From: a virus
DNA length: 50,689 nucleotides
Virus record (IMG/VR): IMGVR_UViG_3300020416_000011
Span: 1 to 50,689 of that record
Direction: 5' to 3' (one strand)
The notes under the pieces are model-generated. The model searched no databases and had not been told where the DNA came from. It saw only the letters and a program-made list of their open reading frames with translations. A program made the position numbers and the translations under genes. Positions 1-50,689 of the stretch are shown here, piece by piece; position 1 is the first letter of the stretch, and each line of letters opens with the position of its first letter.

Positions 1-55
1 GCAAATTTAACCATTGGGTTCTTGGTAGAATACAATTTTAACCTAAAAGGAACTC

Positions 56-328
56 ATGAAGAAAGATGACTTTATTAAGCAAGTCGAAAAGTGCGGCGAT
101 GCTATAATAACATACAGAAGTCAGAACAGTCGTAGACTAAAGTACAACGTCTGTACGCTTGACTTTGACAATAAATATATACAATCGAAAAGAAATAGAG
201 CAAAACCTAACGCTAATCAAGTGTTATTGTTCTGCTGGGACACAGATTCCTACAGGCTTCTTACGCCTGCAAATGTAACCTCTATAGTTCCTTTGTCAGC
301 GATACTAAAGAATGATAGAATTACATGA
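56..328 (+). CDS. small phage protein of unknown function
   Basis: A 90-residue protein with a good Shine-Dalgarno (AAGGAAC) just before the ATG. It looks like one small globular domain: alternating hydrophobic strands, Trp and Cys near the middle (FCWDTDSYRLL) and a basic patch (KRNRAK) typical of small nucleic-acid-associated phage proteins. There is no signal peptide or membrane segment. Its stop lies inside the next gene, which starts 17 nt upstream, so the two are co-translated. No named family is recognised. A small SH3-like or WYL-like beta fold is possible but unproven. Confidence 0.8.
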   Translation: MKKDDFIKQVEKCGDAIITYRSQNSRRLKYNVCTLDFDNKYIQSKRNRAKPNANQVLLFCWDTDSYRLLTPANVTSIVPLSAILKNDRIT

Positions 329-614
329 AGCCCCAGCACTCTACGAGAAGTTAATACATTACAACGAAGAAAGACATGAGAAGATATATCTTACTGTCAA
401 TACATTCCGTGATGTAGAATACTTGTCGTTGAGAAAATATTACCAAGATTTCGATGAACAATGGAAACCTAGCAAGGAGGGAGTAACTATGCCCCTAGAT
501 TTTACAAACAGCAAGGAACTCTTTGCTGGCTTAGTTGAGATTATATCCTTGGCAGAAGCCAAAGGTGTGTTAGAAGAACATTTCGGAGAAATACTAAATG
601 ACATCTATCAGTAG
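312..614 (+). CDS. PC4-like single-stranded DNA-binding protein
   Basis: A 100-residue protein whose central region resembles the PC4/YdbC (transcriptional coactivator p15) fold: a strand (IYLTVN), then a conserved RKYY followed by W-x-P-S-K-E-G, then a leucine-rich helix. PC4 proteins bind single-stranded DNA as dimers and act in transcription or replication. The acidic C-terminus is usual for phage ssDNA-binding proteins. It overlaps the previous gene by 17 nt and the next by 17 nt. A gp32-like SSB is encoded separately near 24.2 kb, so this protein probably has a distinct regulatory or recombination role. Family assignment is from motif memory only. Confidence 0.65.
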   Translation: MIELHEAPALYEKLIHYNEERHEKIYLTVNTFRDVEYLSLRKYYQDFDEQWKPSKEGVTMPLDFTNSKELFAGLVEIISLAEAKGVLEEHFGEILNDIYQ

Positions 615-1353
615 AAAAGTCCACTTTTATGGCGACAGTCATATGCAAGGATTCGAGATAGACCACGATGAGATACTTGGACGCAACACATATCAAGAAA
701 AGAAAGATTTAATTAGAAGATTTGGGTTACACCAAGCAATAGTCCTGTGGAATCAAAAGATGGGAAGAGCAACAAAGATGTCAGTATATGACTTTGCTCA
801 CCGTAGATTACCACAAAGTTATCCATCTCTACTATTTCCTGAGTCAAGATTAAATGCTTGGCCTGCTATGAGTTATGATTACTTACATTTACGATTAGTA
901 CATGACTATTACAAAGGATTACTAGATAACTACGATAGAGTATTTATTGGAGTAGCTAGACCCACGCGTACCTACAAGCTAGACGAAATGGGCAACTTTG
1001 ATTATAGATATGAAGATTTAGATGGCAAAGCCAGTCAAATGACAGACATACAATATGCTTGTGCATGGACACTCGGTGCTAGGTCTATCATGGATTTCAT
1101 GGACAAAAGAAGTATAGAATACACCTTTATCAAACACTTTGATATATTTGATAGAAGTGTAGATGATGTACATAATATCTCAATCCCAGACGGGGCTATC
1201 TATACTAATATGTTTATGGAAGTTTACGAAGAAGTAATGAGTAAAGCAGTTCCCAAAGGATTACATGAATTTGGAGACATGAATGGATTCTACCATCGTA
1301 ACGCAGATGCTCATAAACAATTTGCAGCATACCTCAAAAAATACTTGACATAG
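598..1353 (+). CDS. SGNH/GDSL-like hydrolase domain protein
   Basis: A 251-residue protein. An N-terminal strand is followed by G12-D13-S14-H15, matching block I of SGNH hydrolases (nucleophile Ser14). Near the C-terminus D237-A-H239 matches the block V Asp-x-x-His pair loosely. SGNH enzymes are esterases or acyl-hydrolases that often remove O-acyl groups from glycans. No signal peptide is present, so it would act in the host cytoplasm or be carried in the virion. An SD (GGAGAAAT) precedes the ATG. Its TAG stop lies within the spacer of the promoter for the next gene. A second SGNH-like protein lies at 5.8 kb. Substrate unknown. Confidence 0.65.
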   Translation: MTSISRKVHFYGDSHMQGFEIDHDEILGRNTYQEKKDLIRRFGLHQAIVLWNQKMGRATKMSVYDFAHRRLPQSYPSLLFPESRLNAWPAMSYDYLHLRLVHDYYKGLLDNYDRVFIGVARPTRTYKLDEMGNFDYRYEDLDGKASQMTDIQYACAWTLGARSIMDFMDKRSIEYTFIKHFDIFDRSVDDVHNISIPDGAIYTNMFMEVYEEVMSKAVPKGLHEFGDMNGFYHRNADAHKQFAAYLKKYLT

Positions 1354-1373
1354 CCTCAAAAATTTCGTATAAT
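1345..1373 (+). promoter_or_regulatory. sigma70-type promoter P1
   Basis: TTGACA at 1345-1350 and TATAAT at 1368-1373 with a 17 bp spacer, both perfect consensus boxes. The predicted start of transcription (about 7 nt after the -10) is the A of the ATG at 1380, and no Shine-Dalgarno is present, so the message would be leaderless. The spacer contains CCTCAAAAATTT, shared in form with the other promoters. The stop codon of the upstream gene lies inside this promoter. Confidence 0.85.
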
Positions 1374-1379
1374 ATACAT

Positions 1380-1949
1380 ATGAATATTTTTATACTTGAC
1401 GAAGATTTAGATAAGTGTGCCGAGTATCATGTCGATAAACATATCGTCAAGATGCCACTCGAGGCAGGACAGATGCTGTGCACAGTACATTGGACACAGA
1501 AATATGCAGGATACGTACCACACAGAAAACTTACATCAGACGAATGGGCATCAGTTTCCATTCAAAAGAAAAACCAGCCTAGGGATTTTCCATATCTCCC
1601 TACTATGTATAATCACCCTTGTACCATCTGGGCTAGGAGTTCCAAGTCAAACTACGACTGGCTCTACTGCTATGCCCTTGCATTGGGAGATGAATACACC
1701 TATCGATATGGCAAAGTGCATAAATCCGTGGAGATGGTCTTGGGCTTACCCGACATCGACCTCCCAGACATTGGACTTACTCCATTCGCACAAGCTATGC
1801 CTGATGATTGCAAACGAGAGTGTGCAATCGAAGCCTACAGAGAGTTCTACCACAAAGACAAGGCTGTCTTTGCCGACTGGAAATACAGAGATAAGCCATA
1901 CTGGTGGGACGAATCTTCAGCAGATTATGAGAACAGGATAAGCAGATAA
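1380..1949 (+). CDS. conserved phage protein, function unknown (HxDKHxxKM family)
   Basis: A 189-residue protein that I recognise as a widespread phage protein without an assigned role. Its markers are the N-terminal NIFILDED, then HVDKHIVKMPLE with conserved His, Asp and Lys, NHPCTIWAR in the middle, RYGKVHKS, and TPFAQAMPDDCK near the C-terminus. The many invariant His, Asp, Lys and Cys residues suggest an enzyme, possibly acting on nucleic acid, but no reaction is known to me. It lies directly behind a consensus promoter with no ribosome-binding site, so translation is probably leaderless. The gene ends 10 nt before the next promoter. Confidence 0.8.
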   Translation: MNIFILDEDLDKCAEYHVDKHIVKMPLEAGQMLCTVHWTQKYAGYVPHRKLTSDEWASVSIQKKNQPRDFPYLPTMYNHPCTIWARSSKSNYDWLYCYALALGDEYTYRYGKVHKSVEMVLGLPDIDLPDIGLTPFAQAMPDDCKRECAIEAYREFYHKDKAVFADWKYRDKPYWWDESSADYENRISR

Positions 1950-1959
1950 AAAATAGTTC

Positions 1960-1988
1960 TTGACATCGCCTCAAATATTTAGTATAAT
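1960..1988 (+). promoter_or_regulatory. sigma70-type promoter P2
   Basis: TTGACA at 1960-1965, TATAAT at 1983-1988 and a 17 bp spacer. AAATAGTTC precedes the -35 box and CCTCAAATATTT lies in the spacer. As at P1, the predicted transcription start coincides with the ATG at 1995 and there is no Shine-Dalgarno, so this is a second leaderless candidate. It drives the first ligase fragment. Confidence 0.85.
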
Positions 1989-1994
1989 ATACAA

Positions 1995-2951
1995 ATGAAT
2001 AAAGATATTAGAGCATTTTTAACCAAGTGTCGCGAGTCATATTTCAATGGTCGCCCTATCATACCTGATGAAGTGTATGATAGACTTGTAGAGAATGTCA
2101 ATACAGATGAAGTGGGCTCAGCTACGGACAGTCGTTTCAAGCACCCCTTCCAGATGTTTTCATTACAAAAAGTTTTTGCAAACGAAGATGACGCTCCAGA
2201 TTGGGGCAACGAAGCTGCCGTTACAACTGCTAAGTTGGACGGTGCAGCCATATCAATCACTTATGTTGATGGCATACTTCACCAAGCTCTCACAAGAGGA
2301 GATGGTATTGCAGGACTAGACATCACAGATAAAATCAAGCACATAGTACCAAAAGTATTAGAAACAGGACAGACAGGCTATGCCTTGTTTTCTGGCGTCC
2401 GTCAGATTACAGGCGAGGTCGTAGCTCCTAAAACTATCAAGAACGCAAGGAACTATGCTGCAGGCGCTCTAAATCTAAAAGATGTAGATGAGTTCAAGTC
2501 TCGTGACTTGACTTTTGTTGCATACGGAATACAACCATATATTGGTCAACGCTGGTGTGAGGACATGAAGCTACTCGACAACTGGTTCAATGTAGTAACC
2601 ATGGGCGATTATGCTGAGTTCCCACACGATGGCATTGTATTTCGACTCGATTCATACCGAGCATTTGATAAGTTAGGACACACGTCACACCACCCTAGAG
2701 GAGCATACGCATATAAAACCAGAGAGGCAGGCGTAGTAACTAAACTATTAGATGTTGAATGGAACACAGGAAAGAGTGGAGTTGTTGCTCCTATCGGACT
2801 GCTAGAGCCAATCGAAATCGGTGGTGCAACAATATCAAGAGCTACACTTCATAATATTGCTTTTATAAACGAGTTGGATTTAGAAATCGGTTGTAATGTA
2901 GAAGTGATTAGAAGTGGAGAAATAATACCTAAAGTAGTGAGGAGAGTGTAA
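1995..2951 (+). CDS. NAD-dependent DNA ligase, N-terminal part (adenylation and OB domains)
   Basis: A 318-residue protein covering the first half of bacterial LigA. The N-terminal NMN-binding Ia segment is visible (ESYFNG, then PDEVYDRLV near residues 15-32). K80-L-D-G is the adenylated lysine motif, followed by TRGDGIAGLDIT, TGEVV, NARNYAAGAL, DGIVFRLD and the OB-fold segment ending in SGEIIPKV. It stops exactly where the zinc finger would begin. The missing zinc finger, HhH and BRCT domains are encoded by a separate gene at 6964. The two products together probably seal nicks during replication. Split NAD ligases, called subunits A and B, are annotated in T5-like phages as far as I recall. 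Confidence 0.93.
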   Translation: MNKDIRAFLTKCRESYFNGRPIIPDEVYDRLVENVNTDEVGSATDSRFKHPFQMFSLQKVFANEDDAPDWGNEAAVTTAKLDGAAISITYVDGILHQALTRGDGIAGLDITDKIKHIVPKVLETGQTGYALFSGVRQITGEVVAPKTIKNARNYAAGALNLKDVDEFKSRDLTFVAYGIQPYIGQRWCEDMKLLDNWFNVVTMGDYAEFPHDGIVFRLDSYRAFDKLGHTSHHPRGAYAYKTREAGVVTKLLDVEWNTGKSGVVAPIGLLEPIEIGGATISRATLHNIAFINELDLEIGCNVEVIRSGEIIPKVVRRV

Positions 2952-3142
2952 TGTTATTATATTTAGAATCACAACTAGAGAAAGCATACAGAGTATACAT
3001 AACCAAGATACCATCTGGTTCAGAGATTCCAACTATAGAGTTTTTCAGAGAAATGATAGAAGAAATGGACGACCCAGAGTATTTTGAATTACTGCTAGAT
3101 GAATGGGAGAACGGGCTTGGCACTCAAAGATATACACACTAA
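2951..3142 (+). CDS. small acidic protein, unknown
   Basis: A 63-residue, Glu/Asp-rich protein predicted to be mostly helical (FREMIEEMDDPEYFELLLDEW). The ATG overlaps the ligase TAA (TAATG) and is preceded by GGAG, so it is translationally coupled to the ligase fragment. It has no membrane segment or known motif. Confidence 0.65.
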   Translation: MLLYLESQLEKAYRVYITKIPSGSEIPTIEFFREMIEEMDDPEYFELLLDEWENGLGTQRYTH

Positions 3143-3419
3143 GAAACAATTACAAATAGAAAAACGCCTAGCAGAAGCTAAGTTGGCATTTGACCTATCT
3201 TGGTGGGTTAAGTGGGCAGCTTCGCTAACCTTGTTAGCTGCTATGGCGTTGAGAGGTGCACAGGTGCTTCCAGTAGTAGACTTATGTTTATCCTTTATAG
3301 GAGTAGTAGGTTGGCTATGGGTTGCAGTATTGTGGAAAGATAGAGCTTTAATTATGTTAAACACGGCAGCCAGTATCATACTTGGTATAGGGATTCTTCG
3401 TGTTTTTGCAGGAGTTTAG
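3117..3419 (+). CDS. small integral membrane protein
   Basis: About 100 residues. A charged N-terminal helix (KKQLQIEKRLAEAKLAF) is followed by two or three hydrophobic segments (WVKWAASLTLLAAMAL, DLCLSFIGVVGWLWVAVLW, IMLNTAASIILGIGIL). The TTG at 3117 is chosen because GGAG lies 7 nt upstream; an ATG at 3099 is in frame but lacks a ribosome-binding site. The gene overlaps its predecessor. The topology resembles small phage inner-membrane proteins such as holins, but its position among metabolism genes argues against calling it a holin. Function unknown. Confidence 0.6.
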   Translation: MALKDIHTKKQLQIEKRLAEAKLAFDLSWWVKWAASLTLLAAMALRGAQVLPVVDLCLSFIGVVGWLWVAVLWKDRALIMLNTAASIILGIGILRVFAGV

Positions 3420-3420
3420 T

Positions 3421-3792
3421 ATGGCTTCTGTAGGTAAGTACAATGAGACATACTTTGCAAACTACCCACAGGAAAGAGACCGAGAGGGTGTATTGTACGG
3501 TGTCGTACTTGTAAATAAAGAAACATACGAAAGAGAAGTAATAAAAGTAGGAATTGCAGCGGGTAAAGACTGGCGGCATGTAATCAAAAGAGCAAGAGGT
3601 TTTCAGGGTTATGACTTGAGAATACAGCGTACTTGGGCTAGTACTCTATACGAAGTATTTTGTATGGAGCAAAAGCTACACGCAATGTTTTCAAGTGATA
3701 AATTTGAACCAGCTCACAAGTTTGGAGGACATACAGAGTGTTTCAAACCTACGAGCAAGATATTAGAGGAGTTCCCAAAGAAATGGACATGA
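3421..3792 (+). CDS. GIY-YIG / T5orf172-like domain protein
   Basis: A 123-residue protein starting at an ATG with AGGAG upstream. It shows the GIY-YIG-related pattern of the T5orf172/MUG113 group: LYGVV as the first strand, KVGIA as the second, then an arginine-rich helix (HVIKRARGF), a Glu in a later helix (FCMEQKLH) and a closing GGHTECF. Such domains are usually nucleases of about this length. Target unknown. It neighbours repair and metabolism genes rather than any intron or homing site. Confidence 0.65.
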   Translation: MASVGKYNETYFANYPQERDREGVLYGVVLVNKETYEREVIKVGIAAGKDWRHVIKRARGFQGYDLRIQRTWASTLYEVFCMEQKLHAMFSSDKFEPAHKFGGHTECFKPTSKILEEFPKKWT

Positions 3793-3923
3793 ATACACCA
3801 GACAAAAGAAAGTTTCACGAAAGTGACAAACCAGCAGACCAACACAAGTACAATGGTTGGTACTGGCACTTTGAAACTAGAAAGTTTTATCGCTGGGACG
3901 ATTTGCCCCGTGAAAATTCATAG
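3783..3923 (+). CDS. short hydrophilic protein, unknown
   Basis: A 46-residue peptide rich in Trp, Tyr and charged residues (NGWYWHFETRKFYRW). It overlaps the end of the GIY-YIG gene by 10 nt and the start of the oxygenase gene by 14 nt, in a chain of coupled genes. An AGGAG lies about 11 nt before the ATG. Longer starts in the same frame, back to 3738, are possible. No family recognised. Confidence 0.5.
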   Translation: MDMNTPDKRKFHESDKPADQHKYNGWYWHFETRKFYRWDDLPRENS

Positions 3924-4464
3924 AGTAGGACACACATATTTTTCAGTAATAGAAGATATGCTTACCCCTGACCAATGTCAGGAAATAATCAATTCTGTAG
4001 ATAATTTTATAAACCGAGACATAAAAGAAGGAAACTACAATGGTTGGCAGACAGGACGGCTATTTAGACATGTTGGTAATCCTACTGATAAGTATTTACC
4101 TTTGTTCGAAAGTGTTTTCAATGAGTTTAATGTGGGCAGTTATAACTTCAATCTTATTGACAATAAATATACTCATTTTTGTAATATGTATACTGAAGGA
4201 CAGGAAGTAGGTTGGCACAGAGATGAAGATGAATCAGTAGAAGATTTATTCGAAAGGACACCTGCAAATAGATTATCTTGTAGTGTCTTTTTGAATGAGG
4301 GCTTCAACGGAGGAGATTTCGTACTAGAAGGAATAGACAGTTGGAAACCGAAAACAGGTATGTGCATAATGTTCCCATCAGCACATCTACACCGAGCGGG
4401 TAGGGTAACGGGTGCACTAAAATATAATTACACAGTTTGGAGAAAAGGAGAAAGAGGAGCTTGA
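3910..4464 (+). CDS. Fe(II)/2-oxoglutarate-dependent oxygenase
   Basis: A 184-residue protein with the double-stranded beta-helix metal triad: H103-R-D105 (WHRDEDE) and a distal His in SAHLHRAG, followed by an Arg/Lys position near KYNYTVW for 2-oxoglutarate. A PxxC-like entry (LTPDQCQEI) resembles prolyl-4-hydroxylase or AlkB-like phage oxygenases. The GTG at 3910 gives a natural N-terminus; an upstream ATG at 3823 would add a 29-residue tail out of character with the family. The next gene starts within its stop codon. The substrate could be protein, nucleotide or glycan. The neighbouring carbamoyltransferase suggests small-molecule or DNA-base tailoring, by inference only. Confidence 0.8.
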   Translation: MKIHRVGHTYFSVIEDMLTPDQCQEIINSVDNFINRDIKEGNYNGWQTGRLFRHVGNPTDKYLPLFESVFNEFNVGSYNFNLIDNKYTHFCNMYTEGQEVGWHRDEDESVEDLFERTPANRLSCSVFLNEGFNGGDFVLEGIDSWKPKTGMCIMFPSAHLHRAGRVTGALKYNYTVWRKGERGA

Positions 4465-5816
4465 TTGTAAAAGGGATTTCAGAGGGATTTCATGATGCCT
4501 CAGTAGCATTACTTGAAGATGACCAAGTCGTCTGGGCTAAACACGCCGAGAGATTGACAAGAAAAAAGAATGACCCAATCAACCCAGAGTATCTCAGAAA
4601 TGTGGACGCAGATATATCGGTTTTTTACGAAGATGTACCGCTAAAGAACGAAAGACGTGTAGCACATTCACAAGTCCCTGTTTCAACAAAAATTTTTGAT
4701 GAATGTGATTACCATACAAAACATCACGAAAGCCACGCAACAGGAGCGTACTATACTTCACCATTTACCGAGGACGCGGTAGTTCTCGTGATTGATGCGA
4801 TTGGAGAATGGAATACTTGCAGTATTTGGCAAGTAAAAGATAAAAATTTCAAAAAAGTTTATGAAAAAAATTATCCATATAGTATTGGCCTGTTCTACTC
4901 AGCAATCACCAAGCGTATTGGTTTGAAGCCAAATGAAGATGAATATATAACTATGGGAATGGCAGCCTACGGAGAGAAATGCGTAGATATGCTGTGGTGC
5001 TTCAATGACTGGGCAAACTGGCACAAAGGATTCTCATTACAAGATTTTAAAGGATATCACCCCTACGATATCGCTGCAAGTGCCCAGGCTCACGCAGAGT
5101 TAGAAATCGAAAAGTTAGTAGGACTAGCTGCTAACTGGGGAACAAATTTATGCTATGCAGGTGGAGTCGCACTCAACTGTGTAGCCAATAGTAAAATACT
5201 ACACCACTACTTCGATAATGTTTGGATTTATCCAAACCCAGGCGATGCAGGGAGTAGTTTAGGTGCGGCATTATCATACACTAAAAAACATATAAAGTAT
5301 AGTCCGTATATCGGCACAGATATACAACAACATATCAACCCAAAAATAGTAGTAACACAGTTACTAAAAAACAAAGTAGTAGGAGTAGCAAATGGCAAAG
5401 CGGAATTTGGACCCAGAGCATTGGGCAATCGTAGTCTTCTTGGTGATGTTAGGCATAATATTAAGCGCGGAGTTAATCGCATTAAAAAACGGCAACAGTT
5501 TCGACCATTCGCTCCAGCTATACTATCAGAGTTTGCAGACGAATACTTTGAAGGAATAACTAATCCGTATATGCAGTATGTTGCAAAAGCAAAGCATGAC
5601 TACAGTTCTGTAGTTCATGTAGACGGAACAAGTAGAGTACAAACTGTAGAGCCTGATTGTCCTAGTGTATTGAGAAGGATTTTAGAAGAATATTATGAAC
5701 GCACAGGGATTCCCATGTTATTGAATACAAGTTTGAATATAAAAGGACAACCAATAGTAGATACTTGGAAGGACGCTGTGGAGTTCGAGAAGAAGTATGG
5801 AGTACCAGTATTTTGA
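4461..5816 (+). CDS. NodU/CmcH-type O-carbamoyltransferase
   Basis: A 451-residue enzyme of the carbamoyltransferase family, which transfers the carbamoyl group of carbamoyl phosphate, via carbamoyl-AMP, to a hydroxyl. N-terminal Kae1-like domain: GISEGFHDAS, HHESHATGAYYTS (metal His pair), DAIGEWNT, EYITMGMAAYG, GGVALNC, and NPGDAGSSLGAAL. C-terminal YrdC-like domain: EFGPRALGNRS and QFRPFAPAIL. The TTG at 4461 gives the normal family N-terminus, has AAGGAG 10 nt upstream and overlaps the preceding stop as TTGA. It is shorter than typical 550-600-residue members and ends soon after NTSLNIKGQPIV, so about 20 terminal residues are missing or replaced. The acceptor could be a modified nucleoside or a sugar. 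Confidence 0.9.
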   Translation: MIVKGISEGFHDASVALLEDDQVVWAKHAERLTRKKNDPINPEYLRNVDADISVFYEDVPLKNERRVAHSQVPVSTKIFDECDYHTKHHESHATGAYYTSPFTEDAVVLVIDAIGEWNTCSIWQVKDKNFKKVYEKNYPYSIGLFYSAITKRIGLKPNEDEYITMGMAAYGEKCVDMLWCFNDWANWHKGFSLQDFKGYHPYDIAASAQAHAELEIEKLVGLAANWGTNLCYAGGVALNCVANSKILHHYFDNVWIYPNPGDAGSSLGAALSYTKKHIKYSPYIGTDIQQHINPKIVVTQLLKNKVVGVANGKAEFGPRALGNRSLLGDVRHNIKRGVNRIKKRQQFRPFAPAILSEFADEYFEGITNPYMQYVAKAKHDYSSVVHVDGTSRVQTVEPDCPSVLRRILEEYYERTGIPMLLNTSLNIKGQPIVDTWKDAVEFEKKYGVPVF

Positions 5817-6769
5817 GTATACTATGGGCAGGGTGTTCATTCACAAATGGAATGGAACTCAAAGACAAAAAGAGAGACAGATTTAGTAATATAGTCTCAC
5901 GAGAGGCTGGCCACCTAGAATGGAACGAGGCTAAAGTTGGTGCTGGAAATGATTATATCCAGAGAGTAGTACAAAACGCAGTTATAGGACGAAAGTTATA
6001 CTGGAGTACAGGACTGAAGAATGTTAAACATGTAAGGCACACGGGAGAAGTAACAAACAAATCACATGTTGCTAAGGAAGATAGAAATAATCTTCTGCCA
6101 GCAGGAGACCCTACAAAACCATATACAGATATAGGGCAAGTACATTATGGACAGCAGTTCCAAACTAATAGAGAGTACGATAGAGAAGGCTGGCCTGACT
6201 TAGTAGTATGTATGTGGTCAGGTATAAATAGACTAGAGAATCTAAGACTGTCTAACCTGACTGGAGATTGGAGTTGGTGCGTATCTGCTTGGGGCAGAAT
6301 GGCATTAGAAAAACCAACATACAAAGCAAAAAAGACAAGTACTGTTTACATAGACCAACAGTACGAGCCTGGCGAAGATAATTATATGCGAGGCTATATG
6401 ATGCGTATTAGAAATGCACATTATAACTTGCGTCTTACACTAGGTAATATGATGGCGGTAAAATACATGCTGAAGGCAAAAGGCATACCGCAGCTTCATT
6501 ACCTATATTCAAGTGGTCAATACAGACCTTTACTATTTTTATTAGACGAACCTATTTATGAAAACACGAACAACTGGTGGGATTCGCTAGATATAGATAG
6601 AAAGACAGCCGTAACAGAACTACCATGGCTAGAGTCAGAAGGTATGTATGACATGGCAACTCGCCTTGGACACCCAATCGGTGAACGCGACCACCCATTA
6701 GAAGACGCCCATGCCGCAATGGCAGAAAGAATATTAGGAGATATTAAAGCAAATGGATTACTTAAGTAA
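5813..6769 (+). CDS. SGNH-like hydrolase domain protein
   Basis: A 318-residue protein opening with ILWAGCSFTNG, the phage variant of the SGNH block I (G7-C8-S9-F10, Ser9 nucleophile), and closing with HPLEDAHAAMAERI, matching the block V Asp-x-His. CMWSGINRLE in the middle may correspond to block III. The TTG at 5813 overlaps the carbamoyltransferase stop as TTGA and has GGAG 10 nt upstream. Other than block I and V it does not resemble the SGNH-like protein at 598. Probably an acyl-ester hydrolase. Substrate unknown. Confidence 0.65.
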   Translation: MSILWAGCSFTNGMELKDKKRDRFSNIVSREAGHLEWNEAKVGAGNDYIQRVVQNAVIGRKLYWSTGLKNVKHVRHTGEVTNKSHVAKEDRNNLLPAGDPTKPYTDIGQVHYGQQFQTNREYDREGWPDLVVCMWSGINRLENLRLSNLTGDWSWCVSAWGRMALEKPTYKAKKTSTVYIDQQYEPGEDNYMRGYMMRIRNAHYNLRLTLGNMMAVKYMLKAKGIPQLHYLYSSGQYRPLLFLLDEPIYENTNNWWDSLDIDRKTAVTELPWLESEGMYDMATRLGHPIGERDHPLEDAHAAMAERILGDIKANGLLK

Positions 6770-6905
6770 ATTTATTAAGTACATAAAAATATGGTGGTTT
6801 GAGTGGCAGTTGCGCATGCACTATAAACCAGACACCTATGTATACGAAGATGATGAAAATTTTGAACCTATCGAAGAAAGTCAGGAATCAAAAAATAGTT
6901 CTTGA
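6753..6905 (+). CDS. small protein with amphipathic aromatic N-terminus
   Basis: A 50-residue reading frame: basic/aromatic N-terminal helix (FIKYIKIWWFEWQLRM) and an acidic tail (EDDENFEPIEES). It overlaps the end of the preceding gene by 17 nt, has AGGAG about 13 nt upstream, and its TGA lies inside the TTGACA box of the next promoter. The helix could lie on a membrane surface. It is the only reading frame that fills the gap before 6964. Confidence 0.55.
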   Translation: MDYLSKFIKYIKIWWFEWQLRMHYKPDTYVYEDDENFEPIEESQESKNSS

Positions 6906-6930
6906 CAAATGGTTAAATTTCATCTATAAT
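6902..6930 (+). promoter_or_regulatory. sigma70-type promoter P3
   Basis: TTGACA at 6902-6907 and TATAAT at 6925-6930 with a 17 bp spacer, preceded by AAAAATAGTTC. The spacer motif is GGTTAAATTT. Unlike P1 and P2 this promoter leaves a leader of about 27 nt with an AGAGAGA element before the TTG start at 6964. The 13-mer AATGGTTAAATTT at 6908-6920 recurs inverted at positions 3-15. Confidence 0.85.
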
Positions 6931-6963
6931 ATACAATATAAATAAAAAAGAGAGAGAATCGAA

Positions 6964-7734
6964 TTGAACGAAATTTTACCACCCAGTAACTGTCCTTCTT
7001 GTGACAATACACTAGAGTTTGTTAACGACTTACTTTATTGTTTCAACAAGATGTGTCCAGCACAATGGAGTAAAAAACTAGAGCATTTCGGAAAGGCTCT
7101 CAAAATAAAAGGTCTCGGGCCAGCAACTGTATCTAAGTTGATGCTCGATGATTACCCAGAACTGTATGAGCTTACTGTAGAGGATATATCCAACAGACTA
7201 GGCTCGGAGAAGATGGCAGCTAAGTTAGTTACTGAAATTGAGAAGTCAAAATCAGTTGATTTACAAACCTTGTTGCCAGCTTTCTCCATTCCACTTTTCG
7301 GTCGGTCAGCTTCTCAAAAATTATGCGAGAATATTTCGACACTCGAAGATATTTCAGAGAAAAGTTGTACTGAAGCGGGTATTGGCCCAAAAGCCACAGC
7401 AAACCTTCTAACTTGGTTAGATGAAGAATTTTACCCCAACGAATACGATTCAAACCTACCTTTCAGTTTCTCAGCAACTAAAGTTGTAAAACGAGAAACG
7501 GTAGGAACAGTCTGTATTTCAGGTAGACTCAATTCATATCCCACGAAGGCTCGTGCTGCAGAAGTTCTGGAACAACACGGCTATGCCGTAAAAAATAGTC
7601 TGACAAAGGATTGTACTCATCTAATAAATGAGTCAGGAATTGAGTCAGCCAAAACGCAGACTGCTCGTGAACGAGGAGTCATTATTATAACAAATTTAGC
7701 TAATTTATTAGGAGAAACAAATGGCATTACCTAA
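6964..7734 (+). CDS. NAD-dependent DNA ligase, C-terminal part (zinc finger, HhH, BRCT)
   Basis: A 256-residue protein that completes the ligase begun at 1995. Residues 10-31 hold a four-Cys zinc finger (C10, C13, C26, C31). Helix-hairpin-helix repeats follow (KGLGPATVSKL; GIGPKATANLL), then a C-terminal BRCT domain (about residues 175-250, VCISGRLNSYPTKARAAEVLEQHG). It has no adenylation domain and so cannot act alone. It starts at TTG behind promoter P3. Both halves have their own promoter of the same type, suggesting matched expression and assembly of a two-chain ligase. Confidence 0.92.
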   Translation: MNEILPPSNCPSCDNTLEFVNDLLYCFNKMCPAQWSKKLEHFGKALKIKGLGPATVSKLMLDDYPELYELTVEDISNRLGSEKMAAKLVTEIEKSKSVDLQTLLPAFSIPLFGRSASQKLCENISTLEDISEKSCTEAGIGPKATANLLTWLDEEFYPNEYDSNLPFSFSATKVVKRETVGTVCISGRLNSYPTKARAAEVLEQHGYAVKNSLTKDCTHLINESGIESAKTQTARERGVIIITNLANLLGETNGIT

Positions 7735-8440
7735 ATGGACAGATGAGAGAACATCATCTCTCGAGAACTTCGTAGGTTCTGAAAGCCCAGTCTCTCAAGC
7801 TACTGTTGCTAACGCTGCAGAAGAGCTAGAAACTTCAGTAAGAAGTGTTAGTTCAAAGCTTAGAAAGATGGGTTATGATGTCGAGCTTGCTTCTAGCTCA
7901 AACACTAAATCTTTTAGTGACGAACAAGAAGCCACTCTTAGCAACTTCGTAACTGACAATTCAGGTCAGTACACATATGCTGAGATTGCATCAAACTTTG
8001 AAGGCGGACACTTTAGTGCGAAGTCTATTCAAGGGAAAATCTTATCAATGCAACTTACAGAGCATGTTAAACCTGCTCCTAAAGTTGAGTCTGTAAAAAC
8101 TTACAGCGAAGACGAAGAAGCAACTTTTGTTGGCATGGTCAACGATGGTGCTTTCATTGAAGAGATTGCTGAGTCTCTTGGTAAGAGTGTAAACTCTATC
8201 AGAGGTAAGGCTCTTTCATTACTTAGAGCTGGCGAAATTAACGCTATACCTAAGCAGAAAGAAACTAAGGGTTCAGGCAAAGCTGATCCTCTAGCTGACT
8301 TAGAGATTGACGACATGACTGTCGAAGCAATCGCTGATGAAATCGGTAAAACAGTAAGAGGTGTAAAAACCATGCTTACAAGACGTGGTTTAGTTTGTGC
8401 TGACTACGACGGTTCAGCTAGAAAAGAAAGAGTTCAATAA
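7721..8440 (+). CDS. multi-HTH DNA-binding protein
   Basis: A 239-residue protein built of about four helix-turn-helix-like units. Each has the pattern of a short acidic helix, a turn and a basic recognition helix with S/T-x-x-S-V-R/K: SVRSVSSKLRKMG, SAKSIQGKIL, SVNSIRGKAL and TVRGVKTMLTRRG. The units resemble Myb/SANT-like or sigma-region-4-like HTHs joined by flexible linkers. It overlaps the ligase gene by 14 nt (AGGAG upstream) and is followed by a strong terminator, so the P3 operon may end here. Likely a phage DNA-binding regulator or nucleoid-type protein. It could be what recognises the shared motif in the promoter spacers, by inference. Confidence 0.75.
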   Translation: MALPKWTDERTSSLENFVGSESPVSQATVANAAEELETSVRSVSSKLRKMGYDVELASSSNTKSFSDEQEATLSNFVTDNSGQYTYAEIASNFEGGHFSAKSIQGKILSMQLTEHVKPAPKVESVKTYSEDEEATFVGMVNDGAFIEEIAESLGKSVNSIRGKALSLLRAGEINAIPKQKETKGSGKADPLADLEIDDMTVEAIADEIGKTVRGVKTMLTRRGLVCADYDGSARKERVQ

Positions 8441-8464
8441 GAACTTTCTATTTGTCAAGATGGT

Positions 8465-8490
8465 AGGGGTGGAAACACCCCTGCTTTTTC
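8465..8490 (+). terminator. Rho-independent terminator
   Basis: A 7-bp GC-rich stem AGGGGTG / CACCCCT with a GAAA tetraloop (8465-8482), followed at once by GCTTTTTC. It sits between the HTH gene and the helicase gene in a 62 nt gap, with the helicase Shine-Dalgarno directly downstream. It is the clearest intrinsic terminator in the window. Because the helicase has no obvious promoter of its own, read-through or antitermination would set its expression. Confidence 0.88.
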
Positions 8491-8502
8491 TTGGGAGAGA
8501 CG

Positions 8503-9864
8503 ATGACAGTAGAGAGTGCATTATTAAAACAGCTTTTATCGCAAGGAGATTTCGAGACTTGGAATCGCCTACAGGTGCATTATTTGCCCGAAGGCGAGTA
8601 CCAAAAGATTTGGAAAATCGTGGACAAGCACGTCCACAAGTTCCATGCGCTTCCTAGTTTTGAAGATTTAAAATACGAGATTAGGAGTCGAGAACTTCAA
8701 GAGAAAATTTTTGCGATAGAGGCGGTGGAAACAGACGTTCCAGCGTACGAACTACTAGAGTATCTCAAAGATTCATTCACTCAGAATGAAATATTACAGA
8801 AAATAGAACACTATATTGACGAAACAATCTCCATTGCTGATGCAAAGGAGAATATCGACTATCTGCAAGAGATGGTCGTACAAGTTCAGGATAGAGTTAA
8901 CACAGCCGATGATGCCGACACAATGGACATGGTTGAGTTATTCGATTCTGAAGAAGATTTAGCTAAGTATCTACCTCTTGGTCTCAACCAAGACTATGAT
9001 ATAAGCTATCAATTCTCTCCCAAAGACTTGGTCATTGTGGGGGCGCAACGAGGTCACGGAAAGTCATTCACTTGTTGTAACATGGCAGTCAATGCCCAAC
9101 AACAAGGACGTTCTGTGCTTTATTTCACAATCGAGATGGATCAGCGACCAATTCTGCAAAGAATGGCTGCTATGTCCACAGGAATTCCACTAGGCAGACT
9201 TATAAAACGAAACCTCTATGAAAAAGAGTGGAATCGTATTGCCGAGTGGTGGGCAGACCGTTTTGAAGACGGTCATGAGGTCTTAGCACAATATAAACCT
9301 GCTGAAGACTTCGACAAATTCCATTATGAACTAACTCGTAAGTGTGAACTAAAGAAGCAGGCTCAATTGGACGTATTCTACGACCCTAGCTTGACACTTG
9401 CTAAAATTATTAGTACAGTTAGGCAAAAGAAAGTAGAATACCCCGATTTGGGTATGGTAATCGTAGATTATCTGAACCAAGTACGTCGTCACAATGCTCC
9501 TAGTCGCTCAGGTCAGTATGAATGGACAGAACAGATAGAAATATCGAAAGGATTGAAGTCTCTGGCACAAGACCAGCAGGTTTTGGTCGTTTCTGCCTTC
9601 CAAACTAACCCGAAAGGAGAAGTAAGGTTCTCAAAAGGTATCGAAGACGCTGTAGATGCCTCTTATACACTAGAACATTGGGGTAAAGAAGAAAATGCCA
9701 TCAAATTCAAGTGTAATAAGATGCGTAGCGGTGAGATGAAGTCGTTTATATCAGAAATCGACTGGGAAACCTTGAAGATTGGCCCACAGACCGCTATGGA
9801 TCCTGATGAACGGGCTGAACTAAAAGAACAGATGAACACAGGAGAAGATACGTATGATTTATGA
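8503..9864 (+). CDS. DnaB-like replicative DNA helicase
   Basis: A 453-residue SF4 hexameric helicase. The N-terminal helical region (1-150) resembles DnaB. Walker A is G180-A-Q-R-G-H-G-K-S188, motif H1a is TIEMDQ, Walker B is MVIVDYLNQV, and VVSAFQTN precedes the arginine-finger region. The ATG at 8503 has GGGAGAG just upstream; an in-frame TTG at 8491 would overlap the terminator tract. No primase domain is attached; primase is a separate gene at 12778. It unwinds the fork 5' to 3' and recruits primase. Confidence 0.92.
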   Translation: MTVESALLKQLLSQGDFETWNRLQVHYLPEGEYQKIWKIVDKHVHKFHALPSFEDLKYEIRSRELQEKIFAIEAVETDVPAYELLEYLKDSFTQNEILQKIEHYIDETISIADAKENIDYLQEMVVQVQDRVNTADDADTMDMVELFDSEEDLAKYLPLGLNQDYDISYQFSPKDLVIVGAQRGHGKSFTCCNMAVNAQQQGRSVLYFTIEMDQRPILQRMAAMSTGIPLGRLIKRNLYEKEWNRIAEWWADRFEDGHEVLAQYKPAEDFDKFHYELTRKCELKKQAQLDVFYDPSLTLAKIISTVRQKKVEYPDLGMVIVDYLNQVRRHNAPSRSGQYEWTEQIEISKGLKSLAQDQQVLVVSAFQTNPKGEVRFSKGIEDAVDASYTLEHWGKEENAIKFKCNKMRSGEMKSFISEIDWETLKIGPQTAMDPDERAELKEQMNTGEDTYDL

Positions 9865-10576
9865 CCATAATTACAAGGCGTATCAATGGACAACGTTTGC
9901 TTGTGATATAGATGACAAGTTCTACTCGTACTTCCCCGATGGAATCGCAGATGGGGGTGGCGCCGAAGGCTGGCTTTTACACAATCAACGCAGGATTTAC
10001 TTGCGACTATATGTGTTTATCGATAGTGTGCTAACGAGGCATCACGGAGGACAGTTGGGATTCAAAGACCCAGTAATAATATGGTCAAATTGGCATGAAA
10101 AGAGATTTTCTATACACCCTGGCAAAAACAGAGTAGTATTAAAAATGTTATTACCCGAAGTAAGAATGGTTGGTTGGATTATGGACAACTCTGCTATCCT
10201 TAGTCGCAAAAGATATAATAATATTTTTAATAATGTTCAACCTCTAGTAAGAGGAAAAGACAATAATAGACAGGTGAAGTGGCAAACTCAACATAGAACT
10301 GTAAAAGGCGAAGACCAGTATCATATGGCATTACTCAATGATACTTACCTAGGCAATCATGAACATGATACTCCACACAGGAGAAAAGCATGGGATATTG
10401 TTAGTAGGGAGAAAGGTTTTGGCTGTTATGTTGGTGACCGCTTCTTTTATAATATAGGTAAACCCGAGGCAAACTATAAATTTGATAACGTTGCAGGGAT
10501 TTACCAAGTGTTTCTTCACCACTTCTTTGATTACCCTTTTAGTAAGTGGGAAACACACTTTTTTCAGGAGATATAA
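9854..10576 (+). CDS. conserved phage protein, unknown
   Basis: A 240-residue aromatic-rich protein overlapping the helicase end by 11 nt and joined to the next gene as TAATG. A recognisable patch, SIHPGKNRVVLKMLLP, lies near residues 91-106, and a His/Asp-rich stretch (LGNHEHDTPHRRK) near 170-185. No membrane segment. No family is recognised. Its position between helicase and pyrophosphohydrolase implies a role in DNA or nucleotide metabolism, but that is context only. Confidence 0.75.
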   Translation: MIYDHNYKAYQWTTFACDIDDKFYSYFPDGIADGGGAEGWLLHNQRRIYLRLYVFIDSVLTRHHGGQLGFKDPVIIWSNWHEKRFSIHPGKNRVVLKMLLPEVRMVGWIMDNSAILSRKRYNNIFNNVQPLVRGKDNNRQVKWQTQHRTVKGEDQYHMALLNDTYLGNHEHDTPHRRKAWDIVSREKGFGCYVGDRFFYNIGKPEANYKFDNVAGIYQVFLHHFFDYPFSKWETHFFQEI

Positions 10577-10821
10577 TGGAGTATCAAACACACCTACTTA
10601 TTGTAGCGATGGAAGAAGCTGGAGAGTTTATCCAGGCTTGTTCTAAAGTATATAGACACAATGGAGGTGAGCAAGAGATCAAGTGTCTCTCTGAAGAAGT
10701 CGGTGACGTACAAGCCCTCATAAATTTATTACAAGCAGAGGGAATCATTGACCTAAATGTAGCAAATGAAAAAAGAATAGTAAGAGAAACAAAAATGAGG
10801 AAGTTACATGAAAGCAGGTAA
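10576..10821 (+). CDS. MazG-like nucleotide pyrophosphohydrolase
   Basis: An 81-residue all-helical protein with the MazG signature: E13-E14-A-G-E17 (EExxE) and E41-V-G-D44 (ExxD), 23 residues apart. These acidic residues bind Mg and hydrolyse NTPs or dNTPs to the monophosphate and pyrophosphate. The start is the ATG directly after CAGGAGATATA. Phage MazG proteins tend to act on dGTP/dCTP-type substrates. It fits the nucleotide-metabolism genes elsewhere in the window. Confidence 0.8.
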   Translation: MEYQTHLLIVAMEEAGEFIQACSKVYRHNGGEQEIKCLSEEVGDVQALINLLQAEGIIDLNVANEKRIVRETKMRKLHESR

Positions 10822-11164
10822 GATATGGGGACAGACAGAACTAATCCATGCAAATGGAGTTCTAGAGTTTCATAGAATAGAATACGTTGCTGGAAAGCAA
10901 TGCTCGGAACATCTACACGAGTTTAAATGGAATGGGTTTTATGTAGAAAGTGGCAAGATGATGATAAGAGTCTGGCAAAACGACTACGACCTAGTAGATG
11001 AAACAATATTAGGCCCAGGCGACTTTACACAAGTCAAGCCAGGAGTTATGCACCAGTTTGTAGGTATAGAAGCTGGAGTTGCATTTGAACTCTATTGGGC
11101 AGAATTTAATCACAACGACATAAAGAGAAGAAGTGTAGGTGGGAACGTAAATGAAAATAAATAA
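10808..11164 (+). CDS. cupin-fold protein
   Basis: A 118-residue single-domain cupin. Motif 1 is H35-L-H37 with E47 and G49 (HLHEFKWNGFYVESG). Motif 2 is GDFTQVKPGVMHQF with H82. Together they give the 3-His/1-Glu metal site. This resembles small mannose-6-phosphate isomerase-type or sugar epimerase-like cupins. It overlaps MazG by 14 nt with GAGG upstream. Substrate unknown; a sugar phosphate is plausible given the other glycan enzymes. Confidence 0.75.
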   Translation: MKAGKIWGQTELIHANGVLEFHRIEYVAGKQCSEHLHEFKWNGFYVESGKMMIRVWQNDYDLVDETILGPGDFTQVKPGVMHQFVGIEAGVAFELYWAEFNHNDIKRRSVGGNVNENK

Positions 11165-11423
11165 GATAAATCCTGTCGCAAAGCACTCTAGGAATAAGAG
11201 TGGAGCAGGTGCACATAAGTCTGCAAAAGACTATAAACGGCAAGAGAAACACAAGAATAAAGAAAAGTTGGGATATTATCCAAAAGAGTCAATTTCTAGT
11301 AAATTAGATAGACTTGTGTTACTCGAACGTATGCAAGAAAATTGCAATAGCCCATCTCTCTGGTTTTCATATGAAGAAGAAATTATGCAAATCAAGGAGG
11401 AGTTGCAAGATGTTGATTTTTGA
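11151..11423 (+). CDS. small basic phage protein
   Basis: A 90-residue protein with a strongly basic, disordered N-terminus (NPVAKHSRNKSGAGAHK, then DYKRQEKHK) and an acidic helical C-terminus ending EELQDVDF. The basic block is a motif I have seen in many aquatic phages next to small regulatory genes. It probably binds nucleic acid. It overlaps the cupin gene by 14 nt and peptide deformylase by 14 nt. Confidence 0.7.
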   Translation: MKINKINPVAKHSRNKSGAGAHKSAKDYKRQEKHKNKEKLGYYPKESISSKLDRLVLLERMQENCNSPSLWFSYEEEIMQIKEELQDVDF

Positions 11424-11850
11424 TAGAAAAGTATTAAGAACACCGTCAAGTCCATGGACAGGCACTGATGAAGAACTAGAAAAGTTAGTAGATGATATGG
11501 GCGAGACAATGGAGAAACACAACGGTATAGGTATTTCTGCAATACAAATCGGAGTACCCGTACGAGTATTTTTAGCAGAGTACAAATTGTTTGTGAATCC
11601 ACAAGTAAAAAATCTAAGTCCATACAAGAAAAAGCATTGGGAACAATGTTTAAGTTGTCCAGATGTAAATGTACGGACTAGTAGAGCCAGTTCCATCACT
11701 ATGCAATATGACACGATTGAAGATGGCAAATGGATAAATAAAGAAGAAACATTCAAGGACTGGAGTGCAGTTGTAGTTCAACATGAATATGACCACCTAA
11801 ACGGTTTCTTGATAGAAGATAGAGGTAAAGCATATTATGCAAACAAGTAG
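11410..11850 (+). CDS. def: peptide deformylase
   Basis: A 146-residue deformylase that removes the formyl group from nascent proteins. All three motifs are present: G39-I-G-I-S-A-I-Q-I-G (motif 1), E78-Q-C80-L-S (motif 2, normally EGCLS, metal Cys80) and Q124-H-E-Y-D-H (motif 3, HExxH). The start is the ATG after a strong AAGGAGGAG. It lacks the C-terminal helix of many bacterial enzymes, as usual for phage deformylases, which are short. The G-to-Q change in motif 2 is a small deviation. Confidence 0.92.
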   Translation: MLIFDRKVLRTPSSPWTGTDEELEKLVDDMGETMEKHNGIGISAIQIGVPVRVFLAEYKLFVNPQVKNLSPYKKKHWEQCLSCPDVNVRTSRASSITMQYDTIEDGKWINKEETFKDWSAVVVQHEYDHLNGFLIEDRGKAYYANK

Positions 11851-12214
11851 AAAACTTATATTATGGGTTGTAGACTGTTGGCGTCTAGTTATGGACAACA
11901 GATTCAATCCTTTAAGATATATACCAGACCCTAGTTTACAGTTCTATTTTACATTAGTACTATTTACAATGTGGTCAGTATATTTTGGATTTCTAGCAAG
12001 TTTTTACATGGGCTGGCTAGGATATGACATTGTGCTAAGCATTATAGTACACTTTATGGTATTGATACCTTTGGGCTTCACTAACGCAATCTTTTTAGAT
12101 GCGGAAAGAAACGGCTCACAATGGGTAAAAGATTGGAAAGAAGAACGCAGATTAAGTAATCTTTTTCCAAGAAAAAAGAATATCGTAATGTGGGATAACG
12201 ACAGGGAAGCATAA
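11837..12214 (+). CDS. two-pass membrane protein, unknown
   Basis: A 125-residue protein with two strongly hydrophobic segments at about residues 35-57 (FYFTLVLFTMWSVYFGFLASF) and 62-87 (YDIVLSIIVHFMVLIPLGFTNAIFL), followed by a basic cytoplasmic tail (KDWKEERRLSNLFPRKK). It overlaps deformylase by 14 nt and is joined to the next gene by TAATG. Function unknown. Confidence 0.65.
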   Translation: MQTSRKLILWVVDCWRLVMDNRFNPLRYIPDPSLQFYFTLVLFTMWSVYFGFLASFYMGWLGYDIVLSIIVHFMVLIPLGFTNAIFLDAERNGSQWVKDWKEERRLSNLFPRKKNIVMWDNDREA

Positions 12215-12738
12215 TGGCAGCAGATAGAATTAGTAGAGGTACAGCAGAACTTATACCTATGCCTCCACATACTTGGTATGTGAGAAGTATTGGTTGGTTA
12301 CTAGAGCAACCAAAAGTAAAAGAGAATATTATGAATGTTCCTTTGAATGAGCCTCTACTAGAATCTCTGCAAGAACATGGTATGAAAGCTCCGATATTAG
12401 TTATGCCAAACTGGTACCCAATCGCTGGTAGTCAGAGATTGAGGGCTATGTCAGAGTTAGAGGACAAAGAACAACAAATAAGAATCTGTCGTATAGATAA
12501 AGAATATTGGCTTCTATGGTATTTATGGGGAGATAAAGAGTTTAGAGATAAGGCGGTTGCAGTCTACTTTCAAATGCTAGAATTAGTATGGAAGTCACGA
12601 TATTACGAAGATGAGCTAGACCCAGGCGGTACTCCAATGACCGATTTTGAAAAGCTAGGGGACGAACTAGAGTGGAAACACAAAAGTACTCTTGGGATTG
12701 AAAGAATTAAATCAATGGAAGAAAAAAATAATACTTGA
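12214..12738 (+). CDS. ParB/Srx-fold protein
   Basis: A 174-residue protein with a ParB-like N-terminal domain: ESLQEHGMKAPILVMP is followed by the conserved PIAGSQRLRAM (G-x-x-R of ParB/Srx, residues about 68-77). This fold uses CTP or ATP, or works as a DNA-binding or nuclease domain. The C-terminal half (WYLWGDKEF onward) is helical and acidic. Its TGA lies in the -35 box of promoter P4. Possible roles are partition-like DNA binding or phosphoryl chemistry; nothing decides between them. Confidence 0.7.
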   Translation: MAADRISRGTAELIPMPPHTWYVRSIGWLLEQPKVKENIMNVPLNEPLLESLQEHGMKAPILVMPNWYPIAGSQRLRAMSELEDKEQQIRICRIDKEYWLLWYLWGDKEFRDKAVAVYFQMLELVWKSRYYEDELDPGGTPMTDFEKLGDELEWKHKSTLGIERIKSMEEKNNT

Positions 12739-12763
12739 CACAAGGTCAAAATTCCTGTATAAT
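12735..12763 (+). promoter_or_regulatory. sigma70-type promoter P4
   Basis: TTGACA at 12735-12740 and TATAAT at 12758-12763 with a 17 bp spacer containing GGTCAAAATT. ATAATAC precedes the -35. Transcription should start near 12770, leaving a leader of about 8 nt without a Shine-Dalgarno before the primase ATG at 12778. Confidence 0.85.
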
Positions 12764-12777
12764 ATATAATATAGAAA

Positions 12778-13620
12778 ATGATAGCAACAGATTTATTAAA
12801 AGAAAAAGGAATACAATTTACTGTCAAAGGACAGGACGCTATTATATCATGCCTAAATCCTGAGCATGATGATTCGAACCCAAGTCTACGAGTAGACAAA
12901 GTAACAGGAGTAATGCATTGTTTTGCATGTGGGTTCAAAGGTAACTTATTTACACACTTCGGTGCACCAGAGAGTCCACTAGAAGTCAGATTACACAGAA
13001 TTAAAGATAAGATTGCAAAGACACGATCGCAAACCGTTGGTATTCAACTCCCAGAAGACCGCATAGAATGGAAAGGTGGCCCGTACCGTAATATCTCTGA
13101 GGAAACTCTGAGAATATGGCAAGCCTTCACTTGGAATGTTCCAAAGTTTGAAGGGCGGATCATCTTCCCCATTCGCGACCTAACAGGTAAAACGATTGCA
13201 CTCTTAGGGAGACATATTGCTGGAGGCATAGGGTCAGATAAGTATTACATCTACCCACAAGGAGTAAAGATGCCATTTACACCAGCAAAAGTAAAACCAA
13301 TACAAAACAGAGTGATATTGGTAGAAGGAATTTTTGATTGTCTCAATCTATGGGACAATGGCTTGAAGAATACAGTCTGCTGTTTCGGAACACAACAAAT
13401 GGACTGGTTCAAGCTATCCCTGCTCAAACTTCAAGGAGTTCAGGGTATTGATATTATGTTTGATGGCGACGAAGCAGGTCAGAAAGCAACAGAACAAATA
13501 AAAACACTAGCTGAGAAGATGGAACTGTCAGTACAGAAGATAACCTTGCGTGACGGTCAAGACCCAGGTGGACTAACACCTGCTCAGATAGGCAAGGTTA
13601 AGGAACGACTTTATGGATAA
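12778..13620 (+). CDS. DnaG-type DNA primase
   Basis: A 280-residue primase that lays RNA primers on the lagging strand. A CHC2-type zinc ribbon lies at the N-terminus (C25, H30, C48, C51). A toprim domain follows with VILVEGIFDCLNLW (catalytic Glu) and the acidic motif FDGDEAG. It is shorter than cellular DnaG (about 580) because it lacks the helicase-binding domain; the partner helicase is the gene at 8503. It lies directly behind promoter P4 with no ribosome-binding site. Confidence 0.9.
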   Translation: MIATDLLKEKGIQFTVKGQDAIISCLNPEHDDSNPSLRVDKVTGVMHCFACGFKGNLFTHFGAPESPLEVRLHRIKDKIAKTRSQTVGIQLPEDRIEWKGGPYRNISEETLRIWQAFTWNVPKFEGRIIFPIRDLTGKTIALLGRHIAGGIGSDKYYIYPQGVKMPFTPAKVKPIQNRVILVEGIFDCLNLWDNGLKNTVCCFGTQQMDWFKLSLLKLQGVQGIDIMFDGDEAGQKATEQIKTLAEKMELSVQKITLRDGQDPGGLTPAQIGKVKERLYG

Positions 13621-14146
13621 TATACAACTACAGCAAGCAATCTTCGGATTGCATACGCGTAGATTTGGCACAGTTGCCGAGATTATGATTAAGAAAATTA
13701 TTCGTGCAGAAAGTAGTGAACAGTTATCGTTCGATTTATTTGATAAATTTGATGGTAGTAGAATCGAATGTAAATTCTCACGAGTACAAAAGAAAGCAGA
13801 GTTGAAAATAACGGACAGTAATCTGTTCAAAGCCCTGCAATGCGAAGCCAACCGTGATATCATGTACCACGAATGGCAAGATTATGACTGGGATTGTAAT
13901 ATCCAGCAAGTCAAAAAAGAAGAATTTGATATACTTTTTTATGGAGTATTTTTTAAGGACATGATACTAATATTCAAAGTTCATTCTGAGGATATTGGAA
14001 AAGAAATGAGATACTCTAATAAACAACACAGAGGTAATACAGGTGAAGGTCAGTTCCATTTGAACAGACAAACTTTTAAACATCACTTGGATTATCATTT
14101 ATTTAAAACATTAACTTATGGAGAATTATTAGAATGGCTCAAATAG
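13613..14146 (+). CDS. possible PD-(D/E)xK nuclease-like protein
   Basis: A 177-residue protein with KFDGSRIECKFSR around residues 47-60, fitting the D(x)n-E-x-K core of restriction-type nucleases (Asp, then E-C-K). The helix before it and the strand after it (EFDILFYGVFF) also fit. The C-terminus (YHLFKTLTYGELLEWLK) is helical. It sits between primase and DNA polymerase, overlapping both, with AAGGA upstream. A recombination or host-DNA degradation nuclease is plausible; the assignment is inferred from a short motif. Confidence 0.65.
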   Translation: MDNIQLQQAIFGLHTRRFGTVAEIMIKKIIRAESSEQLSFDLFDKFDGSRIECKFSRVQKKAELKITDSNLFKALQCEANRDIMYHEWQDYDWDCNIQQVKKEEFDILFYGVFFKDMILIFKVHSEDIGKEMRYSNKQHRGNTGEGQFHLNRQTFKHHLDYHLFKTLTYGELLEWLK

Positions 14147-16395
14147 CACTTATTGAAACAAAGCCAACAAGTACAAACTTCGATAAATATTTCGAGTTTG
14201 AATTTGACCGTTTTGCATTATGTTCTGATAGTTCTGTCAAGAAAGTTCTTAAGAAAGATGTTGATTTAGAGATAGATACAGATGATTACGAATGGGTAAT
14301 CCTAGTGGGTGCAGAGGCATTTAAACAGTACACTAGGAAAACATCTGTAACCGAATACAATGGTAAGATAATAGACGAGAAGTTTCTTGCTCTTATGAAT
14401 CCTGCCATTATTAAATTTAAACCTGAAGCTAAGAAAGCCTTTGAAGAAGCAGTAGACAGTATTGCAGGCTATGTTAGCGGTGAACTAAAGATAGAGAAAC
14501 TATCAGAGGATAAATGTTATGGCATACAAGACAAAGAGAAAATCATGGATTTTCTACAACACGCTGTGGACGCCCCACTTCCATATATCTCACTTGACTC
14601 AGAAACAAGTGCGTTATATTGTAGGGACGGTTATATGCTTGGATTTTCTATGTCTTATGAGCCTGATCACGGTATATATTGTGACGCAGACGTAATTGAT
14701 GAAGAAGTCGAAGCAAAAATGCAGGAACTCTTCAACAAGAAAACTGTAGTATTTCACAATGCGAAGTTCGATTTACAATGGTTTATTTACCATTTTAATT
14801 TTGAGTTTCCAAACTTCGAAGATACAATGCTTATGCATTATATGTTTGATGAGAACCCTGGTACTCATGGTCTAAAACAACTAGCGATGAAGCATACTCC
14901 TTATGGAGATTATGAAAAACCGTTAGAAGATTGGGGTATTGAGTATCGGAGAAAGCATGGCATACTGAAAGAATCTTTTAGTTATGACATGATTCCTTTT
15001 GATATTATGCAGAACTATGCGGCTATGGACGCAGTAGTTACAATGGCATTGTATCAAAAGATGAGACCAGCAATCGAGAAGAACAAGAGACTCTTATGGG
15101 TCTATGAGAATATTCTACTAGAGGGCTGTAACTTTTTAAGACAAGTAGAGAACAATGGAGTTCCTTTCCATCGTGAGCGACTAGAGTTTGCTCAGGGTGT
15201 AATGCAGGAAGATATAGAGAACGCAGTTGCAGAACTATACGAATTTCCTGAAGTGAGACTTTTTGAAAAGGCACAGGGTAAGGACTTTAACCCTAACTCC
15301 ACAGTTCAGCTACGATCCCTTTTATTTGACTATATAAATCTAACCCCAACGGGTAAGAAAACGGGTACAGGTGCCCATAGTACTGATGCAGAAGTCTTAG
15401 GACAACTTGCAGAAGAACACGCAGTACCCAAACACATACTAGAAATTAGACAGAAGAACAAAATTAAAACAACCTATCTTGATAAAATTATACCGAATCT
15501 TGATAGAGATAGTAGATTACGTACAGGATTTAACCTGCATGGTACTACTTCGGGCCGTCTATCTTCTAGTGGTAAGTTGAATATGCAACAGTTGCCTAGA
15601 GACAACCCGACTGTGAAAGGTTGTATCAAAGCACGAGAGGGACACAAAATCGTTTCTATGGACTTGACAACGGCAGAAGTGTATGTTGCCGCAGTCTTGG
15701 CGAAAGACGTGGGCTTGCAAGAGGTATTCAAAAGTGGAGGCAACTTCCACTCGAGTATCGCAAAACAAGTCTTTAATCTACCATGCGAAGTCGAACAAGT
15801 AGATGAACTCTATGGCGCTAAGCGTCAACAGGCGAAAGCTGTCACCTTTGGTATAATGTACGGTGCTGGCCCAGCTAAGATTTCGTGGCAGGTTACGAAG
15901 GACTCTGGCTCAGAGTTCTCAATGCACGATGCAAGTAGAGTTATTTCAGAATATTTCCAATCATTCCCTAATCTGAAAAAGTGGTTAGATGAATGTGGAG
16001 CGTTCATTCGTTCCAATGCGTTCATTTATTCACAGTTCGGAAGGAAGCGTAGGCTTCCCAATGCTAAATCACGAGATAAAGGTATTGCGTCTCACGAAGT
16101 AAGGTCTGGAATTAACTTTCTTGTACAATCAGTCGCATCAGACATAAACCTATTGGGTGCGATAGATATGCAACATTACATCAATAGAAATGGAATGAAC
16201 TCCAAAATCTTCGGACTAGTGCATGACTCGATTCTTGCCGAAGTTCCAGAAGATGAAATGGAGGTCTATTGTAGTAACCTGAAATCCTTCGTTCAAAAAG
16301 ATCGAGGTGTTTCGATTCCTGGTTGCCCTGTGGGTTGCGACTTCGAAGTCGGAGACGATTACTCATTTGGTAAGTGGGATAAATTTTATAAGTAA
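14134..16395 (+). CDS. family A DNA polymerase with 3'-5' exonuclease
   Basis: A 753-residue replicative polymerase. Proofreading domain: D155-S-E157 (Exo I), HNAKFDLQW (Exo II) and YAAMDAVV (Exo III). Polymerase domain: motif A SMDLTTAEVY (D510), motif B RQQAKAVTFGIMYG (K568, F572, Y576) and motif C LVHDSILAEV (D698). Both metal-binding Asp residues are present. In motif C the usual HDE is HDS. The residue matching E. coli Phe762 is Phe, reported to correlate with virulent phages. There is no 5' nuclease domain; a separate flap exonuclease is encoded at 28919. GGAG precedes the ATG. Confidence 0.95.
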   Translation: MAQIALIETKPTSTNFDKYFEFEFDRFALCSDSSVKKVLKKDVDLEIDTDDYEWVILVGAEAFKQYTRKTSVTEYNGKIIDEKFLALMNPAIIKFKPEAKKAFEEAVDSIAGYVSGELKIEKLSEDKCYGIQDKEKIMDFLQHAVDAPLPYISLDSETSALYCRDGYMLGFSMSYEPDHGIYCDADVIDEEVEAKMQELFNKKTVVFHNAKFDLQWFIYHFNFEFPNFEDTMLMHYMFDENPGTHGLKQLAMKHTPYGDYEKPLEDWGIEYRRKHGILKESFSYDMIPFDIMQNYAAMDAVVTMALYQKMRPAIEKNKRLLWVYENILLEGCNFLRQVENNGVPFHRERLEFAQGVMQEDIENAVAELYEFPEVRLFEKAQGKDFNPNSTVQLRSLLFDYINLTPTGKKTGTGAHSTDAEVLGQLAEEHAVPKHILEIRQKNKIKTTYLDKIIPNLDRDSRLRTGFNLHGTTSGRLSSSGKLNMQQLPRDNPTVKGCIKAREGHKIVSMDLTTAEVYVAAVLAKDVGLQEVFKSGGNFHSSIAKQVFNLPCEVEQVDELYGAKRQQAKAVTFGIMYGAGPAKISWQVTKDSGSEFSMHDASRVISEYFQSFPNLKKWLDECGAFIRSNAFIYSQFGRKRRLPNAKSRDKGIASHEVRSGINFLVQSVASDINLLGAIDMQHYINRNGMNSKIFGLVHDSILAEVPEDEMEVYCSNLKSFVQKDRGVSIPGCPVGCDFEVGDDYSFGKWDKFYK

Positions 16396-16397
16396 AA

Positions 16398-16571
16398 ATG
16401 GAAAAGCAAATCATAACTAGCTACATTGAGCATACAGTAGCCAAGTGGTCTGCATGGAAAGAGAAAGTCTGCCAAGGCGGACAGTTCTGCAACGACGTGC
16501 TAACTTTTGGAAGCCTAGCTTTCATGGTTTGGTTTATGTATGTAGCAATGGAGCCAATTTTAATTTTTTAG
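16398..16571 (+). CDS. small single-pass membrane protein
   Basis: A 57-residue frame immediately after the polymerase stop. A soluble N-terminal half with three Trp/Cys-containing turns is followed by a C-terminal hydrophobic segment (FGSLAFMVWFMYVAM, EPILIF). No clear ribosome-binding site is seen, so translation may depend on coupling to the polymerase stop. It fills the gap between two firm genes. Similar tiny membrane peptides occur at 22384 and 34215. Confidence 0.55.
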   Translation: MEKQIITSYIEHTVAKWSAWKEKVCQGGQFCNDVLTFGSLAFMVWFMYVAMEPILIF

Positions 16572-16579
16572 GAAACTGA

Positions 16580-17236
16580 ATGGAAATGTTAAGAGGAAAA
16601 CGAGTGGCAGTTACAGGTCACACTAGTGGTATTGGTAAAGAAATTTACGAGTACTGTCAATTTAATGGTGCGGAAGTAAGAGGGTACAGTCGAAGAAGCG
16701 GCTTTGACATGAAGGATAGAAATGGTGACCATATCATCAATGACATTCTTCGTTGGGACGCTGAGATTGTATTTAACCATGCGTGGTATCCTCGAGTACA
16801 GAATAAAATTCTAAAAATCCTACATACACAATGGAAAGAAAAAGAAAAGGTCATCATCAACACAGGCTCAGCAACTTGCTATTATAGTATAGGAGCGAGC
16901 ATTTACGAAAGTGATAAAGCCGAGTTGAGAGATTATTGTATTGCAAAAGCTACCGACTATCCATACAAAGACAAGTGTCGTTTACACAATGTCAGTATGG
17001 GTTGGACTAATAGCGCAGTTTTGGAGGGAGTAGAGGAAAGTGAGTATTTCATTGACCCCTACGAGGCAGCCCTTGTTTTAATAAATTTAGTTATGCCCCA
17101 AAACTATGTAATGACTGAAATCGTTTGTAATGCGAAGTTCAAGCCCATGAAAAACATGGTACAGCTTCGTGATAAGGCAACAGCAAACGTTATCAGAGAT
17201 ATGCAACTAGAAGTAAAACAGCCCTGGGAGGAGTAG
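16580..17236 (+). CDS. short-chain dehydrogenase/reductase (SDR)
   Basis: A 218-residue Rossmann-fold oxidoreductase. The nucleotide-binding motif is T12-G-H-T-S-G-I-G19. The catalytic residues are S97, Y109 and K113 with standard spacing (SIYESDK). Arg residues after the second strand (YSRRSG) suggest NADPH. It is a little shorter than typical SDRs (about 250). AGGA lies 7 nt upstream and the stop overlaps the next GTG start (TAGTG). It could reduce or oxidise an intermediate made by the following PP-loop and oxygenase genes. A second, more divergent SDR is at 34388. Confidence 0.85.
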   Translation: MEMLRGKRVAVTGHTSGIGKEIYEYCQFNGAEVRGYSRRSGFDMKDRNGDHIINDILRWDAEIVFNHAWYPRVQNKILKILHTQWKEKEKVIINTGSATCYYSIGASIYESDKAELRDYCIAKATDYPYKDKCRLHNVSMGWTNSAVLEGVEESEYFIDPYEAALVLINLVMPQNYVMTEIVCNAKFKPMKNMVQLRDKATANVIRDMQLEVKQPWEE

Positions 17237-18054
17237 TGAGCCAACATAAACAAAAACAAGTAAATGTTTCAAAGACTGTAAATAAGACTTTGAAAACTAC
17301 TCAGGAAATGTCTGAGGCAATAGCCCAGCACCCAGATGTCAATACATATATGCCTTTATCCGCAGGTATCGAATCCACAGCGGCTTTACTGTACGCGGTT
17401 CGAGACCCTAGATTAAAGCCTTTTTGTGTACATTGGTATGAGCAACGCTATGGTCTGTTCGCAGACGCAATGGCGTTCTATACACAAAAGCAAGCAGAGT
17501 ATTTCAACTTACCGTACGGTAATGATATGAGTATGCTCTCAATGTTGCCACACACCAAGGAAGTCCCGATAATTGTGTCGGGGCTTTCTGCCTTTATGTC
17601 CGTAGTTCTAGGACAACCTGGCGGTGCTAAACTAAAATGGTTTATGATGGGAGCAAACGCAGAAGATGATATGCGTATGCGCTTACAGTTTAGAGAGTAT
17701 CGCAAGATTATGGCACTTTACAGTAGTGATGTGCTAGACGGTACAGGAGTAGATTTAGACAAAGTTATAGATACAATACCACAAATACTAAATCCACTTG
17801 ACTTTCTTACAAAAGCAGAAATGTACGCACTAATCATTAGGCATGAGCCAAAATTATTAGATACATTGTGGACTTGCTTTATGCCCAAAGGAACACTAAA
17901 GGGTAAAGACGGTGAAGTAAAAGGATATGTACCTTGTGGAGAGTGCTATAAGTGTGCAGAACTTGAACAAGCTAAGAAGTCCGCAGCTGACGGAGTTTTT
18001 AGATATCAGGAAGGTATAAAGTATTTTAGTACAATTCTAGAAGATTTAAAATGA
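17236..18054 (+). CDS. QueC-like PP-loop enzyme (7-cyano-7-deazaguanine synthase family)
   Basis: A 272-residue PP-loop ATP pyrophosphatase. The loop reads S42-A-G-I-E-S47 where QueC has SGGxDS, so two signature positions differ. The C-terminal zinc cluster is QueC-like: C214 (LWTCF) then C234-G-E-C237-Y-K-C240, although the usual following Arg is Glu. QueC adenylates and amidates 7-carboxy-7-deazaguanine to preQ0; relatives in CBASS and Qat defence systems act on other acceptors. No QueD, QueE, FolE or TGT-like gene is visible here, so either the precursor comes from the host or the substrate differs. GTG start with GGGAGGAG upstream. Confidence 0.8.
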   Translation: MSQHKQKQVNVSKTVNKTLKTTQEMSEAIAQHPDVNTYMPLSAGIESTAALLYAVRDPRLKPFCVHWYEQRYGLFADAMAFYTQKQAEYFNLPYGNDMSMLSMLPHTKEVPIIVSGLSAFMSVVLGQPGGAKLKWFMMGANAEDDMRMRLQFREYRKIMALYSSDVLDGTGVDLDKVIDTIPQILNPLDFLTKAEMYALIIRHEPKLLDTLWTCFMPKGTLKGKDGEVKGYVPCGECYKCAELEQAKKSAADGVFRYQEGIKYFSTILEDLK

Positions 18055-18647
18055 AACCCATAGTACAAAAATCATTCATGTATATTGATGAATGTAAAAC
18101 AATAGAACATTACTTAGACTTGCGTATAAAAAATGGACGGGCTATCAAACAAAGAAAAAATGATGATGGTCTGTTTTTTATTATACAAGGTACAGCACTT
18201 ACAGATTCAGTAGGGCTAACATATTTACCACGAGTAGAAGAAGTATTAGGCAAAAAACTATCACTCTCTACGACAGGACTGCGTAAGTGGAGAAAAAATA
18301 CTTTCCAAGGTTGGCATAAAAACCATTGGTCGTACGAAATAGTAGTGTCTATACAAATATCAGACCATATGTGGCCTATCGGCTTTTTGACAGAGTTACA
18401 AGACCACCCATGGATTGAAGGACAACAAAACGCAGATACAGTAGCAAACTGTTTACAGGGCGATGCTGTAATATTTAATGGTGCAACGACATATCACGGT
18501 CGACACCGATTACAAGACGACTGGTGTACAACTATGCAGCTGTATTATGTAGAAAAAGACAGTTATACAGACAAAAAAGATAAAAGACAGTTGTACGGCG
18601 ATGAAAATATAACTAGAAGCGATGAACAGGTAAAAGTGCATGCGTGA
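18051..18647 (+). CDS. possible 2-oxoglutarate oxygenase-like protein
   Basis: A 198-residue protein coupled by ATGA to the QueC-like gene. The layout resembles the double-stranded beta-helix of Fe(II)/2OG enzymes: GWHKNHWSYEIVVSIQI in the position of the HxD strand, GDAVIFNGATTYHGRH near residues 144-160 with the distal His, and a final aromatic strand (TTMQLYYV). The first metal motif reads H-x-N rather than H-x-D, so activity is uncertain. A cupin-like binding protein is an alternative. Confidence 0.6.
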   Translation: MKPIVQKSFMYIDECKTIEHYLDLRIKNGRAIKQRKNDDGLFFIIQGTALTDSVGLTYLPRVEEVLGKKLSLSTTGLRKWRKNTFQGWHKNHWSYEIVVSIQISDHMWPIGFLTELQDHPWIEGQQNADTVANCLQGDAVIFNGATTYHGRHRLQDDWCTTMQLYYVEKDSYTDKKDKRQLYGDENITRSDEQVKVHA

Positions 18648-19263
18648 ATATATAGGAAAACACACTTACGATAGTGGGTATACAAAAGTAGCTTGTCACT
18701 ACAACGAAATGACAAAAGAAGAGTATGCTACAATGCTAAAAGAAAGAGTACAATCATTTGTAGTAGAAAACAAACGAGTGATGAATCCAGTAGATGATTT
18801 AGATAAGCACTCCTATTTTTTATGGATTAACAATCCTAGTGGGGAAATGATTGCTAATGTTAGGATAGTACCTAATCACCATGCAATGTTTATTGACCCG
18901 ATAAGAAAATACTGTATATGGGATAGGGCTTGGATAAAAGACCCAACAGTATCATTATTTCCAATCCCCGAGTTTGCTGATGCAAATGCTTATATTTGGA
19001 CTCCAGAATGGGTAAAACGCATAAATGGTTGTTCAAATTCAATGATGGATATGTACGAAGATACACATGCAATACTGTTATTCTTCCAAAAATACATGCC
19101 AGGACTAAGGTTTATAGAAAGTAAGCCAGATGAGTGGGGATTTGATGGATATAAGTGGGTATACGAAGAAATGTCCTTAACTGAAGCACAACCAATAATA
19201 AGGAAGTTTATTGAATCGCAGAATGAACAGGAGCTACAAGGCTCGACAACGCTCACAGCGTAG
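18640..19263 (+). CDS. possible GNAT / autoinducer-synthase-like acyltransferase
   Basis: A 207-residue protein whose N-terminal half follows the LuxI/GNAT pattern: an Arg and Phe in a helix (LKERVQSFVVE), an acidic motif (DDLDKHSYFLW), then GEMIANVRIVP, where synthases have a G-x-x-x-x-x-R-L-L-P strand. IWTPEWVKRI may match the later W-E-x-x-R region. LuxI-type enzymes use acyl-ACP, and an acyl carrier protein is encoded at 28255. The match is by pattern only; a general acetyltransferase or unrelated protein is possible. It overlaps the previous gene by 8 nt. Confidence 0.6.
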   Translation: MREYIGKHTYDSGYTKVACHYNEMTKEEYATMLKERVQSFVVENKRVMNPVDDLDKHSYFLWINNPSGEMIANVRIVPNHHAMFIDPIRKYCIWDRAWIKDPTVSLFPIPEFADANAYIWTPEWVKRINGCSNSMMDMYEDTHAILLFFQKYMPGLRFIESKPDEWGFDGYKWVYEEMSLTEAQPIIRKFIESQNEQELQGSTTLTA

Positions 19264-19792
19264 AATTTGGTACATGATGAAGAAAAAGCGAGAAATGGGT
19301 GACTATCTAATCACCGACAAAGATGACTTATGTTTTCCTTGCTTTGTAATACATAGTGATAACGTAGAATATGTAGACGGAATATTGTGGCTAGATGACC
19401 AAGTACTTGACGACAAAAATATGTCGGGGCATAGTCTTGGAACTCGTAGAATACAAAGCCCAATGAACAGTATATATCCGCTACGATACATGATAGAAGA
19501 TATTACAGGGCTAATGAGACACAGAGGCAAGTTCTTCATTGATAATAATGGTAGAGTATTCAACTACGAAAAGACAGAAACAGTAAAAATACACTATCAC
19601 AAGATTAGAAAACGAGAGAAAAAGACTACGGCAACTGTATTGTGGCTAAAAGATTGCCCTTTTCCTTTCGCAGAAAAGAGTCCACCACCTGTCGAGATAA
19701 CATGGGCAGGAGTAATGTATAGAGATGGACTACCTATGGCAATATATGACTTTGCCGCAGAAAAACAGAAGTCCACATGGAGAAAAATATGA
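19223..19792 (+). CDS. conserved phage protein, unknown
   Basis: A 189-residue protein from the ATG at 19223 (in-frame TTG at 19211 and ATG at 19274 are alternatives). A basic N-terminus (SYKARQRSQRRI) precedes a domain with YPLRYMIEDITGLM, KFFIDNNGRVFNYEK and, at the end, WAGVMYRDGLPMAIYDF. The central to C-terminal part looks like a family common in marine phages, but I know of no assigned role. Basic and aromatic residues suggest nucleic-acid contact. Confidence 0.7.
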   Translation: MNRSYKARQRSQRRIWYMMKKKREMGDYLITDKDDLCFPCFVIHSDNVEYVDGILWLDDQVLDDKNMSGHSLGTRRIQSPMNSIYPLRYMIEDITGLMRHRGKFFIDNNGRVFNYEKTETVKIHYHKIRKREKKTTATVLWLKDCPFPFAEKSPPPVEITWAGVMYRDGLPMAIYDFAAEKQKSTWRKI

Positions 19793-20031
19793 AAATAGAA
19801 ATTTTTGGAAAAACGCATTGTCCTTACTGTGACAAAGCAAAGTTTGCTGCTCAGTCATTTGTTCAAGAAACTAGCCATACTTACGAGTATCAACAGTTAG
19901 GAACTGATTATGATATGAAGTTTATTGCCGATAACTTTCCTACTGCTAGGACATTTCCACAGATTAGGATAGATGGCGAAAATATAGGCGGATATGACAA
20001 CTTTGTGGAGTATTTAAATGGACTTAGATAA
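19789..20031 (+). CDS. grx: glutaredoxin
   Basis: An 80-residue glutaredoxin: C11-P-Y-C14 active site, the cis-proline motif TFPQIRIDG and the glutathione-binding GGYDNF. It reduces disulfides with glutathione and is the usual electron donor for phage class I ribonucleotide reductase, here encoded at 29757-32480. The ATG at 19789 has GGAG 6 nt upstream. Confidence 0.92.
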   Translation: MKIEIFGKTHCPYCDKAKFAAQSFVQETSHTYEYQQLGTDYDMKFIADNFPTARTFPQIRIDGENIGGYDNFVEYLNGLR

Positions 20032-20338
20032 AATAGTAGACAAAATGAGTAAAGGTATTGTGTTACTAGAATACACAAGTCTTATCTCAGGCAAGCAAAA
20101 ACAGAGAGAAATGACACTTTGTCCACACTTTATACCTGTAGACAAGAGAATCAATAACTCAGAAAAATGGTCGCAAACCATGAACGATAAAATGATTTGT
20201 TTTGACCTAGAATTTGGCAAATGGGACGATATAGACAAAGATACTATACTTAGTTGGAAAGAAGTAGAAAGAGAAAAAGATTTTAAAAAAATACAAAAGG
20301 AGCTTACGGAACTGAATCATGACGGTAATGAAGATTAG
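20018..20338 (+). CDS. small beta-rich phage protein (DUF2693-like pattern)
   Basis: A 106-residue protein. Its pattern (IVLLEYTSLISGKQKQREMTL, then CPHFIP, then CFDLEFGKWDDIDKDTI) resembles the small SH3-like phage domain DUF2693: a beta strand, a conserved R-x-M-x-C/L turn, and a final FD...W...I strand. The C-terminus is a charged helix. It overlaps glutaredoxin by 14 nt. No function is known for that family. Confidence 0.65.
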   Translation: MDLDKIVDKMSKGIVLLEYTSLISGKQKQREMTLCPHFIPVDKRINNSEKWSQTMNDKMICFDLEFGKWDDIDKDTILSWKEVEREKDFKKIQKELTELNHDGNED

Positions 20339-20879
20339 GGATTTCATTAGTGAACAAGATGCCCAATTTTTTAGAGAATATGCTAGTTTAGCAATTAGCA
20401 ATCCGTCAAGACAGATACAGTTAGCAAGTGGCAAAGGAGATGGAACAGAGGCAAGAGAGATGAATAAAGTAGATAGACTATATTACTCAATAAATAGCCC
20501 TTTTCATTTATTCGACAAAGTAAGAAAGATTGCAGAAAAGAACTGGAAAGTACCTATTACATTTAGACAAGATTCATATGCACATATTATGCACTATTTG
20601 AAGGATAGTGAAGGATTGAGGTGGCATAGTGATGGAAACATGGGGTGGGTATCTGCAAGTATCAATATTACACCAGACTATATGTATGAGGGTGGTGAAT
20701 TTGAGATAGAAGCTAAAGGAGATTTTGACTGTAAGTATAGAGAAATCATAATGTATGATAGATTAGTAAGACATAGAGTAAAACCACTACTGGGCGGAGA
20801 AAAGATGAGCCTAGTTCTATGGCTACCTAAGGTCGACCAAGAAGGGTTAAATAAAGGTTTTCAGTGGAAGTATGAATAA
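20319..20879 (+). CDS. Fe(II)/2-oxoglutarate-dependent oxygenase
   Basis: A 186-residue prolyl-hydroxylase-like oxygenase. The metal ligands are H-S-D in RWHSDGN, with a distal His in DRLVRHRVKPL, followed by G-G-E-K-M-S for the 2-oxoglutarate carboxylate. The EGGEFEIE segment between them is typical of phage P4H-like enzymes. It overlaps the next gene as TAATG. With the enzymes at 3910 and 18051 the window has two clear and one possible oxygenases. Substrate unknown. Confidence 0.82.
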   Translation: MTVMKIRDFISEQDAQFFREYASLAISNPSRQIQLASGKGDGTEAREMNKVDRLYYSINSPFHLFDKVRKIAEKNWKVPITFRQDSYAHIMHYLKDSEGLRWHSDGNMGWVSASINITPDYMYEGGEFEIEAKGDFDCKYREIIMYDRLVRHRVKPLLGGEKMSLVLWLPKVDQEGLNKGFQWKYE

Positions 20880-22387
20880 TGTGCGGATTTGTAGGAACAA
20901 CACACAAAGAAGTAGCAAAACTAATGCTACAAAAACAAGAACACCGCGGCCCAGACGCGTCAAGTTATTGGTCGGACAATACTTTTAGTCTAGGGCATTG
21001 TTTATTAGATATTACAGGGTCTAACCAAACTCAGCCTGTAAAAACACCAAACGGAAACATTCTTCTCTTTAATGGCGAAATGTACGACAGTAGAGAAAAG
21101 AACGATACTATGTGGCTAGCAAAAATGTTAGACAAATATGGTGTTTCCGTACTAGAATGGAGTGATTGGCATGGCTCCGTAGCGTATTACATGCCACAGC
21201 ATAAAAAACTAGCTCTTATCAGAGACCAGTTTGGTACAAAACCACTATGGTGGAAGTGGGACGGAGAACACTTTGAGTTTAGTACCAGCTGTAAGTCATT
21301 TTTACATAAAGAGTTACAAACCCAAGAAATGAAGTTTGGGTCTATGGGAGACGAATGTATTTGGAAAAATATCCACAAAGTAGAACCAGGTGGATATTTA
21401 GAGTTTGATTTAGCAAAGAACTACAAACTCACTAGACGAAACTTGTGGAACTGGTTTAGCTTTCACAAGAAAAAGTTTGACGCAGAAGAATTTAGAGAAA
21501 GAACAAAAGAATCCATATTGAAAGTAGCAAACTACGGTAATTCTACCAATAAACATGCTATATTTCTAAGTGGCGGGTTTGATAGCCAACTAGTCGCTAG
21601 TATATGTAGAGAAAGTACAAAAGACATAACACTTTATACTTGCGGATATACAAACGAAAGAGGAAATACTCACGAACATTGGGGTTTCCAAGAAGAAAGT
21701 AAAATGGCTCTAAAATCTGGTGAATTATGGGGTAGAGAAGTCAAGAAAGTAGATATAAATAGAGATGAAAGAATAGCTCTAGGCAAGACTTGGCTAGCAG
21801 GTACTCACTATCTGTGGTCTGACCATAATAGACAAGGCCCTCGTTACAAACTAGCAAAAGCAGCTGCTGAAGACGGCTGTAAAGTAGTATTAACAGGGGA
21901 TAGTGGAGACGAGTTATACTCAGGATATTTACATCACGACAAGAGATGGAATCCAGAATATAACAAAAAAATGATAAGACAAGCAAAGTCATGGAGATGG
22001 TTTCCTAGAAGTGTATTTGAGTGTTCAGACGATAAGGCTAACACTTTATTTATAGATTTACTGACGACATCAGAGCAGAATATTCTTGCAACTGACCAGA
22101 CAGTAGGATTATTTGGCATGGAGGCTAGAATACCATTACTTACGCAACGGTATGTACACTACAATATGAGTTTACCTACCGACACAAGATTTAAACATAT
22201 TGAAGGTCTTGATTTAGGTACTACAAAGTATCTAATGAGAGTAATTATGAAAGATTATCTACCAAAACACGTAATCGAAAGAAAACAAAAAACAGGGTGG
22301 AGCAGTCCATGGGACAATAATCACCCACAGCAACAGTTTCGTTGGAGACAAGAAGATTTAGAATTATTAAGGAGACTAGGAGCGTGA
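20879..22387 (+). CDS. asparagine synthetase B-like glutamine amidotransferase
   Basis: A 502-residue two-domain enzyme. The N-terminal class II glutaminase domain has Cys2 exposed after Met removal, H22-R-G-P-D26 and FNGEMYD. The C-terminal PP-loop synthetase domain has S231-G-G-F-D-S236 and LTGDSGDELYSGY. Both active sites look intact, so ammonia from glutamine can be passed to an adenylated carboxylate. Such phage AsnB-like proteins may amidate aspartate or modify another carboxylate. It is coupled to the oxygenase before it and to a tiny membrane peptide after it (GTGA). Confidence 0.9.
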   Translation: MCGFVGTTHKEVAKLMLQKQEHRGPDASSYWSDNTFSLGHCLLDITGSNQTQPVKTPNGNILLFNGEMYDSREKNDTMWLAKMLDKYGVSVLEWSDWHGSVAYYMPQHKKLALIRDQFGTKPLWWKWDGEHFEFSTSCKSFLHKELQTQEMKFGSMGDECIWKNIHKVEPGGYLEFDLAKNYKLTRRNLWNWFSFHKKKFDAEEFRERTKESILKVANYGNSTNKHAIFLSGGFDSQLVASICRESTKDITLYTCGYTNERGNTHEHWGFQEESKMALKSGELWGREVKKVDINRDERIALGKTWLAGTHYLWSDHNRQGPRYKLAKAAAEDGCKVVLTGDSGDELYSGYLHHDKRWNPEYNKKMIRQAKSWRWFPRSVFECSDDKANTLFIDLLTTSEQNILATDQTVGLFGMEARIPLLTQRYVHYNMSLPTDTRFKHIEGLDLGTTKYLMRVIMKDYLPKHVIERKQKTGWSSPWDNNHPQQQFRWRQEDLELLRRLGA

Positions 22388-22485
22388 GAGACAGGGATAG
22401 ATGGCAGTGGTTCATAGAATCTATAGGACTACTTACATGCTTTTTTATTGTTGGTAACATAATAATAGGGTGGCTGCCTGTATGA
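22384..22485 (+). CDS. 33-residue single-pass membrane peptide
   Basis: A very short frame starting at GTG within the amidotransferase stop (GTGA), behind AGGAG, and ending as ATGA with the helicase start. A charged N-terminus (RDRDRWQW) is followed by one hydrophobic helix (SIGLLTCFFIVGNIIIGW). The tight coupling on both sides supports real translation. It resembles the other small membrane peptides at 16398 and 34215 in size and layout. Confidence 0.6.
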   Translation: MRDRDRWQWFIESIGLLTCFFIVGNIIIGWLPV

Positions 22486-23762
22486 AGGCAGTCATAAGTA
22501 ACAGAATACAGCTTCAAGGAGATGCTGTTTTCCTTGAAAATCTCGAACGAGAACTTACGTATTCGTTGCCGCCCCGTATGCCACAAGACCCACCTATGAT
22601 AATAAAAACAATCCGACCTTTACGAGAAGGTTTGGTTTCCATACCAGTCGGCAGATTGGATTTGATACCAGAGGACTATGAAATTATCGACAAACGCGTA
22701 CAAGCGCCGATAGGGTTTCCTGAGTTTCAGTTCGAGTTACGTGCGACCCAGCAAGAGGTTTTTGATGCAGTCGAAGACAACAGTATAATTAACGCTTGGG
22801 TCAGTTGGGGAAAGACATTTACAGGTCTGGCTATAGCTGCAAAGCTTGGTCAGAAAACACTTGTAGTAACACACACAACTAATTTGAGGAATCAATGGGA
22901 AAAGGAAGTAAAAAAGTGTTTCAACCTTACACCTGGGCGAATAGGAAGCGGGAGCTTCGAGACTTCGTCCCCGATAGTCGTTGGAAACATTCAGAGTTTG
23001 TACCGCAAGATAGACGAGATAAAACATTTATTCGGGACAGTCGTTTTGGACGAGATGCATCACGTTTCGAGCCCTACGTTTACCCGAATAATAGACGAGA
23101 TGCCGAGCCGATACAAGATAGGACTGACGGGAACGTTGGAGAGGAAGGACGGCAGACACGTTGTATTCAGGGATTACTTTGGGAACACAGTACTTAAGCC
23201 ACCCAAAGAAAACTATATGACACCAGAGATAGATGTCATAAAATCAGAGATACGATTCCTAGACGGTTCTTTTACGCCATGGGCAGAAAGAATCAATCAT
23301 CTAGCAACTAATGAAGAATACGTACATAGTGTAGCTATGATAGCTGCTAAGTATGCTGCTGATGGTCACAAGGTATTAGTAGTATCTGATAGAGTTCAAT
23401 TTCTAAAAATATGCCAACGATTAGTTGGTGACAATGCTGTATGTATCACAGGAGATATGAACTTTGAAGAAAGAGAAGATACAATGAGAAGAGTGGGTGC
23501 TGATAAGAATATTCTATTTGGTACTCAATCCATATTTTCAGAGGGTATTAGTTTAGATTCTCTGAGTTGTTTAGTGCTGGGTACACCAGTAAATAATGAA
23601 CCTCTTCTCACACAGTTAATTGGTAGGGTTATCCGTAAAAAAGAAGGAAAAATCCAACCAAAAATAGTAGATATCCATTTGAAAGGTAAGACGGCAGCTA
23701 GACAGGCTAACGCGCGAATGGGATATTATGTAAAACAAGATTATAAGATAAACATTAAGTAA
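22482..23762 (+). CDS. SF2 DNA helicase (UvsW/XPB/D10-like)
   Basis: A 426-residue superfamily 2 helicase. Walker A is unusual: S-W-G110-K111-T112, keeping only GKT. Walker B is D190-E-M-H193, followed by LTGT (motif III) and QLIGRVIRKKEG (motif VI with arginine fingers). Phage relatives (T4 UvsW, T5 D10) drive branch migration and fork reversal. The ATG at 22482 overlaps the peptide stop. Codon use shifts in the gene: the 5' two thirds is visibly more GC-rich than the 3' third (for example 35/60 GC at 23101-23160 against 20/60 at 23461-23520), suggesting a mosaic origin. Confidence 0.88.
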   Translation: MKAVISNRIQLQGDAVFLENLERELTYSLPPRMPQDPPMIIKTIRPLREGLVSIPVGRLDLIPEDYEIIDKRVQAPIGFPEFQFELRATQQEVFDAVEDNSIINAWVSWGKTFTGLAIAAKLGQKTLVVTHTTNLRNQWEKEVKKCFNLTPGRIGSGSFETSSPIVVGNIQSLYRKIDEIKHLFGTVVLDEMHHVSSPTFTRIIDEMPSRYKIGLTGTLERKDGRHVVFRDYFGNTVLKPPKENYMTPEIDVIKSEIRFLDGSFTPWAERINHLATNEEYVHSVAMIAAKYAADGHKVLVVSDRVQFLKICQRLVGDNAVCITGDMNFEEREDTMRRVGADKNILFGTQSIFSEGISLDSLSCLVLGTPVNNEPLLTQLIGRVIRKKEGKIQPKIVDIHLKGKTAARQANARMGYYVKQDYKINIK

Positions 23763-23803
23763 CAGAAACTTTATTTGAATTAAATACATGAAAAAAATAG
23801 TTC

Positions 23804-23832
23804 TTGACAACCCCTCATATTTTTGGTATAAT
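23804..23832 (+). promoter_or_regulatory. sigma70-type promoter P5
   Basis: TTGACA at 23804-23809 and TATAAT at 23827-23832, spacer 17 bp with CCTCATATTTTT, and AAAAATAGTTC upstream. The ATG at 23835 starts only 2 nt after the -10 box, too close for a normal transcription start, so either the start site is unusual or translation begins downstream of this ATG. Confidence 0.85.
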
Positions 23833-23834
23833 AT

Positions 23835-24221
23835 ATGATATATTTTGACTGGAAGAAGATTCTAGAAGCGACTAATGGAAATGTTGCTGATATCATTACC
23901 ATTATGAGAATCATTACTTATAGAATCACACCAAAGAATTATTACGATAAAACATTTAAGTTTTACGAAAAGAATTTTCACGGTAGCTCCTTCTTGGTAA
24001 ACCCAAAGGAACTGCTCGAGAAAGGTCGTACTTATAGCGATAAAGAGGTAGCAGAATATGTAGGTGTCGCATCATTCCGCAACTCTTATGAGTACACTAA
24101 AACGAAAGACACCACTTTAGACCTCATTTTCTGTCAAGTAAGTGAGGACACGATTAACCAAAACAGACTGCTCGAGATTAGAGATGGAAAGATTCATTTC
24201 AAATACGAGGAGACATTATAA
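23835..24221 (+). CDS. conserved phage protein next to SSB, unknown
   Basis: A 128-residue protein with a helical N-terminus (DWKKILEATNGNVADIITIM) and basic, aromatic middle (YRITPKNYYDKTFKFYEKN). It lies 12 nt before the SSB gene, where T4-like phages often have SSB-interacting or helicase-loading genes. No sequence similarity to gp59 is obvious. There is no ribosome-binding site and the listed ATG lies almost on the -10 box of P5; the next in-frame ATG is at 23904. Start uncertain. Confidence 0.7.
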   Translation: MIYFDWKKILEATNGNVADIITIMRIITYRITPKNYYDKTFKFYEKNFHGSSFLVNPKELLEKGRTYSDKEVAEYVGVASFRNSYEYTKTKDTTLDLIFCQVSEDTINQNRLLEIRDGKIHFKYEETL

Positions 24222-24233
24222 GAGGAGAATATT

Positions 24234-24860
24234 ATGGCAATTGGCTTTAATACAACTAAGGGCTCAGCCCAAAAGTCCAAGATTGAAACCTACAATTTTG
24301 GCAACAAGGAAGACCATCACATCAGATTGGTGGGTGATTTACTTCCAAGGTATGTCTACTGGATAAAAGGCGAAAACAACAAAAACATTCCTATGGAGTG
24401 TTTGTCTTTCGATAGAAACTCCGAGACATTCAACAATGTCGAGCATGACCATGTTCGAGATTTTTACCCTGACTTGAAATGCGGTTGGGCTTATGCAGTC
24501 CAAGGCATCGACTACTCTGACAAAACTATCAAGGTTGTCAATCTAAAAAGGAAACTTTTTGACCAAATCTTAGTAGCTATGGAAGACTTAGGAAATCCTA
24601 CTGACCCAGAAACAGGTTGGGATATATTCTTCAAGAGATTGAAGACAGGCCCGCAGGTATTCAATGTTGAGTACCAGCTACAAATGCTTAAGTGCAAGCC
24701 TAGAGCGTTAGAAGATTGGGAACAAGAACTTGTTGCTGATCTTAAGTCTATGGACGACGTATTACCAAGACCTACACCTGATGCTCAACTAGAGCTACTC
24801 AAAAGAGTACAAGGTGCAGAATCTGGTGAGACTGTAGACGAGGAGTTTGACGTATCATGA
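24234..24860 (+). CDS. single-stranded DNA-binding protein (gp32-like)
   Basis: A 208-residue protein resembling T4-type gp32 of aquatic phages: N-terminal basic/aromatic strands (HHIRLVGDLLPRYVYWIKGE), a Cys/His-containing central region, and an acidic C-terminal tail (ESGETVDEEFDVS) for recruiting partner proteins. A strong AGAGGAG precedes the ATG, consistent with high expression. It coats ssDNA at the fork and at recombination intermediates. Peroxiredoxin starts inside its stop codon (ATGA). Confidence 0.78.
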   Translation: MAIGFNTTKGSAQKSKIETYNFGNKEDHHIRLVGDLLPRYVYWIKGENNKNIPMECLSFDRNSETFNNVEHDHVRDFYPDLKCGWAYAVQGIDYSDKTIKVVNLKRKLFDQILVAMEDLGNPTDPETGWDIFFKRLKTGPQVFNVEYQLQMLKCKPRALEDWEQELVADLKSMDDVLPRPTPDAQLELLKRVQGAESGETVDEEFDVS

Positions 24861-25363
24861 TTGGAGTCGGGCATCAGTTCCCTGAGTTTGAACTACAGGG
24901 AGTAAATGAAGATAACGAGATTGGCACTATTGCTAGTCACGATATTGACGGTTGGGCAGTAATATACTTTTACCCAAAAGATTTTACTTTTATCTGTCCA
25001 ACAGAAATTGCAGGGTTTGATACTCTGGCGAACGATGCTACTGTGATTGGTATGTCTGGCGACAACGAGTTTTGCAAGTACGCATGGAGAGAAACTAACG
25101 GTGGTATCAGAGAAATCAACCACTGGTTAGCTGCTGACTGTGGACTTTACTTAGCCGAAGAACTAGGAATAGTTGACGAGGCTAATGGAGTTGCTTACAG
25201 GGCTACTTACATTTTAGACGATATGGGTACTATCCAGCACGTCTCAGTAAATGGTCTTGACACAGGCAGAAACCATGAAGAAATAGCAAGAACTCTTGCC
25301 GCTCTAAAAGAGGACGGACTCACAGGTTGCGGTTGGCAACCAGGGGACGAATACGTAGCATGA
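24857..25363 (+). CDS. peroxiredoxin (AhpC/Prx family)
   Basis: A 168-residue peroxiredoxin with the full active-site motif P40-x-x-x-T44-x-x-C47 (peroxidatic Cys47, as in AhpC) within FYPKDFTFICPTEI. A second Cys near the end (LTGCGWQPGDE) is placed like the resolving cysteine of typical 2-Cys enzymes. It reduces hydrogen peroxide and organic peroxides. It is coupled on both sides by ATGA overlaps between SSB and SbcD, so it belongs to the replication operon. Peroxiredoxins are uncommon in phages; glutaredoxin or host thioredoxin could regenerate it. Confidence 0.93.
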   Translation: MIGVGHQFPEFELQGVNEDNEIGTIASHDIDGWAVIYFYPKDFTFICPTEIAGFDTLANDATVIGMSGDNEFCKYAWRETNGGIREINHWLAADCGLYLAEELGIVDEANGVAYRATYILDDMGTIQHVSVNGLDTGRNHEEIARTLAALKEDGLTGCGWQPGDEYVA

Positions 25364-26307
25364 TTTTATTCACAGCAGACTGGCACATAAAACTCGGGCA
25401 GAAGAATGTTCCTACTGATTGGGCAACCAAAAGGTATCAGATGTTTTTTGAACAAATACATGAGCTAGAGCCTGACTGTGACTTGCACATCATTGGCGGG
25501 GACTTGTTTGATAGAGTCCCCTCAATGGACGAACTTACTCTCTATTTTGATTTTATTAGAAATGTAAGTGTTCCTACGATTATTTATGACGGAAATCATG
25601 AAGCTACTAGGAAAAACAAAACTTTCTTCACTAACCTGAAGAAAGCAACTTCAGATGTGAATGGATTGGTCGAAGTTATCGATACAACTTATGTAGAAGA
25701 TGACTGGGCAATCCTTCCATATGCAGACCTGCATAGAAAAGGTAGTATAGAATCTATTGAAGCAGATATATTATTTACACATGTTAGAGGAGAGATACCA
25801 CCTCATGTAGTTCCTGAAGTTGAATTAGAAAGGTTTGATAAGTTTACGACTGTATTTGCTGGTGACTTACATGCTCACGAGAATACTCAAAGAAATATTG
25901 TGTACCCAGGCAGTCCAATGACTACATCTTTTCATAGAAACAGAGTAAAGACAGGTGCTTTACTTATCAATGATGATTGGTCGTGGACATGGCATGAACT
26001 TAACTTACCGCAGTTAATTAGAAAGACTGTATCAGACCCCAACGAGATGGTACAGACTGACTTTGACCATACAATCTATGAACTCGAAGGTGACGTTCAA
26101 GACTTGGCAAAGATAAAAAACTCAGAACTACTAGACAAGAAAGTAGTAAAACGAGAGGTAGAAGCTACTTTGAATCTTACTTCCGAAATGTCTATTAGTG
26201 ATGAACTTGTAGTATATTTACAAGATATACTAAATTTAGATGAAGATAAGATAAAAGCAATTATAGGAGTGTACAATGATTATTCTACAGAAGTTGACTT
26301 GGGATAA
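25360..26307 (+). CDS. SbcD/gp47-like recombination nuclease subunit
   Basis: A 315-residue Mre11-type metallophosphoesterase. Metal motifs in order: TADWHIKLG (D-x-H), GGDLFDR, DGNHEATRK, FTHVRGE and AGDLHAHE. It forms the nuclease half of the SbcCD (T4 gp46/gp47, T5 D12/D13) complex that processes double-strand ends. The ATG at 25360 overlaps the peroxiredoxin stop as ATGA. The C-terminal helical part should bind the coiled coil of the next gene product. Confidence 0.92.
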   Translation: MILFTADWHIKLGQKNVPTDWATKRYQMFFEQIHELEPDCDLHIIGGDLFDRVPSMDELTLYFDFIRNVSVPTIIYDGNHEATRKNKTFFTNLKKATSDVNGLVEVIDTTYVEDDWAILPYADLHRKGSIESIEADILFTHVRGEIPPHVVPEVELERFDKFTTVFAGDLHAHENTQRNIVYPGSPMTTSFHRNRVKTGALLINDDWSWTWHELNLPQLIRKTVSDPNEMVQTDFDHTIYELEGDVQDLAKIKNSELLDKKVVKREVEATLNLTSEMSISDELVVYLQDILNLDEDKIKAIIGVYNDYSTEVDLG

Positions 26308-28090
26308 CTGTTTCTCCTATGGGAAAGGTAATGAAGTTAATCTAGCAGACGCTACATTGACACAGCTTGTCGGCACGAATGGAGTAGGTAAATCATCTAT
26401 TCCGTTGATTCTTGAAGAAGTATTATTCAACAAGAATAGTAAGAATGTGAAGAAGGCAGATATTGCTAATAGATATGTGAACAATGGATATGACATTGCT
26501 CTTGACTTTACTGTGGACACAGATAGTTATAATATATCAGTTAGTAGACGAAGCACTTTGAAATGTAAGCTAACAAAAAATGGTGAAGATATAAGTAGCC
26601 ATACTGCTAGTAATACCTACAAAACCTTGGGAGAGATACTAGGTATTGACTTCAAAACTTTTACCCAGCTTGTCTATCAGAATACTAATACAAGTTTGCA
26701 GTTCTTGACTGCTACAGATACAAACAGGAAGAAGTTCCTGATTGACTTATTAAAACTTGATGACTACGTTGCTTTCTTTGAGACTTTCAAAGAGGGTGTA
26801 CGAGTTGCAACACAGGAAGTTACAGTCCTAAATGCAAAGACCGATACAATCGTTAAATGGTTAAATGACAACAAACTCGAGAGTATAGAACTACTATCGA
26901 AAATGGATTTACCAAAAATCTCGGAAGAAGACGAGAAACGATTACGTCAGTTACAATTAGACTTTGAAAATATCTCGGATAAAAATAAAAAAATTAACGA
27001 CAATAATTTTCTTGTTGAACAGTTAAAATCCATAGATATTGCTCAGTTAAGAATTGACCTAGAAACATATCCAGAGTTACAGGATACAGACCGATATACT
27101 GGACAGCTAGGAGCATGGTCGTCTGAACTTGCACATGAACGTAGTATGCGTAGTAAGTACGAACAACTACGAAATGCGGAATCACAAGAGTGTCCTACTT
27201 GTGAACAACCAATCGATATGGACTTTGTAGAAAGACATTATATAGAGCATAACGAAAGAGCAGAACAATGCAGTAAATTTATGCAACAAGAACAGGACAA
27301 GCTAGAGAAAGCACAGTATGAAAATGAAATACATAGGAAAGCAGCCAAAGGAATCCGAGAGTGGGAAAGACTCGCAGGTGCTATTGACTCTGGACTCCCA
27401 ACGAAAGTTAGCGATCCAGAAGCAATCCAAGAACATATTCAAGAACTTAGGACAAAAGTTCAAGAAGCTCGTAGCGAGCTGGAAGAAGTAATTACAGAGA
27501 ATGAGAGAAGAGAACGTCACAATACAAGAATTGAAATTATTGCGGAGCAAACTGAACAATTTGAGAGCGAGCTATCTGAAATCACAGATAAGCTCAGCAG
27601 TATTGAGGATAAACTTTCGATTCTCGAAATACTTAAAAAAGCATTTAGTACGAATGGGCTACTTGCCTACAAAATCGAGTCCCTCGTCAAAGAACTAGAA
27701 GGACTTACAAACGAATACTTAGCTGAGTTTAGTGATGGTAGATTTAGTATCAACTTCGTAGTGGAGAATGATAAACTGAATGTAGAAGTTACAGACACAG
27801 GTAAAATTATAGACATACTAGCATTGTCTAGTGGTGAACTCGCAAGAGTAAACATTGCGACATTAGTTGCAATACGAAAACTAATGACTTCAATTAGTAG
27901 AAGTCAAATCAATGTGCTGTTCCTCGATGAGGTAAACCAAGCACTTGATGAACAGGGGAAAGAGAAGATTGTAGAGATTCTCTTGAAAGAAGAAAACTTA
28001 AATACTTATCTAGTTTCTCATGGTTGGACACACCCACTATTAGAGAAGATAGAAATTATAAAAGAAGATAACATATCTCATTTAGAATAA
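26276..28090 (+). CDS. SbcC/gp46-like recombination ATPase subunit
   Basis: A 604-residue Rad50-like ABC ATPase: Walker A G33-T-N-G-V-G-K-S40, a long central coiled coil interrupted by the zinc hook C306-P-T-C309, the signature LSSGELARVNIA and Walker B LFLDEVNQ. It pairs with the nuclease encoded just upstream (32 nt overlap, AGGAGTG before the ATG). It is shorter than bacterial SbcC (about 1,000 residues), as usual for phage gp46 homologues, because the coiled coil is short. Confidence 0.93.
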   Translation: MIILQKLTWDNCFSYGKGNEVNLADATLTQLVGTNGVGKSSIPLILEEVLFNKNSKNVKKADIANRYVNNGYDIALDFTVDTDSYNISVSRRSTLKCKLTKNGEDISSHTASNTYKTLGEILGIDFKTFTQLVYQNTNTSLQFLTATDTNRKKFLIDLLKLDDYVAFFETFKEGVRVATQEVTVLNAKTDTIVKWLNDNKLESIELLSKMDLPKISEEDEKRLRQLQLDFENISDKNKKINDNNFLVEQLKSIDIAQLRIDLETYPELQDTDRYTGQLGAWSSELAHERSMRSKYEQLRNAESQECPTCEQPIDMDFVERHYIEHNERAEQCSKFMQQEQDKLEKAQYENEIHRKAAKGIREWERLAGAIDSGLPTKVSDPEAIQEHIQELRTKVQEARSELEEVITENERRERHNTRIEIIAEQTEQFESELSEITDKLSSIEDKLSILEILKKAFSTNGLLAYKIESLVKELEGLTNEYLAEFSDGRFSINFVVENDKLNVEVTDTGKIIDILALSSGELARVNIATLVAIRKLMTSISRSQINVLFLDEVNQALDEQGKEKIVEILLKEENLNTYLVSHGWTHPLLEKIEIIKEDNISHLE

Positions 28091-28091
28091 T

Positions 28092-28265
28092 ATGAAAGAA
28101 GGAGATACATTTTGGTTACATATTTGTAAGTACGAAGGCTACCCTCGTAAAAAGTACATACCTGTAGGGTCAACTTGTAGAGTATGCGACTGGTATATGA
28201 TACCTGCCCAAGAACGTATGAATATGAATCGTGAAGAATTTATGGAGAAAAACAATGACGAGTAA
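28092..28265 (+). CDS. small Cys-containing protein, unknown
   Basis: A 57-residue frame between SbcC and the acyl carrier protein. Residues C12, C29 and C32 (RVCDWYMI) with H10 could form a small zinc site. The C-terminus is a charged Met-rich helix. The ATG follows the SbcC stop by 1 nt without a clear Shine-Dalgarno, and the frame overlaps the next start by 11 nt. No family recognised. Confidence 0.6.
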   Translation: MKEGDTFWLHICKYEGYPRKKYIPVGSTCRVCDWYMIPAQERMNMNREEFMEKNNDE

Positions 28266-28491
28266 TGCACAAGACGTACTGCGTATGATAGAACAACAAC
28301 TGAATCTCAAGATAGGAACAGTAAAACCTGGAGGAGATTTAGTAAAAGACTATGGTGCAGATTCTTTGGATATTGTAGAGATAGTGATGATGGTTGAGGA
28401 ACAACTAGATATAGAAGTTCCTGATGATGCAGTCACGGAACTACAACTCCAAAATGTCGATAACTTAATTAACTTTATCGATTCTCAATAA
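28255..28491 (+). CDS. acpP: acyl carrier protein
   Basis: A 78-residue acyl carrier protein. The phosphopantetheine attachment site is intact: D-Y-G-A-D-S37-L-D. The helices around it (EIVMMVEEQLDIEVPDDAV) match bacterial AcpP. The ATG at 28255 has GGAG upstream. It would need the host holo-ACP synthase. No fatty-acid or polyketide enzyme is visible nearby; possible users are the LuxI/GNAT-like protein at 18640 or host acyltransferases. Confidence 0.92.
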   Translation: MTSNAQDVLRMIEQQLNLKIGTVKPGGDLVKDYGADSLDIVEIVMMVEEQLDIEVPDDAVTELQLQNVDNLINFIDSQ

Positions 28492-28962
28492 ATGGTAAAC
28501 AGTAGACAGAAAGGTCACAAGGCCGAGCTGCTTGTTGCCAATATGTTAACGCGTTGGACAAACTTACCGTTTGAGCAAACCCCTGGCTCTGGTAGTGGTA
28601 AAATCAAGGGAGACTTGTGGCTCAAACACCACATCAATGTTTTCCTTATAGAAGTAAAGTTTTACAAAGACGACGCTATCTCTACTAAAGTATTTACGAA
28701 TAAAAGTAATAATTTTGTGCAATGGTGGGCAAAGACTTGCCAGCAGGCGGAGGATACGCAATTGATGCCCCTGCTGTTTTTCAAAGCCAACCATGCACAA
28801 TTTTTTGTAGCAACAAAAATCAAACCAAAACATATAGACTATATGTACATCAACTTTTTAGATGCGTACATATGTCTTGCAGAAAAGTGGCTTGAAAAAG
28901 AAAAACAGGAATGGACACATGGCGATAGAATTTACGAGCCTTGGAAAGCCCCCGACTCCTAA
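28492..28962 (+). CDS. PD-(D/E)xK Holliday-junction-resolvase-like nuclease
   Basis: A 156-residue nuclease-fold protein. The pattern is typical of Hjc/VRR-like resolvases: KGHKAELLVANML (Glu in helix 1), the GSGSGKIKGDLWL loop with the catalytic Asp, then FLIEVKFYK (E-x-K). It starts immediately after the ACP stop. It is placed with SbcCD, SSB and flap exonuclease, which suits a role in resolving recombination or replication intermediates. Confidence 0.78.
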   Translation: MVNSRQKGHKAELLVANMLTRWTNLPFEQTPGSGSGKIKGDLWLKHHINVFLIEVKFYKDDAISTKVFTNKSNNFVQWWAKTCQQAEDTQLMPLLFFKANHAQFFVATKIKPKHIDYMYINFLDAYICLAEKWLEKEKQEWTHGDRIYEPWKAPDS

Positions 28963-29767
28963 TGGTAATCTATTAGTAGTCGATGGTCTCAATTTGGCTT
29001 TCCGATGGAAACATCAAAAGAAGGAGTTCTTTAAAGTAGAATATGTCAGGACTATAGAAAGTCTTGCCAAGTCTTACGATTGTGGTAGTATAGTAGTGTT
29101 GGGTGACGGTGGTAGTGATTACCGTAAGACAATAGACCCAATGTACAAAGCTAACAGAAAAGAACGATACGCAGACCAAACAGAAGAAGAGAAACTTGAA
29201 TTTGAACAATTCTTAGGAGAGTTTCAAAAGACAGTAGACTTATGTAATGAAAAAGGTTATCTCACTATTAAGTATAAAGGTGTAGAAGCTGATGACATTG
29301 CGGCAGTCATTGCTCAGAACAGAGAGAATCTCGGTATAGAAGATATCTGGCTAGTAAGTTCAGATAAAGACTGGGATCTTTTAGTAGATGAGAACATATC
29401 ACGGTTCTCTACCGTAACAAGAAAAGAGACAACATTAGGTAATTGGGACGAGCATTATGACTTTGAACCAGACAAGTATCTTACTTTCAAGTGCTTGACT
29501 GGAGATAAAGGAGATAATGTCCCAGGAGTAACAGGAATTGGCCCTAAGAGAGCATCGTCTCTCATAGCGACACACGGAGATGTATTTGATATAATGTCCT
29601 CACTTCCGATAGATAGCAGGTATAAGTTTATGCAGAACTTAAACGAGTTCGGTGCTGACGCACTTGCTAAGAATATCGAGTTAATGGATTTATCATACGA
29701 CCCAGACGCACAAGTACTTGGGCATAGTAACGATATTATAGGATTAGTGAAAAATTATGTCAGTTAA
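28919..29767 (+). CDS. 5'-3' flap exonuclease (RNase H-like)
   Basis: A 282-residue member of the 5' nuclease family (T5 D15, T4 RNase H). Acidic metal sites: LLVVDGLNLAFRW, GDGGSDYRK, GVEADDIAAV, SSDKDWDLL and TGDKGDNVPG, followed by the helix-hairpin-helix GIGPKRAS. It removes RNA primers and 5' flaps and supplies the 5' nuclease domain that the polymerase at 14134 lacks. The ATG at 28919 gives the family N-terminus and overlaps the previous gene by 44 nt. Confidence 0.92.
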   Translation: MAIEFTSLGKPPTPNGNLLVVDGLNLAFRWKHQKKEFFKVEYVRTIESLAKSYDCGSIVVLGDGGSDYRKTIDPMYKANRKERYADQTEEEKLEFEQFLGEFQKTVDLCNEKGYLTIKYKGVEADDIAAVIAQNRENLGIEDIWLVSSDKDWDLLVDENISRFSTVTRKETTLGNWDEHYDFEPDKYLTFKCLTGDKGDNVPGVTGIGPKRASSLIATHGDVFDIMSSLPIDSRYKFMQNLNEFGADALAKNIELMDLSYDPDAQVLGHSNDIIGLVKNYVS

Positions 29768-31520
29768 AATAGATTATAGTAAGGATTCTATGCTTGATGA
29801 GTTTGCAATAACAACTCTCAAGGATAGATATATGATACCTGGTGAGGAATCACCACAAGAAGCATTTGCACGGGCAGCAATGTCTTTTGCAGATGATGAC
29901 GACCATGCACAGAGGTTGTATGATTATGTCAGTAAATTATGGTTTATGTTCTCAACTCCAGTTCTATCTAACGGTGGAACTACAAGAGGATTACCCATAA
30001 GTTGTTTTTTGAATTATGTGGACGACAGTAGAGAAGGTATTACAGACCATTATGTAGAGAACGCGTTTCTATCATCATTCGGTGGTGGAATCGGTGGGCA
30101 TTGGTCTGATGTCAGAGCGCAAGGTACAAGGACTTCTAAAGGAAGCGAGAGTACTGGAGTGATACCTTTTATAAAAGTAGTAGATGCAGAAATGCTTGCT
30201 TTCTCACAGGGTGTAACCCGTAGAGGAAGCTATGCTGCTTATCTACATATGTCGCACCCAGAAATAGAGGAATTTTTAGATGTTAGGAAACCTACTGGTG
30301 GGGATACTAACCGTAAGTCTATTAACCTACATCATGGGGTCGTGGTTCCTGACAGCTTTATGGAACGAATACACGCCGCTACAAAGTATCCTGATTTTGA
30401 TGACAGCTGGGATCTTATCGATCCTCACACAGGACAAGTCAAACGAACAGTAAGTGCAAGAGCCCTATGGGTGAAACTACTCCAGAATAGAATGGAGACA
30501 GGTGAACCGTACTTGATGTTCGAAGATGCAGTTAATGCAGAGATTCCCGCGTTTCAAAGGAAGAAAGGCTTACAAGTACACCACTCAAACTTATGTAGTG
30601 AAATCACATTAGCGACTGACACAGAAAGAACAGCAGTATGCTGTCTATCATCATTGAACTTAGAGTATTATGATGAATGGAAAGATACAACTATAGTTCG
30701 AGACTTAATTAGAATGTTGGATAATGTTCTAACTGACTTCATAGCTAGAGCACCTGAGCAGTTGCATAGAGCAGCGTTCAGCGCTCACAGAGAAAGAAGT
30801 CTTGGTCTAGGAGCTATGGGATTTCACGCATACTTACAAAAGAATGGAATACCATTCGAATCATTAGGCGCACAAGCAAAGAATCTTGAAATGTTTGAAC
30901 ATATCAGACACGAAGCTGATATAACAACACGCAAGCTAGCACAAGAGAAAGGTGCTTGCCCTGATGATGATACTTGCACAGTAAGAAATGCACACTTATT
31001 AGCTATAGCTCCAAATGCGAGTTCTAGTATTATTTGTGGCAACACCAGTCCAAGTATCGAACCTTTTAGAGCAAATGCTTTTACACAGAAAACTAAATCT
31101 GGCTCTAACTTACACAAGAATAAGTTTTTACAAAAAGTTCTTGATAAGTATGAAATGAATACAGATGAAGTATGGAAAGGTATAGTTGCACAACGAGGAA
31201 GTGTTCAACATCTTGACTTTTTATCACAAGATGAAAAAGACACTTTCAAAACAGCCGTAGAGATAAATCAAGCATGGATTATAGAACACGCTGCAGAAAG
31301 ACAAGAGTATATCTGTCAGTCTCAGTCATTGAATCTATTTTTCCCGCCTGATGTAAACAAAGGCGATTTACATAATGCCCACATGCTAGCCTGGGCAAAG
31401 AACCTAAAAACGCTTTACTATCTACGTAGTGAAGCAATTAGTAGAGCAGACAATGTAGCTTCCCAAGCAAAAAGAGAGATTATCTTTGAGCAGGAAGAGT
31501 GTCTAAGTTGTGAAGGATAA
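29757..31520 (+). CDS. nrdA: ribonucleotide reductase class I, large subunit
   Basis: A 587-residue catalytic subunit that reduces ribonucleoside diphosphates. Visible motifs: STPVLSNGGTTRGLPISC (first redox Cys), NLCSEI with the radical Cys, VCCLSSLNL, and the flexible C-terminal ECLSCEG dithiol reduced by glutaredoxin. It is shorter than cellular NrdA (about 750) and lacks an N-terminal ATP cone, so it probably escapes dATP inhibition. It overlaps the exonuclease by 11 nt; nrdB follows after 3 nt. Confidence 0.94.
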   Translation: MSVKIDYSKDSMLDEFAITTLKDRYMIPGEESPQEAFARAAMSFADDDDHAQRLYDYVSKLWFMFSTPVLSNGGTTRGLPISCFLNYVDDSREGITDHYVENAFLSSFGGGIGGHWSDVRAQGTRTSKGSESTGVIPFIKVVDAEMLAFSQGVTRRGSYAAYLHMSHPEIEEFLDVRKPTGGDTNRKSINLHHGVVVPDSFMERIHAATKYPDFDDSWDLIDPHTGQVKRTVSARALWVKLLQNRMETGEPYLMFEDAVNAEIPAFQRKKGLQVHHSNLCSEITLATDTERTAVCCLSSLNLEYYDEWKDTTIVRDLIRMLDNVLTDFIARAPEQLHRAAFSAHRERSLGLGAMGFHAYLQKNGIPFESLGAQAKNLEMFEHIRHEADITTRKLAQEKGACPDDDTCTVRNAHLLAIAPNASSSIICGNTSPSIEPFRANAFTQKTKSGSNLHKNKFLQKVLDKYEMNTDEVWKGIVAQRGSVQHLDFLSQDEKDTFKTAVEINQAWIIEHAAERQEYICQSQSLNLFFPPDVNKGDLHNAHMLAWAKNLKTLYYLRSEAISRADNVASQAKREIIFEQEECLSCEG

Positions 31521-31523
31521 AAG

Positions 31524-32480
31524 ATGTTATTAAAAGAAAGAGAATACTATAAACCTTTTAAATATCCTTGGGCATTTGAGAATTATAAAAAACAACAACA
31601 AATGCATTGGCTACCCGACGAAGTGCCACTACAAGATGATATAAAAGATTATAGAGAAAAACTAACTGATGGAGAACGTATGTTGCTAGACAATATATTT
31701 AAGTTCTTCACGCAAGCAGATGTAGATGTATGTGGAGGCTATGCCCATCACTATCTTCCTACATTTAAGCAACCAGAGGTAAGAATGATGCTAGTTGCGT
31801 ATGCTGCTATGGAGGCAGTACACCAAGAAGCATACTCCTTGCTTTTGGAAACTCTAGGTAAAGATGATGATATGTACCAAGAGTTTATGGACATACATGC
31901 CATGATGGAGAAACATGAGTACTTACAAGACTTTAGTATGGAAACTCCGTTTGATATGGCAAAGACAATGGCAGTATATAGTGCATTTACAGAAGGCGTT
32001 CAGCTATTTAGTAGCTTTGCGATTCTTCTAAACTACCCAAGACATAACTTGATGAAAGGTATGGGGCAGATTGTTACATGGAGTATTCGTGATGAATCAT
32101 TGCATGTTGAAGGTTTGTCAAAACTATTCAGAACTTTTATGCAGGAACACCCTGAGTTATGGACTGATAAGTTGAAGTATGAAATCTATTGTGCCGCCGA
32201 AAAGACTGTGGAACTAGAAGATAAATTTATTGATGTTTGTTTTGCAAACGCAGATGTTCCCGACCTAACTGCAAAAGAAGTAAAAGAGTACATCAGATAT
32301 ATTGCTGATAGACGACTACTAGGAATAGGTATGAAAAAGATATTCCATAGTGAAGAGAATCCATTACCATGGATTGATATGCAGTTAAATGCAGTTGAGC
32401 ATACCAACTTTTTTGAAAACCGTGCTACCGAGTATGCTAAGGCTAGTACACAAGGAAATTGGCAGGATATATTTAAATGA
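31524..32480 (+). CDS. nrdB: ribonucleotide reductase class I, small subunit
   Basis: A 318-residue ferritin-like radical subunit. Metal ligands: Asp in TQADVDV, E-x-x-H in EAVHQEAY, Glu in TEGVQLFSS and E-x-x-H in RDESLHVEG. The Tyr four residues after the first His (HQEAY) matches E. coli Tyr122, so a tyrosyl radical enzyme is expected. It pairs with nrdA just upstream and with the glutaredoxin at 19789. Confidence 0.94.
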   Translation: MLLKEREYYKPFKYPWAFENYKKQQQMHWLPDEVPLQDDIKDYREKLTDGERMLLDNIFKFFTQADVDVCGGYAHHYLPTFKQPEVRMMLVAYAAMEAVHQEAYSLLLETLGKDDDMYQEFMDIHAMMEKHEYLQDFSMETPFDMAKTMAVYSAFTEGVQLFSSFAILLNYPRHNLMKGMGQIVTWSIRDESLHVEGLSKLFRTFMQEHPELWTDKLKYEIYCAAEKTVELEDKFIDVCFANADVPDLTAKEVKEYIRYIADRRLLGIGMKKIFHSEENPLPWIDMQLNAVEHTNFFENRATEYAKASTQGNWQDIFK

Positions 32481-32707
32481 ACGAACCAGCGCAAACAATT
32501 ACTATTGATGGAAACGAATATGTACTTGACCAGTTAAGTGACGAGCATAAGAATCTTATCAATCATGTACAGATAGCAGATCAATTGATTGCACAGTATC
32601 AAACACAAATAGCGATACTAACAACTGGAAGACAAGCATATATAAACCAACTCGGAGAAGAGCTTGGAAAACAAGACCCCGAGTTTACACCTGAAGTAGT
32701 TAAGTGA
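32477..32707 (+). CDS. small conserved phage protein (DUF6447-like)
   Basis: A 76-residue protein beginning with a short strand ITIDGNEYVLDQLSDE followed by one long helix (NHVQIADQLIAQYQTQIAIL). This layout matches a small coiled-coil family found beside nrd or structural genes of marine phages. It overlaps nrdB (ATGA) and the following gene (GTGA). Function unknown. Confidence 0.72.
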   Translation: MNEPAQTITIDGNEYVLDQLSDEHKNLINHVQIADQLIAQYQTQIAILTTGRQAYINQLGEELGKQDPEFTPEVVK

Positions 32708-33360
32708 ATATATACATAGGGTATGAAGAAGCACACCCCGAAATGTATGAAGTATGTAAAGCTTCGATAGAACGCTTTAGTAAACTTCATGTAATAAAAC
32801 CTTTGATTAAATCAAAGTTAATAGAGCAGGGTGTGTATTCACGACCTTTTCAAGGAGAAGCAACTGACTTTTCCTTTACTAGATTTTTAGTACCCTATCT
32901 AAACAATTTTCAAGGGTGGGCATTATTTGTAGATGGAGATTTTCTCTTTCGTGCCGACCCACAAGATATGACAGAGTGCGTTGATGAAGAAGAACATGAT
33001 GTCTACGTAGTCAAGCACCCTGAACTTATTACTAAACAAGGAATAAAGATGGACGGTAGAATTAACCGTCCATACCCATGTAAGTACTGGTCATCACTAA
33101 TGTATATAAACTGTGATGAACAAAGTCTAAGCCCAGAGACTGTTAATACTGCAAACGCAGGTTACTTACATGAATTCAACTGGGCGGGAAGCATAGGAAG
33201 TCTCCCCGCAACCTGGAACAATATGATAGGTTACTATGATATCTACCAGCCATGTGCTGTTCACTTTACAGATGGAGGGCCTTGGTTAAAAGGTTTCGAA
33301 GACCAACCCTACGCTGACGAGTGGAGAGCAGTACGGAATGAAGCACAACGACCAATATAG
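32704..33360 (+). CDS. glycosyltransferase, GT8-like
   Basis: A 218-residue GT-A-fold protein. D77-G-D79 in WALFVDGDF is the metal-binding DxD motif, and the N-terminus (IYIGYEEAHPEMYEVCKASI) matches small phage GT8-like enzymes. A late His in CAVHFTDGGPW fits the third metal ligand. Starts at GTG in a GTGA overlap. The acceptor could be phage DNA, virion protein or host glycan. It heads a cluster of glycan-type genes. Confidence 0.8.
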   Translation: MNIYIGYEEAHPEMYEVCKASIERFSKLHVIKPLIKSKLIEQGVYSRPFQGEATDFSFTRFLVPYLNNFQGWALFVDGDFLFRADPQDMTECVDEEEHDVYVVKHPELITKQGIKMDGRINRPYPCKYWSSLMYINCDEQSLSPETVNTANAGYLHEFNWAGSIGSLPATWNNMIGYYDIYQPCAVHFTDGGPWLKGFEDQPYADEWRAVRNEAQRPI

Positions 33361-34252
33361 CTTCCTCGAACACAGGAGGAGTCAAGAGGCTGCGCATCAC
33401 AAGAGACTGTCTAATGAAGAGTTTAACCCACTCAATTCGATTCTCACAGTCGAAGTTAATACTACCGAACTTTGTAATCGAAATTGTGTCTTTTGCCCGA
33501 GACATGACCCACAAGTTTTCCCTAACAGGAATTTGCATATGACTCCAAACGGTGCGAGTCATATAGCACGAGAACTTGGACGTAATCATTATCGTGGCAA
33601 AATCTCTCTTAGCGGCTTTGGTGAAAATTTACTCAATCCAAAGTTTCCTGAAATAGTAAAAAGTTTTAGAACACATCTCGATTCCAACATTCTCGAGTGT
33701 AATACCAATGGGGATAGATTGACTTCAAAGTATGCAAAATCTTTGTTTGAAAATGGTCTCTCCCTTCTGTATATTAACTTATATGATGGAGCGCATCAGA
33801 TGGAACACTTCGATGAAGTTATGCGTGATATACCGTCAGACAGATACAAGTACAGAATGCACTGGAGTCAGAAGGATCATGGACTTATATTAAACAATAG
33901 AAGCGGGACTATCGACTGGCTAGGAATAGATGAAGCCGATATTCAATCTTTGCAAGGGAAACCGTGTCATTATCCTTTCTACAAAATGTTTGTAGATTGG
34001 AATGGAGATGTTTTGTTCTGTAGTAACGATTGGGGTAGAGAGCATGTAATAGGAAACCTCATGCAAGATACTCTGATGAATGTTTGGTTTAGTAAACCAA
34101 TGAAGAAGATAAGAAGAAGATTAGCAAGAGGGGATAGAAGTCAATCTCCGTGTAACGGGTGTTCAGTAGATGGGACACTATTTGGAAAGGAGTCGTTCGA
34201 TATAGTACAGAAGTATGAAAACAAAGGAAGAGAAATTATTGCAAGCAGTTAA
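33338..34252 (+). CDS. radical SAM/SPASM domain enzyme
   Basis: A 304-residue radical SAM protein. The [4Fe-4S] motif is C46-x3-C50-x2-C53 (ELCNRNCVFC), followed by LSGFGENLLNP (SAM-binding GGE-like) and ECNTNGDRL. The C-terminal SPASM region has Cys in GKPCHYPF, LFCSNDW and PCNGCSVDG for auxiliary clusters. Such enzymes modify peptides, sugars or amino-glycosides by radical chemistry. It sits between a glycosyltransferase and an SDR, so sugar modification is the more likely role. It overlaps the preceding gene by 23 nt. Confidence 0.88.
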   Translation: MKHNDQYSFLEHRRSQEAAHHKRLSNEEFNPLNSILTVEVNTTELCNRNCVFCPRHDPQVFPNRNLHMTPNGASHIARELGRNHYRGKISLSGFGENLLNPKFPEIVKSFRTHLDSNILECNTNGDRLTSKYAKSLFENGLSLLYINLYDGAHQMEHFDEVMRDIPSDRYKYRMHWSQKDHGLILNNRSGTIDWLGIDEADIQSLQGKPCHYPFYKMFVDWNGDVLFCSNDWGREHVIGNLMQDTLMNVWFSKPMKKIRRRLARGDRSQSPCNGCSVDGTLFGKESFDIVQKYENKGREIIASS

Positions 34253-34391
34253 CTTATCACCTGATGAATCAGTGATAGAAAAATTAGTAGAGATGCACCC
34301 AATGAGACAAGTGTTTTGGGCTAGTATCATTCAAATGACAATGCTGGGACTCATGGGACTTGCCATGTTTACCATAGGATTATTCGCATGA
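34215..34391 (+). CDS. 58-residue single-pass membrane protein
   Basis: A short frame overlapping the radical SAM gene by 38 nt and coupled to the SDR gene by ATGA. The soluble acidic N-terminal half (EEKLLQAVNLSPDESVIEK) is followed by a Met-rich hydrophobic helix (FWASIIQMTMLGLMGLAMF). No strong ribosome-binding site is seen. Layout matches the small membrane proteins at 16398 and 22384. Confidence 0.55.
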   Translation: MKTKEEKLLQAVNLSPDESVIEKLVEMHPMRQVFWASIIQMTMLGLMGLAMFTIGLFA

Positions 34392-34963
34392 AAATAGGAA
34401 TTACAGGAAAGACAGGACTTGCCAAAGCCATAGCGGGTGCTTTGCAAGACCACACAATTTATACACCACGAGTAGAAGATTTTACAATGAATGGGTTAAA
34501 CTTTTGGGGGTTTGATACAAGAAACTCAAATGAGTTAGACATTCTAATCAATCATGCTCACAAAAACTTTGACCAAACTAGAATACTTTACTTTGCATAT
34601 CAAGCCTGGAAAGGTAAAAAAGATAAGTATATAATCAATATATCTTCACGAGCTCACCAACCCAATATATCAAAAGGACATATGTATGCCGCGCAAAAAG
34701 CTAGTCTTAACCATCTTACTAATAATCTTGTGTATAATAGTGACAAACTCTGCCGTATAAGTACAATCAATCTCGGTTTACTCAATGATGATGACTTCCC
34801 AAGTCTTACACATAAAGAAGTAGCAGATGCAATTGAGTTTCTGATAGACATGCCAACACATATAGAGATACCCGAGATAACCATACAACACGCGGCAAAC
34901 TATCAAGAAGTACAAGCAGACAAACAAGCAATCAAGGAGTTAGAGTGGCTATCAAAGATATAA
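34388..34963 (+). CDS. short SDR-like Rossmann protein
   Basis: A 191-residue SDR relative. The N-terminal ITGKTGLAKAIA replaces the TGxxxGxG motif with a shorter loop. S86/S87, Y100 and K104 (NISSRA; YAAQK) form the Ser-Tyr-Lys triad. It is shorter than the SDR at 16580 and only loosely similar to it. Probably an NAD(P)-dependent sugar or cofactor oxidoreductase in the glycan cluster, or a degenerate member if the altered loop does not bind the cofactor. Confidence 0.72.
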   Translation: MKIGITGKTGLAKAIAGALQDHTIYTPRVEDFTMNGLNFWGFDTRNSNELDILINHAHKNFDQTRILYFAYQAWKGKKDKYIINISSRAHQPNISKGHMYAAQKASLNHLTNNLVYNSDKLCRISTINLGLLNDDDFPSLTHKEVADAIEFLIDMPTHIEIPEITIQHAANYQEVQADKQAIKELEWLSKI

Positions 34964-35616
34964 TATTTGAGAAACTAAAAAATAAGAATGTTGTACTTGT
35001 AGGTAACTCAGTAGAGATTCTCAACTATAAGAAAGCAGATTTTATAGAATCACATGATGTCGTTATCCGTATGGGTAGAGGTATACCACGACCAAGACAT
35101 TACGAAGCCATAGGTAAGCGAACAGATATTTGGGCAACTGGGTTTCTGAGAGCAGAACAAATGGTACATAAACCAGAACTCAAAGGAGTTCCAAAACTAT
35201 TGAATCGTACCCGAATAAATTTACTTACTGCTAGAAACCATGCAAGCGATATAACTCATGAGTTGCACACAATGTTTTCAGATGAAGAGCTTTTAGAAAT
35301 TTATGATGAGTTCGGATATGAGAACAATGCAGTACTTGGCAGACCATCAAACGGTTTTATAGTATTACTTTGGTTAATAAAAAAGGCATGGGTTTGGAAG
35401 AAACTTTCGATTGTTGGATTTGACTTCTTTGCCAAAGCAGCCCCTTTCAAAGTAGGTGCGGCTTACCCTAACAGTTGGCACTTGCCTAGAAATAGTGTTG
35501 ATGAGATTCCTCACAACGTCCCCGCAGAAAGAGAGTATGCACTAGAAATGTCCCGCAACGGGGTGATTCATTGGGAAATACTTTCTGACCTGAAGCCAGA
35601 AATCTTAGACGAGTAA
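34945..35616 (+). CDS. sialyltransferase-like glycosyltransferase (GT29-like pattern)
   Basis: A 223-residue protein with sialyl-motif features: VVLVGNSVEIL at the N-terminus, SHDVVIRMGRG (usually HDxVxRMN), IGKRTDIW, then SNGFIVLLWL and SIVGFDFF, and a C-terminal E-Y-A-L-E-M segment. In GT29 enzymes these parts bind CMP-sugar. GTG start with AAGGAG upstream. It is the last gene of the rightward block and ends about 10 nt before a hairpin. Confidence 0.72.
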   Translation: MAIKDIIFEKLKNKNVVLVGNSVEILNYKKADFIESHDVVIRMGRGIPRPRHYEAIGKRTDIWATGFLRAEQMVHKPELKGVPKLLNRTRINLLTARNHASDITHELHTMFSDEELLEIYDEFGYENNAVLGRPSNGFIVLLWLIKKAWVWKKLSIVGFDFFAKAAPFKVGAAYPNSWHLPRNSVDEIPHNVPAEREYALEMSRNGVIHWEILSDLKPEILDE

Positions 35617-35625
35617 GTTTTTGAA

Positions 35626-35650
35626 CGACTGATATAGTCGTAAAATTGGT
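35626..35650 (+). terminator. possible terminator between convergent operons
   Basis: A 5-bp stem CGACT/AGTCG with loop GATAT (35626-35640) followed by TAAAATTGG, in the 132 nt gap between convergent blocks. The stem is short and the downstream tract is only partly T-rich. A second AT-rich near-palindrome (AAATTTTAGAATTT) lies a little further on. Position is what a terminator should have, structure is weak. Confidence 0.35.
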
Positions 35651-35748
35651 GTTGAAATTTTAGAATTTTTGATTGACTCTTTGACGCAGAATAGCCAAAG
35701 CTGAATTACAAATTTTTCATCAGGCGTAACCATTTGAAAATTTCCTTA

Positions 35749-36747
35749 TTATATCTTACCTAACAAGTACCCTGCTTCCACTACTTTGCGAAGATATTTC
35801 TTTTGCTTATCAGCTTTTATTAACAAACGCTCGTTGATTCCATCTCTTCGTAGGTTGAGGGGTATGTTGTCAATTACACTAGTCCACATATCCCAAGGAA
35901 TAGCCATGAACGGCAAGGTAGGATAGTCGTGGTATTCTTCATATAGTTCTTTAGTTGATAGATTAGTTGAGAAAGCTTTTCGTATCATTATATTATGATT
36001 GATAGTATCTTTTGGCCCAATAGCTTCTTTATCTATTAGAGTATCTACACCCATATCAAAGTACAAAGGCATTATACCGTGCTTTCTGTTCATCAGATTC
36101 GCCATCATTACATCAGTCTTTGCAGATAAGATAAATGAATCTTTGTCATTCATATATGCGTTTCTGCCTTCTACTGCGGCTTCTCTATCTACTCTTCTAG
36201 TAGGTTTGCCATTTGCAAAGTAATGAGTCCAATGAAAATCTTTGAATTTTGCCCAGTTTAGTAATATAAAGTCTTGTTCGTAATCTGTTTTCTTAGCATC
36301 TAGTCCTATTGTTTGATAGTAGTTGCCATAGAAGGGGTGGTCAAAATATTGATGACATCTAGAGAAGTAGCATAAGTTATCTCCCATTTGTCTAACAGTT
36401 GGTACATTATCTTTGAAACTACCATTGAATAATCTTGCTCCGCGTGTGTGAACAATAACTCTTTCTATAGGAAATCCTTTTGGTTGTTTATCTTTCCAAT
36501 GCTCTTTAAACTGAAGTATAGTTCTAGCTAGTCTTTCTGACCCTGTACCTCTCCACATGAAAGGAGTTTGGTAACTATAAACTTCTCTAAAGTTTTTCAT
36601 AGCCCACTTGATAGTCGGCTCCATATTATCTATAAGTGGCCCTTTCCTATTGAACAGGTGCAGACGAAAGTTCTCGTCGCAGTCCAAAAGGGACGCGAGC
36701 GTATACTCGGTATTTATTTCTTCTGTTAGTATAACAATATCTATCAT
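35749..36747 (-). CDS. phage protein of unknown function
   Basis: A 332-residue protein, last gene of the leftward operon, joined to the preceding gene by an ATGA overlap. N-terminal strand MIDIVILTEE resembles a nucleotide-sugar-binding Rossmann start, and FFRLHLF/IERVIVHTRGARL alternate strands and helices as in GT-type folds. No DxD-type metal motif stands out. The pair with the gene at 36744 suggests glycan or surface modification, but I do not recognise the family. Confidence 0.72.
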   Translation of the reverse strand: MIDIVILTEEINTEYTLASLLDCDENFRLHLFNRKGPLIDNMEPTIKWAMKNFREVYSYQTPFMWRGTGSERLARTILQFKEHWKDKQPKGFPIERVIVHTRGARLFNGSFKDNVPTVRQMGDNLCYFSRCHQYFDHPFYGNYYQTIGLDAKKTDYEQDFILLNWAKFKDFHWTHYFANGKPTRRVDREAAVEGRNAYMNDKDSFILSAKTDVMMANLMNRKHGIMPLYFDMGVDTLIDKEAIGPKDTINHNIMIRKAFSTNLSTKELYEEYHDYPTLPFMAIPWDMWTSVIDNIPLNLRRDGINERLLIKADKQKKYLRKVVEAGYLLGKI

Positions 36748-37673
36748 TTTATCTCTACTTTTCCTGTTCCCATTTTCTTGTGGGGTCTAAATGTATATTC
36801 CCAAAATTGTTCTAAGTATCTTTCAACTCTTTCTTCTGCGTCCTCATCAAAATGAAACACAATGCCAGACCTTTTACTAGAAAGTATTTTTAAGAGTGCT
36901 GTTCGTGACCCACAGTCTTTTCCTGCTATGCCCTGATATATTGCTTCATAAGTAAGATGATTCTTTTCTCTAGCTACTCTGGGAACAGCTACTGAGTGAA
37001 TATTCTTTCCTAACAATAATCCTTCTATTCCCATTTGACTATTGGGACAGAAAGCTAAATCAGTACATCTTTCAAGAATTTCGTGACCACCTAGTTTCTT
37101 ATCTAATACTTTATCTTTCCCGTATCTGTGTTTATACTTAGCACAGTATACATGGGCTGTAATAGGGTGTGGCTTAATTACAAAACCTTTATTCATAACA
37201 TAGTCGTCTAACTTTTTCCAATCCAAAACATTTTTACCTGCTTGTATTAGATTACTTCCTGGTGGGAAGATTACTTTATCGTATGTAGAACGATTATGTT
37301 TCAATGTATATTTATTTTCTAAATTATCGATTATCTTTTGTATTCTATCTTCGTCTATCTTTTGATTCGAATCAGCAATACTGTGCATAATCCTGTCATT
37401 TATTTTTATAGTGTTTACTCTAAAGAAGCAACCACCTCCTAAGAAATCTGTATACAAGAATGCTCTTATAGTACGTAACTCATTGGTATTGAACCAAAGG
37501 TCGTATTCAAAAGGACACCCCATGTATTCCTCAGGAATTATTCTTTCACGAAATTTTGCTAGTACATCTAACCTACTCTTAGGTGGCATGCAACTGCCTG
37601 ATTTCATGAAATGCGTAGGAACATCTCCCATCGCTTCGTTTATGGCTAACTGTTCAAGTTGTTGTTTTGCCAT
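36744..37673 (-). CDS. possible GT-B glycosyltransferase-like protein
   Basis: A 309-residue protein whose C-terminal half recalls capsule/Kdo-transferase GT-B enzymes: VIFPPGSN, GFVIKPHPITAHV, and CPNSQMGIEGLLLGKNIHSVAVPR, where a conserved Glu sits in a Ser-Gln-Gly-Glu-like loop. In such enzymes this region binds the nucleotide sugar. The N-terminal half is unlike known families. It overlaps its neighbours by 4 and 20 nt. Confidence 0.68.
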   Translation of the reverse strand: MAKQQLEQLAINEAMGDVPTHFMKSGSCMPPKSRLDVLAKFRERIIPEEYMGCPFEYDLWFNTNELRTIRAFLYTDFLGGGCFFRVNTIKINDRIMHSIADSNQKIDEDRIQKIIDNLENKYTLKHNRSTYDKVIFPPGSNLIQAGKNVLDWKKLDDYVMNKGFVIKPHPITAHVYCAKYKHRYGKDKVLDKKLGGHEILERCTDLAFCPNSQMGIEGLLLGKNIHSVAVPRVAREKNHLTYEAIYQGIAGKDCGSRTALLKILSSKRSGIVFHFDEDAEERVERYLEQFWEYTFRPHKKMGTGKVEIK

Positions 37674-37842
37674 TCACTTTCTCAGTTAGTTTCCAAACTT
37701 GTAATTCTAAATCTTTTATTCTTTCTTCGTTCTCTCCGATTGTATCAAAGAGAGCCGACATTAGTCCTTCCATCTTTTTGTTCAGATAATCTGTAGTAAT
37801 CTGATCTTCAGGAAGTCCTGTTTTTATATCCATTTTCGCCAT
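37654..37842 (-). CDS. small coiled-coil protein
   Basis: A 62-residue protein. After a short polar N-terminus it forms one long amphipathic helix (MEGLMSALFDTIGENEERI, KDLELQVWKLTEKV) likely to be a coiled coil. It lies 3 nt after the repeat-fibre gene and may be a fibre assembly or oligomerisation factor. No family recognised. Confidence 0.65.
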   Translation of the reverse strand: MAKMDIKTGLPEDQITTDYLNKKMEGLMSALFDTIGENEERIKDLELQVWKLTEKVNGKTTT

Positions 37843-37845
37843 GTC

Positions 37846-40629
37846 TTAACTCGTCCATTGTGAACCGTCCCAATAGGAAGCTCCGACATCAGAAGCGCTT
37901 GATACTTCAGTATCGAATATAGTTCCAGCTTGAGAGGCTGTTATTCTTTCAAAGATACCTGTATCTGTTGCCGTAGCAATAGTTGTTAGGTGATCCGTTG
38001 TAATTGTGGTATCTGTAACTCTTGTAGTGTTGAAAGTACTAGATGTTGTCCTAGTTGTTTCAAATACAGAACCTGTTGAACTACTTGTTTCAAAAGTAGT
38101 TGTAGTATCTCTAGTAGTATCGAAAGTACTTGTAGTACTCTTACTTGTAGAGGTTGCTCTTGAACTTGCAGTAGTTGTGTTTGTTTCAAAGGTACAAGTA
38201 GTTTCTTTACTTGTTGAGGTAGCTCTACTTGTAATTGTTCCTTGTGAAGTCGCATATGTAGTAACAGTACTTTTACTTGTTTGTGTTGCTCTAGTAGTAT
38301 CTGTAGACTTCGTTGTATTAAATGTAGTTGTAGTACTTCTACTTGTTGATGTAGCTCTTGAACTTGACCTAGAAGTTGCAAAAGTTGTTTCGTAAGTTGT
38401 AATTCTGGCAGTATTCGTATTGAACTCCGTGGTTACGATTACATCATCAGTTAATCTACTTGTATTTGTATTATAGTTTGTAGATACGATTACATCATCA
38501 GTTAATTTACTTGTGTTTGTATTAAAGTCTGTAGATACAATTACTTCATCAGTTAATCTACTTGTATTTGTGTTATAGCTAGTAGAAGCGGTGAATGTTG
38601 TAATTCTAGTTGTTTCATTAGTAAAGCTAGTATTTACCTCAAACTCAGTTAATTTACTTGTGTTTGTAGCATAAGTTGTACTTGCAGTAAACTCAGTTAA
38701 TCTACTTGTATTTGTATTATAATTTGTTGATGCTATGAAACAAGTATTAGTGTTATTAGTATGTGCACCTGTGTTGTTTGTAAACTGTGTTTGATAACTT
38801 GTGTTAGTATTGTTTGTATGTGCACCTGTATTGTTTTGGAACGTTGTACCTACAATAACGTTATCAGTCTGTCTAGCTGTGTTTGTACTTGCTATGAAAC
38901 AAGTATTAGTGTTATTAGTATGAGCACCTGTATTTCTAGCTGTGTTTGTAGCTACTATGAAACAAGTATTAGTGTTATTAGTATGAGCACCTGTGTTGTT
39001 TGTAAAACCTGTACTTGCTATGAAACAAGTATTTGTATTGTTTGTATGCGCATGAGTATTATTTGTAAATGTAGTCTGATAACTTGTATTCGTATTGTAT
39101 GAAGTATTTCTACTTGTGTTATACGCTGTATTTCTACTTGTACCATACGAAGTATTATTAGTACCACTTGTACTTACAATAATTTGTGTAACCCTAGAAG
39201 TATTTGTTCCTACAATATGGTGACCAACTTCTGGGTCAATAAATACTGCTGTATTATTTCTAAATGCTGTTGCAAATGATGTATTAGTATTCCAAGCAGT
39301 ATTAGTACTTCTACTTGTATTGTATGAGGTACTTCTACTTGTACCATATGAAGTACTTCTACTTGTACTATTAGTAAATCCACAACCGTATGAAGTGTTT
39401 GTACTTACACAAGTATTTGTTGCTACAATAGCAGAAGTGTTTGTGTTTCTAGCTGTATTTGTTGAATAAGAAGTATTTGTTGCTACAATAGCAGAAGTGT
39501 TTGTGTTATTCGTAAAGCCTGTTGAGTAACAAGTATTTGTTGCTACAATAGCACAAGTGTTTGTGTTATTAGTAAAGGCGGTGCTATACGAAGTATTTGT
39601 AGACCTTATGGTATTTGTCGCGTAAGAAGTATTTGTTGCTACTATAAAGCCACAAGCATATGATGTGTTTGTTGAGTAGCAAGTATTTGTTGCTACAGTA
39701 GCACAAGTGTTTGTATTCCTACTTGTTCCAGTTTCATAGTCTGTATTTAAACTTGTACTAGTATTTCTAGTTGTATTATTAGTAAAGCTAGTATTTAAAC
39801 TTGTGTTTGTGCTGTTACTCGTATTAGTATTGTAAGCAGTAGTTAAACTTGTGCTAGTATTTCTAGTTGTAGAATTAGTAAAGCTAGTGTTGAAACAAGT
39901 ATTTGTATTTCTATTAGTTACATTCGTAAAGCTAGTGTTGAAACAAGTGTTTGTATTTCTGCTAGTTTCATTTGTAAAGCTAGTGTTGAAACAAGTATTC
40001 GTACTTTGTGAAGTCTGATTAGTAAACCCAGTAGACCTACTAGTATTTATCGTCGTGTCATACGAAGTGTTAAAGGTCGTAGTGGTATCATAGACAGTAG
40101 TAGTTGCCTTACTTGTCTCAAAAGTTGTGGTTGTAGTAAACGTAGTTGTAGTATTAAATACAGTTGTAGTTGTAGTTGTTGTATTAAATGTTGTTGTAGT
40201 AGTATACGTAGTTGTAGAGTCAAATGTTGTAGTTGTTGCTCTAGTAGTATTGTATGTTGTAGTAGTTGTAAAATTAGTTGTTGTATTAAATGTAGTAGTG
40301 GTTGCCCTAGTAGTTGCAAATGTACTAGTGGTATCTCTGCTAGTATCGAATACTGTTGTAGTAGCTTTTGTAGTATCAAAGACTGTACTTGTATTTTTGT
40401 TAGTCTCGAAAGTACAAGTTGTACTAAAAGATGTTTCCTGAGTGCCTGATATGAAAGTAGTTTGAGTATTAGTACTTCTATCTGTAGCACGGACAGCATC
40501 AAACGGCCCTTCTAAAGAGCCGCTTGCATTTACATAAACGTGATGGATACGGCGAATCGTGCCGTTATCGTTAACCGCAAGAAAGCGAATTTGACGAAGG
40601 TTGCCTCCATCGTTTACATAAATTGCCAT
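37846..40629 (-). CDS. Thr/Asn/Ser-rich repeat fibre protein
   Basis: A 927-residue protein. The N-terminal 50 residues carry two copies of a phage fibre base motif (YVNDGGNLRQI and YVNASGSLEG). Residues about 55-880 are almost wholly Thr, Asn, Ser with regularly placed aromatic, Arg/Lys, Ala and Cys residues, in units such as FNTSFTNETSRNTNTC (16) and NTNTSRLTDDVIVSTNY (17). The last 45 residues are non-repetitive (YWDGSQWTS at the end). The pattern suggests a long beta-solenoid or fibre made of T-x-T strands. Fifteen or more Cys occur in NTC units, unusual for a fibre. Probably a tail or capsid fibre; receptor unknown. Confidence 0.85.
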   Translation of the reverse strand: MAIYVNDGGNLRQIRFLAVNDNGTIRRIHHVYVNASGSLEGPFDAVRATDRSTNTQTTFISGTQETSFSTTCTFETNKNTSTVFDTTKATTTVFDTSRDTTSTFATTRATTTTFNTTTNFTTTTTYNTTRATTTTFDSTTTYTTTTTFNTTTTTTTVFNTTTTFTTTTTFETSKATTTVYDTTTTFNTSYDTTINTSRSTGFTNQTSQSTNTCFNTSFTNETSRNTNTCFNTSFTNVTNRNTNTCFNTSFTNSTTRNTSTSLTTAYNTNTSNSTNTSLNTSFTNNTTRNTSTSLNTDYETGTSRNTNTCATVATNTCYSTNTSYACGFIVATNTSYATNTIRSTNTSYSTAFTNNTNTCAIVATNTCYSTGFTNNTNTSAIVATNTSYSTNTARNTNTSAIVATNTCVSTNTSYGCGFTNSTSRSTSYGTSRSTSYNTSRSTNTAWNTNTSFATAFRNNTAVFIDPEVGHHIVGTNTSRVTQIIVSTSGTNNTSYGTSRNTAYNTSRNTSYNTNTSYQTTFTNNTHAHTNNTNTCFIASTGFTNNTGAHTNNTNTCFIVATNTARNTGAHTNNTNTCFIASTNTARQTDNVIVGTTFQNNTGAHTNNTNTSYQTQFTNNTGAHTNNTNTCFIASTNYNTNTSRLTEFTASTTYATNTSKLTEFEVNTSFTNETTRITTFTASTSYNTNTSRLTDEVIVSTDFNTNTSKLTDDVIVSTNYNTNTSRLTDDVIVTTEFNTNTARITTYETTFATSRSSSRATSTSRSTTTTFNTTKSTDTTRATQTSKSTVTTYATSQGTITSRATSTSKETTCTFETNTTTASSRATSTSKSTTSTFDTTRDTTTTFETSSSTGSVFETTRTTSSTFNTTRVTDTTITTDHLTTIATATDTGIFERITASQAGTIFDTEVSSASDVGASYWDGSQWTS
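37990..40460 (-). repeat. degenerate coding repeats in the fibre gene
   Basis: Many imperfect copies of a unit of roughly 48-51 bp, seen on the plus strand as repeated TACTTGTATTTGT- or GTTGTAGTAGT-like text. Near 38400-38600 three adjacent copies differ at only a few bases; the rest are more diverged. Because units are in frame with the protein, unequal recombination could change fibre length without breaking the frame. The two flanks of the block (38000-38400 and 40060-40440) are simpler T-T-T/V-V-type text. Confidence 0.75.
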
Positions 40630-40637
40630 TTAAGTTC

Positions 40638-40856
40638 CTATGAGTATACGTACCAGACGTGTCCGCTAGACGTTCCACTTGTACTTGTTGGAGCGGTTGT
40701 TGTAATTGTAAAAGGCAATCTAGCCGCAGCGATAGTACCTGTCATCTTTGTGCCAGGAACGTCCATGTTAGATACCTGTCTACTACTATTTACAATTTCT
40801 GTTCCGTCAATACTCAAACCTGTATCTTCAATATTGAATTGTAGTTTTTGTCCCAT
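40638..40856 (-). CDS. small fibre-associated structural protein
   Basis: A 72-residue protein: GQKLQFNIEDTGLSIDGTEI, then Thr/Ser-rich strands (LPFTITTTAPTSTSGTSSG) and VWYVYS at the end. This beta-rich, low-charge composition is typical of short baseplate or fibre adaptor proteins. It lies between two fibre genes with gaps of 8 and 1 nt. Confidence 0.68.
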   Translation of the reverse strand: MGQKLQFNIEDTGLSIDGTEIVNSSRQVSNMDVPGTKMTGTIAAARLPFTITTTAPTSTSGTSSGHVWYVYS

Positions 40857-40857
40857 T

Positions 40858-43662
40858 TTATACCTCGATTGCTTGTCTTATGACTTTTATAGTCATGTTA
40901 TCTGTTGAAGCAGGAGTTACTCTTAGTCTTACATTACCAGAGTTAATATCTGCGTCGAACGTGGCCTGTGCACCATTATCGAATATAGATGCATACTGTG
41001 TTAAATAAACTGTTGTTCCATCATGGAATAATAATAGTTCTAATGCTTGGAAATCGGTATCTGTACTATTTGTAATAGAGATAAGATACTTTGCAGTTCT
41101 AAATGTAGCTGCTGCAAAAGAGTCAACTGTTTGTGTTCCTGTTGAACTACTAGAAAGCGTAGCGACATCGAATCCACCAACTTCATCAATGTGTAGTTTT
41201 TGTGGTGGGTTAGTATCTTGAATACCTACTGAGCCTGCTACTTTTACTAAATCGCCAGTACCATTACCTAATGTTACGTGTCCTGTAGTTTCTAATGTAG
41301 CTGTTGCAATGTTTCCTGACATTGATATAGCTGTACCATTTAGTGTTCCTGTAAGTGTACCACCACCTAATGATAAGTGAGTATCGTCATTTGCTAGTTT
41401 TATCCAGTTGCCTGCATGAGCATAGTAACCTTTACCTGTTCCATGAACGTGTGCAAACATACCATGGTATGTAGAAGCACTTGGTAAATCGCCTTCTGCT
41501 GAGTACACATTAGCAAATAGCACTTTGTTGCCATCACCATCAAGATCTCCTGATAGAGTGGTTGTGCCTTCTAATGTTAGACTTGAAGCTATCTGTGTAG
41601 TTGAGACTGCATTAGCTGCTATCTCAGAACTTCCAACAGCGTTAGCTGCTATCTTACCTGCTGTAACTGAATTATCTGCTAACTTAGCTGTTTCTACAAC
41701 ACCAGACGCTAAGTGTATTGCATCAATACTACCTGTTACTAGCTCTGATGAATCTACTGAGTTTGCTCCCATCAAGTCTGCTGTGATAGTGCCACTTGGA
41801 ATTTGAGTTGCTGTAACTGAGTTTTGTGCTATCTCTGAACTTCCAACTGCATTTGCTTGTATCTTTGCAGCTGTAATAGAGTTACCTGCTAATTGTGCAG
41901 TATTAACCTGAGCATCGTCTATATGCTTTGTTAAGATAGAGTTCTGAGCAATGAGTGCGCTAGTTACTGCGTTTGCTGCAATCTCTCTGGTAGTAACATT
42001 ATTCTCTGCTATCATCGCTGATTCTACAGCGTTTGCTTGAATTGTTGCTGTACCTGTTACATTACCTGCACCTGTAAATGAAGATGATGTCCAAACAACA
42101 TCTCCAGTCATTCCAATTGTTCTTCCAGTTGCTAAGGCAGTTGCTGTTGTAGCGTTACCTGTTAATGCACCTTCAACATTTGCTACAAGAGTTCCAGTTG
42201 TTACTGTTAAATCTCCTGTGCTAGTACCTGTGAATGTACCAGTACCCATTTTGAACTTGTCTTCACTTTCATCAAATCCTATGAAAGCATTATCTGAACT
42301 TCCTCTTTCCATGACAATACCTTGGTCTCCTGATGGAGAACCTGATTGTCCGTTACCAAGTTCGATTAGTTTATCTGTGATAACTGTATTAGTAGATGAA
42401 GCAGTTGTTGTGCTACCATTAACTGTTAAGTTACCTGATAATGTGACGTTACCTGTAAATGTTTGACCACCTAAAGCATCTGATTTAAGTTCAGAAGCTG
42501 ATACAGAGTTCGCTGCTAATTGATCCGCTGTGATTTGTGCGTCATCAATATGCTGAGTTAATATAGCATTATCTGCTATCTTAGCTGATGTTACTGCATC
42601 ATCTGCAATATCACCTGTTGCGATTGTACCATCTAGTATTTGGTCAGTAGTAATCTGTCCATCATCAATATGTCTTGTTAAAATTGAATTAGAAGCTATC
42701 TTTGCAGAAGTAACATTATTAGCAGCTATCTTCGCTGTAGTAACGTTAAGGTCTGTAATCTTTGCAGTAGTTACTGCATCAGTTGATAGATGAATAGTAT
42801 CAATAGACCCAGTAATAAGTTCTGCACTATCTACTGAGTTTGCAGCTATTTGGTCTGCTGTGATTTGGTTATCATCAATATGTCTTGTTAAGATTGAGTT
42901 AGATGCTATCTTTGTAGCGTCTACACTATTATCAGCTATTTTTGCTGTTGTTACTACGTTTGCTGCTAAATGTATAGTATCTATACTACCAGTAATAAGT
43001 TCTGAACTATCTACTGAGTTTGCTCCTAATTGTGTGGAAGTAATACTTCCGTCTGCTATCTTAGCTGCTGTGACTGCGTTATCAGCAATCTTTGCAGTTG
43101 TTACGTTAGCATTTGTAATTTTTGCTGTAGTTACTGCGTCGGTAGATAGATGAATTGTATCTATACTTCCTGTTACTAATTCTGCGCTATCAACAGAGTT
43201 TGCCGCTAAGTGTAAAGCTGCGACTGCTCCTGTTGCTATCTCTTCAGCAGTAATAGTATTTTCTGCTATTTTTGCAGAGGTTACTGAGTTGTCTGCTAGT
43301 TTAGCAGTTGTAATATTACCCGCGGCGATCTTTGCCGAAGTAACTTGTAAAGATCCTATATGAATAGTATCAATACTTCCTGTTACCAATTCTGATGAAT
43401 CCACTGAGTTAGCTGCTATTGCTGCTGCGTCAATAGAATTATCACCTACGGCTGTGACTGCCGATGCTTGTAATTGTGCTGCTCCGATAGCATTAGTTGC
43501 TACTTCGGAGGTGCCTACCGCGTTTGCTGCAATTTCTGATGCTCCAATAGCATTGGCAGCTATCTCGCTCGCAGTAACGGAATTGCTTACAATTTCTACG
43601 CTTCCAACTGCGTTTGCCTCAAGCGTGGAGACAATTGCGTTTTCCTTTCCTATGAGTGCCAT
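40858..43662 (-). CDS. tail fibre protein with decapeptide repeats
   Basis: A 934-residue fibre. Residues about 5-400 and 570-720 are tandem ten-residue repeats of the form V-T-x-x-K-I-A-x-N-A, interrupted by the longer SVDSSELVTGSIDTIHL unit, which predicts a left- or right-handed beta-helix shaft. Between them is a non-repetitive domain with SGNLTVNGSTTTASS and QGIVMERGSSDNAFIGF, found in many phage fibres. The C-terminal 150 residues (after KLHIDEVGGFDV) form a separate beta-rich tip. No chaperone or peptidase domain is visible. Confidence 0.88.
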   Translation of the reverse strand: MALIGKENAIVSTLEANAVGSVEIVSNSVTASEIAANAIGASEIAANAVGTSEVATNAIGAAQLQASAVTAVGDNSIDAAAIAANSVDSSELVTGSIDTIHIGSLQVTSAKIAAGNITTAKLADNSVTSAKIAENTITAEEIATGAVAALHLAANSVDSAELVTGSIDTIHLSTDAVTTAKITNANVTTAKIADNAVTAAKIADGSITSTQLGANSVDSSELITGSIDTIHLAANVVTTAKIADNSVDATKIASNSILTRHIDDNQITADQIAANSVDSAELITGSIDTIHLSTDAVTTAKITDLNVTTAKIAANNVTSAKIASNSILTRHIDDGQITTDQILDGTIATGDIADDAVTSAKIADNAILTQHIDDAQITADQLAANSVSASELKSDALGGQTFTGNVTLSGNLTVNGSTTTASSTNTVITDKLIELGNGQSGSPSGDQGIVMERGSSDNAFIGFDESEDKFKMGTGTFTGTSTGDLTVTTGTLVANVEGALTGNATTATALATGRTIGMTGDVVWTSSSFTGAGNVTGTATIQANAVESAMIAENNVTTREIAANAVTSALIAQNSILTKHIDDAQVNTAQLAGNSITAAKIQANAVGSSEIAQNSVTATQIPSGTITADLMGANSVDSSELVTGSIDAIHLASGVVETAKLADNSVTAGKIAANAVGSSEIAANAVSTTQIASSLTLEGTTTLSGDLDGDGNKVLFANVYSAEGDLPSASTYHGMFAHVHGTGKGYYAHAGNWIKLANDDTHLSLGGGTLTGTLNGTAISMSGNIATATLETTGHVTLGNGTGDLVKVAGSVGIQDTNPPQKLHIDEVGGFDVATLSSSSTGTQTVDSFAAATFRTAKYLISITNSTDTDFQALELLLFHDGTTVYLTQYASIFDNGAQATFDADINSGNVRLRVTPASTDNMTIKVIRQAIEV
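41560..43600 (-). repeat. 30-bp coding repeats in the decapeptide fibre
   Basis: Tandem, diverged 30-bp units (ten codons) in two blocks, about 41560-42050 and 42480-43600. Larger composite copies are also visible: the segment encoding DSSELVTGSIDTIHL recurs at several positions with small changes, showing past duplication of multi-unit blocks. Confidence 0.75.
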
Positions 43663-43663
43663 G

Positions 43664-43996
43664 TTATGTTTGCTCCAGATACGATAGAACTACATCTATC
43701 GAGCTTGCAACATTTGAATTTACTTTTATAATATCACCAGCTTCCATTACAATTTTACCCTCTCCACCTACAGCTACAACTGTTGAGCTGCTTGGTATTG
43801 GAGAGCTTTTTAATACAGTCACGTGATTACTGGTACTTGCGTCAAAGAATTCTACTGTTCCTTCTACTGCTCCACCGCTTTGATTAGCTAGGTAGAGTCC
43901 AATAATTGTAACTGTAGTAGCTGAAGGACAAGTGTAAACTGTCGTTAAAGTTGTACCCACGTTTATTGCTGTTGCTGTTTTAAATGCTGATGCCAT
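43664..43996 (-). CDS. small virion-type beta protein
   Basis: A 110-residue protein with a beta-sandwich look: TVTIIGLYLANQSGG, GTVEFFDAS and DIIKVNSNVASSIDVVLSYLE. This resembles small phage head- or tail-decoration proteins annotated near fibre genes. It is 1 nt from the decapeptide fibre gene. The exact place in the virion is unknown. Confidence 0.72.
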   Translation of the reverse strand: MASAFKTATAINVGTTLTTVYTCPSATTVTIIGLYLANQSGGAVEGTVEFFDASTSNHVTVLKSSPIPSSSTVVAVGGEGKIVMEAGDIIKVNSNVASSIDVVLSYLEQT

Positions 43997-44000
43997 GTTG

Positions 44001-44210
44001 CTATCCTAATGCTATAGTAAAGGCTAAGATGTCGTCCTCTGTTGCTATCCCTTCTGTATGAGAAGCAACAGTTACAATATTACCACCCGAGTCTTTAGTA
44101 TAAATCTTTTTATCAGCCGTGTTCATAGCAATCTCATGCGTAGCTAAATCACTACTGCTAGGGGCTGAGCTTGCTGATTCCGACCTTTTTATTTTAATTA
44201 CCTGTGCCAC
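44001..44210 (-). CDS. short fibre-N-terminus-like protein
   Basis: A 69-residue protein starting MAQVIKIKRSESASSAPSSS and continuing LATHEIAMNTADKKIYTKDSGG, the same N-terminal base domain that starts the adjacent 511-residue fibre (MAQTIKIKRSTSTS). It may be a stand-alone adaptor or the remnant of a duplicated fibre. It ends ILAFTIALG. Its ATG overlaps the stop of the long fibre by 1 nt. Confidence 0.72.
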   Translation of the reverse strand: MAQVIKIKRSESASSAPSSSDLATHEIAMNTADKKIYTKDSGGNIVTVASHTEGIATEDDILAFTIALG

Positions 44211-45745
44211 TAGAACGTACCCCCATCTAGTGTATTAGACCATGTGACTGTTGAGGACGCTCCAACTTGGAGTAACTGCCCTACGCTGTTTGTTGAGTCA
44301 TATGTTCCAATTGAAAGTTTTGAATAACCACCATTGGCACCATTAGCACCAAATAGTATGTCACCGTTAGCTGTTGCTGATATACCTTTCAGACTTAGAT
44401 TTGCTCCACTATTGTGAGAGATTGTTTTATTATCTACGTCTACTGAAATAGTATTCCCTGTTTTTGTAAGGGCGTTACCAGCGTCGATTTGTCCAGCACC
44501 TGAGAACTGTGTAAATACAATGTTATCTGTACCAAGAGTTGCTGTTCCTGTTATTGAAGTTAAAACATAAGCGTTATCTGCGTTAGAAGAACCTGCTTCT
44601 ACGAATGTAAATAATCCGCCTGTAACTTCAGCAGCTGAATCTGCATCTTCTGCTCTTGTTAGTACACCTGCTACGCCTACGGCTGGAGCTGTTGTAACTT
44701 TATAGATACCATTCTGTGTTTGTGTGGTCTGGTCTTTGACAAGAACTCTGTCGTTAGCAGCTAGGTTTACACCATCAATTGCCTGTACGCCTGTAGCGTC
44801 AAAAGTAAGAGTTCCTGCTCCGTTGTTATATGTAACAGATAGATTAGCTGTTGTTGCTAATTTAACTGAATCTTTTATGTCGAGTGCTTGTTTTACACTA
44901 TCAACATATGCTTTGGTAGTAGCATCTGTACTTGCTGTTGGAGTACCTACATTAGTTACTCTGTTTGCTCCCATATCAACAGTTTGTGAACCAGCGACTG
45001 TAAAGCCTCCGTCAAAGTCTGCTGAAGGAGTGAATGTTGCAGTACCTGTAACAGTAACGGTGTCACCACCCGCGTTACCTAAGGTTACATTACCATTCAT
45101 TGTAGTATTGCCATCTACATTTAATGTAGAATCTAAATCTACTCCACTTTGTACATTTAATGTACCAGCTATTACTGTGTCTCCGTCTCCAGAAGCTACT
45201 GTAAATTTGTCTGTTCCTACTAAGAAATTGCCACTCTGTACATCAACTCCTGCAGTTTCTACATTCTTACCAAATACTACTTTCTCTCCTGAGTTTGTAG
45301 TTACAAATTTAAGATATGAGTTACCTGCTTCCTTGATATCCAATGCAGTCGCACTATTGTCGGGCATTGTAAGGGCATTTGCTTGACCAGAAATATCAAT
45401 TGTACCACCATGAGTAACAACTAAGTTACTAGTAGGTGCAATTGTTAAGTTTCCTGATGATGTTGAGATAGTGTTACTTGAACCAGTAACTACTATATTA
45501 CCTGATTTTAATTGGTCTATCTTACTGTTAGCATCAACTAATACTGCTGAACTTGCTGTTAATGTACCAGCAGAGTGGTCTAACATCTCAACGTATAGAG
45601 CACCGCCGATTGCAGTTACAGCACTAGAGGAAGGGTGACCAATAAATAGCTTATTACTATTTGAAGAATACGCTAACTCACCAGCACCAAGCGAACCCGG
45701 TGCGGAAGTACTGGTACTTCTTTTAATTTTAATGGTTTGTGCCAT
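44210..45745 (-). CDS. tail fibre protein
   Basis: A 511-residue fibre. The N-terminal base domain (MAQTIKIKRS, then LGAGELAYSSNSNKLFIGH) attaches to the virion. The middle contains TMNGNVTLGNAGGDTVTVTG-type shaft strands and a conserved VTNVGTPTASTDATTKAYVDS helix found in many phage fibres. The C-terminal third has NGIYKVTTAPAVG and ISVDVDNKTISH segments. No enzymatic domain recognised. Confidence 0.88.
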   Translation of the reverse strand: MAQTIKIKRSTSTSAPGSLGAGELAYSSNSNKLFIGHPSSSAVTAIGGALYVEMLDHSAGTLTASSAVLVDANSKIDQLKSGNIVVTGSSNTISTSSGNLTIAPTSNLVVTHGGTIDISGQANALTMPDNSATALDIKEAGNSYLKFVTTNSGEKVVFGKNVETAGVDVQSGNFLVGTDKFTVASGDGDTVIAGTLNVQSGVDLDSTLNVDGNTTMNGNVTLGNAGGDTVTVTGTATFTPSADFDGGFTVAGSQTVDMGANRVTNVGTPTASTDATTKAYVDSVKQALDIKDSVKLATTANLSVTYNNGAGTLTFDATGVQAIDGVNLAANDRVLVKDQTTQTQNGIYKVTTAPAVGVAGVLTRAEDADSAAEVTGGLFTFVEAGSSNADNAYVLTSITGTATLGTDNIVFTQFSGAGQIDAGNALTKTGNTISVDVDNKTISHNSGANLSLKGISATANGDILFGANGANGGYSKLSIGTYDSTNSVGQLLQVGASSTVTWSNTLDGGTF

Positions 45746-45764
45746 GATTGTTTCCTATATGAGC

Positions 45765-46145
45765 TTAAAAGCTCCCTGCGTCTATAGTGTCTGAGTCCGC
45801 TGAACTGTTTCCTATCATTACAGGAACAAAAGCAAAGTTTCCTGCAGACGTTTCTCTATAGATCTTTAACTGATTATCGTCAGTATCGTAAAAGAAATCT
45901 CCTTCTGCTAGATTAGTTGTTCCTGCAGTTGGAGCCGTTGTTTGAACGAAGAACTGATCTGCTAGTTGCAGAAGTGCCTGTTCTACCGTTGACGCATCTG
46001 AGATAGTTCTCGCTGCGTTTTGAAAAGTAATACCTTGTGCGTCTGTAGCCGCACCAGCAATAGCTGTTGAGATAGTAAGCTCAGTTACATTATTAGTTAC
46101 GCCTACTGACGTAGTTTCTGGGGTAATTGTTAATTTAACTGCCAT
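45765..46145 (-). CDS. structural protein, probable baseplate or fibre connector
   Basis: A 126-residue protein with NVTELTISTAIAGAATDAQG and FFYDTDDNQLKIYRETSAGNFAFVPV, a common fibre-associated motif that ends many short phage appendage proteins. It overlaps the following gene start by 1 nt. A GAGCTT/AAGCTC hairpin covers its stop codon (45761-45774). Confidence 0.75.
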   Translation of the reverse strand: MAVKLTITPETTSVGVTNNVTELTISTAIAGAATDAQGITFQNAARTISDASTVEQALLQLADQFFVQTTAPTAGTTNLAEGDFFYDTDDNQLKIYRETSAGNFAFVPVMIGNSSADSDTIDAGSF

Positions 46146-46483
46146 TATCTAGTAACCTCTGGAGTGACTCTTGCCACGCCCTGTAGTAATCTATTTACTG
46201 TACCATTTGAAGTATTTACTAATTCTAAGTCGTAATAATATTTACCTGACGCAATGGCTGCTGTTACCGAATTGGTCAACGCCATTTTTAGTTTTCCACC
46301 TGACGCATTAGTAATTGTGCAAGTAAAGTCTGCTGTTTTTGTAGAAGACGTTGGTGATGGACGTAACTGTGCCCGCGCTGTATGTGTTGCGAGAGGGGTA
46401 GCTACACCACCTTCTGAAATCGCTACTTCAATAGCAAAATCTGATCCTTGGTCAATAACTATATCGTAAGTTCCTGCTGCCAT
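46145..46483 (-). CDS. small Ig-like virion protein
   Basis: A 112-residue protein beginning YDIVIDQGSDFAIEVAI and continuing HTARAQLRPSPTSSTKTADF, the pattern of a frequent phage structural beta-sandwich protein. It is the first gene behind promoter P6 and starts the leftward structural operon. TAGGAG lies about 12 nt before the ATG. Confidence 0.78.
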   Translation of the reverse strand: MAAGTYDIVIDQGSDFAIEVAISEGGVATPLATHTARAQLRPSPTSSTKTADFTCTITNASGGKLKMALTNSVTAAIASGKYYYDLELVNTSNGTVNRLLQGVARVTPEVTR

Positions 46484-46508
46484 ATTAAAATTATACTCCT
46501 ATTTGTAA

Positions 46509-46537
46509 ATTATAGCAAAAATCATAGGTGATGTCAA
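46509..46537 (-). promoter_or_regulatory. sigma70-type promoter P6 for the structural operon
   Basis: On the minus strand TTGACA (46537-46532), 17 bp, TATAAT (46514-46509), preceded by TTTAGTTC. The spacer reads TCACCTATGATTTTTGC, close to the CCTCATATTTTT motif of P5. Transcription should start near 46502 and leaves a leader with TAGGAG before the ATG at 46483. It can drive the leftward genes to 35749. Confidence 0.83.
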
Positions 46538-46551
46538 GAACTAAATTTGGA

Positions 46552-46635
46552 ACGTCAATTATTTTGGTTTGCTATAGCTCTGCTTAATCAATTCTCAGAA
46601 ACATAACCAAAAATTCATGGTGATGTTTTTGACGT
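46552..46635. repeat. nested inverted repeats in the structural intergenic region
   Basis: ACGTCAA (46552-46558) pairs with TTGACGT (46629-46635), and TTTTGGTT (46562-46569) pairs with AACCAAAA (46605-46612). The inner loop contains the palindrome GCTATAGC (46571-46578). The arms are unequal, so this is not a simple terminator. It lies between the acetyltransferase stop and the -35 of P6 and may bind a regulator or slow transcription from upstream. Confidence 0.5.
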
Positions 46636-46637
46636 GT

Positions 46638-47276
46638 TTATGAATATGACCAAGTTACATCAGCCCAATCTGAATCTCCAGCTTTTAGATCTCTATATTG
46701 TGCTATGGTTGCCTCATTGTGTTCAAGGTTTTGTGCTTCTAAATGAAACTCGCCAGGAGTTGTAGTTGTAGTTCCTGTTAAATCAAATCCTAAACCGTCC
46801 CACTTTGTTCGAGTTGCAGATACTGCGTTATTGTGACCTGCATTACCAGGCGCTTGAAACCAGGCATTTATATGTGTCATATTCCATCTCTCCATCATTC
46901 CGAGCGTCATTATATTGTGGTCTGAAAAATATCCTTTGCCTCTTTCGTTAGGGTCAATCATACCGAATCTTACATTCATTTTACCTGCCTCTGCTCCGAA
47001 TACCCAAGTACTAATTCCTATAGGTGTACCTGATTTTTCAGAAACATAAGTTGCTAGTAGAAGATTATCATTATCGTATGTATGTATATTTGTTTCATTA
47101 AAGTTATCATTATTTAGTAACATTCTACTAAATCTATTAAGTCTTGCAATATAAGTAGTAGTTCCTTGTGGAAAATCTTTCCAACATCTCATAAAGAAGT
47201 CTTGATCTGCTGAAGTTTCTTGAAGGGGTCTAAATTTCCACCCATTACTTGCTGTGCATATTGTTGTTGCTGCCAT
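46638..47276 (-). CDS. GNAT-family acetyltransferase-like protein
   Basis: A 212-residue protein with the GNAT acetyl-CoA loop ERGKGYFSDHNIM (R-G-x-G) after a central strand (MNVRFGMIDP), preceded by LATYVSEKSGTPIGIS. The C-terminal part after residue 165 has TTTTTPGEFHLEA. It lies 7 nt behind the large fibre gene with AGGAG before the ATG. It may acetylate a virion or host protein, or be a structural protein using a GNAT fold. Confidence 0.72.
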   Translation of the reverse strand: MAATTICTASNGWKFRPLQETSADQDFFMRCWKDFPQGTTTYIARLNRFSRMLLNNDNFNETNIHTYDNDNLLLATYVSEKSGTPIGISTWVFGAEAGKMNVRFGMIDPNERGKGYFSDHNIMTLGMMERWNMTHINAWFQAPGNAGHNNAVSATRTKWDGLGFDLTGTTTTTPGEFHLEAQNLEHNEATIAQYRDLKAGDSDWADVTWSYS

Positions 47277-47283
47277 GTTTCTC

Positions 47284-50200
47284 CTATTGTTTACTATTAT
47301 GTACTAACATACCGTCTACATAATAGGTGTGTTCATTATCAACTGTAATATTCCATACAGTTCTTTTTATATTTACTAGTTCTATTCTCTCTACTTCTCC
47401 CGCCGTAGTCATATCTCCCACTTCTATTTCTTGTGGTTGGAGTTCTATTCTGTGTCCAAACTCTACATGTTCTTTGTAGTATTCTTCTGGGTCAATACAG
47501 CACCAGCCTTTATCTTCTATCCATACTGGGTGTCCTGCTGTAAGTTGTATATCGTTTAGTTTGTACCAGTAATCAACTTCAAATGATTCTTTTTTAGTAA
47601 CTGTACCATTTTTTATCTTTTGTCCTACTTCTAAACTTTCAATAGCTTGTTGTCCTTCTTCTAAGTCTACGAGAGTACCAGGAAGGAAACAGCCTCCACC
47701 GCCGCCTCCGCCGCCTCCGCCGCCGCCTCCAGAAGAACTTGTATCAATAATATAACAACTCATATCAATTGTTAAACCACTTTGAGTATGTGTAACAGTA
47801 ATAGTTTTAGTTGTTGCATTACTTCCAAAAGTTGAAGAAGACCACGCATCAGCTCCTGTGCCTGTATTTGTAAGAGCAAAACCACTCACATTGTCTCCAC
47901 TTCTAGACCATGTGTAAGTACAACTTTGAGAAGATACACTATCTAGTGGGTGGTCAACTGTGATTGTACCTGTTGTATTATTTGCACTATAGTTAGACCC
48001 GTCTGTAGTACTGAATGAACTTGCTTGTGCACCAGTAGATACAAAGATACTACTAAACTCAAAGTCTGCTTGTTTTGTAATTGTAGCACCGCCCGCTAAA
48101 TGAGCGTCAATAATTGAGATATTTGATAAGTCTCCATAATTTCCACTAAATGATGAAGTACCTGCTCCAATCGCTGCTCTAGCTGTTGCTGCATTACTTG
48201 ATGTGATAGCTGCGAGTCGAGGGAAGTCGGCTGCATCAAATCGAGCTGTAGCTATCTTACCTGTTAAATCTGCCGCAGAACCACTAAATGACGAAGTACC
48301 TGCTCCAATGCTAGTTCTAAAAGTAGAAGCATTGGTAATAGCATTGGCTACTAGAGTCTGGTTTATACCAGTTAAAAAGTTTGAGTCATTAGTTAACTCT
48401 GAAACAGCACTAGGTATAGTAGGTTTCCCACTTAGAGCACTATAAGCCCCACTAAACGATGAAGTACCAGCTCCTATTGCAGTACGAGCTGCACTAGCAT
48501 TAGCAGCTGTAATAACTCCTAAAGTTGGAAAATCACTTACACTAAATCTATCTTCAGATATAAAACCTGAAAGGTCTGCTGCAGAACCACTAAATGATGA
48601 AGTACCAGCTCCAATATTATTCCTAAAAGTAGTAGCGTTACCTCCAATATTAGCTCCAGTAATATTCATAGGAGTAAATCCTAATCCTGAAGTTATACTA
48701 GTACTTAAATTAGTAAAGTCAAAACTATACTCTAAATCTATTAAGTCTGTTATAGAAGATTTGTCAAAGTATATAAATGGAGTTGACCATACCCAACTCC
48801 CTGAAGCATCAGTACCATTTGACTGCCAAACTGTGACAGTACTTGAATGAGATAGTGAAGACTTAGTCCATACATTATTACCAGTAGAAGTAGAAGTTAT
48901 TTCTCCAACTGGTTTTGATGGTGCAGTTGAAAATCTAGCCGCTCCTGTTTTACCATAGTATACGACTGCGGCATTTGAACCATCATCTCCTTTATCGCCT
49001 TTCTCATGGATTGCATGAACAAAGGCCGTAGACCAATCTGCTGCAGCAACTGATACTGATGTATCATTGATACTTCCTGTAACTACGCAGGTAACTGCAT
49101 GAACTTTTGCTCCGTCTGCTGGGGTTGATCCAAAGGAAGGAGGTGTTAAGTTCCAAGAACTTGCATTGCCCCCTGTAAGTGTAAGTACGCCTGTTAGGAA
49201 ATTATAAGTTGCTGTTGGGTCAGCAGGTGCGCTACCTGTAGTAACATCTGAGTAAATAATTAACTCTTTTGCCATTGTACCTTCGAGTCTGTATGGTGTT
49301 CCCCAAGTAAATCCTGTAGCACCAGTAGCTTTTGTTCCTTCTACAGCGAAAAGTACACCAGTACCACTTGGTACATTATCACTCCAAGTATATGTAGTAC
49401 TGCTAATTGTAAAGTTTGCGGGAGTAGTTGCTGTACCGTTTGTAGATGCTGTAACATCTGAAGCATCAGTGCCTGCTGGTACTCTTACAAATGCAAAGTT
49501 TACAGTACCACCAGCTGCTCCATCAGCTCCTGTCTTACTTTTTGTAAGTGTTTGAGTTACTGGAAAAGTAAAAGCAGTTCCACTAGTATCTTTACCTGTA
49601 ATTGTATAAGTTAGAATTATTTTGTCAGTACCATCTGACATTCCTGAATGGTCGCCAATAGTTACAAATCTTTGTCCACTACTTCCTGTAGAAGATATTG
49701 TTCCTTCTGTAATATTAGAATCATTATTAACACTTACTGTCCAATGTCCATTAGTAGTTCCTGAGCCATCATAATCTAGTAGCTTCACTCCTTGATACAT
49801 TTTTATAGTACCACCACTACCTGTATAGTTACCTACTACGCCATCTTTACTTGCTGGGAATACGTGTGCTATATTATCAAAGATAGGTTGTACTGCTCCT
49901 TCAAATAGTTCTACTATATGAAGTTGAGTAGTATCTGAAGCACCGCCATCATCTGCGTGTAAAGTATATGTAAGTGTCATGTCGTCTACTATTTGAGACG
50001 AACTTACTGTGGCAGTAGCTTTTCCATTTGTAATTGTATTGTTTGTTGTTGCACTACCTCCGCTTACAGACCATGTTCCATTTTGAGTTGTATTTGTACA
50101 TTGTGCTGTAACTGTAATACTTGATGGGTGGAAGAAAGTGAAATCAGAAGTTCCCCCTCCTTCATCAGGGAAAATCTCTTTTGTCATCATTTGAGAATCA

Positions 50201-50689
50201 GGAGTTACAACTACAAGTTTTGCATCTTCTCCTGCTGATCCTTGTGCTGATTTTGAGAAGGAAAGTATTTTATCTGCAATTAGTAGATCTGCTCTACCTC
50301 TATCAAATAGTCTTACAGTTGCTGTAGCGGTAGTAACGGCGTCCATATCTCCGTCGCCAATAGTTATCTGTCCAGTTGATGAATCAATTACTACATCACT
50401 ATCATTATCAAATCCAGTTCTTGCTTGTAGACTTATACCAAAAGTATTTTGGGTAGTACCACTATTTGCAAAACTATATGCTTGACTTCCTCTTTTTACA
50501 GTAAAGTCACAAGTATAGGCACTTTCATTTGTTACTGTTCCGTCAAGGTTAGAGTCAAATGTAAAGTTTTGATTTGTTCCTTCCACAGCATAACCAGATT
50601 CTCCTTGTACACTACCAAACTTTTGTAGAGTATAAGTATTTGATGCTGTCTTTGTAACCTTACCCATAATAGTATCATTTTGATAGTCT
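47284..50689 (-). CDS. large fibre protein with C-terminal Hint (intein-like) domain, possibly partial
   Basis: At least 1,127 residues. The first Met in view is at 50667, but the frame is open to the window edge and no ribosome-binding site precedes that Met, so the true start may lie outside. Residues 1-650 are beta-rich Ig-like domains with a collagen-like GDKGDDGS. Residues 680-870 hold repeats of GAGTSSFSGSAADLSG and ITAANASAARTAIGAG. A run of 12 Gly (981-992) leads into a 135-residue Hint domain (CFLPGT, TAGHPVW, HTYYVDGMLVHNSKQ). Hint domains self-cleave or splice. Confidence 0.9.
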   Translation of the reverse strand, partial: DYQNDTIMGKVTKTASNTYTLQKFGSVQGESGYAVEGTNQNFTFDSNLDGTVTNESAYTCDFTVKRGSQAYSFANSGTTQNTFGISLQARTGFDNDSDVVIDSSTGQITIGDGDMDAVTTATATVRLFDRGRADLLIADKILSFSKSAQGSAGEDAKLVVVTPDSQMMTKEIFPDEGGGTSDFTFFHPSSITVTAQCTNTTQNGTWSVSGGSATTNNTITNGKATATVSSSQIVDDMTLTYTLHADDGGASDTTQLHIVELFEGAVQPIFDNIAHVFPASKDGVVGNYTGSGGTIKMYQGVKLLDYDGSGTTNGHWTVSVNNDSNITEGTISSTGSSGQRFVTIGDHSGMSDGTDKIILTYTITGKDTSGTAFTFPVTQTLTKSKTGADGAAGGTVNFAFVRVPAGTDASDVTASTNGTATTPANFTISSTTYTWSDNVPSGTGVLFAVEGTKATGATGFTWGTPYRLEGTMAKELIIYSDVTTGSAPADPTATYNFLTGVLTLTGGNASSWNLTPPSFGSTPADGAKVHAVTCVVTGSINDTSVSVAAADWSTAFVHAIHEKGDKGDDGSNAAVVYYGKTGAARFSTAPSKPVGEITSTSTGNNVWTKSSLSHSSTVTVWQSNGTDASGSWVWSTPFIYFDKSSITDLIDLEYSFDFTNLSTSITSGLGFTPMNITGANIGGNATTFRNNIGAGTSSFSGSAADLSGFISEDRFSVSDFPTLGVITAANASAARTAIGAGTSSFSGAYSALSGKPTIPSAVSELTNDSNFLTGINQTLVANAITNASTFRTSIGAGTSSFSGSAADLTGKIATARFDAADFPRLAAITSSNAATARAAIGAGTSSFSGNYGDLSNISIIDAHLAGGATITKQADFEFSSIFVSTGAQASSFSTTDGSNYSANNTTGTITVDHPLDSVSSQSCTYTWSRSGDNVSGFALTNTGTGADAWSSSTFGSNATTKTITVTHTQSGLTIDMSCYIIDTSSSGGGGGGGGGGGGGCFLPGTLVDLEEGQQAIESLEVGQKIKNGTVTKKESFEVDYWYKLNDIQLTAGHPVWIEDKGWCCIDPEEYYKEHVEFGHRIELQPQEIEVGDMTTAGEVERIELVNIKRTVWNITVDNEHTYYVDGMLVHNSKQ
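47287..47691 (-). other. Hint domain region of the large fibre
   Basis: Codons 993-1127 of the fibre. Cys993 starts block A (CFLPGTLVDL), TAGHPVW is block B, VWNITVDNEHTYYV is block F and LVHN is block G, followed by SKQ, only three residues after the Asn. The nucleophilic Cys, block B His, terminal His-Asn and a following Ser (+1) are all present, so N- and C-terminal cleavage are chemically possible. The adjoining poly-Gly is encoded by GC-rich GGN codons at 47692-47727. Confidence 0.82.

Follow-up and report, generated by a model that had tools for sequence, protein, structure and literature searches.

In an uncultured tailed phage, the central tail fibre, a lambda gpJ-type protein, carries a Hint domain at its distal end, directly behind the tip domain; we propose, at a probability of roughly 60%, that this is an A-type bacterial-intein-like (BIL-like) autoprocessing domain that sheds itself from the fibre. 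The DNA analysed, here called the window, is one whole linear IMG/VR virus record (IMGVR_UViG_3300020416_000011) of 50,689 nucleotides, and its relevant features are collected in Table 1. Rfam and tRNA scans across the window gave no matches; the same phage genome carries carbamoyltransferase (4437–5816), asparagine synthase (20879–22387) and radical-SAM/SPASM (33338–34252) genes.

Table 1. Features at the 3′ end of the fibre gene and immediately downstream, in window coordinates
Feature	Position	Strand	Basis
3′ portion of the lambda gpJ-type central tail fibre gene	47284..50689	(-)	ORF open to edge; full-length relatives with gpJ core
Tip domain, last fibre domain before the Gly run, residues 849–979	47731..48123	(-)	Profile A4
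13-Gly linker, residues 980–992	47692..47730	(-)	Sequence
Hint (BIL-like) domain, Cys993 to Asn1124, 132 amino acids	47296..47691	(-)	Sequence, profiles, conservation, AF2/Foldseek
Cys993, block A nucleophile (Cys1)	47689..47691	(-)	Invariant in relatives covering that site
Block B T-A-G-H, residues 1043–1046	47530..47541	(-)	No variation of T and H among 31 diverse phage Hints
Blocks F and G, TVWNITVDNEHTYYVDGMLVHN, His1123-Asn1124 at end	47296..47361	(-)	TIGR01443 above cut-off; conservation
Three-residue tail Ser-Lys-Gln, Lys common to phage Hint C-flanks	47287..47295	(-)	Sequence, Lys counts
TAGGAG, stop codon overlapping the next gene's likely ribosome-binding site	47281..47286	(-)	Sequence; layout same in most relatives
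GNAT-fold gene, partner of Hint-ended gpJ	46638..47276	(-)	AF2 (pLDDT 72.6) and Foldseek to N-acetyltransferases, E = 1.8e-6

Translation of the minus-strand ORF at 47284–50667 gives, in order, the fibre, the Gly run, Cys993, TAGH, H1123-N1124 and S1125-K-Q-stop. This agrees with the first-pass annotation, which had described a Hint domain with a block A Cys, TxxH, His-Asn, Ser at +1 and three trailing residues, except that the glycines it counted as 12 number 13. The reading frame stays open up to the contig edge (50688) and the 5′ end lies beyond it, so that Cys993 and the other residue numbers differ from those of the real protein. Full-length relatives measure 2,449 to about 3,068 amino acids, and their genes come after one for gpI-like tail assembly. 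In two of them (L004 and L007) the N-terminal start is the lambda gpJ core, with matches to phrog_31 central tail fiber J (E = 2.6e-136) and Pfam Phage-tail_3 (2e-22); both the core domains and the position after gpI were found in these two, and the window carries the 3′ part only. Judged by these matches and the gene order, the protein carrying the Hint domain is a lambda gpJ-type central tail fibre. In lambda, gpJ forms a trimeric central fibre whose C terminus sets host specificity (PMC11101478), which places the Hint domain at what should be the receptor-binding end. The window-type protein shares the core, the gene order and the central-fibre identity with lambda gpJ but is about twice as long, has a C-terminal Hint domain and ends in a swappable cassette.

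Profiles and predicted structure both point to a Hint domain. A search with Hint and intein profiles, which had been suggested as a check, returned TIGR01443 (intein_Cterm) above its cut-off (19.3 versus 15.6). Single-sequence Pfam matches to Hint_2 (4.7e-4), Intein_splicing (1e-3) and PT-HINT (1.6e-3) fell below gathering scores, and a gpJ relative with the same domain (L154) passes PT-HINT (37.6 versus 27.7 bits). A Pfam AXH match at 8e-6, below the cut-off, is read as similarity within Hint domains. When a profile of the Hint family was compared with solved structures, a Clostridium BIL domain (2lwy) ranked first (E = 6.7e-5). The AF2 model of the domain (pLDDT 89.7) gave Tetrahymena BIL2 as the best Foldseek match (4e-8), with the Clostridium BIL and the gp41-1 intein also at the top and many inteins among the matches, at probability 1.0. 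The predicted Hint fold, the block A Cys at position 1 and the block B TxxH together place the domain in the Hint superfamily.

Relatives of the domain, 61–97% identical, are encoded on 11 IMG/VR contigs, and Cys1, TAGH and HN are invariant among them wherever the contig covers these sites; conservation at such divergence argues that the Hint layout is not a chance one. An alignment of 31 diverse phage Hints, most of whose members outside gpJ are about 26–33% identical to the window Hint, shows the block B T and H to be invariant, Cys1 nearly invariant and HN kept. Pairwise dN/dS between Hint relatives, by the Nei–Gojobori method, was 0.11–0.30 with dS up to about 1.5, where the estimate is saturated, and by this measure the domain is under purifying selection. 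At +1 the window and most relatives have Ser, four more distant ones (L011, L012, L078 and L154) have Gly, and elsewhere Lys predominates. A search for isolated phages with a close relative found none, the one faecal record being 27.7% identical, and no close prophage copy was found in GTDB genomes.

Within the superfamily, the fold and the non-conserved +1 residue favour filing the domain as an A-type BIL-like domain in an unusual place. A-type BILs (PMC4031507, PMC7765530) have a His-Asn end, here H1123-N1124 and invariant in relatives, and no conserved C-flank nucleophile, a trait that holds for the family, the window copy taken alone having Ser at +1. The Clostridium thermocellum BIL (PDB 2lwy) and other A-type BILs share with the window domain this HN end, the non-conserved +1 residue and a variable carrier, and 2lwy is its best PDB sequence match; the window Hint differs in lying at the extreme C terminus of a phage tail tip with a 3-residue Lys tail. 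Class 1 mini-inteins such as gp41-1 resemble it in fold, Cys1, TxxH, block F His and His-Asn, and the window also has Ser at +1, but the window family lacks a C-extein, a conserved +1 residue, an insertion site in a conserved enzyme and an endonuclease. A canonical (class 1) intein is rejected for the missing C-extein and for a +1 residue that, though Ser in the window, is not conserved; nor do two exteins of one conserved host protein enclose the domain, as three residues follow it and gpJ proteins without a Hint terminate elsewhere. Ordinary two-extein splicing, already held unlikely in the first-pass annotation, is excluded with only three residues of C-extein. The HN end likewise excludes a B-type BIL, which has no His-Asn end, and SKQ alone follows the Hint, so that there is no sterol-recognition region of a Hedgehog Hog domain. 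PT-HINT domains of polymorphic toxins (PF07591) are akin in that the gpJ relative L154 scores above their cut-off; the window Hint has no toxin behind it, which rules out a pretoxin role.

For this domain we infer the following chemical steps and timing, and an importance of shedding for the tip. The fibre would fold first; Cys993 would then attack the Gly992–Cys993 bond in an N–S acyl shift assisted by the TAGH histidine, giving a thioester; Asn1124 would cyclise, cutting Asn1124–Ser1125; and the thioester would be hydrolysed or attacked by an amine of the SKQ tail. The Hint domain would be shed either way, the Gly run becoming the end of the mature fibre, to which SKQ may or may not be joined, and shedding would matter for making or arming the tip. 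Both half-reactions are implied by the retention of Cys1, TxxH and His-Asn. In A-type BILs cleavage products dominate (reviewed in PMC4031507). Cleavage at the N-terminal side could do without His-Asn and a residue behind it, yet both persist, a sign that selection may act on the C-terminal reaction too; against self-removal, C-terminal cleavage would free a mere tripeptide, an odd target for selection. The C-terminal intramolecular chaperones of the T5 tail fibre and the K1F tailspike are likewise C-terminal fibre domains that remove themselves after folding (PMC10579305), as is predicted for the window Hint; their fold is unrelated and their cleavage is Ser-dependent.

The Gly run in front of the domain varies among relatives (13 Gly, GGTSGGGGGG or GSGGGLGG) and many phage Hints have no poly-Gly, so by these comparisons it is inessential to the fibre–Hint layout. 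Nor was support found for poly-Gly being the rule among phage Hints generally: the initial search pattern required GGGG, and a scan without it gave few such runs.

A gpJ-core scan showed that the C-terminal part of gpJ is exchanged as one block. A Hint-ended gpJ (L150) and a Hint-less one (L148) are 93% identical over 1,969 residues and then diverge until the downstream MAAGTYDIV gene; the existence of such Hint-less genes means that the remainder of gpJ manages without the Hint. One version of the block comprises the tip domain, poly-Gly, the Hint domain and the GNAT-fold gene; the other comprises an FKFNGE-ended tip, a RimK-like ATP-grasp gene (PF08443, 1.2e-28) and two GNAT-like genes with weak Acetyltransf_3 matches. 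The tip domain was detected by profile A4 in Hint-ended gpJ genes only (the first alignment row of this profile has one wrong residue, NVS for NIS, with no effect on the result expected), and hhalign gave no support for homology between the last gpJ domains of Hint-ended and FKFNGE-ended genes. Judged by this pattern of exchange, the Hint, the tip domain and the GNAT-like gene form one swappable tip cassette. An LtfC-like gene (phrog_3304, L-shaped tail fibre assembly) at 46145–46483 marks the far border of the swapped cassette. The Hint-less gpJ genes of L148 (15439–17662), L137, L139 and L164 have a conserved G-F-S/T-FKFNGE end followed by the RimK-like ligase and, where the contig continues, by the two GNAT-like genes; C-terminal modification of the fibre is possible there.

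In all 16 contigs counted with a Hint-ended gpJ, window included, this gene is followed by a GNAT-fold gene of the window family, which is found in 0/6 Hint-less gpJ loci with a complete 3′ end, and no Hint-less relative carrying the same downstream gene was found. A specific link between this gene and the Hint is weakened by the two GNAT-like genes of the alternative cassette itself, and these, together with shared ancestry, leave the co-occurrence of limited weight for function.

The most serious alternative to self-removal, which we nonetheless consider unlikely, is that the Hint acts as an acyl transferase, loading the C-terminal glycine of the fibre as a thioester and passing it to a lysine amine to form an isopeptide bond. 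The acceptor may be the protein's own tail or a neighbour's, another virion protein or a host surface molecule, and the GNAT-fold gene might help in this or shield amines. What makes transfer to lysine a serious contender is Tetrahymena thermophila BUBL1 BIL2 (PDB 6y75, 6tmm), which follows a ubiquitin-like domain containing an RGG motif and hands its N-flank to Lys, making Lys isopeptides (PMC8616854). BIL2 is the best fold match and shares the Gly-ended N-flank before Cys1 and the Asn end, but it is only 14–15% identical to the window Hint and belongs to a eukaryotic ubiquitin-like locus with domains on both sides, its acceptor being a whole domain, whereas the window Hint has a virion fibre as its N-flank and three residues after it; a Foldseek rank, moreover, does not transfer function.

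Lysines in the tails were also counted. Among Hint-ended ORFs with ≤16 residues after the Hint, Lys occurs in 36/36 unique tails and in 16/16 clusters (at 60% identity), compared with 4.8 expected from 1,368 other ORF ends of the same loci, a control that overstates significance because the clusters share descent. A looser motif gave 39/40, the exception being ESDT in L268. In 54 non-canonical Hints selected solely on N-terminal domain sequence, regardless of C-flank, Lys stands at +1 in 46 and within +1 to +6 in 51, and Lys or Arg within +1 to +6 in all 54. Both AAA and AAG encode the tail lysines, which are kept across tails as different in sequence and length as K, KK, SKQ, GAKE, VHDK, AWEKF and GGGNKR; this apparent retention of Lys despite changing tails is notable. 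The two usable bacterial PT-HINT C-flanks, too small a sample for comparison, both read HN-C. These counts favour the acyl transferase, but the Hints are homologous and the clusters partly dependent, and the Lys might have a part in folding or reflect an HN-K motif passed on by descent.

The RimK-like ligase of the rival cassette also speaks for transfer, as enzymes of this type extend proteins at the C terminus by further residues (RimK is known to polyglutamylate RpsF; PMC11957791), and it would fit a shared theme of modified fibre C termini. On this broader and rather doubtful idea, tailed phages would covalently modify the C terminus of the central fibre by two unrelated chemistries alternating at one locus: in one, the Hint would activate the terminal glycine as a thioester for transfer to lysine, and in the other the conserved FKFNGE end would be the substrate of a RimK-like ATP-grasp ligase, each with GNAT-fold partners.

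It is quite improbable that the Hint is instead a permanent module of the virion tip, such as a protective cap or a receptor-binding part, with its catalytic residues kept for stability only. Its place at the receptor-binding end and its being swapped along with the tip would suit such a role, but unrelated carriers, at the low identities given above, largely preserve Cys1, His-Asn and the histidines of blocks B and F.

Hints recur on other virion-type proteins. Behind Gly runs they end unrelated ones (baseplate-hub-like phrog_2048, PYIANARQP-repeat and glycine-rich proteins), and many further structural-type proteins carry them without poly-Gly, some in tandem. The baseplate-hub-like tail protein of L032 (1435–2529, minus strand) and its relatives have a C-terminal poly-Gly Hint, which in L032 matches Pfam AXH at 1.3e-13, hinting at an AXH–Hint link. 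Glycine-rich proteins of about 480 amino acids in L031, L045 and similar contigs have a Hint-like end with NILNA replacing His-Asn. In L036, L039, L084, L097 and L180 the Hint lies near the gpJ N terminus in Gly-rich flanks (GGGG-Hint-HNGGGGK), gpJ itself being the C-extein. One gpJ (L154) carries two tandem Hints (HN-GGGGGGG-YK-C...), the second without HN; this second, Vint-like type (CLTPxML..., no His-Asn) is the only one at the gpJ end of L130. Hint arrays occur in L073, L176, L178, L213, L217 and L269, some fused as HN-K-CFVAGT and several ending HN-K-stop or HN-KL-stop. Tandem arrays, N-terminal gpJ copies and copies in Gly-rich stretches of unrelated proteins could suggest a mobile Hint module stranded at the gene end and useless to the phage, which is very unlikely given purifying selection over long divergence, a short tail conserved behind the domain, a constant partner gene and a 132-residue domain that leaves no room for a homing endonuclease.

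Hint domains at the ends of phage fibres were not found described in a search of the open-licence literature. Two observations are new here: the near-constant presence of Lys in the short tails behind the His-Asn of C-terminal phage Hints, and a near-isogenic gpJ pair in which a tip–polyG–Hint with a GNAT-like gene is set against an FKFNGE tip with a RimK-type ligase and two GNAT-like genes. The natural role of BILs is poorly known. Here selection maintains one where a well-understood piece of the virion should bind its receptor, and many other virion proteins of phages show a similar layout; because nearly identical genes with and without the Hint occur in nature, BIL-like domains gain a testable natural setting. 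If the proposed cleavage is true, it would be a new maturation route for the siphophage tail tip; if ligation is true, phages would make covalent fibre conjugates.
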